38,535 bases of DNA from an uncultured Pseudomonadota bacterium (lineage in GTDB: Bacteria; Pseudomonadota; Gammaproteobacteria; Steroidobacterales; Steroidobacteraceae). Location: assembly GCA_903862885.1 (NCBI GenBank), contig CAIOZU010000037.1:1-38535 (forward strand), written 5' to 3'. Both the position numbers and the translations under genes were made by a program. Below, in pieces: positions 1 to 38,535 of the stretch. Below the pieces are notes generated by a model that was not told the DNA's origin, did not search any database, and worked only from the letters and a program-made list of their open reading frames with translations. Numbering within the stretch: position 1 is the first letter of the stretch; each line of letters starts with the position of its first letter.

Positions 1-45
1 TCATCGCGCCGGCACCGCCCGCAAACATTGAGACGCCTGGGGCAG

Positions 46-1221
46 CTATTTCTTTAAACCTAAGCAGAAGCGGCGCAGTCGAACCGCCGCTTCTCGCAAA
101 CGATCTTCGCTGATCGCAAAACAAATCCGCACAAAGCCTTGCGTCTCGCGACCAAACACAGAGCCTTCTAAAGTAGAGATACGCTCTTGACGGTACAGTG
201 CTGCCACAAATTCACGGGCGGATAGCCCAGAGTCACGCACATCCAACAGCATAAACATGCCTGCATCCGGCCACACCGGCGTCACACCAGCCAAGCCACT
301 GAGACCATCGAACATGATCTGCCGGCGAAGTTGGCAATATTCTCGCGCCGATGCTTCGCATTCAGGCGCCATGCCAATCGCGGTAATCGCTGCCTCCTGA
401 ATAAAGGCGGGCAAGCCATACAGCATGCTCTGAATCAGATTCTCTGCGTTTTGAATAAAATCAGTAGGCCCCACTACCCAACCCGATCGCCAACCCGTCA
501 TAGCATGCGTTTTAGAGAGGCTGCCGATGGTCAATACTTGATCAGGCAATGCGCGCGCAAGACTAGGCACATCGCCGCCCTCCGCCAGCCCCGCGTAGAC
601 CTCATCAGACACCACCCATAAACCATGGCGTTTAGCGATCTCAGCAATCCCATCAATGTCCTTCTGTGATAAAACGATCCCAGTGGGATTGTTGGGCGTC
701 GATAGAAAAATGGCGCGTGTCTTCGATGTGACCGCTGCCGCCATGGCCGCAAGATCCGGGTGAAAGTTATTCTCGGCAGGCGCCGGTACCGGCACTAAAC
801 GAGCACCCGATGCGCGAATCGTCGGATGATAGGTCGTATACATGGGATCGATGGCCAACACCTCATCCCCAAGCCCCGCCAAACACAGTGAGGCAATGAA
901 CAACCCATTTTGTGCGCCCCCCACCACCAAAGCGTTCTCAGCCGTCACCACCTGCCCGGTGCGACGGGTATGCGCATTGGCAATCGCCGCGCGAAGCCTG
1001 GGACGTCCGCCGCCCTCGGTGTAGTGCGTGTCTCCCGCCTGAATGCTTGAAATCGCAGTGGCAGAAATCGCCGGCGGCGTATCGAGATCAGGATCACCCG
1101 CACTTAAGACAATGACATCCTCGCCCGCCTCCGCCGCATGCCGAGCCTCCCAATGTAGCGCCCACGGGTCACCGCCCTCATCCCTAACCCACTCCACAAG
1201 CTGAGAAAAACGGCTGGTCAT
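46..1221 (-). CDS. AruH-like PLP-dependent aminotransferase (arginine:pyruvate transaminase family)
   Basis: A 391-residue fold-type I (class I/II) aminotransferase. The PLP-binding lysine is Lys237 in SLSKTHAMTGWRSGWVVGP; the cofactor ring contacts lie in TPNNPTG (about 175-181) and SDEVYAG (205-211). The motif around the lysine and the segment SMLYGLPAFIQEAA closely resemble Pseudomonas AruH, which moves the amino group of L-arginine to pyruvate to give 2-ketoarginine. The next gene upstream is an AruI-like decarboxylase whose stop overlaps this start as ATGA, the same pairing as aruH-aruI in the arginine transaminase pathway. Length is normal. Substrate is inferred: in this region, rich in betaine genes, a methylated arginine or trimethyllysine is also possible. 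Cytoplasmic. Confidence 0.85.
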   Translation of the reverse strand: MTSRFSQLVEWVRDEGGDPWALHWEARHAAEAGEDVIVLSAGDPDLDTPPAISATAISSIQAGDTHYTEGGGRPRLRAAIANAHTRRTGQVVTAENALVVGGAQNGLFIASLCLAGLGDEVLAIDPMYTTYHPTIRASGARLVPVPAPAENNFHPDLAAMAAAVTSKTRAIFLSTPNNPTGIVLSQKDIDGIAEIAKRHGLWVVSDEVYAGLAEGGDVPSLARALPDQVLTIGSLSKTHAMTGWRSGWVVGPTDFIQNAENLIQSMLYGLPAFIQEAAITAIGMAPECEASAREYCQLRRQIMFDGLSGLAGVTPVWPDAGMFMLLDVRDSGLSAREFVAALYRQERISTLEGSVFGRETQGFVRICFAISEDRLREAAVRLRRFCLGLKK

Positions 1222-2825
1222 TCGAATGCCTTTGCGTTGACTTCAATCATCATGACTTGGCGACGCGCACCAAACTCTGACAGTACGCGCTCTAAAGCAA
1301 CCAGACTATCGACGCATCGGTAGCCATATCCATACGCCTTTGCGATGGGCTCAAAATCCGGCGGCCTGACATCCACGCCTTCAGGCTCAATGTCGACTGC
1401 CAACATCGAGGCGCGAATCTCGCCATAGCCCTGGTTATTCCAGACCATGATGGCGGACCACGCATTCACATCCCGGGGCACTGCGAGCTCTCCTAAGGAG
1501 AACTGAATGCCGCCATCCCCTACCAAACACACCACCGGCCGATCAGGCGCCGCCAACCCTGCACCGGTCGACGCCGGCAGCGCATACCCCAAGGTGCCAA
1601 AGCCAGTGGAGCTATTAAACCAAGCACCGGGTCTCGGGGATTCGTAATAGAGATTGCCGGCATACACCGGCTGCGTCGAATCCCCCACCACAATGGCCTC
1701 TGGCAAGTGGGCACGAATGACATTTAGAAAAGCCACCTCACGTTGCATCGCGGGTGTGAGAGACAAAAGCGCCCCAGAGGCTGCGGCACGGGCAGCGGCC
1801 ACACCGCGATCCGGCATGGCCTCACCCAACTCTTCAGCCAAGATCGCCTCGAGCGTAGCGCCCGCATCGCCTAATAATTCTAAGTCAGGCAATACACTGC
1901 GACGCATCTGAACGGGATCGATATCAATACGCAGCAATCGCGCCGGTTTTGGAAAGTCACTCACCGCATACATGTCATAGTCGGTCGGACCCATCTCCGT
2001 ACCCACCGCCAACACCAGATCAGCGGATGCAATCAGTTCACGGATCGTCGCCAACGAAGGGCTCGCGGACACAGCGAGCGGATGCCCCACCGGCAGCACA
2101 CCGCGCGCATTGACGGTCATCACCACAGGCGCACCTAAGTGCTCCGCTAAACGGCGAACCGCCGCACTGGCGTGAACCGCGCCGCCACCCACCAACAGCA
2201 ACGGAGAGCGCGCAGCACGCAGCCACTCAACCGCCAACGCCACTTGATCGGCCGGTGCGCCATGGACAGCCACCCAGGCGGGAGACTCAACCATCGGCAG
2301 GCCACGCGCGGATTCAGTCAACACATCACGTGGGATCTCTACATAGGCGGGTCGTGGACGCTGGGCGCTCGCACCTGAGAACACTTCCGTGAGCACCGGA
2401 CCTAAGGCCTCTGGCGTGTCCACCCGGAAAGCCCGCCCACTGACCAGCGCACCAATCGCCTGCTGATTTGGCAACTCGTGCAAAAACCCACGACCGGTGC
2501 CAATTTCGTGTCGGCGGTTCTCACTGGAGATCACCACCAAGGGAATCGAGTCCCCATAGGCTTGCGCCATCGCACTCGCAATATTGGTCAAACCCGGTCC
2601 GGTGATGGTCAGACAGACCCCCGGACGACCTGATACGCGCGCATAACCATCGGCCATAAAACCAAGGCCCTGCTCATGGCGGCCGGCGACGTGACGAATG
2701 TGGGAAGCGGCTAAACCCCGATACAGCTCAAGATTGTGTACCCCCGGGATGCCAAAGACATGCCGAACGCCCAAAGTCTCTAAACTCTCGACTAGGTGGG
2801 CACCCACCGTCTTGATATCCGCCAT
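1218..2825 (-). CDS. AruI-like thiamine-diphosphate-dependent 2-keto acid decarboxylase
   Basis: A 535-residue protein of the acetolactate-synthase-like TPP superfamily: N-terminal pyrimidine-binding domain with the catalytic glutamate in GRHEQGLGFMADGYAR (Glu51), a central domain, and a C-terminal diphosphate-binding domain with the GDG...NN motif (GDGGIQFSLGEL to VWNNQGYGE). The reading frame is open for 61 codons further upstream, but the ATG at 2825 has a strong GGGGAG ribosome site six to seven bases before it, so I start there. AruI in Pseudomonas decarboxylates 2-ketoarginine to 4-guanidinobutyraldehyde. The partner aminotransferase follows with an ATGA overlap, so the two probably act in sequence. 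No aldehyde dehydrogenase to take the product is present in the window. Other 2-keto acids are possible substrates. Confidence 0.82.
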   Translation of the reverse strand: MADIKTVGAHLVESLETLGVRHVFGIPGVHNLELYRGLAASHIRHVAGRHEQGLGFMADGYARVSGRPGVCLTITGPGLTNIASAMAQAYGDSIPLVVISSENRRHEIGTGRGFLHELPNQQAIGALVSGRAFRVDTPEALGPVLTEVFSGASAQRPRPAYVEIPRDVLTESARGLPMVESPAWVAVHGAPADQVALAVEWLRAARSPLLLVGGGAVHASAAVRRLAEHLGAPVVMTVNARGVLPVGHPLAVSASPSLATIRELIASADLVLAVGTEMGPTDYDMYAVSDFPKPARLLRIDIDPVQMRRSVLPDLELLGDAGATLEAILAEELGEAMPDRGVAAARAAASGALLSLTPAMQREVAFLNVIRAHLPEAIVVGDSTQPVYAGNLYYESPRPGAWFNSSTGFGTLGYALPASTGAGLAAPDRPVVCLVGDGGIQFSLGELAVPRDVNAWSAIMVWNNQGYGEIRASMLAVDIEPEGVDVRPPDFEPIAKAYGYGYRCVDSLVALERVLSEFGARRQVMMIEVNAKAFE

Positions 2826-3044
2826 ACCCACTCCCCCTGTGAACGACCAGTATCCCATGCGTCCGGGCGCCTCGGATACCGTAACGCGCAGTAGCGTATT
2901 TATTGAAGCACCGATAATATAACTTCCTTGCGATGAAGGGTCAGCGATGCTCCCCAAAGCCATGATGGCCGGGGTGGTCAAAGCGGCTCCTATCGCCACG
3001 ACCGCCAACCTCTACTCACGCCGACAGGCAGACAACATTCCTCT

Positions 3045-3521
3045 ATGGCTGGCACCACTATTTACCGCTCCGACATCAAACCGGAGTGGATTGATTACAA
3101 CCAACACCTGCGCGATGCCTATTACGCGGTTGTGTTGAGCTTGGCGACGGATGCACTCATGGATCAAGTCGGTCTTGATGCCCACTATCGTGCCACGACG
3201 CACTGCACGCTCTACTCACTGGAAATGCATATCTATTGGCTTCACGAAGTCAAAGCCGGCGCCACCTTAGAAATCGATGCCCATGTGTTAGGCCTTGACA
3301 GCAAACGACTGCACTTAGGCATCGACATTCGAGTCATTGGTCAAGACGCGCCGGCTGCTACCGCCGAGATCATGCTGCTGCATGTTCGTCAGGGAGACAC
3401 GCCGGGTGTGGCGCCTTTCCCTGAGCCGGTGGTGGTGGCCCTCGAGGCGTTGCGTCAGACCTCAGATGGCAGCACGTGGCCTGGACCGCGCTCACGCGCA
3501 TTGACCCTGAGTAAGCGCTGA
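3045..3521 (+). CDS. Hot-dog acyl-CoA thioesterase (betainyl-CoA/carnitinyl-CoA thioesterase-like)
   Basis: A 158-residue 4-hydroxybenzoyl-CoA-thioesterase-type protein. The N-terminal signature PEWIDYNQHLRDAYY, with the family Asp/His region, is nearly the same as the thioesterase half of the carnitine dehydrogenase fusion at 21098-22576 (PEWIDYNGHMTDYRY). The two are therefore paralogues. Characterised relatives (CdhB and fused forms) hydrolyse betainyl-CoA to glycine betaine. Standing first in a run with a CoA ligase and a CaiD-like dehydratase, it could instead release carnitine from carnitinyl-CoA. Its TGA is directly followed by the GTG start of the ligase, so translation is probably coupled. 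There is no good ribosome site before the ATG at 3045; that start is chosen because it sits just before the domain. Confidence 0.8.
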   Translation: MAGTTIYRSDIKPEWIDYNQHLRDAYYAVVLSLATDALMDQVGLDAHYRATTHCTLYSLEMHIYWLHEVKAGATLEIDAHVLGLDSKRLHLGIDIRVIGQDAPAATAEIMLLHVRQGDTPGVAPFPEPVVVALEALRQTSDGSTWPGPRSRALTLSKR

Positions 3522-5567
3522 GTGAACGACGGGTTAAAACGCCTACTGAATCCGAAGACCATTGCACTGGTTGGCGGTGCATGGACCGATGCGGTAGCCA
3601 ACGCCAGCCGCCAAATCGGCTATCAAGGCACCGTCTGGCGGATTCATCCCACGCGCGTATCGGATGCGACCACGCATTACTACCGATCGGTGGATGAGTT
3701 GCCCTGCGCACCTGATGCGACTTTTCTCGCCGCACCTTGCGCAGATGTGCCGGCGATCGCCGCCTCTTTAGCCACCCGCGGAGCGGGTGGTTTCGTATGT
3801 TTTGCGGCGGGCTTTGATGAAACAGGCACAGAGGCCGGTCATGCACTGACCGCAGCACTCGTTGAAAGTGCCGGCGATCTACCCTTCACAGGACCGAACT
3901 GCTACGGCTTAGTCAACTTTTTTGACCGGGTGGCGCTGTGGCCTGATCAAGTAGTCGGCGGACCGGTTAAACGAGGGGTTGTTCTGATCACTCAAAGCGG
4001 AACGATTGGCTTGAGCTTGATGTACAACCACCGCTCGCTCCCCATTGGTTATGTCCTGACCGTTGGTAATCAAACCCGGCTTGCGATGGAAGATCTCATC
4101 GATGTACTGAGCGAAGACCCGCGTGTCAGCGCTTTTGGTTTATATGTCGAAGGTATTAAAGATGCCCAGCGCTTCGCCGCGGCGACCGCTAAGGCGCGCC
4201 GTCTCGGCAAGCCCATTGCATTAGTTAAATCCGGCCGCACAGAAACCGCCGCTCGCACCGCCGCCACGCACACCGGCGCGCTCGCGGGCGCCGATAGCGT
4301 GTTCGATGCGTTCTGTCGGGATGCAGGGATCGCACGCTGTGACACGCTGCCCACACTGATTGAAACGCTGAAGGTACTGCATGCCGGCGGTCCCTTAGCG
4401 GGCCGCAAGCTATTGGTCATGGGCGCATCGGGGGGCGACATGGCGATGACCGCTGATGTCTCGCGCGAACTATCCATCGACTTTCCGTCCATGACCCAAA
4501 CCACCGTATCGGCTTTAACTGAGGTGTTAGGCCCACGCGTCACCATCGCCAACCCCTTCGACTTTCATACCTATATTTGGTTTGATCAAGAGCGCTTACG
4601 TCGTTTGTTCGCGGAAGTGTTTCAGGCCGGTTACGATGCGGTTGCTTTTATGCTCGATTGCCCGCCACCCGATCAAACCGACACCGCCGCCTATGACATG
4701 CCGATCCGTGAGTTTGTGGCGGCAGCCACCCGCTCCCAGACGCGCGGCGCTATGCTCGCCTCTCTCCCTGAAACGTTGTATACCGAGATCAGAGCGCACT
4801 GCCTTGAACACGGCGTGGTGCCACTGCAAGGCCAACGGGAGGGTTTAGAAGCCCTGGCACTGGCCGCTGGCATCGGCGCGGCGTGGCATCAATCACCCCC
4901 GCCGGAACTGCTTAAGCCCACCCACACACCGACGGATGTCCGTTCCCTCGATGAGCACGCAGGCAAAGCCGCACTCGCCGCCTTTGGTGTGCCGGTGCCT
5001 CAGTCCTGTCGCGTCACTGCAATTGATGCGGCGTCAGCCGCCAACCGATTGGGATTCCCCGTGGTATTAAAAGCGGTCAGCGCGACGCTTGCCCACAAGT
5101 CAGAGGTCGGTGGCGTCATCTTAAATATCCACAGCGAAGCCGAGGCCGCTGCAGCCGCAAAAAAACTGGCGGCGTTGTCTAGTGAGATTTTGGTAGAGCA
5201 GATGATTGTCGATGGCGTCGCCGAGATCCTAGTGGGAATCACGGTGGACCCTCAATTCGGTCAGGTGTTGGTTCTAGGCAGCGGTGGCGTGATGACTGAG
5301 TATTTCAAAGACACCACCAGTCTGCTGCCGCCATTCACTGCACAAAGCATTGAACGTGCCCTGGGTCGTCTGCGCGTGGCGCGCCTACTGGCCGGCTTTC
5401 GCGGTAAGGGAGCGGGCGATGTACCCGCTCTCGTGCAGGCCATTCTTGCGGTCACCCGCTACGCACAGGCAAATCTGCAGCGACTTGCAGAACTCGATGT
5501 CAATCCGATGATTGTGAGACCCTTAGGTCAAGGCGTGGTCGCAGTCGACGCGCTCATTCGAATTTAA
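3522..5567 (+). CDS. ADP-forming acyl-CoA synthetase (acetyl-CoA synthetase/ACD family)
   Basis: A 681-residue NDP-forming acyl-CoA ligase with alpha and beta parts fused. Domain order: CoA-binding Rossmann domain (about 8-130), succinyl-CoA-ligase-like domains (about 145-440) with the phospho-accepting histidine His250 in ATHTGALAG, and an ATP-grasp domain (about 465-681) containing VVLKAVSATLAHKSEVGG. It makes an acyl-CoA from acid, ATP and CoA with release of ADP and phosphate. It starts at GTG immediately after the thioesterase stop and ends in TAATG before the CaiD-like gene. In classical carnitine clusters activation is done by CaiC (AMP-forming) and CaiB (CoA transferase); neither is here, so this enzyme is the likely activator of the trimethylammonio acid. 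The substrate is inferred from context. Confidence 0.85.
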   Translation: MNDGLKRLLNPKTIALVGGAWTDAVANASRQIGYQGTVWRIHPTRVSDATTHYYRSVDELPCAPDATFLAAPCADVPAIAASLATRGAGGFVCFAAGFDETGTEAGHALTAALVESAGDLPFTGPNCYGLVNFFDRVALWPDQVVGGPVKRGVVLITQSGTIGLSLMYNHRSLPIGYVLTVGNQTRLAMEDLIDVLSEDPRVSAFGLYVEGIKDAQRFAAATAKARRLGKPIALVKSGRTETAARTAATHTGALAGADSVFDAFCRDAGIARCDTLPTLIETLKVLHAGGPLAGRKLLVMGASGGDMAMTADVSRELSIDFPSMTQTTVSALTEVLGPRVTIANPFDFHTYIWFDQERLRRLFAEVFQAGYDAVAFMLDCPPPDQTDTAAYDMPIREFVAAATRSQTRGAMLASLPETLYTEIRAHCLEHGVVPLQGQREGLEALALAAGIGAAWHQSPPPELLKPTHTPTDVRSLDEHAGKAALAAFGVPVPQSCRVTAIDAASAANRLGFPVVLKAVSATLAHKSEVGGVILNIHSEAEAAAAAKKLAALSSEILVEQMIVDGVAEILVGITVDPQFGQVLVLGSGGVMTEYFKDTTSLLPPFTAQSIERALGRLRVARLLAGFRGKGAGDVPALVQAILAVTRYAQANLQRLAELDVNPMIVRPLGQGVVAVDALIRI

Positions 5568-5581
5568 TGGGAGTAGTGGTC

Positions 5582-6358
5582 ATGACAGATGGAATTCGTG
5601 TTGTTAAAAATGGTGCCATCTTAGAAGTCACCATCGATCGCCCCAAGGCCAATGCGATTGATCTGAAAGCCAGCCTACGGCTCAATGACATCTGGACCGA
5701 GTTTAAAAAAGATCCTGCGTTACGCGTGGGGATTTTAACCGGCGCTGGTGAGAAGTTTTTCTGCCCCGGTTGGGATCTTAAAGCGGCTGCGGGTGGCGAG
5801 GCCACTAACTCCGAGTGGGGTGTAGGAGGCTTTGGTGGTTTAAATCACCCACGCAATCTCGATAAACCCATTATTTCGGCGGTCAATGGCATCGCCTATG
5901 GCGGCGGTTTTGAGATGGTCTTAGGCACTGACCTGATTGTGATGGAAGAACACGCACGCTTTGCGCTACCCGAAATTAAAGTGGGCATCCTCCCGGACGC
6001 TGCCACCATTAAATTACGTCGCCGCATTCCGTATCACATTGCCGTGGAATTTTTAATGCTCGGTCGCTCAATGGATGCGGCGGAAGCGAAGCAGTGGGGC
6101 TTGGCTAACTGGGTGGTGCCACAAGGGCAGGCCATGACCAAGGCGCGCGAAGTCGCACAAATGATCGCTGAAGGCCCTCCGCTTTTATTCCCAGCGATCA
6201 AGCAATTACTGCACCACAGTGAAATGGTTGCAGAGAATCCAGCATTTGAACTACATGATTCGCTGCATGCGGTGATGAGGGTCGCGCAGTCAGAGGACAT
6301 GCTCGAAGGTGCTACGGCTTTTGCAGAAAAAAGAAAACCCGTATGGAAAGGTCGCTAG
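5582..6358 (+). CDS. caiD: Carnitinyl-CoA dehydratase-like enoyl-CoA hydratase
   Basis: A 258-residue crotonase-family protein. It resembles E. coli CaiD (261 residues) along its whole length: IDRPKANAID, GWDLKAAAGGEA, NLDKPIISAVNGIAYGGGFE and the C-terminal AFAEKRKPVWKGR. The oxyanion-hole segment GGGFE and the second glutamate region FALPEIKVG are kept, so it should be active. CaiD interconverts crotonobetainyl-CoA and L-carnitinyl-CoA. The ATG at 5582 is preferred over an in-frame ATG at 5567, which overlaps the ligase stop, because GGAG lies eight bases before it. Together with the acyl-CoA dehydrogenase at 19238-20401 it would convert gamma-butyrobetainyl-CoA to carnitinyl-CoA. A different betaine acyl-CoA as substrate cannot be excluded. 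Confidence 0.85.
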   Translation: MTDGIRVVKNGAILEVTIDRPKANAIDLKASLRLNDIWTEFKKDPALRVGILTGAGEKFFCPGWDLKAAAGGEATNSEWGVGGFGGLNHPRNLDKPIISAVNGIAYGGGFEMVLGTDLIVMEEHARFALPEIKVGILPDAATIKLRRRIPYHIAVEFLMLGRSMDAAEAKQWGLANWVVPQGQAMTKAREVAQMIAEGPPLLFPAIKQLLHHSEMVAENPAFELHDSLHAVMRVAQSEDMLEGATAFAEKRKPVWKGR

Positions 6359-6359
6359 G

Positions 6360-7139
6360 GTGTTTGGCCAGTTCAAGCACGCTATTTTAAGACTCCCAGG
6401 CCATCGCTTTGCCGATGGCTTAACCACCTCATCGGAGGGGGCACCACAACGGGAGGTCGCACTCGCGCAACACGCCGCCTATACGCGCGCCTTACAGCAC
6501 TTAGGGTTAACCATTGAGGTACTGCCAGCGGATGAGGCCCATCCCGATGGCACCTTTGTCGAAGACACGGCCATCGTCACCCCCCATGGAGCCATCATCA
6601 CCCGCCCCGGCGCTGCGTCCCGAGCCGGCGAAACCGCTGCGATTGAGAATGCACTGAAGCCCTACTATCCAAGCCCTTCGCGCATCAGCGCGCCGGGCAC
6701 CGTAGATGGTGGCGATATCTGTGAAACGGATTCGACCGTGCTCATTGGCATATCAGCACGCACCAATGAAGCCGGCGCCCAGGCACTGGCAGGACTCCTG
6801 ACTGAGTGGGGCCTGCAGTCACGAATCATTGATGTGCGCGCGTGCAACCAACTGCTTCATTTTAAAACGGGCATCTCAGCCTTAGGCGATAACCGACTGG
6901 CCGTCACCCCAGGCCTTCCCGCTTTTGATGGCTTAAAGGGCTTTGAACAAGTGGTCTTAGATCCGCGTGAAGCCTACGCGGCTAACTGTATTCGGGTGAA
7001 CGATCGCATCGTGATCCCCAGCGGCTGCCCGCGCTTTGAGGACCAACTAAGCCGCTTAGGCTACAGCCCCTTGGCACTCGATATGTCAGAATTCAAAAAA
7101 ATGGATGGTGGCTTGAGCTGTCTGTCACTGCGATTCTAG
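6360..7139 (+). CDS. N(G),N(G)-dimethylarginine dimethylaminohydrolase (DDAH)
   Basis: A 259-residue amidinotransferase-superfamily (pentein) enzyme, close in length and sequence to Pseudomonas aeruginosa DDAH (FKHAILRLPGHRFADGLT at the start, KKMDGGLSCLSLRF at the end). The catalytic triad is visible: Cys254 in GLSCLSL, His167 in LLHFKTG, and Glu68-Asp69 in TFVEDT. Further shared blocks are IITRPGA, ISARTNEAGAQ and YAANCIRVN. The reaction is hydrolysis of asymmetric dimethylarginine or monomethylarginine to citrulline and di- or methylamine. The GTG at 6360 is one base after the CaiD stop and aligns with the family start; an upstream in-frame ATG at 6309 would overlap caiD and add an unrelated tail. 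Its position points to methylated amino acids as substrates of the region. Confidence 0.88.
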   Translation: MFGQFKHAILRLPGHRFADGLTTSSEGAPQREVALAQHAAYTRALQHLGLTIEVLPADEAHPDGTFVEDTAIVTPHGAIITRPGAASRAGETAAIENALKPYYPSPSRISAPGTVDGGDICETDSTVLIGISARTNEAGAQALAGLLTEWGLQSRIIDVRACNQLLHFKTGISALGDNRLAVTPGLPAFDGLKGFEQVVLDPREAYAANCIRVNDRIVIPSGCPRFEDQLSRLGYSPLALDMSEFKKMDGGLSCLSLRF

Positions 7140-7185
7140 ACGAGGCCCTACACTGAATGCGGCACGGTTACTGAGAGAGATTGGC

Positions 7186-8688
7186 ATGCACACTGACCCA
7201 AAGCCCACGGCCATCACCCTAAACCATGCCCTGAGCTGGCGCGAAGTCCATGCGGTGGCGACAGGTGCCTCCCTGCAACTGTCGCCGGATACCGCCACGC
7301 GCATCCATGCCGCGCGCGCTTTGGTGGACAGCATCTCTGCGAAGGGTATTCGCGCCTACGGTGTCAATACGGGCGTTGGCGCACTGTGTGACGTGATGAT
7401 TGATATCGCCGAACAAGCGCACCTCTCCAGAAATCTGATCATGAGTCATGCCGTGGGCGTGGGCAGCCCCCTCAGTCCCATCGAAACGCGCGCCATCATG
7501 GCCGCACAAGTCAATAATTTTTGCCACGGCTACTCCGGTGTCAGGCTCGCACTCGTTGAGCAACTACTGACGCTACTCAACGCCCATTGCACCCCGGTGG
7601 TGCCCTCGCAGGGCTCGGTGGGCTATCTCTCACACATGGCGCACATCGCGCTGGTGGTCATCGGCGAAGGTCAGGTGCATGCCACACCCTCATCAGGCAA
7701 TGCGTCCTTGGGTACTTCGCACATCAAGCCGTTGGTATTAGCTGCCAAAGAAGGCTTAAGCATCCTCAATGGCACTCCCTGTGCGACCGGCTTGGCAGCC
7801 ATGGTGTTGGCACGCGCTGAGCGGCTGCTCGCCTGGGCGGATGATGTGAGCGCCATGAGTTTCGAGGCGCTTCGCGGACAACCCGCCGCCTTTGATGAGG
7901 ATATTTTGGCGTTACGACAATCGCCCGCCATCAACCAAGTGGGTGCGCGTCTGCGCGCGTTGTTGTCAGGCAGCGCCATCTTGGCGGCGAGCGCAGGTGC
8001 GCACACTCAGGCCTCTTTAAGTCTGCGGGCTATTCCACACGTCCATGGCGCGGCTCGTGAGGTATGGACGCACACCACCGTCCTCGTCGATCAAGAACTC
8101 AAGGCAGTCACCGATAATCCTATCGTCACGGGCACCATGGAGGCGCCCGAAGCCCATTCCGAAGCGCACGCCATTGGCGCCGCCTTAGGCTTAGCGATGG
8201 ACAGCCTTGGTGTCGCCGTCGCGTCAGTGGCCGCCATGTCCGAGCGACGCACTGACCGGCTGGTGAACCCCTTAGTCAGTGGGCTACCCGCTTTTCTGTC
8301 GGCCGTACCCGGGGTAGGAAGCGGTTTTATGATTGCGCAGTACACCGCCGCGTCCTTGGTGGCCGACAATCGTCGTCTGGCGGCGCCGGCGAGTCTCGAT
8401 GGGGGTATCACCTCCGCGCTGCAGGAGGATCATTTATGCCACGCCACCCCCGCCGCTCTCAAAGCGCTCAAGATTTTGGATAACGCGGAGCATATTGTGG
8501 CGATTGAGCTCTTGGCCGCCACCCAGGCCTATGACTTATTAATGGGGGCCCCGGCCCGCGCACCGGCAACCGAGCGGCTGCATCAACGGGTCCGACAACT
8601 GGCCCCGACCTACACGGACGATCGCCCCCTGGCCGTAGATATCCTGCGAGCACGCGATCTGATCAGCAGCCAATGGCCAAATGCCTAG
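7186..8688 (+). CDS. Histidine ammonia-lyase homologue lacking the MIO triad (possible ergothionase-like trimethylammonia lyase)
   Basis: A 500-residue protein of the aromatic amino acid lyase family, collinear with HutH. Preserved HutH active-site positions: Tyr58 (AYGVNTG), His88 (RNLIMSHA), Asn195 (SILNG), Gln275, Arg281 and Glu414 (LQEDH). The cofactor-forming Ala-Ser-Gly is missing: HutH reads GSVGASGDLAPLAH, here residues 143-153 read GSVGYLSHMAH, an in-frame loss of exactly three residues. The MIO electrophile therefore cannot form. The position of HutH Tyr280 is Leu278. From memory, ergothionase, which eliminates trimethylamine from ergothioneine without MIO, belongs to this fold; elimination from an already quaternised nitrogen does not need MIO. 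Surrounding betaine genes favour such a role. The ATG at 7186 follows GAGAGATTGGC. Confidence 0.75.
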   Translation: MHTDPKPTAITLNHALSWREVHAVATGASLQLSPDTATRIHAARALVDSISAKGIRAYGVNTGVGALCDVMIDIAEQAHLSRNLIMSHAVGVGSPLSPIETRAIMAAQVNNFCHGYSGVRLALVEQLLTLLNAHCTPVVPSQGSVGYLSHMAHIALVVIGEGQVHATPSSGNASLGTSHIKPLVLAAKEGLSILNGTPCATGLAAMVLARAERLLAWADDVSAMSFEALRGQPAAFDEDILALRQSPAINQVGARLRALLSGSAILAASAGAHTQASLSLRAIPHVHGAAREVWTHTTVLVDQELKAVTDNPIVTGTMEAPEAHSEAHAIGAALGLAMDSLGVAVASVAAMSERRTDRLVNPLVSGLPAFLSAVPGVGSGFMIAQYTAASLVADNRRLAAPASLDGGITSALQEDHLCHATPAALKALKILDNAEHIVAIELLAATQAYDLLMGAPARAPATERLHQRVRQLAPTYTDDRPLAVDILRARDLISSQWPNA

Positions 8689-8742
8689 GTTTTGATCAAA
8701 AACCGCCGCGCGGTCCTTGAATCCGCGTGTCGATTGCATAAA

Positions 8743-8761
8743 TGCCGATGGCCTATCGGCA
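8743..8761. other. Hairpin downstream of the HAL-like lyase
   Basis: Seven-base arms TGCCGAT and ATCGGCA around the loop GGCCT. It lies 55 bases after the lyase stop and about 140 bases before the LysR start. There is no T-run after it on either strand, so it is at best a weak terminator or an mRNA-stabilising structure. Confidence 0.35.
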
Positions 8762-8834
8762 AAAGGCATTGGCTCTGATTGCCACTTTAGGCCACCCTTG
8801 CGGCCGACCCAAAGCACCGAAAAGGCGTCTGGGA

Positions 8835-8849
8835 ACCGTACAATACGGT
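8835..8849. promoter_or_regulatory. Perfect dyad ACCGTA-CAA-TACGGT, possible operator
   Basis: Six-base perfect inverted repeats separated by three bases, 51 bases upstream of the LysR start codon in a 212-base gap. The size and position fit an operator for the LysR regulator itself or for another regulator of the lyase/MttB genes. No second copy was noticed in the window. Binding is inferred only. Confidence 0.4.
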
Positions 8850-8900
8850 CCTCCACCGAACATAAAGACAGATCGGTGGGCTTGGGTCCTAGGAGAGTGC

Positions 8901-9881
8901 ATGGATCGCGTAAAAATTGACCGTCGCTGGCTCCCCTTAAACGCGCTGCGCGCGTTTGAGGCCGTGGCTAAGCACGGCAGTTTCACCGGTGCCGCCCAAG
9001 CACTTATGATTTCGCAAAGCGCACTGTCACGGCATGTGATTTCCCTCGAAAAACTCATTGGCGTACAGCTGTTCGAACGACGCCCCCAATCACTGGTCCT
9101 GACCGCAGCGGGTAATCATCTGTTGCCCGCCATCACCAAATCCTTTGATCGGCTGGAATATGCCATCGACGAAGTGCGTCAAGCGAGCGCGCCTGCGCTT
9201 CGTACGCTGCGCGTGCAGATGCCACCGACCTTCGCCGTGCATCTGGCGGTGCCCATCTTGAGAGATTTCCGTGCCGCCAATCAAGAGGTCAATATTGATA
9301 TGGTGAGCCCTTACGGAGTGGGCCAGCCACCGAATGATGTCGACGTGGCGGTGGTGTATGCACAGCCCACCATCACCGACATGGTGTCGGACTTATTGTG
9401 GCCTGAGCGCCTGAGCATCCTATGCCACCCCGATGTCGCCGCACGCCACGCAGGCAAAGACTTAGCGAGCTTTATCAATGACAATGAGCTCATCCATGTG
9501 CGCATCGCCGACCTACCAAGGCACTACCGCTGGGCACAGCTCATCAAACAGGAACGGCCCAGTCAGGTGAATGTCGATCGCGGCCTGGTATTTGATACCT
9601 CTCTGCTGGCCGCGCAATATGCGTTGTCTGGCGAAGGACTGGCGCTGGTGGACATCAACTTATTTAAAGAGGACTTAGCGGCCAAGCGCTTAGTCCAGCC
9701 GTTTAACGTCATCTTGGATGAAGGATTCGGCTATTACCTCATCACCCACCCGGAAGGCTTAAGCGACACCGCCATTGCTTTATTCCGGTCGTGGCTCATT
9801 GATCACTTTGGCACCCGTCCATCGAGCAACGCGGGTGCAGGAACACGCGGTACTGACGCCGCAGGAGCATACCATTCATGA
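8901..9881 (+). CDS. LysR-family transcriptional regulator (GcvA-like)
   Basis: A 326-residue LysR regulator. The N-terminal winged helix-turn-helix is clear (LPLNALRAFEAVAKHGSF, then AAQALMISQSALSRHV and FERRPQSLVLTAAG), followed by the effector-binding domain with FDTSLLAAQYALSGEGLALV. The frame is open 53 codons further upstream, but the ATG at 8901 has AGGAG five bases before it and begins just ahead of the DNA-binding domain, as usual for GcvA-type members. Unlike most LysR genes it is on the same strand as its presumed targets, between the lyase and MttB. Its last four bases overlap the MttB start (ATGA), so the two are co-translated. A perfect dyad at 8835-8849 is a candidate binding site. 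The effector is unknown. Confidence 0.9.
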   Translation: MDRVKIDRRWLPLNALRAFEAVAKHGSFTGAAQALMISQSALSRHVISLEKLIGVQLFERRPQSLVLTAAGNHLLPAITKSFDRLEYAIDEVRQASAPALRTLRVQMPPTFAVHLAVPILRDFRAANQEVNIDMVSPYGVGQPPNDVDVAVVYAQPTITDMVSDLLWPERLSILCHPDVAARHAGKDLASFINDNELIHVRIADLPRHYRWAQLIKQERPSQVNVDRGLVFDTSLLAAQYALSGEGLALVDINLFKEDLAAKRLVQPFNVILDEGFGYYLITHPEGLSDTAIALFRSWLIDHFGTRPSSNAGAGTRGTDAAGAYHS

Positions 9882-11455
9882 CTGAGCACACCGATCGAGC
9901 CGACCGACGCACCGGGCGTCGTCGACCCGGCGCCCAAAGCACCCAAGAGCCGATTCCTGATCGGTCATTGAGCTACCGTCATCTCACCAATCCCTTTGAG
10001 CCACTCAAAGTGTTCTCAGACGACGAGATCGCCTCGATCCACGAAGCGGCTCTGCTCATTCTTGAAAATCAAGGTATGCGAGTGCTATCCGAACGCGGAC
10101 GCAAGACCTATGCGGCCGGGGGCGCAATGGTGGATGAAGCCACCTTTATGACGCGAATCGATCGTGGCCTCGTCGCGCAAGCACTGGCAACTGCGCCACG
10201 CGACATCACTCTACATGCCAAAGATCCTGCCCGGCACATGCCCATGTCCGGTAAGCACGTCGTCTTCGCACCCACCTCAGGTCCACCCAACATCATGGAT
10301 CTGAAGCGTGGTCGACGCGCCGGCACCTTTGAAGATTTTTCTAACATGATGAAGCTGTGCCAGAGCTTCGAAGTCATGCATGTATTAGGCGGCGGCGTCG
10401 AGCCACAGGACATCCCGATCCATATCCGCCATCTCGACACCACCCGCGCGATGCTGATGCTCACCGATAAGATCCCGCTGGTCTATGCGCGTGGCACAGG
10501 TCAAATTAATGACAACTTTGAGTTGATCCGGATCGCTTATGGGCTCAGCAAAGAAGAGTTCGAGGCGCGCCCACACACGATTGCGATTATTAATACCAAC
10601 TCACCCTTGCAGCTAGATATTCCGATGGCGGAGGGCATCATAGATTTTGCGGCGGCCGGACAGCCGCTGATCATCACGCCCTTCACACTGGCGGGTGCCA
10701 TGGCACCTGTCACTATTGCAGGAGCCCTGACTTTGGCCCACGCCGAAGCCCTCGCAGGACTGGTGCTGGCACAAATCGTGCGCCCCGGCTCACCGATTGT
10801 GTACGGTAGCTTCACCTCGAACGTCGACATGAAATCGGGTTCCCCCGCCTTTGGCACGCCGGAGTATGTGAAATCCTCCTTCGGCGCAGGCCAACTGGCT
10901 CGACACATTGGTCTCCCGTGGCGCTCATCAAATGCCACTGCATCCAACAGCCCCGATGCACAATCCGCCTATGAATCGCAGATGAGCTTGTGGGGCGCAC
11001 TGATGGGCGGCTGCAACTTCATGCTGCACGCCGCCGGGTGGTTAGAAAGTGGACTGACCACTTCTTATGAAAAATTTATTCTGGACATCGAAATGCTGCA
11101 GATGTTCGCTGAGACCTTTCAGCCCGTGCTCGCGACCCCGGCGGAGCTTGCGCTGGATGCCATTGCGGAAGCCGGTGTCAGCGTCTCACAAGCGTTGCCA
11201 GCGCACTTTTTTGGCTGCGCGCATACACAAGCACGTTACCGCACCGCTTTTTACACCCCCCTAGTGTCTGACTGGCGGAACTTTGGGGCCTGGACCGATG
11301 CGGGCAGTCACACCGCAACCGAGCGCGCCCATACCATCTGGCAAGACACACTGGCAAAATATCAAGCACCTGAGCGTGATCCGGCGATCGTCGAAGAGCT
11401 CGATGCGTTCGTCGCCAAGCGCAAGGCAGCCGGTGGCGCGCCGCCGGTGAGCTAA
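9878..11455 (+). CDS. MttB-superfamily (trimethylamine methyltransferase-like) protein, non-pyrrolysine
   Basis: A 525-residue member of the MttB family (TIM-barrel methyltransferases acting on quaternary or tertiary amines). Conserved-looking blocks are PNIMDLKRGRR, TNSPLQLD, ITPFTLAGAMAPVT and YGSFTSNVDMKSGSPAFG. The frame has no internal amber codon, so it is a non-pyrrolysine member; characterised ones demethylate glycine betaine (MtgB), proline betaine (MtpB) or carnitine (MtcB), passing the methyl to a corrinoid protein. No corrinoid-binding protein (about 210 residues with a DxHxxG motif) is present in the window. The first 30 residues are charged and low in complexity and may not be part of the fold. 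The start overlaps the LysR stop as ATGA. The next gene is a dimethylglycine-dehydrogenase-like flavoprotein, which suggests glycine betaine as substrate. Confidence 0.85.
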   Translation: MTEHTDRADRRTGRRRPGAQSTQEPIPDRSLSYRHLTNPFEPLKVFSDDEIASIHEAALLILENQGMRVLSERGRKTYAAGGAMVDEATFMTRIDRGLVAQALATAPRDITLHAKDPARHMPMSGKHVVFAPTSGPPNIMDLKRGRRAGTFEDFSNMMKLCQSFEVMHVLGGGVEPQDIPIHIRHLDTTRAMLMLTDKIPLVYARGTGQINDNFELIRIAYGLSKEEFEARPHTIAIINTNSPLQLDIPMAEGIIDFAAAGQPLIITPFTLAGAMAPVTIAGALTLAHAEALAGLVLAQIVRPGSPIVYGSFTSNVDMKSGSPAFGTPEYVKSSFGAGQLARHIGLPWRSSNATASNSPDAQSAYESQMSLWGALMGGCNFMLHAAGWLESGLTTSYEKFILDIEMLQMFAETFQPVLATPAELALDAIAEAGVSVSQALPAHFFGCAHTQARYRTAFYTPLVSDWRNFGAWTDAGSHTATERAHTIWQDTLAKYQAPERDPAIVEELDAFVAKRKAAGGAPPVS

Positions 11456-11475
11456 GGGACAGCTAATTTTATTTT

Positions 11476-11493
11476 GGTGGTCTTCGGACCACC
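11476..11493. other. UUCG-tetraloop hairpin between MttB and the flavoprotein gene
   Basis: Perfect seven-base stem GGTGGTC/GACCACC closed by TTCG, a C(UUCG)G tetraloop. It stands in the 67-base gap of the operon. It is not followed by a T-run, so a role in mRNA processing or stability is more likely than termination. Confidence 0.55.
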
Positions 11494-11522
11494 TGACTTA
11501 ACTCATAGAACGAAGGACAGAT

Positions 11523-13934
11523 ATGCGTACGCATGTGCAAGCAGTGGTGATCGGTGGTGGCGTGGTGGGCGCGAGCGTGCTGTACCACCTGACAAAGGCG
11601 GGATGGAAAGATGTGCTACTCATTGAGCGCGCTGAGCTCACCTCAGGCTCAACCTGGCACGCGGCCGGCGGTATGCACACCGTCAATGGCGACCCCAATG
11701 TCGCCAAACTTCAGCAGTACACCATCAAGCTGTATCAAGAGATTGAGGCGATTTCAGGGCAGTCCTGCGGCGTGCACATCACCGGTGGCGTCATGTTGGC
11801 GGGCACCCCTGAGCGCGTCGATTGGCTCAAGATGGCCGTGGCGCGTGGCCGCTACTTAGGCATGGATCTGGAACTGATGTCAGTGCCAGAAGCCAAGAAA
11901 TTATTTCCGCTGCTAGAGGAAAAACACTTCCTAGGTGCGATCTATGATCCCATTGAAGGCCACGTAGATCCGTATGGCGTCACCCACGCCTACGCAAAAT
12001 CGGCGCAGATTGGTGGGGCAGAGATCGTAAGACAAACCCGTGTAGTCGACACCCAGCAGCGAGCGGATGGGACGTGGGATGTGATCACCGATCAAGGCAA
12101 CGTACACGCCGATCATGTGGTCAACGCCGGTGGTCTATGGGCACGTGAAGTTGGGCGAATGGTGGGCCTTGAGCTGCCCATTTTGGCGATGGAACATCAG
12201 TATCTCATCACCGAAGACATCCCCGAGTTCAAAGGCCAAAAAGAGCAGCTGCATTGCATCGATTTCGAGGGCGAGATCTATATGCGCCAAGAGCGCGGCG
12301 GCATGCTGATGGGTACATACGAGCGTGCCGGTGTGCCTTGGTCACCAAAAACCACCCCGTGGGACTTTGGCCAGGATCTCTTACCCAACGATCTAGATCG
12401 CATTGCACCGAGTCTTGAGGTCGGTTTTAAGCACTTTCCACGACTCGAAAGTGCTGGCATCAAAAAGATCGTTAATGGGCCGTTCACCTTTGCACCTGAT
12501 GGCAATCCATTGATCGGGCCTGTGCGTGGACTGAAGAATTACTGGGTGGCGTGTGGCGTGATGGCAGGCTTCAGTCAGGGCGGTGGCGTTGGCCTTGCGT
12601 TGTCACAGTGGATGGTCAATGGCGATCCGGGTGCTGATATTTGGGGCATGGATGTGGCCCGCTACGGCCATTGGGCGACGCTTGCGTATACCAATGCCAA
12701 AGTGCGCGAGAACTATTCGCGCCGCTTCAGTATTCGCTTCCCGAATGAAGAATTGACGGCTGCAAGGCCGCTGCGTACCACCCCGATTTATGATCGCTTG
12801 ATTGCTGAGAACGCGGTATTCGGTGATTACTGCGGTCTTGAGCATCCGTTATGGTTTGCGCCGAAAGGCACGCCCGCCGTTGAAGAATTCACGTGGGGCC
12901 GATCCAATGCGCACCCGGTGGTCGCTGAAGAATGCCGTGCGGTGCGTGAACAGGCGGGTCTCTTAGAGATCTCTAACTACGGAAAATTCGAAGTCACCGG
13001 CCCCAAAGCGGCTGAGTGGCTTGGTCACGTCATGGCCAATCGGGTGCCCGCCATCGGTCGCATGGTGCTGACACCGATGCTCAACGAGGCGGGTCGCTTG
13101 ATTGGTGATTTCACCATTGCGCGCCTCAGTGAGGAGCGTTTCTTCGTGGTGGGCACCTATGCGGCGGAGACCTTCTACATGCGATGGTTCGAACGCAGCC
13201 TGCCGCCTAGTGGCGTCACCGTGCGACCCTGCGCGATGGAGTATGTCGGTTTATCGGTCGCCGGTCCCCGAGCACGAGAGATTCTGCAGCCTCTAGTGAG
13301 CGAGGATCTATCCACTGCCGCCTTCCCCTTCATGTCATTTAAAGCAATGGATGTCGGCATGGTACCCACCCTCATGGGTCGGGTGTCTTTCACCGGTGAC
13401 ATCGGCTATGAGCTGTGGGTTACCACCGACTATCAGCGCACGCTATTTGACTTGCTGATGAAGGCCGGTGCTAGCCATGGCCTGCGCTTGATTGGAGGCC
13501 GCACACTCAACTCATTGCGCCTAGAAAAAGGCTTCGGCACGTGGGCACGGGAATTTAGACCCATCTATGGGCCGCTAGAAGCCGGTCTCAGTCGCTTTGT
13601 GGACTTCAAGAAAGAGCACTTCATTGGCCGCGAAGCCGCACTCGCTGAAAAAGCCAGCGGCGGTGAAAGGCGTTTAATTCAGCTAGACGTGGCGGCGGTG
13701 GATGCGGATGCGATCAGTGATGAACCGATTTTCCATGACGGCAAAGTCGTCGGTTGGGTGACCTCGGGTGGCTATGGCCACTCGGTTAAAAAATCCATCG
13801 CCTTAGGCTATGTCGATAAGGCAGTGGCTGAAGCAACTACCGGCTTTGAAGTGGAACTCATCGGCCACCGTCGTGCCGCCACTCGCTTGGTCGAATCACC
13901 CTTTGATCCGAAGGGCCTTAAGATGCGCGCCTAG
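11523..13934 (+). CDS. Dimethylglycine/sarcosine dehydrogenase-like flavoprotein with GcvT domain
   Basis: An 803-residue two-part enzyme. Residues 1-400 form a DAO-type FAD domain with VVIGGGVVGASVLYHL (8-23) and SGSTWHAAGGM, whose His46 matches the histidine that carries covalent FAD in dimethylglycine and sarcosine dehydrogenases. Residues 430-800 form a GcvT-like aminomethyltransferase domain that binds tetrahydrofolate, with GYELWVTTDY and LRLIGGRTLNSLRLEKGFG. Such enzymes oxidatively remove an N-methyl group and hand it to tetrahydrofolate. Length matches the family (about 800-860). Placed directly after MttB, it likely demethylates the product of that step, for example dimethylglycine to sarcosine. 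The exact substrate among dimethylglycine, sarcosine and related amines cannot be told from sequence. Confidence 0.88.
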   Translation: MRTHVQAVVIGGGVVGASVLYHLTKAGWKDVLLIERAELTSGSTWHAAGGMHTVNGDPNVAKLQQYTIKLYQEIEAISGQSCGVHITGGVMLAGTPERVDWLKMAVARGRYLGMDLELMSVPEAKKLFPLLEEKHFLGAIYDPIEGHVDPYGVTHAYAKSAQIGGAEIVRQTRVVDTQQRADGTWDVITDQGNVHADHVVNAGGLWAREVGRMVGLELPILAMEHQYLITEDIPEFKGQKEQLHCIDFEGEIYMRQERGGMLMGTYERAGVPWSPKTTPWDFGQDLLPNDLDRIAPSLEVGFKHFPRLESAGIKKIVNGPFTFAPDGNPLIGPVRGLKNYWVACGVMAGFSQGGGVGLALSQWMVNGDPGADIWGMDVARYGHWATLAYTNAKVRENYSRRFSIRFPNEELTAARPLRTTPIYDRLIAENAVFGDYCGLEHPLWFAPKGTPAVEEFTWGRSNAHPVVAEECRAVREQAGLLEISNYGKFEVTGPKAAEWLGHVMANRVPAIGRMVLTPMLNEAGRLIGDFTIARLSEERFFVVGTYAAETFYMRWFERSLPPSGVTVRPCAMEYVGLSVAGPRAREILQPLVSEDLSTAAFPFMSFKAMDVGMVPTLMGRVSFTGDIGYELWVTTDYQRTLFDLLMKAGASHGLRLIGGRTLNSLRLEKGFGTWAREFRPIYGPLEAGLSRFVDFKKEHFIGREAALAEKASGGERRLIQLDVAAVDADAISDEPIFHDGKVVGWVTSGGYGHSVKKSIALGYVDKAVAEATTGFEVELIGHRRAATRLVESPFDPKGLKMRA

Positions 13935-13949
13935 GCACGGTCAAAGGTC

Positions 13950-13976
13950 GCCTCTGTCGTCTTTGACGGCAGAGGC
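13950..13976. other. Strong intergenic hairpin
   Basis: A 12-base-pair stem (GCCTCTGTCGTC with GACGGCAGAGGC, one G-U pair) and a TTT loop, 16 bases after the flavoprotein stop. No T-run follows. It is the second of three such hairpins between genes of this operon (others at 11476-11493 and 16000-16028). Confidence 0.55.
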
Positions 13977-14019
13977 GTAACCACCGCCATCCACTTCTCA
14001 TCTGAAAGCGACACACCGC

Positions 14020-15420
14020 ATGGCCGTCCGCACCGACCACATCGCCGCGCTCGTTGAGATCGTTGGACGTGACCATGCATTGACTGAACGCGACTTAGCA
14101 ACTCGCGACCCAGGCATTGATCCTCATAACTTAGGCGCCGATCTGTTGGTGCGCCCCAAAACCACCGCTGAGGTAGCCGATGTGCTGCGTGTCTGTCACG
14201 ACGCTCACATCGGCGTCGTCCCGCAGGGCGGGCGGACCGGCATCTCAGGCGGCGCGGTGTCGCAGGCGGGTGAGATCATTTTGTCACTGGAACGCATGAA
14301 TGCGATCGAGTCTCTCGATCCGATTAGCCGCTGTGCGGTGGTTCAAGCGGGCGTGACGCTCGGTGCGCTGATCAAAGCCTGTCACTCACATCAGCTATCG
14401 CCTGCAATGGATTTAGGCGCACGGGACAGCGCCACACTCGGTGGACTGGCCTCAACCAATGCGGGTGGCAGCCAGGCTTTTCGTTTTGGAACCATGCGTG
14501 ATCGCCTCTTAGGACTCGAGGTGGTGCTAGCAGACGGGACCGTGATCACCGAGTTGGGGCAGGTCAGAAAGCGCAATGAGGGCTTGGCTCTCGAGCAACT
14601 GTTCATCGGCGCGGAAGGTATTTTAGGCGTCATCACCCGGGTCTCCATCGCGTTGGTCGATGAAGACGGGCCCCTCGCCGCTGCGCTCGTCGGCGTCTCT
14701 GATGTATCAGCCGCTGTCACCCTCACTGACCAACTACAACGCAGGTCGGGTATTCGACTCAGCTCCATCGAGATCATGTCCGGCAATCACGCACGCATCA
14801 GTAGCCAAGCGCTTGGCTTGACTGAATTTGAGTCCTTGTGTGTGCAGCCGTATGTGCTGTTGATTGAGGCGACCGCCCCCAGCGCTTTAGCCGCGGAGGA
14901 ATCCTTGGTACAGGCACTCGCAGTGCCTTTGGAGACAGGCCTCATTGTGGATGCGGTGATCGCCCAAAACGAGCAGCAACGGCAATCGATGTGGCGGGTA
15001 CGCGAGGACTGGAGCGTCGATCGGCAATACCCGGGGGGACTCTGGTATGACGTCTCTGTGCCGATCGCTCACCTCGCCCATTACCTCGACCACTTCACCA
15101 CCACACTCACAGCGCATGACCCCGGCTTATCAGTGTTTGTTGTCGGGCATCTAGCCGATGGCAATGTCCACATCACGGTGAACGCCACCCAGCCGATCAC
15201 CGCCCGCTATGAAGAGATTGCTCCTCTAGTGACGACCACGCTTCGCGCGATCAGCGGATCCTTCTCGGCCGAGCATGGCATCGGTCTTGAGAAAAAGGCG
15301 ACTCTGGTGCGTGAACTCAGTATGGCTAAGCAGACGCAGATGCATCGACTCAAAACCTTATTCGATCCCCACGGGATCATGAACCCAGGCAAAGTACTGT
15401 CGACACCCACACCTCAATGA
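14020..15420 (+). CDS. FAD-linked oxidase (GlcD / D-2-hydroxyacid dehydrogenase family)
   Basis: A 466-residue PCMH-type flavoprotein. The FAD-binding region has VVPQGGRTGISGGAV and LGGLASTNAGGSQAFRFG; the C-terminal FAD-oxidase domain has VVGHLADGNVHITVN and SAEHGIGLEKK, ending in FDPHGIMNPGKVL. These are hallmarks of glycolate oxidase subunit D and D-2-hydroxyglutarate or D-lactate dehydrogenases. It oxidises a 2-hydroxy acid and passes electrons to a quinone, cytochrome or electron-transfer flavoprotein. It lies 85 bases after the dimethylglycine-dehydrogenase-like gene, separated by a hairpin. Its place in betaine catabolism is not obvious; a hydroxyacid by-product of the pathway is one possibility. 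Substrate unknown. Confidence 0.85.
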   Translation: MAVRTDHIAALVEIVGRDHALTERDLATRDPGIDPHNLGADLLVRPKTTAEVADVLRVCHDAHIGVVPQGGRTGISGGAVSQAGEIILSLERMNAIESLDPISRCAVVQAGVTLGALIKACHSHQLSPAMDLGARDSATLGGLASTNAGGSQAFRFGTMRDRLLGLEVVLADGTVITELGQVRKRNEGLALEQLFIGAEGILGVITRVSIALVDEDGPLAAALVGVSDVSAAVTLTDQLQRRSGIRLSSIEIMSGNHARISSQALGLTEFESLCVQPYVLLIEATAPSALAAEESLVQALAVPLETGLIVDAVIAQNEQQRQSMWRVREDWSVDRQYPGGLWYDVSVPIAHLAHYLDHFTTTLTAHDPGLSVFVVGHLADGNVHITVNATQPITARYEEIAPLVTTTLRAISGSFSAEHGIGLEKKATLVRELSMAKQTQMHRLKTLFDPHGIMNPGKVLSTPTPQ

Positions 15421-15463
15421 TCCACCCCCAGCCCTTATACCTCACACTACCGAGAAAACACTC

Positions 15464-15973
15464 ATGATCAGCCCGATGTACACCCAGTCAGTCCCTGTGT
15501 TTAAGCAATTGCTCACCGCACTTAAAACCATCTTGGCGCAGGCAGCGAGCCATGCCACCAGCCAATCCATCGACCCAAACGCCTACCTACAGGCACGGCT
15601 CTATCCGGATATGTTTCCGCTTTACAAACAAGTGCAGATTGCCGCTGATTTTGCTCGCGGGATCGCAGCCCGCCTAGCCGGCACGGAAGTACCTACCTAC
15701 GAGGGCAACGAAACGACTTTTGCCGATCTCGATGGCTTGTTGACCCGCACGTTGGGATTTTTAGAGGGTTTAAACCCAAGCCAATTTGACGGTAGTGAAG
15801 CAAAAGATATCGTGCTACGTCCCGGGACGCCAAAAGAAAAGAAACTGCGTGGTCAGGCGTATCTCGCCCACTATGGCCTGCCGCAATTCTTTTTCCATGT
15901 CACCACGGTGTATGCTCTCTTACGCCACAACGGCCTGACCATCGGCAAGCGCGATTACATAGGCACCTACTAG
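15464..15973 (+). CDS. DUF1993 family protein
   Basis: A 169-residue soluble protein that I recognise as DUF1993, a family with a DinB-like helical bundle. Signature stretches are SPMYTQSVPVFKQLL at the start, ARLYPDMFPLYKQVQIAADFA near 45-65, and YGLPQFFFHVTTVYALLRHNG near the end. The function of the family is not established to my knowledge; it is common in proteobacteria as a single-gene neighbour of many operons. It lies 43 bases after the FAD oxidase on the same strand and may be co-transcribed. No signal peptide or membrane segment is seen. Confidence 0.8.
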   Translation: MISPMYTQSVPVFKQLLTALKTILAQAASHATSQSIDPNAYLQARLYPDMFPLYKQVQIAADFARGIAARLAGTEVPTYEGNETTFADLDGLLTRTLGFLEGLNPSQFDGSEAKDIVLRPGTPKEKKLRGQAYLAHYGLPQFFFHVTTVYALLRHNGLTIGKRDYIGTY

Positions 15974-15999
15974 GCGACTTTCACATCAACCACTGACTG

Positions 16000-16028
16000 G
16001 CGACAGATCTCGATGCGCGGTCTGTCGC
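16000..16028. other. Intergenic hairpin before the serine hydrolase
   Basis: Ten-base-pair stem (GCGACAGATC with GGTCTGTCGC, one G-U pair) and a nine-base loop, between the DUF1993 gene and the serine hydrolase. No T-run follows. It might partly end the upstream transcript or protect its 3' end. Confidence 0.5.
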
Positions 16029-16059
16029 AAGCTCACTCAGCCAACCAGAGGACAGACCT

Positions 16060-17901
16060 ATGATCCACAGCCCTGCTCGCACCACCGCCCTGCTGGCACT
16101 CGCCTTAACGATCATGGGTTTCATGCCATACCCCACCATCGCAGGGCCCGCGTCCTCTGTACTGCCCGCTACCTCGCTGCTGAGTGCCACAGCGGATGCC
16201 GCACCCACCGATAACGCCGTCTTTGCGCCAGGCCCTGACGCCCTACCTGCCCCGCCTTTTAACGGCATACTAGAGATCAGTGGCGCCGTTTTACAAAGCC
16301 AACCGCAATTAAAAAACAGGGTCATTCTCGGTCGCGACGCGCTCAAATTTCCATCGTCGTCACTGGAATTCACGACACTAAACGATGTCTTAGTGCCAAT
16401 ACAACGCGGCACGATGGTGGGTGAGAGCAAGCACTCTGGTTTGCCGAGCTACTGGCAAGTGATTCCACAATTTGGAAAGGTGTGGCGCGAACCAAACGAC
16501 TCGGGTTGGTCAAGAGCAGCTTTCCCGATCATGCTGGTCAATGACACAGAAAATCATGCCCATCAGGGACTGGCGACTTTTTTATATCAAGAGGGACGTG
16601 TCAGTCAGCTCAAGCTTCAATTTGTTCAACAAACAGCGCCGTGGTTATTGAGCCCGCATGTGGTCCTTTGGACCAAGGCCGCTGTTCAACTGCGCACAGG
16701 AAACCCTGACACACAAAACGCCGCGCGCACCGCGGCCGTCCACGAATTAGCGGATCGACTCGAGGCGCGACCACTGCGCGAGTTCGCCCCGGAACTGCCG
16801 GCTGAGACTTTCAGCAAGCTCAGTGAACCCGTGCCACCTCGCTGGCGGGTCGCGCGTGCTTTAGTACATAACAACATCCTGTACTACGAGTCAGAGGCAA
16901 CCCCCTTCGGTGCGTACCCCTATCCACTGGAAATGCGTTTTGGCGTGCGCTCCATTATGAAAAGCGTGGCTGCTCCATTGTCACTGCTGCGTCTCGCGAA
17001 GGTCTATGGTCCTTATGTGCTTGATCTGCATATTGGTGATTATGTGCCGGGTGCCGATCCCAAATGGTCCAAGGTGCGCTTCATCGATGCCGCCAACATG
17101 TCCAGTGGTTATGGTGGCGTGGGATCACTGGTCACTCAGCCCAACGAAGAGGGCAGCGGCTACTTGGATAATGATTACAACGGCTGGTATCAAGCCCCTT
17201 CTATCGCTGAGAAGCTGGCGCACATGCGCTCACACCTCACACCCTATCCATGGGAACCAGGTCGGGTGATGCGGTATCGGGACCATGACTTTTTCATGCT
17301 CGGAATTGCCGTCAATAACTTCTTAAAATCGGTGAGAGGACCGCAAGCCGACATCTGGGCGATGTTGCAAGAAGAGGTTCTTAAGCCCATTGGCATTTAT
17401 GCGGCACCGGCGGTACGCACGCGCGAGCCCAACCATCAACAAGGGGCCGTGTGGTTCAGTGCCGGGTATTACCCGACGCTGGATGATCTGGCGAAACTGG
17501 CTTTGCTATACGAAAACGGTGGCGCTTGGAAGGGCGAGCAATTACTTCACCGCGAACTCACCTTAGACACCATGATGGCCAAAGGGGCGTTGGATAAAGA
17601 CGGGGATGGGTCAGCCGACCGACTCGTGGTACGAGATGGGCCGCAGCCCGCCCACCTCTACCGCATGGGCTTCCACTTTATTGGGTATACCCCCTCAGAC
17701 AGCACGGTCAGAACCTACTTGCCCACCATGTCAGGTGCGGGTCACAACGAGGTGGTGATGTATCCGAACCATGTGGTTGGTATTCGCATTGCCAAGGTGG
17801 GCGACCTCCCACCAGGGGAAAAAGAGCCGCCCTACTACAGCGACAACATCCCAAGAGCGTTAGATATGCTCATGAGCTATCGCAGGACACACCCCCAATA
17901 A
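16060..17901 (+). CDS. Exported beta-lactamase-family serine hydrolase
   Basis: A 613-residue protein with a hydrophobic N-terminal signal (TTALLALALTIMGF, then a likely cleavage near residue 30), so probably periplasmic or secreted. An N-terminal region of about 270 residues of unknown fold precedes a class C beta-lactamase-like domain. The active-site SxxK is Ser298-Ile-Met-Lys301 in FGVRSIMKSV. The second motif appears as RYRDHDFFMLG, where typical members have Y-S/A-N. A late GAGHNEVVMYP corresponds to the region of the third motif. Relatives include esterases, D-amino peptidases and 6-aminohexanoate-dimer hydrolases; it may release a betaine from an ester or amide outside the cytoplasm, but this is only inference. 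It ends 30 bases before the convergent MFS gene. Confidence 0.8.
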   Translation: MIHSPARTTALLALALTIMGFMPYPTIAGPASSVLPATSLLSATADAAPTDNAVFAPGPDALPAPPFNGILEISGAVLQSQPQLKNRVILGRDALKFPSSSLEFTTLNDVLVPIQRGTMVGESKHSGLPSYWQVIPQFGKVWREPNDSGWSRAAFPIMLVNDTENHAHQGLATFLYQEGRVSQLKLQFVQQTAPWLLSPHVVLWTKAAVQLRTGNPDTQNAARTAAVHELADRLEARPLREFAPELPAETFSKLSEPVPPRWRVARALVHNNILYYESEATPFGAYPYPLEMRFGVRSIMKSVAAPLSLLRLAKVYGPYVLDLHIGDYVPGADPKWSKVRFIDAANMSSGYGGVGSLVTQPNEEGSGYLDNDYNGWYQAPSIAEKLAHMRSHLTPYPWEPGRVMRYRDHDFFMLGIAVNNFLKSVRGPQADIWAMLQEEVLKPIGIYAAPAVRTREPNHQQGAVWFSAGYYPTLDDLAKLALLYENGGAWKGEQLLHRELTLDTMMAKGALDKDGDGSADRLVVRDGPQPAHLYRMGFHFIGYTPSDSTVRTYLPTMSGAGHNEVVMYPNHVVGIRIAKVGDLPPGEKEPPYYSDNIPRALDMLMSYRRTHPQ

Positions 17902-17923
17902 AAGATGCCGCCGTGTCAGGCGG
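17901..17923 (-). terminator. Possible terminator of the MFS/carnitine operon
   Basis: On the minus strand a CCGCC/GGCGG stem with a six-base loop is followed by CATCTTTTATT. It lies between the convergent serine hydrolase and MFS genes. The stem is short and the T-run is offset by a few bases. Confidence 0.4.
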
Positions 17924-17931
17924 AGGCGCGC

Positions 17932-19185
17932 TCAGGCCGTACGCGCCGCCGCTCGCTGCCACTTCACTGGGGCGACGGTCGGGAGCACAAACACCCAACC
18001 CAAGACGCCTAGTAGGTTGACGAGGCTGGCCAGTGCAAAGGCACTTTCAAAGGCACCGCTGACATCGATCAATATTCCGGTAATCGCTGGGGCCAAAATA
18101 CCCGCCAAGTTGCCGACGAGGTTTTGCACGCCCACCCAACGGCCCGCCGCCTGTGGGCCTGCCATGATCTGCGAGATGGCAAACACCCCAGGAGAGGACA
18201 CGCCCGAGCCCACTTCATATAAAAACAAGCACGCGATCGCACCGGACACCGGTAACAACACCAACCCCGCCATACAACCGAGCGCCGTGATGTGTGAGAA
18301 CGCCATGGAGGCCTTATAAATGACCGTGGTCGATCGGCCAGCGCGGATCCATCGATCCGTCATCCAACCCATCAGCAAGGCACATACCGCGTTAATCAGG
18401 TAGGCGACACCGGCAATGCCGGCCATGGCAGCCAGAGAGAAGCCTCGGTACTTCACCAGATACAGCGGCAGCCAAGAAATAATAAAATAATAATTATAGT
18501 TGGCAGCAAAGTGGCCGAGCGATGCGCCCCACAGGCCACGCTCCTTTAGAATCTGCAAAAAATTGGGCCCTTCGAGGGTACCCTGAGCGTTGGGCCGCCT
18601 CTGGGGCTCATGGATTTTCAATCGCATCCAGGGCCACAACCAGACCAGCGACAAAGCCCCGAATAAGATAAAAACAGGCCGCCAACCGATTTGGGTCATC
18701 AAGAGACCGCCAATGACCGTCCCAATGGCGGGACCCACCGCATACCCAAAGGCATAGATGCCATTCGCCGTACCCAAGCGCTCAGTGGGCAATTGACTGG
18801 CAAATAACTTGGAGCCACACGGAAAGGCGACGCTTTCGCCTAAACCCAACATCAGGCGCAGCAGCAAAAGTGACGCAAAGCCGGCCACAAAGCCGGTGAG
18901 CAGTGTCGCCACTGACCAAATCACTAAGCCCCCGGCCAACACCCGATGGGCCCCATAGCGCTCAGCCAGCCAGCCGGCTGGCACCATGGCGCTCACATAC
19001 GTCCAATAAAAAGCGGACAGCAGCATGCCCAACTGGGTCGAGGACACATGCAGTTCGTCCTGGATCATCGGTGCAGCCGTCGCTAAATTGCCGCGATCGA
19101 CGTAGTTAATTAACACCGATACGGACAACAGCAGAATCAACCGAGTGGCAGCACGCGGCGCCGGTCGCTGATCAGTCATGGACAC
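17932..19185 (-). CDS. MFS transporter (anion:cation symporter-like)
   Basis: About 417 residues with twelve predicted membrane spans. The family loop between spans 2 and 3 reads GWLAERYGAHRVLAGG, and the N-terminal span carries LINYVDRGNLATAAPMI, typical of the ACS group, which imports organic acids. It is the last gene of the minus-strand run carnitine dehydrogenase-thioesterase, TetR, acyl-CoA dehydrogenase, MFS, so it probably brings in the substrate of that pathway. AAGGAG lies at 19191-19196, which places the start at GTG 19185 (five bases) or ATG 19179 (eleven bases); the GTG at 19191 would overlap the ribosome site. The substrate is not shown by sequence; carnitine, gamma-butyrobetaine or an organic acid are candidates. 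Confidence 0.85.
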   Translation of the reverse strand: MSMTDQRPAPRAATRLILLLSVSVLINYVDRGNLATAAPMIQDELHVSSTQLGMLLSAFYWTYVSAMVPAGWLAERYGAHRVLAGGLVIWSVATLLTGFVAGFASLLLLRLMLGLGESVAFPCGSKLFASQLPTERLGTANGIYAFGYAVGPAIGTVIGGLLMTQIGWRPVFILFGALSLVWLWPWMRLKIHEPQRRPNAQGTLEGPNFLQILKERGLWGASLGHFAANYNYYFIISWLPLYLVKYRGFSLAAMAGIAGVAYLINAVCALLMGWMTDRWIRAGRSTTVIYKASMAFSHITALGCMAGLVLLPVSGAIACLFLYEVGSGVSSPGVFAISQIMAGPQAAGRWVGVQNLVGNLAGILAPAITGILIDVSGAFESAFALASLVNLLGVLGWVFVLPTVAPVKWQRAAARTA

Positions 19186-19237
19186 AGACACTCCTTACGC
19201 TTCGCATGTCGCAACACCAACGCAGGCCAACCACAGC

Positions 19238-20401
19238 TTAACCCCCCAACGGCCGCAATAGACTACGCGAAATGATGTGCCGCTGAATCTCACTGGTGCC
19301 TTCCCAAATGCGCTCAATGCGCGCATCCCGCCAAATCCGCTCGAGCGGAAGATCCGACATCAGCCCCATGCCACCGTGAATCTGCAGCGCCTCATCCGCC
19401 ACCATCGCCAACACCTCGGTGGCTTTCAGCTTGGCCATCGCCATATCCATGTCAGCGGCCTGCTTCTGATCAAACTTCCAGGCCGCATCTAAGGTCAATA
19501 ATTCAGCGGCGCGAAGCTCCATGGCCATATCCGCAAGCTTAAAGGACACCCCCTGAAATTTGCCGATCTGCTGGCCAAACTGCTTACGCTCCACCGCCCA
19601 CTGCATCGCAAGGTCGAGCGCCCGTTCAGCGCGGCCAAGACAAGTCGCCGCCACCTGCAAACGAGTGGCACCTAACCAATCATTGGCCACTTCAAAGCCG
19701 CGATGCACCTCGCCCAATACCGCCGACTTCGGCACCCGACACTCATTAAATTCTAAGATGCAATTGTTATAGCCACGGTGAGAGACGTTCTTATAGCCGG
19801 CACGCACCTCAAAACCCGGCGTGCCTTTGTCGACCAAAAACGCCGTGATGAGCTTCTTATTGCCGCGCGCACTCGACTCCTCACCAGTGGCTACAAACAA
19901 AATAACAAAGTCAGCATGATCGGCATGGCTAATAAAATGCTTCGTGCCATTGATCACAAAGTCACCGCCCTTCTCAACTGCTGTGGCTTTCATGCCGCGC
20001 ACATCCGAGCCCGCACCCGGCTCTGTCATGGCCAAGCAATCAACCCGCTCACCCCGTACGGACGGAAACAGGTACTGCTCGCGCTGCTCTCCCACACAGG
20101 CACACAAGATATTCGAAGGCCTGCCCACGCAGTTGTAATGTAGAGCGTAGCCGGTGCGTCCAAGCTCTTTCTCAAACAACACCCAAGTGAGCGTATCGAG
20201 TCCCGCACCACCCACCTCAGCCGGCATATTCGCGGCGTATAAACCCGCCTCAATGGCCTTCGCCTTCAGCTCACGATGTAGCTCAGGTCTCAGCACCCCG
20301 GTGGCTTCGACTTCAGCTTCATGGGGCATCAGTTCATGGGTGACGAAGTCGCGCGTCGTCTTGATGATGAGCTTTTGCTCATCGCTTAACGAAAATTCCA
20401 T
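19238..20401 (-). CDS. Acyl-CoA dehydrogenase, likely gamma-butyrobetainyl-CoA dehydrogenase / CaiA-like
   Basis: A 387-residue acyl-CoA dehydrogenase with the expected order: helical N-terminal domain, beta domain with CLAMTEPGAGSD (FAD and substrate contacts), and a C-terminal helical domain with QIHGGMGLMSDLP and RIWEGTSEIQRHI. Glu367 in WEGTSE is the catalytic base position of medium-chain acyl-CoA dehydrogenase. The chain length and context recall E. coli CaiA, which works on crotonobetainyl-CoA; in an aerobic catabolic setting the likely direction is oxidation of gamma-butyrobetainyl-CoA to crotonobetainyl-CoA, the substrate of the CaiD-like enzyme. The start has AAAGGTGA just upstream and lies 13 bases after the TetR stop. 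Electron-transfer flavoprotein genes are not in the window. Confidence 0.85.
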   Translation of the reverse strand: MEFSLSDEQKLIIKTTRDFVTHELMPHEAEVEATGVLRPELHRELKAKAIEAGLYAANMPAEVGGAGLDTLTWVLFEKELGRTGYALHYNCVGRPSNILCACVGEQREQYLFPSVRGERVDCLAMTEPGAGSDVRGMKATAVEKGGDFVINGTKHFISHADHADFVILFVATGEESSARGNKKLITAFLVDKGTPGFEVRAGYKNVSHRGYNNCILEFNECRVPKSAVLGEVHRGFEVANDWLGATRLQVAATCLGRAERALDLAMQWAVERKQFGQQIGKFQGVSFKLADMAMELRAAELLTLDAAWKFDQKQAADMDMAMAKLKATEVLAMVADEALQIHGGMGLMSDLPLERIWRDARIERIWEGTSEIQRHIISRSLLRPLGG

Positions 20402-20414
20402 ATTAGTTCACCTT

Positions 20415-21089
20415 TTAAAGACGAATGACCAGGCGCTTTCGCTTGGACGTGCGGCTACGTTTTTGTTTCAGGCCAAATGGTGCGGCGGCGGCCCCGGAGC
20501 CGGCGGCTGACATCCCCCACGCGTGCCACAGATCAATGTGTAAACGCAGCTCTCTTAACAGTCGTTCAGTGGAATATTCCTTTGCGAACAGCGCCGTATT
20601 GATGGTGGCACCATCCACAAAAGTGACAATCGCCCCCTGCACGACCCGCCGCACACTCGACGGCCAAGCCGTCCATTCAGGCCAGTGCTGCTCAAAACAA
20701 CGCGCATACAGCACGGCATATTGACGGTGCACCCACACATTCAATCGTTTGAAGTAGGGATCGGAGGGCACTTGACCCCAGTAGGCCATCCAAAAAGACG
20801 CCTCCATGGCGCGCGGCTGATCCAATGGCAGCATCTGTGAGAGGACATCAAACAGGCTGTCATGCGGCTCATTCAGGCGCTGCTCCACACGGTGCAGCGT
20901 CAAGCGCAGTGCCGCATTAATGATTTCCTGCTTGGAGTCAAAATAGTGCGCGATCATGCCGGTGGTGTAGCCGGCCGCTTCGGCAATACGTAGCGTGGTC
21001 GCCTGCTCAAAACCTAAGCGAGCGACGACCGAGCAGGCCACCTGAGCAATGTCAGCTCGTCGTGCCTGATGATCGACGATCTTGGGCAT
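20415..21089 (-). CDS. TetR/BetI-like transcriptional regulator
   Basis: A 224-residue TetR-family repressor. The N-terminal helix-turn-helix is clear: LGFEQATTLRIAEAAGYTTG followed by MIAHYFDSKQEIINAAL. The opening residues and the I-A/S-HYF turn recall BetI, the choline-responsive repressor of glycine betaine synthesis. The C-terminal ligand domain (about 80-200) is rich in aromatic residues (FWMAYWGQVP), which would suit a trimethylammonium ligand. The last 25 residues are basic (KQKRSRTSKRKR), an unusual tail. It sits inside the operon, 8 bases after carnitine dehydrogenase and 13 before the acyl-CoA dehydrogenase, and probably binds the palindrome at 22605-22620. Confidence 0.88.
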   Translation of the reverse strand: MPKIVDHQARRADIAQVACSVVARLGFEQATTLRIAEAAGYTTGMIAHYFDSKQEIINAALRLTLHRVEQRLNEPHDSLFDVLSQMLPLDQPRAMEASFWMAYWGQVPSDPYFKRLNVWVHRQYAVLYARCFEQHWPEWTAWPSSVRRVVQGAIVTFVDGATINTALFAKEYSTERLLRELRLHIDLWHAWGMSAAGSGAAAAPFGLKQKRSRTSKRKRLVIRL

Positions 21090-21097
21090 ACCGAGTG

Positions 21098-22576
21098 CTA
21101 CCGAGCCGACATGCCGCGACCGGCCTCTGCGGGACGCTCAAGCTTCGCATGAGCGGTGGCGATGGCTTGAAGCTTGGAGAGTACCGCCGTAGGCATCGGT
21201 GACGCTTTCCCCGCTTTGGAATCCACGTGCACAAAAAAGTGCTCGGCCGTGGCCACCAACTTCTGATCAGACACGCGATGCATGCGATGGAATAGCCAGA
21301 ATTTCTTGGCATCTGCGTGCAGCACCTGCGTGGTCACATAGACCGCATCGGCCTGACGCACCTCCGCATGATGGCGCACATGGGACTCCACGGTGTACGG
21401 TGCATGGCCGGCGGCCCGATAAGCCTCGTCGATCCCGACCCGCCGCAGGAGTGCATCCACCGCATCCCCAAAGACGTGCAAGTACCGATAGTCGGTCATG
21501 TGTCCGTTGTAATCGATCCATTCGGGTCGCACGGCCGTTTCATGCAACTTCAGTGGCTGTGAGAGATCCTCAGCCACTGATTGAGTACGCGCCGCTGCAT
21601 CGTTATACAGCCGCTCCTCCACCGCTTTCAGCGTGGCACCGGCGCCTAAATTAAACTGCTTAAGTACTTGTTGGATCGCCACCAAGTAGTCATCGCGCAA
21701 GCGCTCTAGCTCACGAATCGAGCGCCCACCTGCCTGCTCTGAGGTGCCTTCAACCATTCGGTCAATCAATGCCTCGGTCAGTTCCGGCGCTTCCAATTTG
21801 GTCCACGGCCATTTCAGGCACGGACCAAACTGATGCAGCATGTGGCGCATACCCGGCTCACCACCCGCTAAGTGATAGATCTGGTTAGTGCCCATGCCCG
21901 CCCAACGCAGTCCAGGACCATAAATAATGGACTCATCGAGTTCGCCCGTGGTGGCGATGCCATCATTGACTAGGTGCAAAATCTCACGCCACAACGCTTC
22001 TTGCAGACGATCGGTCAAATGCCCGGGTATTTCCTTGCGCACTTTAAGTGCATGCATACCGATAAAGGTATAAAAAACCTTAGCCGCTTCGATGCTCGCA
22101 TCATCGGTTAGCCGGCCTTTCACCAGCTCAACCAATGGCAACAAGTACACCGGATTAAAGGGATGCCCCACGATCAGTCGCTCAGGCGCCACCATATCGC
22201 GCTGTAGATCCGACGGCATAATCCCCGAGGTGCTAGACGCAATCACCACATCAGGCGGCGCATGCCGGCTGACTTGCGCCAAGATGCGCTGCTTGAGTTC
22301 GATATTTTCAGGGATATTTTCCTGAATGAAATCCGCCTGGGCGGCCATGGCGTTGAGATCCGTCGTAAAGCTCAATCGACCCTTGGGTGGTAACGGCGCC
22401 TGCGTCAGTCGGGCAAGCGCGGGTTCCGCATTGGCGATCGCGCCGCGGATCCACTCCTCCATTTCAGGCTTTACATCGGCAGCGATCACATCAATCCCAT
22501 AGTGCAGGGCGCGCGCTGCCCAACCCCCACCAATCACACCAGTCCCTAAGAGTCCGAGCGTTTTAACGTGTCGCAT
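21098..22576 (-). CDS. L-carnitine 3-dehydrogenase fused to a betainyl-CoA thioesterase
   Basis: A 492-residue fusion. Residues 1-320 are a 3-hydroxyacyl-CoA-dehydrogenase-type domain: NAD site GLLGTGVIGGGWAARAL (8-24), ASSTSG (113-118) and the catalytic histidine region VGHPFNPVYLLPLVELV (His138). This is the L-carnitine dehydrogenase family, which oxidises carnitine to 3-dehydrocarnitine with NAD. Residues 343-480 are a hot-dog thioesterase (RPEWIDYNGHMTDYRYLH) like the separate one at 3045-3521. Such fusions are known in rhizobia and relatives; the partner activity hydrolyses betainyl-CoA to glycine betaine. The enzyme between the two steps (3-dehydrocarnitine:acetyl-CoA trimethylamine transferase, a BKACE/DUF849 protein) is not in the window. 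First gene of its operon. Confidence 0.9.
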   Translation of the reverse strand: MRHVKTLGLLGTGVIGGGWAARALHYGIDVIAADVKPEMEEWIRGAIANAEPALARLTQAPLPPKGRLSFTTDLNAMAAQADFIQENIPENIELKQRILAQVSRHAPPDVVIASSTSGIMPSDLQRDMVAPERLIVGHPFNPVYLLPLVELVKGRLTDDASIEAAKVFYTFIGMHALKVRKEIPGHLTDRLQEALWREILHLVNDGIATTGELDESIIYGPGLRWAGMGTNQIYHLAGGEPGMRHMLHQFGPCLKWPWTKLEAPELTEALIDRMVEGTSEQAGGRSIRELERLRDDYLVAIQQVLKQFNLGAGATLKAVEERLYNDAAARTQSVAEDLSQPLKLHETAVRPEWIDYNGHMTDYRYLHVFGDAVDALLRRVGIDEAYRAAGHAPYTVESHVRHHAEVRQADAVYVTTQVLHADAKKFWLFHRMHRVSDQKLVATAEHFFVHVDSKAGKASPMPTAVLSKLQAIATAHAKLERPAEAGRGMSAR

Positions 22577-22604
22577 AACGTACGATTTGCAGCCTGTGGT
22601 TATT

Positions 22605-22620
22605 TATTGTTTGAACAATA
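22605..22620. promoter_or_regulatory. Palindrome TATTGTT-TG-AACAATA, likely TetR operator
   Basis: Seven-base perfect arms around TG, 28 bases upstream of the carnitine dehydrogenase start. The operon carries a TetR/BetI-like gene, and TetR proteins bind short palindromes of this kind. On the minus strand the site lies between a weak TGTTCT and TAAATA, possible -35 and -10 elements, so binding would block transcription. The promoter boxes are a guess. Confidence 0.6.
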
Positions 22621-22661
22621 TAAAGAACAGAGCATAGCCTACTGGCGCTCAGACCCCAAGT

Positions 22662-24734
22662 CTACGGGAGCGGTGTATGCATCGGCTTTGCCTCGACAGC
22701 TGAGTCCCTTGGGGCGTCCGGATACGTAGCGAGCACAGGCCCCAATGCCTCTTTGAGAGGACCGAGCCATGGCTCATAGTGCGCCCATTGATCCATACCC
22801 TCACGATTGATCGGTCGACGCACCTGCTCGGAGCTGGCCGTGCGCACCCCGCGGGTATTTTCATAAAAGCGCAAGCAGCGTTCATCAAACGGCAGACCAC
22901 AGTAATCCAGCAATCGCCTGACTTCCGCTTCAGTGTCCTCGACCATGCGCTCATAAATGACGCGATGCACTCGCCCCGGCAAGACCGCATCAAAATGCGC
23001 CATCAGCGCGACATAATCGGCGTAGTACCGACCCACATCAGTCAGTGAATAAGTGAAATTCTGACCACGAGCAAAGTGCTGTTTGAAGGTTGAAAGACAA
23101 CAGCCGAGCGGATGGCGACGGGCATCAATGATTTTGGCATTCGGCAAAATGAGATGAATAAAACCTACATGCGAAAAATTATTCGGCATTTTATCCACGA
23201 AAAAAGGAGTACCCGCCTTACGCTGCACCCGCGTCTGGGTTAAGTAGCGTTCACCGAGTGCCGCCAATGCCTCACTCGATAAGGTGGCGAGTACCGCTGG
23301 ATAACGCGCGACCTCATCCGACCCTCGTGCGCCCGCCAACTCGCGCACCAAACCGCCGATATCCGGCAACTCCATCGTGCCCTCGACTAAGGGATGACTG
23401 GCCATAATCTGCTCAACCAAAGTCGAACCCGCTCGCGGCAAACCCACCACAAAAATGGGATCAGGCGCTTGGCAACCGACTCTTAAGCGCTCAGCAAAAA
23501 ATGCCGCATCAAAGACGGCTCGCGCACGCGCCACATGCTGCTGGGTGCGCGCCGCACTGTATGGAGTGAGTCTAAGACGACGCTCATTACCGGCCGCATA
23601 GTGACTAAAGGACTCGGCATACAGCGCCTCATCCTCGAGCGCCTTGCCTAACGCAAAATCAAAATGCAGCCGATCGTCATCGGCTAGATCCGTGCGTGCC
23701 AGCGCCTGTCGCATGGCGGCGATGTCTGTCGCTAAAAACCGGAATGTTTTGAGATTGGCGAGGCTCCAATAGGCCTCCCCGAGGGTCGGCTGCTGTTGGA
23801 TCGCGCGCCGATAGGCGGCGATGCTGTCATCCAAGCGGCGCGCCGTTTTTAAGGCATGTCCATAGCTCATCCACCCCTTAGGCTGATGCGGGTGACTGGC
23901 GAGTACCCGCTCATAAACCGCGAGCGACTCGTTAAAATCGCCCAGCTGCACCAGAATCGCCGCCTGCAGATTCTGATAACCGGGATTATGAGGATCCATC
24001 GCCAGCAACTGCAGGACCTCACCTAAGGCTTGCGCTATTTTCTGTTGCCGATACAACACAATCGCATAGTGATGGCGCGCCGCCTCAAATCCAGGCGCAA
24101 GACTCAAGCAACGCTCTAATAAGGCCTCTGAGTCGGCATAGCGGCGCAGTCGTGCGGCGACCTCAGCCAACATGCGCAACGCCGCCACATCGGTGTCATG
24201 CCCCTTTAAGTGCGCACGCAGCAGCGCCTCGGCTTCAGGGATCTGGTTCTCTACCAATGCGGTGGCCGCGGCCATCAGCTGCGGATCGCGGTTAGCCGCC
24301 TTTATGAAGCGCGCGCGTGCCTGCTCAGCAGCAGTCGTTTCCCCACTCACATCGAGCTGATCAGCGAGCAGCCGCCAGGCATCGGGCTGGTCAGACTTCA
24401 GGGACAGGGACTGCCTCAAGGCTGAGATCGCAGCCGAAGTCTGACCCCGATAGGCCAGCAGCCGTCCCCACTCCATATGCGCCGCCGCCCAACGGGGTTC
24501 CGCCGCCACCAGCGCTTGCATGAGGGTAAACGCGCTGGCTAAATCGCCCTGCGCGCGATGCGCTTGTGCCAACAATAAGCGCGCCGGTGGATAGCCGGGT
24601 AGGGCTTGTAAAATCTCATTGGCCTGCAAGGCTGCCAGATCGGGTCTGGATGCCAACAATCGACCGGCGTGGGCGAGCGCTACATCGAGCGTGCCCGTTG
24701 CTTCAGTCTCATTACTCAAGGCCTTTCCTTGCAT
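22662..24734 (-). CDS. TPR-repeat sulfotransferase family protein
   Basis: About 690 residues. Residues up to about 400 hold repeated tetratricopeptide helices (for example GDLASAFTLMQALVAAEPRW and GDFNESLAVYERVLASHPHQ). The C-terminal part is a sulfotransferase domain: the 5'-phosphosulfate loop FVVGLPRAGSTLVEQIMASH and the 3'-phosphate region IIDARRHPLGCCLSTFKQHF. The family is widespread in proteobacteria; it is expected to transfer sulfate from PAPS, but acceptors are mostly unknown. The ATG at 24734 is chosen; a GTG at 24770 would add 12 residues. It is divergent from ispG with 127-163 bases between, and it ends the betaine region. No signal peptide is seen. Confidence 0.83.
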   Translation of the reverse strand: MQGKALSNETEATGTLDVALAHAGRLLASRPDLAALQANEILQALPGYPPARLLLAQAHRAQGDLASAFTLMQALVAAEPRWAAAHMEWGRLLAYRGQTSAAISALRQSLSLKSDQPDAWRLLADQLDVSGETTAAEQARARFIKAANRDPQLMAAATALVENQIPEAEALLRAHLKGHDTDVAALRMLAEVAARLRRYADSEALLERCLSLAPGFEAARHHYAIVLYRQQKIAQALGEVLQLLAMDPHNPGYQNLQAAILVQLGDFNESLAVYERVLASHPHQPKGWMSYGHALKTARRLDDSIAAYRRAIQQQPTLGEAYWSLANLKTFRFLATDIAAMRQALARTDLADDDRLHFDFALGKALEDEALYAESFSHYAAGNERRLRLTPYSAARTQQHVARARAVFDAAFFAERLRVGCQAPDPIFVVGLPRAGSTLVEQIMASHPLVEGTMELPDIGGLVRELAGARGSDEVARYPAVLATLSSEALAALGERYLTQTRVQRKAGTPFFVDKMPNNFSHVGFIHLILPNAKIIDARRHPLGCCLSTFKQHFARGQNFTYSLTDVGRYYADYVALMAHFDAVLPGRVHRVIYERMVEDTEAEVRRLLDYCGLPFDERCLRFYENTRGVRTASSEQVRRPINREGMDQWAHYEPWLGPLKEALGPVLATYPDAPRDSAVEAKPMHTPLP

Positions 24735-24897
24735 CGACCGACACCCACCACCGCACCGTGGGCTGAGCACCAGATTATGGCAAAAACCCGAAGGACCCGG
24801 CGGTTATTTGCCAGTCATCCCACCCAAACCAAACGCTGCACCTGTGCCAGCGCGCATCACACCGGCTACACTGTCGACCTGTCCTTGAGCACCCACC

Positions 24898-26130
24898 ATG
24901 CCCGCTGCCATTCGTCGACCATCTGTCTCCGTTCAAGTCGCCCAGGTCACGGTGGGTGGTGCATCGCCCATCCGCGTGCAGTCGATGACCAACACCGACA
25001 CGGCCGACATTGACGCGACCGTCGCTCAAGTCAAATCGCTGACCCTCGCGGGATCCGAACTCGTACGCGTCACAGTCAATGAAAAAAACGCCGCCGCCGC
25101 GGTACCACGCATTCGTGAACGGCTCGATGCCTTAGGCATTGATGTACCACTGGTCGGTGATTTTCATTTTAACGGCCATAAACTCCTTAAAGAGGAGCCT
25201 GCCTGCGCGCAGGCGTTGGCCAAGCTACGTATCAACCCCGGCAATGTCGGTCGCGGTGCAAAACGTGACACCCAGTTCGCGGAAATGATCGAGATCGCTT
25301 GTCGCTACCAGAAACCCGTACGGATCGGGGTCAACTGGGGCAGCCTTGACCAAGATCTGCTCACCCGCATGATGGATGACAATTCGGCGCGTACCACACC
25401 GCTCGATGCCATGGACATCGTGCGCGAAGCCACGGTGGTCTCTGCGTTGAACAGCGCGTCGCTCGCTGAATCCTTAGGCTTACGCCATGATCAAATCATC
25501 CTGTCGGCCAAAGTGAGCGGCGTGCAGGACTTGGTCTCGATTTATCAAAATCTGGCGGGTCGCTGCGACTACCCATTGCATTTGGGACTGACCGAGGCGG
25601 GTATGGGCTCCAAAGGCATCGTGGCCTCCTCTGCGGCCATGGCTATTTTGCTGCAGCAAGGCATCGGCGACACCATCCGCGTGTCACTCACCCCCGATCC
25701 CGGCGGCGATCGCACCCGAGAAGTCATCGTGGCGCAAGAACTGCTGCAAACCATTGGCCTGCGTGCTTTTACGCCGATGGTGGTGGCCTGCCCCGGTTGC
25801 GGTCGCACCACCAGCACCACCTTTCAAGAACTAGCGCAGCAAATCCAAAACCATATTCGCGAGCGCATGCCCGCATGGCGAGCGCGCCATCAGGGTGTGG
25901 AGGATATGACCGTGGCGGTCATGGGATGTGTAGTGAATGGCCCTGGTGAAAGCAAGCATGCCAACATCGGCATCAGCCTACCCGGCACCGGCGAACGACC
26001 CATCGCCCCGGTCTATGAAGACGGCATCAAAACGGTGACCTTAAAGGGCGAGCATATTGCCGAAGAGTTCCAAGCTTTAATGGAAGCCTATATCGAGCGC
26101 CGCTATGCACGCCAGGAGACAGCCCCATGA
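24898..26130 (+). CDS. ispG: 4-hydroxy-3-methylbut-2-en-1-yl diphosphate synthase (flavodoxin)
   Basis: A 410-residue IspG (GcpE). The TIM-barrel part starts with [26 protein letters not shown] and GVNWGSLD follow. The C-terminal 4Fe-4S domain has the three cysteine ligands in [10 protein letters not shown] and [10 protein letters not shown], the latter being a family hallmark. It converts methylerythritol cyclodiphosphate to HMBPP in the MEP isoprenoid pathway. The length is slightly longer than E. coli IspG (372), as in many gammaproteobacteria. The ATG at 24898 starts just before the conserved region. The next gene overlaps by ATGA. Essential housekeeping. Confidence 0.97.
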
Positions 26131-26459
26131 CGATGGCCTGGGCTGATCGGCGCTGTGGCCCCTGCGGGGGTGGTGTCCTGCCCTACACCCGTGAGCAGGC
26201 TCAGAGTGCGCTCCAACACATCGATCCTGCCTGGCACTTGGATCCCGATGGGCGCCACATCGAACGACTCTTTCGCTTCAAGGATTATTATCGGGTGATG
26301 AGCTTTGTGAATGCGATTGCGCACATCGCGCATCGCGAAGACCATCATCCGGATCTCAAGGTCAGCTATCAATCCTGCCACGTGCGCTTCACGACCCACG
26401 AGATCAAGGGTCTGTCGGACAACGATTTTATCTGCGCGGCGAAGATCGATCAGCTGTAA
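26127..26459 (+). CDS. phhB: 4a-hydroxytetrahydrobiopterin dehydratase (PCD/DCoH)
   Basis: A 110-residue pterin-4a-carbinolamine dehydratase. The active-site region is plain: [20 protein letters not shown], then [20 protein letters not shown] and [18 protein letters not shown]. It recycles the pterin cofactor of aromatic amino acid hydroxylases; no phenylalanine hydroxylase is in the window, so it may serve another pterin or have a moonlighting role. It overlaps ispG by four bases (ATGA) and ends 12 bases before the convergent membrane-protein gene. The N-terminus (about 15 residues with two cysteines) is variable in the family. Confidence 0.92.
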
Positions 26460-26471
26460 AGATTGAGCGCC

Positions 26472-26975
26472 TCAGCGACGCTGCAAGCGCGCGAGCAACC
26501 GCTGCCTGAAAGCCAAATAGCCCACCAACAGCAGGGCCATGAAAAAAACCATCACGCCACCCTCAAAGGCCTGAAAGGTAGGATCCAAAGACTGAGCGGA
26601 GGCCGGATGAAGCGTCACCAGACGCTCGCCGGACACGCCCGCGGGGGCGCGATGCAGCAACGCACGCGATGCCAATAAACCGGGACGCAACCACGCATAC
26701 AGTACGTACAACGCCAGCGCCACGAGGCCCGCGTGCCATGCCGCTAAGCACGCGCCCACCGACACTCGAACACGAAAGGTATCTTGGCCGCGGCGTTGCA
26801 CTATGGCCCGCACACCCAAAGACACACTGAGCAAAACGATTAACTGACTGAAATATGTCGCCCATCGCCCATCGAGCGATGGAAAATACAAAGGTGGAAT
26901 CCATAAGGCGAGCACTGCCACACTGCCGCCCCACAGCCCCCAACGCACCATCAAGCCACGCGTAGGCCCGCTCAT
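26472..26975 (-). CDS. Small membrane protein of unknown function (four spans)
   Basis: A 167-residue protein with four hydrophobic stretches at about 10-28, 42-58, 78-97 and 137-155, and a positively charged C-terminus (FRQRLLARLQRR), so it is an inner-membrane protein. I do not recognise the family with confidence; the size and layout recall DUF4199-type proteins. Its start overlaps the stop of the ubiI-like gene as ATGA, which makes it the last member of the ygfB-pepP-ubiH-ubiI operon. A helper role for the membrane-linked ubiquinone enzymes is possible, but nothing in the sequence proves it. Confidence 0.65.
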   Translation of the reverse strand: MSGPTRGLMVRWGLWGGSVAVLALWIPPLYFPSLDGRWATYFSQLIVLLSVSLGVRAIVQRRGQDTFRVRVSVGACLAAWHAGLVALALYVLYAWLRPGLLASRALLHRAPAGVSGERLVTLHPASAQSLDPTFQAFEGGVMVFFMALLLVGYLAFRQRLLARLQRR

Positions 26976-28174
26976 GAAATCCCCAATGCCCGCTTGATCA
27001 GCAGACCCTTAACCCATTCCATGCGCTGAATCATACCCAAGGCCTGCCGCCTGATCTGCCCGACGCCCGGTGTGCGGGCGGTGAACAATCGGTAGAGACT
27101 ATCCAACGCCACCCCCATCAGCGCGTTTTCCGCGAGCCGCGCTCGCGCATAGCGCCCCAGACAACGCGCGTCACCCAGATCTTCCTTCGCTTGCAAGGCA
27201 CGTGCTATCTCAGCCACTAAGCGACGCGCATCCAAAAAGCCTTGGTTGACGCCTTGACCGGCCAACGGATGCACCAGATGGGCGGCGTCACCCACCCACA
27301 CCGAACGGGTGGCGCTGTAGTGACGGGCGTTAAAACGCCGCAGCGGCCAGACGGCACGCGGCGAGGACAGCGTGAGATCTCCTAACACCCCCTCAGTCGC
27401 CTGGGTGACGCGCGCTGCAAACGCGGTCTCCTCGCACGCGATCAAGTCAGCCGCCTCCTCTGGAGTCGTCGACCACACCAAAGACACGCGACCATCGGCC
27501 AACGGTAAAAGCGCCACCGGCCCAGTTGCCAAGAAACGTTGACGTGCCACGCCACCGTGCGCCCGCTGAGGCGTGAGGTGCGCGATCAGCGCCTGCTGAG
27601 GATAATCGGTGATCGGTTCACAGAGACCCGCGAAACCCCGCGTAGGCGATTTTGCGCCGTCAGCGGCCACCACCAGACGCGTCCGCAGGACGCGCCCTTC
27701 GATCATCACCTCGGCAACAGCAGGGCTCAGCGTCAATCCTTGCAAGGCACTGTGGAACATCGTGACACCCGCCCGCTGCGCACAGGCGAGTGTCGCCGCC
27801 GCAATCGATCGATTCTCAGCGATCGTCCCCAGATTAGGCTCCCCCACCGAAGCCGCATCAAACCACAACGTGTCTGCACCGCTCGCAGGGGCATCCCCAT
27901 CCCACACCATCATGCGTTCGTAGGCACAGACACCGCGCGCCTCGATCGATGGCCAAGCCCCAACCTGTCTAAGGAGCGTCTCGGCCGCACGCGACAAGGC
28001 AGAGACACGAAGGTCCATGGATTCACTGGCCAACGGCTCACGCGCGGGGTGAGGCTCTAAGACCGCCACGGTGAGTGCTTTGGTCTGTGGACTCGTGGCC
28101 AGTAACGCAGCCACCAAAGCCCCCACCATGCCGCCACCGACAATCACCACATCAAAGTCCGTGCGCACACTCAT
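26972..28174 (-). CDS. ubiI: UbiH/UbiF/UbiI-family FAD monooxygenase, likely UbiI
   Basis: A 400-residue flavoprotein hydroxylase of ubiquinone synthesis. N-terminal FAD motif VVIVGGGMVGALVAALL, middle VVAADGAKSPTRG (DG motif) and C-terminal WVGDAAHLVHPLAGQGVNQG. The gene order pepP-ubiH-ubiI matches E. coli, where the second monooxygenase is UbiI, the C5-hydroxylase. It overlaps both neighbours by four bases (ATGA). The window also has coq7, which does the C6 hydroxylation that UbiF does in E. coli, so UbiI plus UbiH plus Coq7 would cover all three ring hydroxylations. UbiF- or UbiL-like specificity cannot be excluded by sequence alone. Confidence 0.85.
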   Translation of the reverse strand: MSVRTDFDVVIVGGGMVGALVAALLATSPQTKALTVAVLEPHPAREPLASESMDLRVSALSRAAETLLRQVGAWPSIEARGVCAYERMMVWDGDAPASGADTLWFDAASVGEPNLGTIAENRSIAAATLACAQRAGVTMFHSALQGLTLSPAVAEVMIEGRVLRTRLVVAADGAKSPTRGFAGLCEPITDYPQQALIAHLTPQRAHGGVARQRFLATGPVALLPLADGRVSLVWSTTPEEAADLIACEETAFAARVTQATEGVLGDLTLSSPRAVWPLRRFNARHYSATRSVWVGDAAHLVHPLAGQGVNQGFLDARRLVAEIARALQAKEDLGDARCLGRYARARLAENALMGVALDSLYRLFTARTPGVGQIRRQALGMIQRMEWVKGLLIKRALGIS

Positions 28175-29454
28175 GGCACCGATGCCTTCTGATCCGGTGG
28201 CCGAGTCAAGGCCACACCACGCGCCAGGCGCGGTAGCCGTCCGGCAAAACCCGACGACAGTTTAGACAGCGCGGATTTGGCGATCGGGCTTAAATCAAAC
28301 AACACCAAGCCCAGCGCACGCAGCGCACGAATCGGCGCGAAAGGACTGGCAAACAACCGCACCAAGCCGTCGGTGAAACCAATTAATAGACGGCGATCGC
28401 GCGTACGCCACGCGGCGAAGCGCTGAAGCAGCGCCTCACTGCCCGCATCCACCGTCTCTGTGGAGGCCTCAAGGCAAGCATCCGCCAAGACGTCAGCGAG
28501 CGTCGCCGCATCACGTAAGCCTAAATTAAACCCTTGACCGGCAATCGGGTGCAGCCCTTGCGCGGCATTGCCAATGATCGCGACGCGAGCGGCGCTGGAG
28601 GCGGACGCCTGAGTGAGCGCCAAAGGGTAAGCGTGTCGCTCCGCGACACTCACCAAACGCCCGAGCCGCCAGCCAAAGGCCGTTTGCAGTGACGCCAAAA
28701 AAACCGCATCCGGCAACGCCATCACACGGGCCGCTGCCTCGGGCGTCAAGGTCCAGACCACCACCACACGCCCCTCGGGGGCGGGCAACATCGCGATGGG
28801 CCCCTCCGCGGTAAACCGCTCATAGGCAATCGCATCTTGGCGACGCTCCGGCAGCACTTTGGCGATCACGGCGGTCTGCTGATAATCCACGCGGGTGGCC
28901 TCTACCCCACTCGCTTGCCGAACCAATGACTGCGCGCCATCCGCCGCCACCACCAGACGCGCACGTACCTGCGAGACTCCCTTGGCCTCCTGGAGGGTAA
29001 GCGATACGTACTCTGGGTGTGACGTCACCGCGGAGACGGTCGCTGGGGAGCGCACCTGCAGCCGGGGCATACCCTGCAACCGTCGCCACAACGCCGCGCC
29101 GATGCGACGGTTCTCCGCCACAAAGCCTAAGGCCGCTAGGCCTTGCTCCTTGGCATCAATCAGCGCCGAACCAAAATGTCCACGATCGGATACGTGGATC
29201 TGGCGAATGGCGGTGGCATCGCGCGCGATCTCATCCCACACACCGAGACCCGCCAAGATGCGGGCGCTGCCATTGGAGAGCGCGGTGGTCTTCGCATCGA
29301 AACTCGGTTGCGTAGGATCTTCAGGGGGGACCGCCTCAATGACCACCACCGTCAGCGGCAAAGACGCCAAGGCAAGCGCGAGACTCGCCCCCACCAGCCC
29401 ACCGCCGACGATCGCCACATCACAACTGACCCACCCCGCGTCGACCGTGGTCAT
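28171..29454 (-). CDS. ubiH: 2-octaprenyl-6-methoxyphenol hydroxylase UbiH
   Basis: A 427-residue FAD monooxygenase that hydroxylates C1 of the ubiquinone precursor ring. FAD motif VAIVGGGLVGASLALALA, second motif VVAADGAQSLVRQ, and IIGNAAQGLHPIAGQGFNLG, the form typical of UbiH. The ATG at 29454 is one base after the pepP stop codon; the longer frame from 29487 would overlap pepP and add 11 residues. It overlaps the next gene (ubiI) by four bases. Part of the pepP-ubiH-ubiI operon. Peripheral inner-membrane protein in the Ubi complex by analogy. Confidence 0.92.
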   Translation of the reverse strand: MTTVDAGWVSCDVAIVGGGLVGASLALALASLPLTVVVIEAVPPEDPTQPSFDAKTTALSNGSARILAGLGVWDEIARDATAIRQIHVSDRGHFGSALIDAKEQGLAALGFVAENRRIGAALWRRLQGMPRLQVRSPATVSAVTSHPEYVSLTLQEAKGVSQVRARLVVAADGAQSLVRQASGVEATRVDYQQTAVIAKVLPERRQDAIAYERFTAEGPIAMLPAPEGRVVVVWTLTPEAAARVMALPDAVFLASLQTAFGWRLGRLVSVAERHAYPLALTQASASSAARVAIIGNAAQGLHPIAGQGFNLGLRDAATLADVLADACLEASTETVDAGSEALLQRFAAWRTRDRRLLIGFTDGLVRLFASPFAPIRALRALGLVLFDLSPIAKSALSKLSSGFAGRLPRLARGVALTRPPDQKASVP

Positions 29455-29455
29455 G

Positions 29456-30763
29456 TCAGGCACTGGCCATCCAGCGTTCAATCTCATCGGGGCTTTTAAT
29501 CAGCGCCTGGGTCAGCACCTCGGGTGCCCCGCGGGTGATGGCCACGTCATCCTCGATACGAATGCCGATGCCCCGGTACGCCTTGGGCGCATTTTTTGAA
29601 TGAGGCGCCACATACAAGCCCGGCTCCACCGTCAGCACCATGCCCGGCTCCAACATCCGCCAGGCGCCACCGACCTGATAGTCGCCCACATCATGCACAT
29701 CCAAACCCAGCCAATGCCCCGTCTTGTGCATGAACCATTCACGGTAGGCGCCTTCCTTGATGAGCTTGGCGACCTTACCTTTTAGAAATCCCAACGACAC
29801 CAGGCCCTGGGTAATCACCCGCACCGCCGCATCGTGCGGATCATTCCAATGATTGCCGGCCACACACTGATCGATCGCCGCGTACTGGGCAGCCAAGACA
29901 ATCTCATATAAGGCGCGCTGCGGCCCGCTGTAGCGCCCATTGACCGGGAAGGTGCGGGTGATGTCGGAGGCGTAGTAACCGAGCTCGCAGCCCGCATCAA
30001 TCAGCACCAGATCACCATCCCGCAACGGGGCGCTGTTGGTGCGGTAGTGCAATACACAGCCATTCGCACCGCCCCCCACAATCGGCTCATAGGCGATGTC
30101 GGCATGATGCGCATGGAACTCATGCACGATGTCAGCCGCCAACTGATACTCCATCACACCGGGCGCTGCGCGACGCATCGCCCGCTCGTGAGCCGCAACG
30201 GCGACCGCCGCGGAGCGGCGCATCATGGCTAACTCAGCTGGACTTTTATACAGTCGCATATCATGCAAAAGATGATCGAGCGCCACGAATTCCTGTGGGG
30301 TGTGTAACCCCTGTTTGGCCTGTGCCCGCAGACCATTCACCCAACCGATGACCCGCTGATCAAACTCCGGGTGGAGGCCCATGGTGTAGTAGACCCGCGA
30401 GCGGCTTTCGATCAGTCCGGACAAAATATCGTCCATATCATCAATCGGAAAGGCATCGTCTGCTCCGAAGGACGCCACCGCACCCTCCTGTCCGGCCCGT
30501 GCGCCGTCCCACAGCTCGCGCTCAGCGTTCTTCTCCCGACAAAACAGCACGTACTCCCCCTGCGCACGGTGGGGCATCAGAACAGCCACCGCCTCTGGTT
30601 CACCAAACCCGGTCAGAAAATGAAAGTCACTGTCTTGACGGTAGGCGTACTCCACGTCGCCATTGCGCAGCCGAACGGGGGCCGCGGGTAAAATCGCGAT
30701 CGCATCCCGCCCCATCATGCGCATCAGTTGCTTACGGCGGCGCGCGAACTCGTCTTTCTTCAT
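29456..30763 (-). CDS. pepP: Xaa-Pro aminopeptidase P
   Basis: A 435-residue metallopeptidase (M24B) removing an N-terminal residue before proline. The dimanganese ligands are visible in VLIDAGCELGYYASDITRTF (two Asp), HKTGHWLGLDVHDVG (His), LTVEPGLY (Glu) and IRIEDDVAI (Glu). The N-terminal creatinase-like domain covers about 1-170. Length matches E. coli PepP (441). The start ATG overlaps the ygfB stop by four bases (ATGA), so translation is coupled. The ygfB-pepP-ubiH order is conserved in gammaproteobacteria. Confidence 0.96.
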   Translation of the reverse strand: MKKDEFARRRKQLMRMMGRDAIAILPAAPVRLRNGDVEYAYRQDSDFHFLTGFGEPEAVAVLMPHRAQGEYVLFCREKNAERELWDGARAGQEGAVASFGADDAFPIDDMDDILSGLIESRSRVYYTMGLHPEFDQRVIGWVNGLRAQAKQGLHTPQEFVALDHLLHDMRLYKSPAELAMMRRSAAVAVAAHERAMRRAAPGVMEYQLAADIVHEFHAHHADIAYEPIVGGGANGCVLHYRTNSAPLRDGDLVLIDAGCELGYYASDITRTFPVNGRYSGPQRALYEIVLAAQYAAIDQCVAGNHWNDPHDAAVRVITQGLVSLGFLKGKVAKLIKEGAYREWFMHKTGHWLGLDVHDVGDYQVGGAWRMLEPGMVLTVEPGLYVAPHSKNAPKAYRGIGIRIEDDVAITRGAPEVLTQALIKSPDEIERWMASA

Positions 30764-31311
30764 GCATCCCCACGACCGGGTCGGTCTAGCACCAAGGTCT
30801 CGTACACCAATTGAGCGGAAGCACGTAGATACTCCTGAAGTTCGACGTAGGCCTCTTCATTCGCCTCCTCGGTCTCCTCCGGGTCGACCACCGCCTGGCT
30901 CATCTCTACAAAATCTCTGACAATCTCTTGGACTTCCGCCGGAAGGTCCGATCCCTCTTTAAGACCCCCCGCGCCTAAACCATGCAAGAAGCCACTGCAC
31001 CAAGCCGCCAAGGCCTCGACCCGCCCGGCAATCGGGGTGTCATCGCCGGGCAGGAGCGGCTGAAACTCCATCTGATCTCGGACCAAAGTCGACTGAGTTT
31101 CAATAAAAACAAGCTCTAAGAGCTCAACGGCCGCCCGCTCCCGGTCGGACTCTCCCCGTTCAGGGATCAGTTCAGCGATCCAATGTTCAGGCTGCCATTG
31201 GCCCCGAACCGCCAAGGTCCCACATAAGCTGCCGTGCGCCTCGGCACCCGAGAGGCTGGCATGACAGGCCCCTAAGGCGTCATCAAGCTCTTCAAAAGTC
31301 ATATTTGGCAT
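30760..31311 (-). CDS. ygfB: YgfB/YecA family (UPF0149) protein
   Basis: A 183-residue UPF0149 protein. Recognisable blocks are AEAHGSLCGTLAVRGQW, AAWCSGFLHGLGAGG and the acidic EETEEANEEAYVELQEY near the end. YgfB is a cytoplasmic, dimeric helical protein, linked in Pseudomonas to control of the alp cell-lysis genes and beta-lactam resistance. Two possible starts, ATG 31311 and ATG 31302, both lack a good ribosome site; the 25-residue extension to 31386 would run into the divergent zapB-like gene and is rejected. It is the first gene of the pepP-ubi operon, and its start is only 57 bases from the divergent gene, so the two promoters must overlap. Confidence 0.9.
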   Translation of the reverse strand: MPNMTFEELDDALGACHASLSGAEAHGSLCGTLAVRGQWQPEHWIAELIPERGESDRERAAVELLELVFIETQSTLVRDQMEFQPLLPGDDTPIAGRVEALAAWCSGFLHGLGAGGLKEGSDLPAEVQEIVRDFVEMSQAVVDPEETEEANEEAYVELQEYLRASAQLVYETLVLDRPGRGDA

Positions 31312-31332
31312 AGATGTTCTTATTCTAGCGCG

Positions 31333-31362
31333 TTGACCGGCGTGACGGGCGACGCCTATAGT
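31333..31362 (+). promoter_or_regulatory. Sigma-70 promoter for the zapB-like/zapA unit
   Basis: TTGACC at 31333-31338 and TATAGT at 31357-31362, 18 bases apart. The start codon at 31369 is only six bases after the -10 box, so the transcript would begin at or next to the ATG and be leaderless. Confidence 0.6.
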
Positions 31363-31368
31363 TACCGG

Positions 31369-31602
31369 ATGAGCGAACCCACCCAAAAATCAGCACTGGA
31401 ACTTGAGCTGAAGAAGCTTGAGCGTCGTTTAGAAGAGCTAATGGCCACGGTCCATCAGCTTAAAGAAGAAAATCGAGCGCTGCGTACGCGGCAAGACTCG
31501 CTGGCAGCCGAGCGCTCGGCGCTTCTGCAGAAAAATGAACAGGTGCGCGCGCGAGTCGAGGCCATGATCGGCCGCCTTAAATCGATGGAGAATGGCGCAT
31601 GA
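31369..31602 (+). CDS. TIGR02449-family small coiled-coil protein (ZapB-like)
   Basis: A 77-residue protein that is almost wholly a heptad-type coiled coil, rich in Leu, Glu, Lys and Arg (ELELKKLERRLEELMATVHQ and onward). It matches the small family always found before zapA in many gammaproteobacteria; a role in cell division as a ZapB-like or SlyX-like helper is suggested by context and size, not proven. The ATG at 31369 stands right after a good promoter (31333-31362), with no ribosome site, so leaderless translation is likely. It overlaps zapA by four bases (ATGA). Confidence 0.85.
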   Translation: MSEPTQKSALELELKKLERRLEELMATVHQLKEENRALRTRQDSLAAERSALLQKNEQVRARVEAMIGRLKSMENGA

Positions 31603-31916
31603 GCGATACCCCTGCCTCACGCGTGAGCGTCCGGATCTTGGAAAAGGAGTATCAATTCTCCTGTGCGGTGGACGAACGGGCCGCTCTGCTCGATGCGGCG
31701 GAGCATTTGAACTCCGACATGAAAAAAATCCGGGACAGCGGCAAGGTCATCGGCCTCGATCGGATTGCGGTGATGGCGGCCCTCAATATGGCCAACGAAC
31801 TACTGAAGGCCCGCGGCCGTGACGGCTCAGGGGATTCGGAGTTAGTCCAGCGCGTCCGACTGTTGCGCGAGCGCGTCGAAGCTTCCTTAGAGCGCGGCCA
31901 ACAACTCGATCTCTGA
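31599..31916 (+). CDS. zapA: Cell division protein ZapA
   Basis: A 105-residue ZapA. The N-terminal globular part has VSVRILEKEYQFSC and ALLDAAEHLNSDMKKIRDSG; the C-terminal helix (DRIAVMAALNMANELLKARG onward) forms the tetrameric coiled coil. ZapA bundles FtsZ filaments at the division ring. Its ATG overlaps the stop of the coiled-coil gene. A 7-base-pair hairpin covers its stop codon (31911-31933) without a T-run. As in most gammaproteobacteria, 6S RNA follows. Confidence 0.95.
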   Translation: MSDTPASRVSVRILEKEYQFSCAVDERAALLDAAEHLNSDMKKIRDSGKVIGLDRIAVMAALNMANELLKARGRDGSGDSELVQRVRLLRERVEASLERGQQLDL

Positions 31917-31992
31917 GCGGCGCTGACTCAGAGAGTCCGCCAAAACCACCGCGCGCACTTCCTTCGAACACCGACAATGCGGTAGGCTGTCG

Positions 31993-32190
31993 ATGGCGCC
32001 ACCTGCGGTGTTCGACATGGGTCACAGGTACCTCTCGACCCTAATGTGTAAACCCCGGGGCATCTGTCTGCGACATCTTTGTGCACGTCCGTCTTCGTAC
32101 GGAAAGCCTTTCAGTGTCGCGATCCGCCCCACCTTGTTGCTCTGGCTCGAGAGCAATGATCCGTGACGGCACAGGCGGGTGGCGCCACCT
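31993..32190 (+). ncRNA. ssrS: 6S RNA
   Basis: Located between zapA and the next gene, where 6S RNA is expected. A 13-base-pair closing helix joins 31994-32006 (TGGCGCCACCTGC) and 32175-32187 (GCGGGTGGCGCCA), with one G-U pair. The 5' arm continues with CGGTGTTCG, as in other gammaproteobacterial 6S RNAs (E. coli has GAUGUUCG). The 3' half has GGAAAGCCTTTCAGTGTCGCGA and CCACCTTG, matching E. coli GAGAAGCCUUAAAACUGCGACG and CACCUUG in order. An inner helix pairs GCGACA (32069-32074) with TGTCGC (32115-32120). A -10-like TAGGCT at 31983-31988 fits a start at A31993. About 198 nt, slightly long. It binds sigma-70 RNA polymerase and represses transcription in stationary phase. Confidence 0.82.
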
Positions 32191-32243
32191 CCCCAACCTC
32201 CCTCACCCGCCCGCAGATCGCGCACCAGACCCCTGGAAAACCC

Positions 32244-32705
32244 ATGAATTACTGGCTAATGAAGAGCGAGCCTTCCGTGTTCGGAATCGCCGATTTTGCG
32301 CGCGCTCGGCGCCACCGGACGAGTTGGGATGGGGTGCGAAACTACCAAGTGCGCAACATGCTGCGCGATGATTTCGCGATCGGCGATCAGGCGTTCTTCT
32401 ATCACTCGAGCTGCGATCAACCCGGCATCTATGGAATCGTGAAGGTCGTCCGTCAGGGATACCCCGACCCCACCGCCTTCGACCCCACCCACGATCATTT
32501 CGATCCAAAGAGCGATCCGGCTGCACCCACCTGGTTCATGGTGGATGTCGAACTGGTGCGTCCACTGAAGCAACCGATCACACTGGAGCGACTCAAAGCG
32601 AATGCGCACGCACTCTCCGAGATGCTTATTTTACGGCGCGGCAATCGCTTATCGATTACACCTGTCAGTGCAGCGCAATGGAAAAAAACACTCGCGCTGG
32701 AATAA
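32244..32705 (+). CDS. EVE domain-containing protein
   Basis: A 153-residue EVE (PUA-like) protein related to thymocyte nuclear protein 1. The opening MNYWLMKSEPSVFGIADFAR, the WDGVRNYQVRNMLR segment and FFYHSSCDQPGIYGIVKVV are family hallmarks. EVE domains read modified bases in DNA or RNA; the housekeeping bacterial version has been tied to RNA modification, but its role here is unknown. The ATG at 32244 is chosen because the longer frame from 32163 lies over the 3' strand of 6S RNA and aligns with no family member. In many relatives 5-formyl-tetrahydrofolate cyclo-ligase stands between 6S RNA and this gene; it is missing here. Confidence 0.92.
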   Translation: MNYWLMKSEPSVFGIADFARARRHRTSWDGVRNYQVRNMLRDDFAIGDQAFFYHSSCDQPGIYGIVKVVRQGYPDPTAFDPTHDHFDPKSDPAAPTWFMVDVELVRPLKQPITLERLKANAHALSEMLILRRGNRLSITPVSAAQWKKTLALE

Positions 32706-32790
32706 ACCATCCGCGCATTTATGGGACACGCATCACATGTCATGAGCGCCCACGTGATGCCCGTCGCTATCACATCAATAAACCACTTGC

Positions 32791-32818
32791 TTGTTATTTA
32801 TTTTTTTATGTATATACT
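32791..32818 (+). promoter_or_regulatory. Sigma-70 promoter of the Lys-rich mini-gene
   Basis: TTGTTA at 32791-32796 and TATACT at 32813-32818 with a 16-base spacer, in a very AT-rich patch that stands out from the GC-rich surroundings. Transcription would start near 32825, about 29 bases before the ATG at 32854. Confidence 0.65.
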
Positions 32819-32853
32819 CAGCCCTCGGACTAACATTACTTTGGAGAACTACT

Positions 32854-32919
32854 ATGGCGACGAAGAAGAAAGCTGCTAAGAAGAAAGCGACCAAGAAGAA
32901 GGCCGCTAAGAAGAAGTAA
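32854..32919 (+). CDS. 21-residue Lys/Ala mini-protein (histone H1-tail-like)
   Basis: A very short frame: ATG then four units of two small residues (Ala-Thr or Ala-Ala) each followed by three lysines, ending TAA. Twelve of 21 residues are lysine, so it would be a strongly basic peptide like the tail of histone H1 or of bacterial H1-like proteins, able to bind DNA or RNA. Support that it is expressed: GGAG seven bases before the ATG (32843-32846), a good promoter at 32791-32818, and a strong terminator at 32987-33014. It follows the EVE gene by 148 bases and precedes rpiA. The codons vary (AAG/AAA, GCT/GCC/GCG). Function unknown; a dual-function RNA is an alternative. Confidence 0.65.
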   Translation: MATKKKAAKKKATKKKAAKKK

Positions 32920-32933
32920 GCCTTAGAAGATGT

Positions 32934-32977
32934 CGGGGATTAGTCTGAAGACCTTAGGGTCCAAGACGAAGTCCCCG
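32934..32977 (+). ncRNA. Structured 3' RNA element after the mini-gene
   Basis: An extended hairpin made of three stacked helices: CGGGGA/TCCCCG, GTCT/AGAC and GACC/GGTC with the loop TTAG, 14 base pairs in all, separated by small internal loops. It lies 14 bases after the mini-protein stop and ends before the terminator stem at 32987. It could be a 3' UTR element or part of a small RNA. Confidence 0.5.
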
Positions 32978-32986
32978 CTCTTCACT

Positions 32987-33020
32987 GACTGTGCCCGCGT
33001 AAGCGGGCACAGTCGTTTCT
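32987..33020 (+). terminator. Rho-independent terminator of the mini-gene
   Basis: Perfect 12-base-pair stem GACTGTGCCCGC/GCGGGCACAGTC with a GTAA tetraloop, followed by GTTTCT. The T-run is short, but the stem is the strongest in this part of the window. It separates the mini-gene from rpiA. Confidence 0.7.
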
Positions 33021-33088
33021 GGGGTATGTGAATGATGAGGGCCGTTATTACCCGCGCGCCCGAGCCTTAAAAATAAGGGGTTTGCGCC

Positions 33089-33751
33089 ATGGCGAGTGAT
33101 GACCAAAAACGCCGGGCCGCAGAAGCGGCACTGGCTTATGTGCCAGAAGGATCGGTCATCGGAGTTGGTACCGGCTCGACCGTGAATCACTTTATCCATG
33201 CCCTGGCCCAGGTCCGTTTCAAAATCCAAGCGGCTGTCTCAAGCTCAGATGCCACCACCCGCCTGCTCAAAGCCGCCGGCATCGAGGTGGTTGATTTGAA
33301 CTCCACCGGTGACCTAGAGGTGTACATCGATGGCGCGGATGAGGCGACCCGACAGCTGGCGCTCATCAAAGGGGGGGGTGCCGCATTGACCCGCGAAAAG
33401 ATTGTCGCCGCCGCATCGAGGCGCTTTGTGTGTATCGCCGACCCCTCCAAACTGGTGGCCGTGTTAGGTCGCTTCCCCCTACCCGTTGAAGTGATTCCGA
33501 TGGCCCGCTCTTACGTGGCCCGTCAACTGGTGAAATTAGGGGGGCAACCGGTATGGCGCGAGGGGGTAACCACCGACAATGGCAACGCCATTCTCGATGT
33601 GCACCACCTCAATATTCTCGATCCGTTTAGCCTTGAAACGGAGATCAATCAAATCACCGGTGTGGTGACCAATGGCCTATTTGCTAAGCGTCGCGCCGAT
33701 GTTTTACTGATTGGAACGGACACCGGCGTAGAGACACTTACCGCCACCTAA
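33089..33751 (+). CDS. rpiA: Ribose-5-phosphate isomerase A
   Basis: A 220-residue RpiA, which interconverts ribose 5-phosphate and ribulose 5-phosphate. Diagnostic blocks: [14 protein letters not shown] (phosphate loop), [23 protein letters not shown] (catalytic Asp region), [15 protein letters not shown] (Lys and catalytic Glu) and [11 protein letters not shown]. Length equals E. coli RpiA (219). AAGGGG about ten bases upstream supports the ATG at 33089. It works with rpe, found at 37265-37933, in the non-oxidative pentose phosphate pathway. It stands alone between two terminators. Confidence 0.97.
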
Positions 33752-33806
33752 ATCAATCGTCCGCAGCCGTTCTACCCCGAGAGGCGAACTCGCATCGGAT
33801 CGGACC

Positions 33807-33832
33807 AAAAAAAAGCCCGCGAAGCGGGCTTT
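33807..33832 (-). terminator. Terminator for tRNA-Gln (also usable by rpiA)
   Basis: Nine-base perfect stem AAAGCCCGC/GCGGGCTTT with a three-base loop. On the minus strand it is followed by eight Ts (33807-33814 on the plus strand are A), a classic rho-independent terminator 20 bases after the tRNA. On the plus strand it ends in a short TTT, so it may also stop rpiA transcripts. Confidence 0.85.
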
Positions 33833-33851
33833 GATCGAACCATCTGACTAT

Positions 33852-33925
33852 TGGCTGGGGGACTAGGACTCGAACCTAGATTGACGGAGTCAGAGTCCGC
33901 TGTCCTACCATTAGACGATCCCCCA
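33852..33925 (-). tRNA. tRNA-Gln (anticodon CUG)
   Basis: A 74-base tRNA gene including encoded CCA. The acceptor arm pairs TGGGGGA with TCCCCCA, with the U1-A72 pair typical of bacterial tRNA-Gln. D arm TCGTCTAATGGTAGGACA; anticodon loop CTCTGAC gives anticodon CTG; T arm CTAGGTTCGAGTCCTAG is a perfect five-base stem with the TTCGAGT loop. Downstream of rpsI on the same strand, between two terminators. Confidence 0.95.
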
Positions 33926-33950
33926 ACACGACCGACACCGGGCTGGCCAT

Positions 33951-33982
33951 ACCAAATCGCCGAGAGGGTAGGCTCTCGGCGA
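33951..33982 (-). terminator. Terminator of rplM-rpsI
   Basis: Ten-base perfect stem TCGCCGAGAG/CTCTCGGCGA with a six-base loop, 13 bases after the rpsI stop. On the minus strand TTTGGT follows, a short T-run. It probably ends most ribosomal-protein transcripts before the tRNA. Confidence 0.65.
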
Positions 33983-33995
33983 ATGGGGCGAAACG

Positions 33996-34394
33996 TTAAC
34001 GCTTCGAGAACTGGGTACCGCGACGGGCTTTGCGACGGCCCACTTTCTTACGTTCGACTTCACGCGCATCGCGGGTCACAAAACCTGCCACGCGCAAGAC
34101 TTTACGCAAAGTCTCGTCATACACCATCAGCGCGCGGGTGATGCCGTGGCGAATCGCACCGGCCTGACCGGTGATCCCACCGCCGTCCACCAAGACATTG
34201 ACGTCAAAGCGGTCGACCATTTGCACCAGCTCCAGTGGCTGACGAACAATCATCCGGCCGGTCTCGCGACCAAAAAACTCTTCAATGGTGCGGTGATTAA
34301 CCGTGATTTTCCCGGTACCCGGCGTCAAATGCACTCGAGCGGTCGAGGTTTTGCGGCGGCCGGTGCCGTAATAAGTTGCGCTACTAGCAGTCAT
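33996..34394 (-). CDS. rpsI: 30S ribosomal protein S9
   Basis: A 132-residue S9. [19 protein letters not shown] at the start and the basic C-terminus [16 protein letters not shown], which reaches the P-site tRNA, are family signatures; [19 protein letters not shown] is the conserved centre. Second gene of the rplM-rpsI operon, 26 bases after rplM. A terminator-like hairpin follows. Confidence 0.98.
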
Positions 34395-34420
34395 GGGCTT
34401 CTCTTTGAAGATCTAGGGCG

Positions 34421-34852
34421 TCAGGCGAGGTCCAACACGGCCGGCTGTTGAGCGGCGTGTGGATGCTGATTGCCAGCAAATACATGTAATTTCTTGAACA
34501 TTTTACGGCCCAGTGGGCCCTTCGGCAGCATGCCCTTCACGGCAATTTCAATCGCGCGCTCCGGATGCTCAGCCATCATTTTCCCAAGGTTAATACCCTT
34601 GATACCACCGATCGCACCGGTGTGGTGGTAGTACATTTTGTCGGCCATTTTGGCGCCAGTGACGTGGATTTTCTCCGCGTTCAACACGACAATGTAGTCA
34701 CCGCAGTCCACGTGCGGGGTATAAGACGGCTTGTGCTTACCGCGCAGGCGCATGGCCAGGGCAGTGGCCAAGCGGCCTAATGTCTTGCCAGAAGCGTCAA
34801 CGACAAACCAGTCGCGGCGCACTGTCTGATTATTTTCAAAACTCGTATACAT
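34421..34852 (-). CDS. rplM: 50S ribosomal protein L13
   Basis: A 143-residue L13, an early assembly protein of the large subunit. [34 protein letters not shown] and [15 protein letters not shown] are diagnostic, as is [18 protein letters not shown]. First gene of the rplM-rpsI operon, read from the promoter at 34887-34915. Length matches E. coli L13 (142). Confidence 0.98.
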
Positions 34853-34886
34853 GGATCGACCCTAGGGGCTCGGCGAAAGACCGCGA

Positions 34887-34915
34887 AGTGTACTGATTGC
34901 CGAGCAACTTGGCAA
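34887..34915 (-). promoter_or_regulatory. Sigma-70 promoter of rplM-rpsI
   Basis: On the minus strand TTGCCA (34915-34910) and TACACT (34892-34887) are separated by 17 bases. Transcription would start near 34880, giving a leader of about 28 bases before the rplM ATG. Confidence 0.65.
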
Positions 34916-34977
34916 AGCCCATGTGCATTTCAGTCGGGCACGACCGCGGCACTCCGTTCACGGATCCGCCGGCTCTA

Positions 34978-34983
34978 TATAAT
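34978..34983 (+). promoter_or_regulatory. -10 element of the coq7 promoter
   Basis: A perfect TATAAT within CTATATAATAG. The best -35 is TTCACG at 34957-34962, 15 bases upstream, which is weak. The start would be near 34990, leaving a leader of about 15 bases that still holds the GGGAG ribosome site at 34994-34998. Confidence 0.5.
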
Positions 34984-35004
34984 AGACTGCACCGGGAGAT
35001 CAGC

Positions 35005-35658
35005 ATGCGCCAATTATCCGCCGTTGACAGACTTATTTCTCTTTTAGATCAAGGACTTAAGGTTTCCTTCGCGCCGAACAACCCCTCCCGCCTAGGGTCG
35101 AGGCCCCTGCCACAGCCACCCGCCACTGAAACCCACTGCGCGCTCGATCCGGTCAGCGCGCGCACCTCGGCGGCTTTGATGCGCATTAATCATGCCGGTG
35201 AGGTGGCGGCTCAGGCGCTCTACTACGGCCAGGCACTGGTCGCCAAAACCCCTGAAGTACGCACATTTTTATTGGATGCCGCCCGGGAGGAAGGAGATCA
35301 CCTCAGCTGGTGCGCCACGCGCTTAGCGCAGTTAAACGCGCGCCCAAGCCTTCTGAACCCCTTTTGGTTTACCGGCGCCTTCGCCATCGGTGCGATCGCA
35401 GGCCTCGCCGGCGATCGGCTGAGCTTGGGCTTTATCACCGAGACCGAACGCCAAGTCGAGGCCCATCTCAGCGATCACCTCAGCCGACTGCCGCCCGCTG
35501 ATGACGCGAGTCGCGCCATCATCGAACAAATGAAGGCTGATGAAATACGCCATGGCCAACAGGCCCATGATCGTGGCGGCCAAGACTTACCCACCCCCAT
35601 CCGCCAACTAATGAGCGCTACGTCACGAATCATGACCCTGAGTGCCGGCTTGATTTGA
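35005..35658 (+). CDS. coq7: Coq7-type demethoxyubiquinone hydroxylase
   Basis: A 217-residue di-iron protein that hydroxylates C6 in ubiquinone synthesis (alternative to UbiF). The iron ligands are in RINHAGEVAAQALYYGQ (Glu, with ExxH nearby), EEGDHLSWC (Glu and His), TERQVEAHLSDHL (Glu) and KADEIRHGQQA (Glu and His). The central hydrophobic stretch FWFTGAFAIGAIAGLAG would dip into the membrane. The ATG at 35005 has GGGAG six bases before it; the frame is open upstream to 34897 but lies over the rplM promoter. It completes the set of ring hydroxylases with the two Ubi genes at 26972-29454. Confidence 0.95.
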   Translation: MRQLSAVDRLISLLDQGLKVSFAPNNPSRLGSRPLPQPPATETHCALDPVSARTSAALMRINHAGEVAAQALYYGQALVAKTPEVRTFLLDAAREEGDHLSWCATRLAQLNARPSLLNPFWFTGAFAIGAIAGLAGDRLSLGFITETERQVEAHLSDHLSRLPPADDASRAIIEQMKADEIRHGQQAHDRGGQDLPTPIRQLMSATSRIMTLSAGLI

Positions 35659-35748
35659 GACATGGTGCACGCTTAGCGCGCCTGCGCTTACATTATGTTT
35701 AATTGTCGCTAACATGTGGCGTGTAGCGATGCAGAAGGAATCTTCGTG

Positions 35749-36510
35749 ATGGACGAACCGATCAAGCCGTTAAGTGATCTCCCAGCGATCAATCGCTTTC
35801 TGAGTTATTGCCGCGTACGTCCGGTGGCCACGAAGACCGTTCTCATTCACGCCGGCGATCTGCCCGATACGCTCTACTACATCATCAGCGGTTCTGTCGA
35901 AGTGATGATTGAAGACGAAGAAGGCAATGAGATGGTGTTGGCCTATCTCAATAAGGGCCAATTCTTCGGAGAAATGGGGCTTTTCCAAGAAGCGTCTACC
36001 CGCAGTGCCTGGGTGCGCACCCGTCAACGTTGTGAATTGGCAGAAATGACCTACGCGCGCTTTCGGCAGATTGCAGCAGAAAGCCCGAATCTTATTTTTG
36101 AGTTGGCCACCCAATTGGCCAGCCGCTTGGATCGCACTAATCGAAAGCTCGGCGATTTAGCGTTTGTGGATGTCACCGGTCGCGTCGCTCACGCCATCAT
36201 GGATTTGTGTGGCGAACCGGATGCGATGACCCATCCACAGGGCATGCAGATCAAAGTCAGTCGCCAAGAACTGTCGCGTTTGGTTGGCTGCTCACGTGAA
36301 ATGGCCGGACGCGTCCTCAAGGTGTTAGAAGAGCAAGGTCTACTGACCGCGAGTGGCAAAACGATTGTCGTGTTTGGCGCAAGACCAAAAGTCAAAACCC
36401 GACCGACCACCATACCCACCTCAGAGACGCGCTATAAAGCCACCCCCGCACCAGCGCCCGCCGCTGCCCGCGCCGATGAAGACGACGACGATGAGGACGA
36501 CGACGAATAG
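35749..36510 (+). CDS. crp: Crp/Vfr/Clp-type cyclic-nucleotide-responsive regulator with an acidic tail
   Basis: A 253-residue CRP homologue. The cyclic-nucleotide domain (1-130) keeps cAMP contacts: Gly74-Glu75 in FGEMGLFQE and Arg85-Ser86 in TRSAWVR; Thr130 is kept, but the next residue is Asn131 where E. coli CRP has Ser128. The winged helix is typical: KVSRQELSRLVGCSREMAGR. Length matches CRP up to about 211; a further 42 residues form a Pro/Ala linker and a run of eleven acidic residues, not found in E. coli CRP or Vfr. The ATG at 35749 has AAGGAA nine bases before it. The order coq7-crp is also seen in Xanthomonas, where the protein (Clp) responds to c-di-GMP; residue content here suits cAMP better. 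Confidence 0.92.
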   Translation: MDEPIKPLSDLPAINRFLSYCRVRPVATKTVLIHAGDLPDTLYYIISGSVEVMIEDEEGNEMVLAYLNKGQFFGEMGLFQEASTRSAWVRTRQRCELAEMTYARFRQIAAESPNLIFELATQLASRLDRTNRKLGDLAFVDVTGRVAHAIMDLCGEPDAMTHPQGMQIKVSRQELSRLVGCSREMAGRVLKVLEEQGLLTASGKTIVVFGARPKVKTRPTTIPTSETRYKATPAPAPAAARADEDDDDEDDDE

Positions 36511-36673
36511 CACTTGCGATGACACGCTGATCCGATGAGGCAACCGGCCCGTACGCAGATCCGTTCTCAACCGCCTCCAATGATCTGATTAAAATAAAAT
36601 GTTTAGCCCCCTCATGGGCTCATCATACGAACTCTTCCCTTGTGAGCGCGAGAGTCTACTCGTTGTCAGCGCA

Positions 36674-37144
36674 ATGGATCGCGCACGCAAACCACAACGA
36701 GGGATCACCAGGAGTACGGCTCAAACGCACAAAGGCGCTTGTTTCTGCGGTGAAGTGACAGTTGAAGTCACCGGCGATCCGGCTGCAATGGGCTATTGCC
36801 ATTGCGCCTCTTGCCGCCACGGGTCCGCCGGACCCGTCAATGCGTTCACACTGTGGAAGCCTGACGCCCTTAAGATCACTCAAGGCGCCACTCAACTCGG
36901 CACCTATCATCAAACACTCATCAGTTCGCGCCAGTGTGGCAAGCAGTGCGGCGGGCATCTGTTCACACAGCACCCCACGATGGGTCGGGTCGACATCTAT
37001 GCCGCATTGATCCCCACGCTGGCTTTCGAGGCGGGTGTTCACGTGCACTACCAAGAGACCGTGCTACATATTCACGACGGCAAACCAAAAATGAAAGATA
37101 GGCCCGCCGAGATGGGCGGCTCCGGGGTGTTATTGCCCGAGTGA
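36674..37144 (+). CDS. GFA (glutathione-dependent formaldehyde-activating)/CENP-V family protein
   Basis: A zinc-binding GFA-family protein of about 156 residues. The cysteine pattern is complete: GACFCGEV, CHCASCRHGSA and CGKQCGG, which make up the structural and catalytic zinc sites. GAMMA-type Gfa speeds formation of S-hydroxymethylglutathione from formaldehyde and glutathione, but many members have other or unknown substrates. Formaldehyde is a product of oxidative demethylation, so a link to the upstream methylamine genes is tempting, though they are 14 kb away. The ATG at 36674 starts near the domain; the frame is open to an ATG at 36599, with no ribosome site at either. Confidence 0.8.
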   Translation: MDRARKPQRGITRSTAQTHKGACFCGEVTVEVTGDPAAMGYCHCASCRHGSAGPVNAFTLWKPDALKITQGATQLGTYHQTLISSRQCGKQCGGHLFTQHPTMGRVDIYAALIPTLAFEAGVHVHYQETVLHIHDGKPKMKDRPAEMGGSGVLLPE

Positions 37145-37169
37145 CCGCCTACAGATGAGGGGGTAGGGC

Positions 37170-37191
37170 GCGGCGCCGAGAGTCGCGCCGC
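37170..37191. terminator. Hairpin between the convergent GFA and rpe genes
   Basis: Perfect seven-base GC stem GCGGCGC/GCGCCGC with an eight-base loop, between convergent genes. No T-run on either strand, so if it ends transcription it does so weakly or with Rho. Confidence 0.35.
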
Positions 37192-37264
37192 TACTCGCGT
37201 GCCAGCAGGCTAGGCCGTGTCCCGCGCACACTGCACCTACCCAAGCGAGCCGCTTGATCAGCCT

Positions 37265-37933
37265 TTAAGTAGCGGCGGCCAATTGCTCGCGCATCTCCCG
37301 AATCACATCCGGGTAATGCGGCGCACTGAAAATAGCGGAACCGGCCACAAAGGTATCGGCACCCGCTCGCGCAATCTCACCGATATTGTCCACTTTCACG
37401 CCGCCATCTACCTCGAGACGAATCTCACGCCCTGAGGCTTTGATCATGGAGCGCACCGCGGTGAGCTTCTTTAAGACACTCGGAATAAACGCCTGTCCAC
37501 CAAAGCCCGGGTTGACGGACATCAACAAAATTAAATCCACTTTGTCCATCACACAATCGAGCACATGCAAAGAGGTGGCCGGATTGAGCACAATCCCAGG
37601 CTTGCAGCCGTGCTCACGAATCAAACTGATGGTACGATCCACATGCTCACTGGCTTCGGGATGAAAGGAAATCCAATCGGCCCCTGCCGCCGCAAAGTCG
37701 GGAATCAGCCGATCCACGGGTTTCACCATTAAATGCACATCGATCGGCGCTTTGATGCCGTGCTTACGCAGCGCCGCGCACACCAATGGACCGATGGTTA
37801 AATTGGGGACGTAATGGTTATCCATCACATCAAAATGAATCCAGTCTGCGCCGGCGGCTAACACCGCCTCCACTTCAGCCCCTAGGCGTGCAAAATCGGC
37901 AGACAAAATAGACGGCGCGATGACAGGCAACAT
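37265..37933 (-). CDS. rpe: Ribulose-phosphate 3-epimerase
   Basis: A 222-residue TIM-barrel enzyme that interconverts ribulose 5-phosphate and xylulose 5-phosphate. Metal and catalytic residues are in [33 protein letters not shown] (His, Asp), DVHLMV (His), [10 protein letters not shown] and LEVDGGV (Asp). Length equals E. coli Rpe (225). It is 33 bases downstream of the antitoxin-like gene on the same strand and may share its transcript. Confidence 0.97.
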
Positions 37934-37966
37934 AGGTATCCACCTAGCTATGGCGAGTCCTTAATC

Positions 37967-38377
37967 TTACCGACCTGACAGCAAGTGCGCGACTGCCACG
38001 AGCGCATCGACACCCCCTTCCATCATGTAGTGCACCGGTGGTTCACCCTTAAAGGGCGCCTCGCGACGCGGCTCATGGATCCATCGAAACCCCTGGTCAC
38101 TGCTTAAACCACTCTTGGCAAGGGCCGCGTGGATACCGGTAATGATCTGAATGCGCTTTTGTTGAGCGGGTGTCAGGCGAGTGCCATGGCCTACCCGGTA
38201 ACGCCTGAGCACTGCCGTCGACGGGCAGCGCAGCAACTTACACTGCTGAATCTCCGACAGCTCCCACGCATCGGCTACTCGAAAGAAGGATTGCAGTGCT
38301 ACAGGCACATGGCCAGGAACGGGGGCTTTGGCCTCAACGGAGGCCGCGGGACTCGGAGATGATTTCGTAGGCTTCAC
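37967..38377 (-). CDS. MbcA/ParS/Xre-antitoxin-like protein, without a toxin beside it
   Basis: A 136-residue protein. Residues 1-30 are low in complexity. The middle (about 30-75) is helical and could hold an Xre-like DNA-binding unit (ELSEIQQCKLLRCPSTAVLR). The C-terminal 50 residues fit the MbcA/ParS/Xre toxin-binding domain: RWIHEPRREAPFKGEPPVHY then MMEGGVDALVAVAHLL, with the typical W-x-P...F-x-G-x-x-P...GG pattern. Such proteins usually pair with a RES-domain toxin; the neighbours here are rpe and djlA, so no toxin is adjacent. The GTG at 38377 would overlap djlA by 44 bases; a GTG at 38308 gives a shorter 113-residue product and no overlap. Confidence 0.6.
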   Translation of the reverse strand: MKPTKSSPSPAASVEAKAPVPGHVPVALQSFFRVADAWELSEIQQCKLLRCPSTAVLRRYRVGHGTRLTPAQQKRIQIITGIHAALAKSGLSSDQGFRWIHEPRREAPFKGEPPVHYMMEGGVDALVAVAHLLSGR

Positions 38378-38535
38378 GGATGCGCTGTGTCTTTTCTTTA
38401 GCTAACTCTTGCATGGACTCCGGGAGTCCCCGCGAGACGAGCTTATCCGGGTGGTTTTCGCTCATCAGACGACGATACGCCTTCTTGACCTCCGCGTCGC
38501 TGGCACTGGTCGTGATTCCTAAGGTTTCGTAGGCA
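38334..38535 (-). CDS. djlA: DjlA-like co-chaperone, C-terminal J domain (partial)
   Basis: The last 66 codons of a gene that runs off the right edge. The fragment is a J domain: YETLGITTSASDAEVKKAYR, then LMSENHPDKLVSRGLPESM with the essential His-Pro-Asp, and IREAYEIISESRGLR at the stop. The insertion around KLVSRGLP and the end match the C-terminus of E. coli DjlA, a membrane-anchored DnaK co-chaperone, rather than DnaJ or CbpA. The rest, including the membrane anchor and TerB-like domain, would lie outside the window. Confidence 0.85.
   Translation of the reverse strand, partial: AYETLGITTSASDAEVKKAYRRLMSENHPDKLVSRGLPESMQELAKEKTQRIREAYEIISESRGLR

Follow-up and report, generated by a model that had tools for sequence, protein, structure and literature searches.

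A HAL-family lyase lacking the MIO triad in soil Pseudomonadota, a candidate hercynine trimethylamine-lyase

MIO is a textbook example of a cofactor made from the enzyme's own chain, and ammonia-lyases rely on it because ammonia leaves poorly. A quaternary trimethylammonium nitrogen is unable to form an adduct with MIO and departs easily after abstraction of the beta proton; in histidine ammonia-lyase (HutH) Tyr53 is held to be the base at the beta carbon. Homologues of the HAL family that do without MIO and release trimethylamine are already known, in the form of ergothionase. PMC13405746 describes ergothionase as an enzyme without the MIO cofactor, citing structure work of 2019, reports it from Burkholderia sp. 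HME13 (accession BAM63550), and cites the Treponema denticola enzyme as acting on an alpha-trimethylammonium histidine derivative.

Here we compare with these enzymes a MIO-free member of the HAL family, for which we use the name HALx, encoded in a window (the whole stretch of DNA analysed, 38,535 nucleotides) from an uncultured member of the Steroidobacteraceae. At a probability of about 0.68 we read HALx as a MIO-free trimethylamine-lyase that would convert hercynine (histidine betaine) to urocanate. Among the titles and abstract openings listed by our search of the open-licence literature, we found no description of the HALx clade, of its exact three-residue excision or of its part in histidine utilisation, and no mention of a hercynine lyase or of trimethylamine from hercynine. 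The features of the locus to which we refer are the following.

3045..3521, + strand: 4HBT_2 thioesterase, first in the same-strand run (Pfam PF13279)
3522..5567, + strand: protein of the ADP-forming acyl-CoA synthetase family (Pfam PF13607, PF13549)
5567..6358, + strand: crotonase, closest to crotonobetainyl-CoA hydratase but under the cut-off (NF002936, 289.7 bits, cut-off 500)
6309..7139, + strand: dimethylargininase-like (DDAH) protein, under the cut-off (NF045658, 246 bits, cut-off 450); the true start is probably within the frame
7186..8688, + strand: HALx, MIO-free HAL-family lyase, proposed hercynine trimethylamine-lyase; open frame of 500 aa
7612..7644, + strand: site in HALx where MIO would form, G143-S-V-G-Y147-L-S-H150-M-A-H153 (residues 143-153), located by alignment
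8017..8019, + strand: Leu278, aligned with HutH Tyr280 (Leu in 92/94 and Met in 2/94 of the type)
8170..8172, + strand: Ala329, aligned with HutH Phe329 (Ala in 91/94 of the type; Pro, Cys and Gly in the other 3)
8742..9881, + strand: LysR-type regulator (Pfam HTH_1, LysR_substrate)
9878..11455, + strand: MttB-family methyltransferase with no inner stop (PF06253, 639.7 bits; TIGR02369, 307.1 bits, cut-off 525)
11523..13934, + strand: fusion of an FAD oxidoreductase with a GcvT-like domain, dimethylglycine-dehydrogenase-like (Pfam DAO, FAO_M, GCV_T, GCV_T_C)

The site of the missing MIO triad and the residues around it

HALx matches the aromatic amino acid lyase superfamily (PF00221) over the full profile (1-466 of 466) with 480.8 bits, against a cut-off of 27.3. 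Its best NCBIfam matches are the HutH models, yet both of their cut-offs are missed (453.5 bits against 524, and 444.8 against 539.15 for TIGR01225). In the alignment, the HALx site GSVGYLSHMAH lies opposite GSVGASGDLAPLAH in HutH with a net loss of three residues. The cofactor triad ASG of HutH falls opposite the gap and there is no shifted Ala-Ser-Gly elsewhere in HALx, and the in-frame loss of the triad described in an earlier sequence-only reading of this DNA is thereby confirmed. The sequence is ambiguous as to the path of the change, which could be loss of ASG with replacement of D by Y or loss of SGD with replacement of A by Y.

Outside this loop, HALx retains the active-site residues of HutH from Pseudomonas putida (1b8f). 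Y58, H88, N195, Q275, R281 and E414 of HALx correspond to HutH Y53, H83, N195, Q277, R283 and E414, which we take to be the imidazole, carboxylate and base residues of HutH, and M382 is shared as well. His83, Asn195, Met382 and Glu414 presumably belong to the imidazole site; the HutH numbers used here agree with the residue offsets seen on alignment to 1b8f. On the other side stand the differences from 1b8f: in addition to the missing triad and the missed HutH cut-offs, Tyr280 is replaced by Leu (L278) and Phe329 by Ala. The six conserved residues and the change at Tyr280 are all as the sequence-only reading had listed them, while the change at Phe329 is a further one that its list did not hold. 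The phmmer alignment to 1b8f places the stretch around Ala329 two residues off, with a Phe still opposite the Ala.

An AlphaFold2 model of HALx built with 20 aligned proteins has a mean pLDDT of 85.8 and a pTM of 0.89; residues 403-417, with Glu414 among them, are poorly predicted (pLDDT < 50). In a Foldseek search with this predicted structure, ranks 1-10 were HAL structures, and the T. denticola ergothionase (6s7j) followed at rank 16 with a TM score of 0.87 and 26% identity.

The genome collection yielded 591 confirmed relatives of HALx, and the GYL site is present in 80/80 of the nearest, the best 80 of the 591, whose loci were read. Among 200 genomes of the window's own family, 15 (the window's own included) carry a homologue above 500 bits, the next scores being near 300, and the site is GYL in all 15. 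The shortened site is beyond chance. A set of 120 aligned homologues comprised 94 with the GYL site, 24 with ASGD and 2 with another MIO-free site. Replacement of Tyr280 and Phe329 tracks the site, since both are changed in 94/94 GYL-type proteins and in 0/24 MIO-bearing ones, where both residues are present throughout (24/24). Tyr147 is found in 94/94 by selection, the type having been picked by the letters GYL. In HutH numbering, Y53, Q277, R283 and E414 are invariant across the 94, while H83, N195 and M382 each occur in 93, the exceptions being Thr83 in a protein of the window's own family (L107), Gly195 in L089 and Gln382 in L087. From these counts, the part of the pocket that takes the imidazole and the carboxylate appears unaltered and the amino side opened.

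A simple Nei-Gojobori count against the orthologue of the sister genome (87% identical) gave a Ka/Ks of 0.063, which is only rough because Ks is high (1.27). That this is not a dead gene, as had been stated from the sequence, is upheld by the constancy of the site in both samples, by the retained catalytic residues and by this ratio.

Comparison with ergothionase and the sulphur pathways

Membership of HALx among the ergothionases initially seemed likely, ergothionase being MIO-free; in comparison with the T. denticola enzyme it was dropped, on the sequence of 6s7j, the tree and the AU test. The T. denticola ergothionase (6s7j, 6s7q) shares with HALx the HAL fold, the absence of MIO, a Leu at the Tyr280 position and equivalents of Tyr53, His83, Gln277, Arg283 and Glu414. 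The two differ at the cofactor site itself. The 6s7j site, SSIGEGD (SSIG-E-GD), has Glu in the place of Ala-Ser and is one residue shorter than that of HutH, whereas HALx is three residues shorter. Furthermore, 6s7j has Ser in place of Asn195, Gly in place of Met382 and an unchanged Phe329, in contrast to Asn195, Met382 and Ala329 in HALx, and overall identity is 26-27%. The sequence-only reading had pointed to the ergothionases as the enzymes to align, and the alignment with the T. denticola enzyme sets HALx apart, MIO having been lost in a different manner and in another clade.

A maximum-likelihood tree of 50 rows, calculated with the MIO-site columns left out, places 29 HALx-type proteins on one branch (100/100) and the eight one-residue-shorter forms on one side of another (100/99). 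Forcing the HALx type together with 6s7j and the lyases L142 and L094 was rejected (AU p = 0.0001). The hypothesis that all MIO-free forms go back to one origin was not rejected (AU p = 0.327), nor was one origin for every three-residue loss (AU p = 0.332), and MIO may have been lost once or several times. The plasmid lyases of Klebsiella and Priestia are placed among MIO-bearing lyases with moderate support.

Thiourocanate hydratase provides a second line of comparison. A gene above the cut-off is present in 11/79 genomes with HALx (2/50 + 9/29), and a twelfth (G217) has an 861-bit piece of one at a contig start, near a HAL homologue; none was found above the cut-off in the window's genome or in the sister genome, both of which are among the 29. 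All 11 genes lie 1.4-4.5 kb from a different HAL homologue and do not adjoin HALx. The site of these other lyases is GE-AD (5) or GC-AD (6), with Ser at the Asn195 position and Gly at the Met382 position in 11/11, single positions being less sure in the GC-AD lyases, where the alignment is at 23-29% identity. Such lyases, which in Caballeronia, Burkholderia and Rhizobium accompany thiourocanate hydratase (NF058530; L142 is an example), resemble HALx in belonging to PF00221, in lacking MIO and in having Leu at Tyr280, but differ from it in the G[E/C]-AD site, in Ser195 and Gly382 and in an identity of 23-28% to the window protein. The GE-AD lyases of the Burkholderiaceae would be better candidates as relatives of the HME13 ergothionase, an enzyme that may yet prove to be of the HALx type. 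The Caballeronia locus L142 also has an S-Me-THD-like protein.

These results bear on the reading of HALx as an ergothionase, which would turn ergothioneine into trimethylamine and thiourocanate. The common fold, the missing MIO, the shared Leu and the predicted structural match to 6s7j speak for it, as does the ergothionase reported from Burkholderia sp. HME13 in PMC13405746. The differently shortened site, the low identity, the rejected grouping and the consistent pairing of thiourocanate hydratase with a lyase of the Ser195/Gly382 kind argue against it, and we consider the reading quite improbable. Of the two histidine betaines named in the sequence-only reading, hercynine fits the retained residues, while ergothioneine appears an unlikely substrate for HALx as compared with the T. 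denticola enzyme rather than with that of strain HME13.

One member of the type does stand beside a gene for a C2-sulphur substrate. In Agrobacterium, the lyase L087 adjoins an S-methyl-thiourocanate hydratase (NF058531, 976.5 bits, cut-off 880). It resembles HALx in its GYL site, in its clade and in an identity of 55%, but it has Gln at Met382, the only one of the 94 to do so. We found no characterisation of this lyase in the open-licence literature. Residue 382 seems to track the C2 substituent of the ring, because it is Gly in the lyases near thiourocanate hydratase and Gln in L087; in the window protein it is Met, as in HutH.

Histidine utilisation loci and the proposed reaction

An ABC-transporter ATPase lies directly upstream of HALx in 68/80 relatives' loci, and at least one hut gene is present in 71/80; the 80 are not independent cases, as many come from the single genus Paraburkholderia. 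Neither a hut gene nor an ABC transporter was found in 8/80, comprising two Pseudomonas loci and six from gammaproteobacterial MAGs, of which some lie on short contigs. The ABC transporter of these loci could carry histidine.

The most informative arrangement is that of eight Burkholderiaceae loci (seven from Caballeronia, one from Burkholderia sp. Leaf177), which read transporter, HALx, hutU, hutD, hutI, hutF, with no match to hutH within 21 kb. The one of the eight that was scored (L034) has as its hydratase an ordinary HutU (944.9 bits, cut-off 375), which stays below the cut-offs of the two thiourocanate models (664.4 and 683.8 bits against 930 and 880). Its HutI exceeds its cut-off and its HutF that of TIGR02022, and an N-formylglutamate amidohydrolase is next. 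The hydratases of the other seven loci are 97.7-99.8% identical to the L034 HutU. In an annotated Aureimonas record (L148), the order is hutC-hutF-lyase-hutI-hutG-hutU-hutD, with the MIO-free lyase as the sole lyase of the operon; the hydratase has 72% identity to the L034 HutU as against 49% to thiourocanate types. The lyase thus occupies the HutH slot beside a HutU of the ordinary type in these eight Burkholderiaceae loci and in the Aureimonas operon, though not at the window locus.

With the cofactor that defines the family gone, HALx might be a non-catalytic relative, such as a sensor of histidine or urocanate. We hold this to be very improbable, given that Tyr53, Arg283, Glu414 and Gln277 are invariant (94/94) and that the complete hut operon of Aureimonas has no other lyase. 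HALx might also be a MIO-independent histidine ammonia-lyase and hence a redundant HutH, as its position in hut clusters would suggest; all eight annotated plasmid records of the HALx type that were examined likewise label the gene as hutH or as histidine ammonia-lyase. Against this, a HutH above the cut-off is also present in 73/77 of the relatives' genomes (7/8, 45/47 and 21/22; the 77 are the relatives' genomes minus those of three loci), the remaining 4 having partial matches, which makes HALx an additional lyase. Its product would enter the pathway at HutU, and for histidine itself another maker of urocanate would be superfluous. Moreover, a MIO-less serine mutant of a related PAL is practically inactive on its amino acid, according to PMC3903478, and Tyr280 and Phe329 are replaced throughout the GYL type. 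A redundant HutH is barely credible on these grounds, and the labels hutH and histidine ammonia-lyase on genes of the HALx type would then be a concrete annotation error.

The simplest reading, we infer, is elimination of trimethylamine from hercynine with Tyr58 as base. Hercynine is N-alpha-trimethyl-histidine, and its 1,2-elimination would give urocanate and trimethylamine, the urocanate passing through HutU into the ordinary histidine pathway. HALx presumably arose from a MIO-bearing, HutH-like ancestor, keeping for the substrate the imidazole and carboxylate sites of HutH (His88, Asn195, Met382, Glu414, Arg281 and Gln275), and Tyr58 would act at the beta carbon as Tyr53 does in HutH. The reaction would do without an electrophile, since a quaternary nitrogen departs well by itself. 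The shortened loop with Tyr147, together with Leu278 and Ala329, is predicted to take the place of the MIO loop, Tyr280 and Phe329. This remodelling would make room for the N(CH3)3+ group, with a cation-pi contact as a possibility. The earlier suggestion that a lyase lacking the electrophile could expel a group that leaves more readily than ammonia does, trimethylamine for instance, gains indirect support from the retained residues, the changes in the amino pocket, the hut surroundings of the relatives' genes and the precedent of MIO-free ergothionase. Judged from these sequences, HALx has probably been kept intact in many soil bacteria because it removes trimethylamine from histidine betaine, a reaction for which the cofactor would be unneeded.

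To a broader reading we give an even chance, namely that soil- and plant-associated Pseudomonadota have an undescribed branch of histidine utilisation, in which a HutH-like lyase was copied, lost its cofactor by excision and had its pocket opened to become a hercynine trimethylamine-lyase. On this broader reading a dedicated transporter usually accompanies the lyase, a HutC regulator often does too, and the urocanate formed goes to the hut enzymes. The exact excision may have taken place up to three times (in the HALx family and in the plasmid lyases of Klebsiella and Priestia), besides the loss in ergothionase, and residue 382 would be a code for the substrate, with Met for hercynine, Gly for ergothioneine and Gln for S-methyl-ergothioneine. 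Substrates can differ within the type, since L087 has the context described above and two plasmids (L147 and L149) carry a lyase of this type outside hut clusters.

A family from which MIO has been excised to the residue while the rest of the active site is kept would indicate that MIO is dispensable if the leaving group is quaternary. If hercynine is the substrate, soil bacteria would have a route that returns a fungal and actinobacterial betaine to central metabolism, and HALx would be a further source of trimethylamine.

The window locus and its own lineage

In the window, HALx is gene 5 of the run thioesterase, acyl-CoA synthetase, crotonase, DDAH-like protein, HALx, LysR regulator, MttB-like protein and DMGDH-like protein, and there is no hut gene in the run. 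Among the loci compared, the run is collinear in one other genome, of the same genus (L125). We therefore set this neighbourhood aside as evidence for the substrate, and the argument of the sequence-only reading that the betaine genes around HALx support a betaine substrate carries little weight.

Elsewhere in its genome, the organism has a HutH-type lyase with the ASGD site (L001) and HutU, HutF, HutI and HutG, all four above their cut-offs. The one urocanase found there is an ordinary HutU. The 14 other loci of the family likewise showed no hut gene; HALx stands beside an ABC transporter in one of them (L135) and, as read by eye, beside an MFS-like transporter in three. Because the loci of its own lineage adjoin unrelated genes, the argument from hut context is borrowed from relatives of 55-66% identity, whose residues at the substrate site are identical to those of the window protein.

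At least in the window lineage, HALx could instead be a trimethylamine-lyase for some other alpha-betaine, either S-methyl-ergothioneine or an amino-acid betaine whose unsaturated acid would be processed by the run's acyl-CoA synthetase and crotonase. The genes for an acyl-CoA synthetase, a thioesterase and a crotonase in the run are consistent with the second option, and the S-methyl-thiourocanate hydratase beside the relative L087 with the first. However, the window protein keeps the HutH imidazole-site residues His83, Asn195, Met382 and Glu414, while L087 has Gln382, and no second urocanase was found in the window's genome. We regard another betaine as doubtful and retain hercynine as the preferred substrate. 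The genome also encodes two B12-binding proteins, neither of them in the window, that are possible partners of the MttB-like protein.

HAL homologues in the window's genome and family

Three further PF00221 proteins without the Ala-Ser-Gly triad are encoded in the window's own genome (G000), each given here with the residues at the HutH MIO position:

G000:C53:5577-7010, minus strand, L003, GTVG-EG-D
G000:C36:36959-38449, minus strand, L004, GAIG-EA-D
G000:C46:21141-22493, minus strand, L005, TSYG-TA-D

L003 and L004 have Glu at the position of Tyr280 (HutH numbering) and, as judged by eye, an N-terminal signal-peptide-like stretch. HALx, the MIO-free HAL-family lyase, adjoins an MFS-like transporter of one appearance in three Steroidobacteraceae genomes, and in the first of these an additional HAL homologue of the VA-D type follows:

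L136, 10743-13599
L137, 7536-8897
L138, 10572-11900

Possible arginine-use genes and a carnitine dehydrogenase gene of the window

46-3008, minus strand, aminotransferase and 5-guanidino-2-oxopentanoate decarboxylase (decarboxylase 677.7 bits, cut-off 500)
21098-22576, minus strand, carnitine 3-dehydrogenase (612.1 bits, cut-off 592)

The aminotransferase/decarboxylase pair is divergent from the gene run containing the DDAH-like gene (6309-7139, plus strand), and together these genes may serve the use of methylated arginine. Near the carnitine 3-dehydrogenase gene lie genes for an acyl-CoA dehydrogenase and for an MFS transporter. The C-terminal part of the carnitine 3-dehydrogenase model also matches the lone thioesterase (3045-3521).

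Lyases putatively linked to sulphur-containing substrates

L087, 1-10491, cluster on an Agrobacterium tumefaciens plasmid

The GYL-type lyase of this cluster has Gln382 and is encoded together with an S-methyl-thiourocanate hydratase, a molybdenum S/N-oxide reductase family protein and an OpuAC-type ABC transporter, a gene content that gives the cluster the appearance of one for S-methyl-ergothioneine. In L158-L163, which come from genomes of Rhizobium and its relatives accessed by way of loci, a lyase with a GC-AD site is encoded 4.3-4.5 kb from a thiourocanate hydratase; these lyases, only 26-29% identical to T. denticola ergothionase, are probably a divergent ergothionase group.

Other plasmid-borne lyases

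L089, 4998-6530, MIO-free lyase, Klebsiella pneumoniae plasmid, GSVG-YL
L090, 4989-6527, MIO-free lyase, Priestia megaterium plasmid, GSLG-YLNHQAH
L147 and L149, 9058-16755, GYL-type lyase gene region, Rhizobium plasmids

The Klebsiella lyase, with Gly at the Asn195 position, belongs to a hut-like cluster that encodes a formimidoylglutamate deiminase and an ABC transporter besides hutU, hutC and hutD, and comparable hits to other Klebsiella plasmids are among the matches listed. The Priestia lyase has Cys at the Phe329 position and hutI nearby; because the tree places it beside the MIO-bearing HutH of Cetobacterium and Acetoanaerobium, its MIO excision may have been independent of other losses. 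On the Rhizobium plasmids the lyase gene lies outside any hut cluster and adjoins those for a fatty acid desaturase, a cytochrome c or aldehyde dehydrogenase, a 2Fe-2S protein and a molybdopterin-binding oxidase, and these non-hut neighbours suggest a possible difference in substrate or fate.
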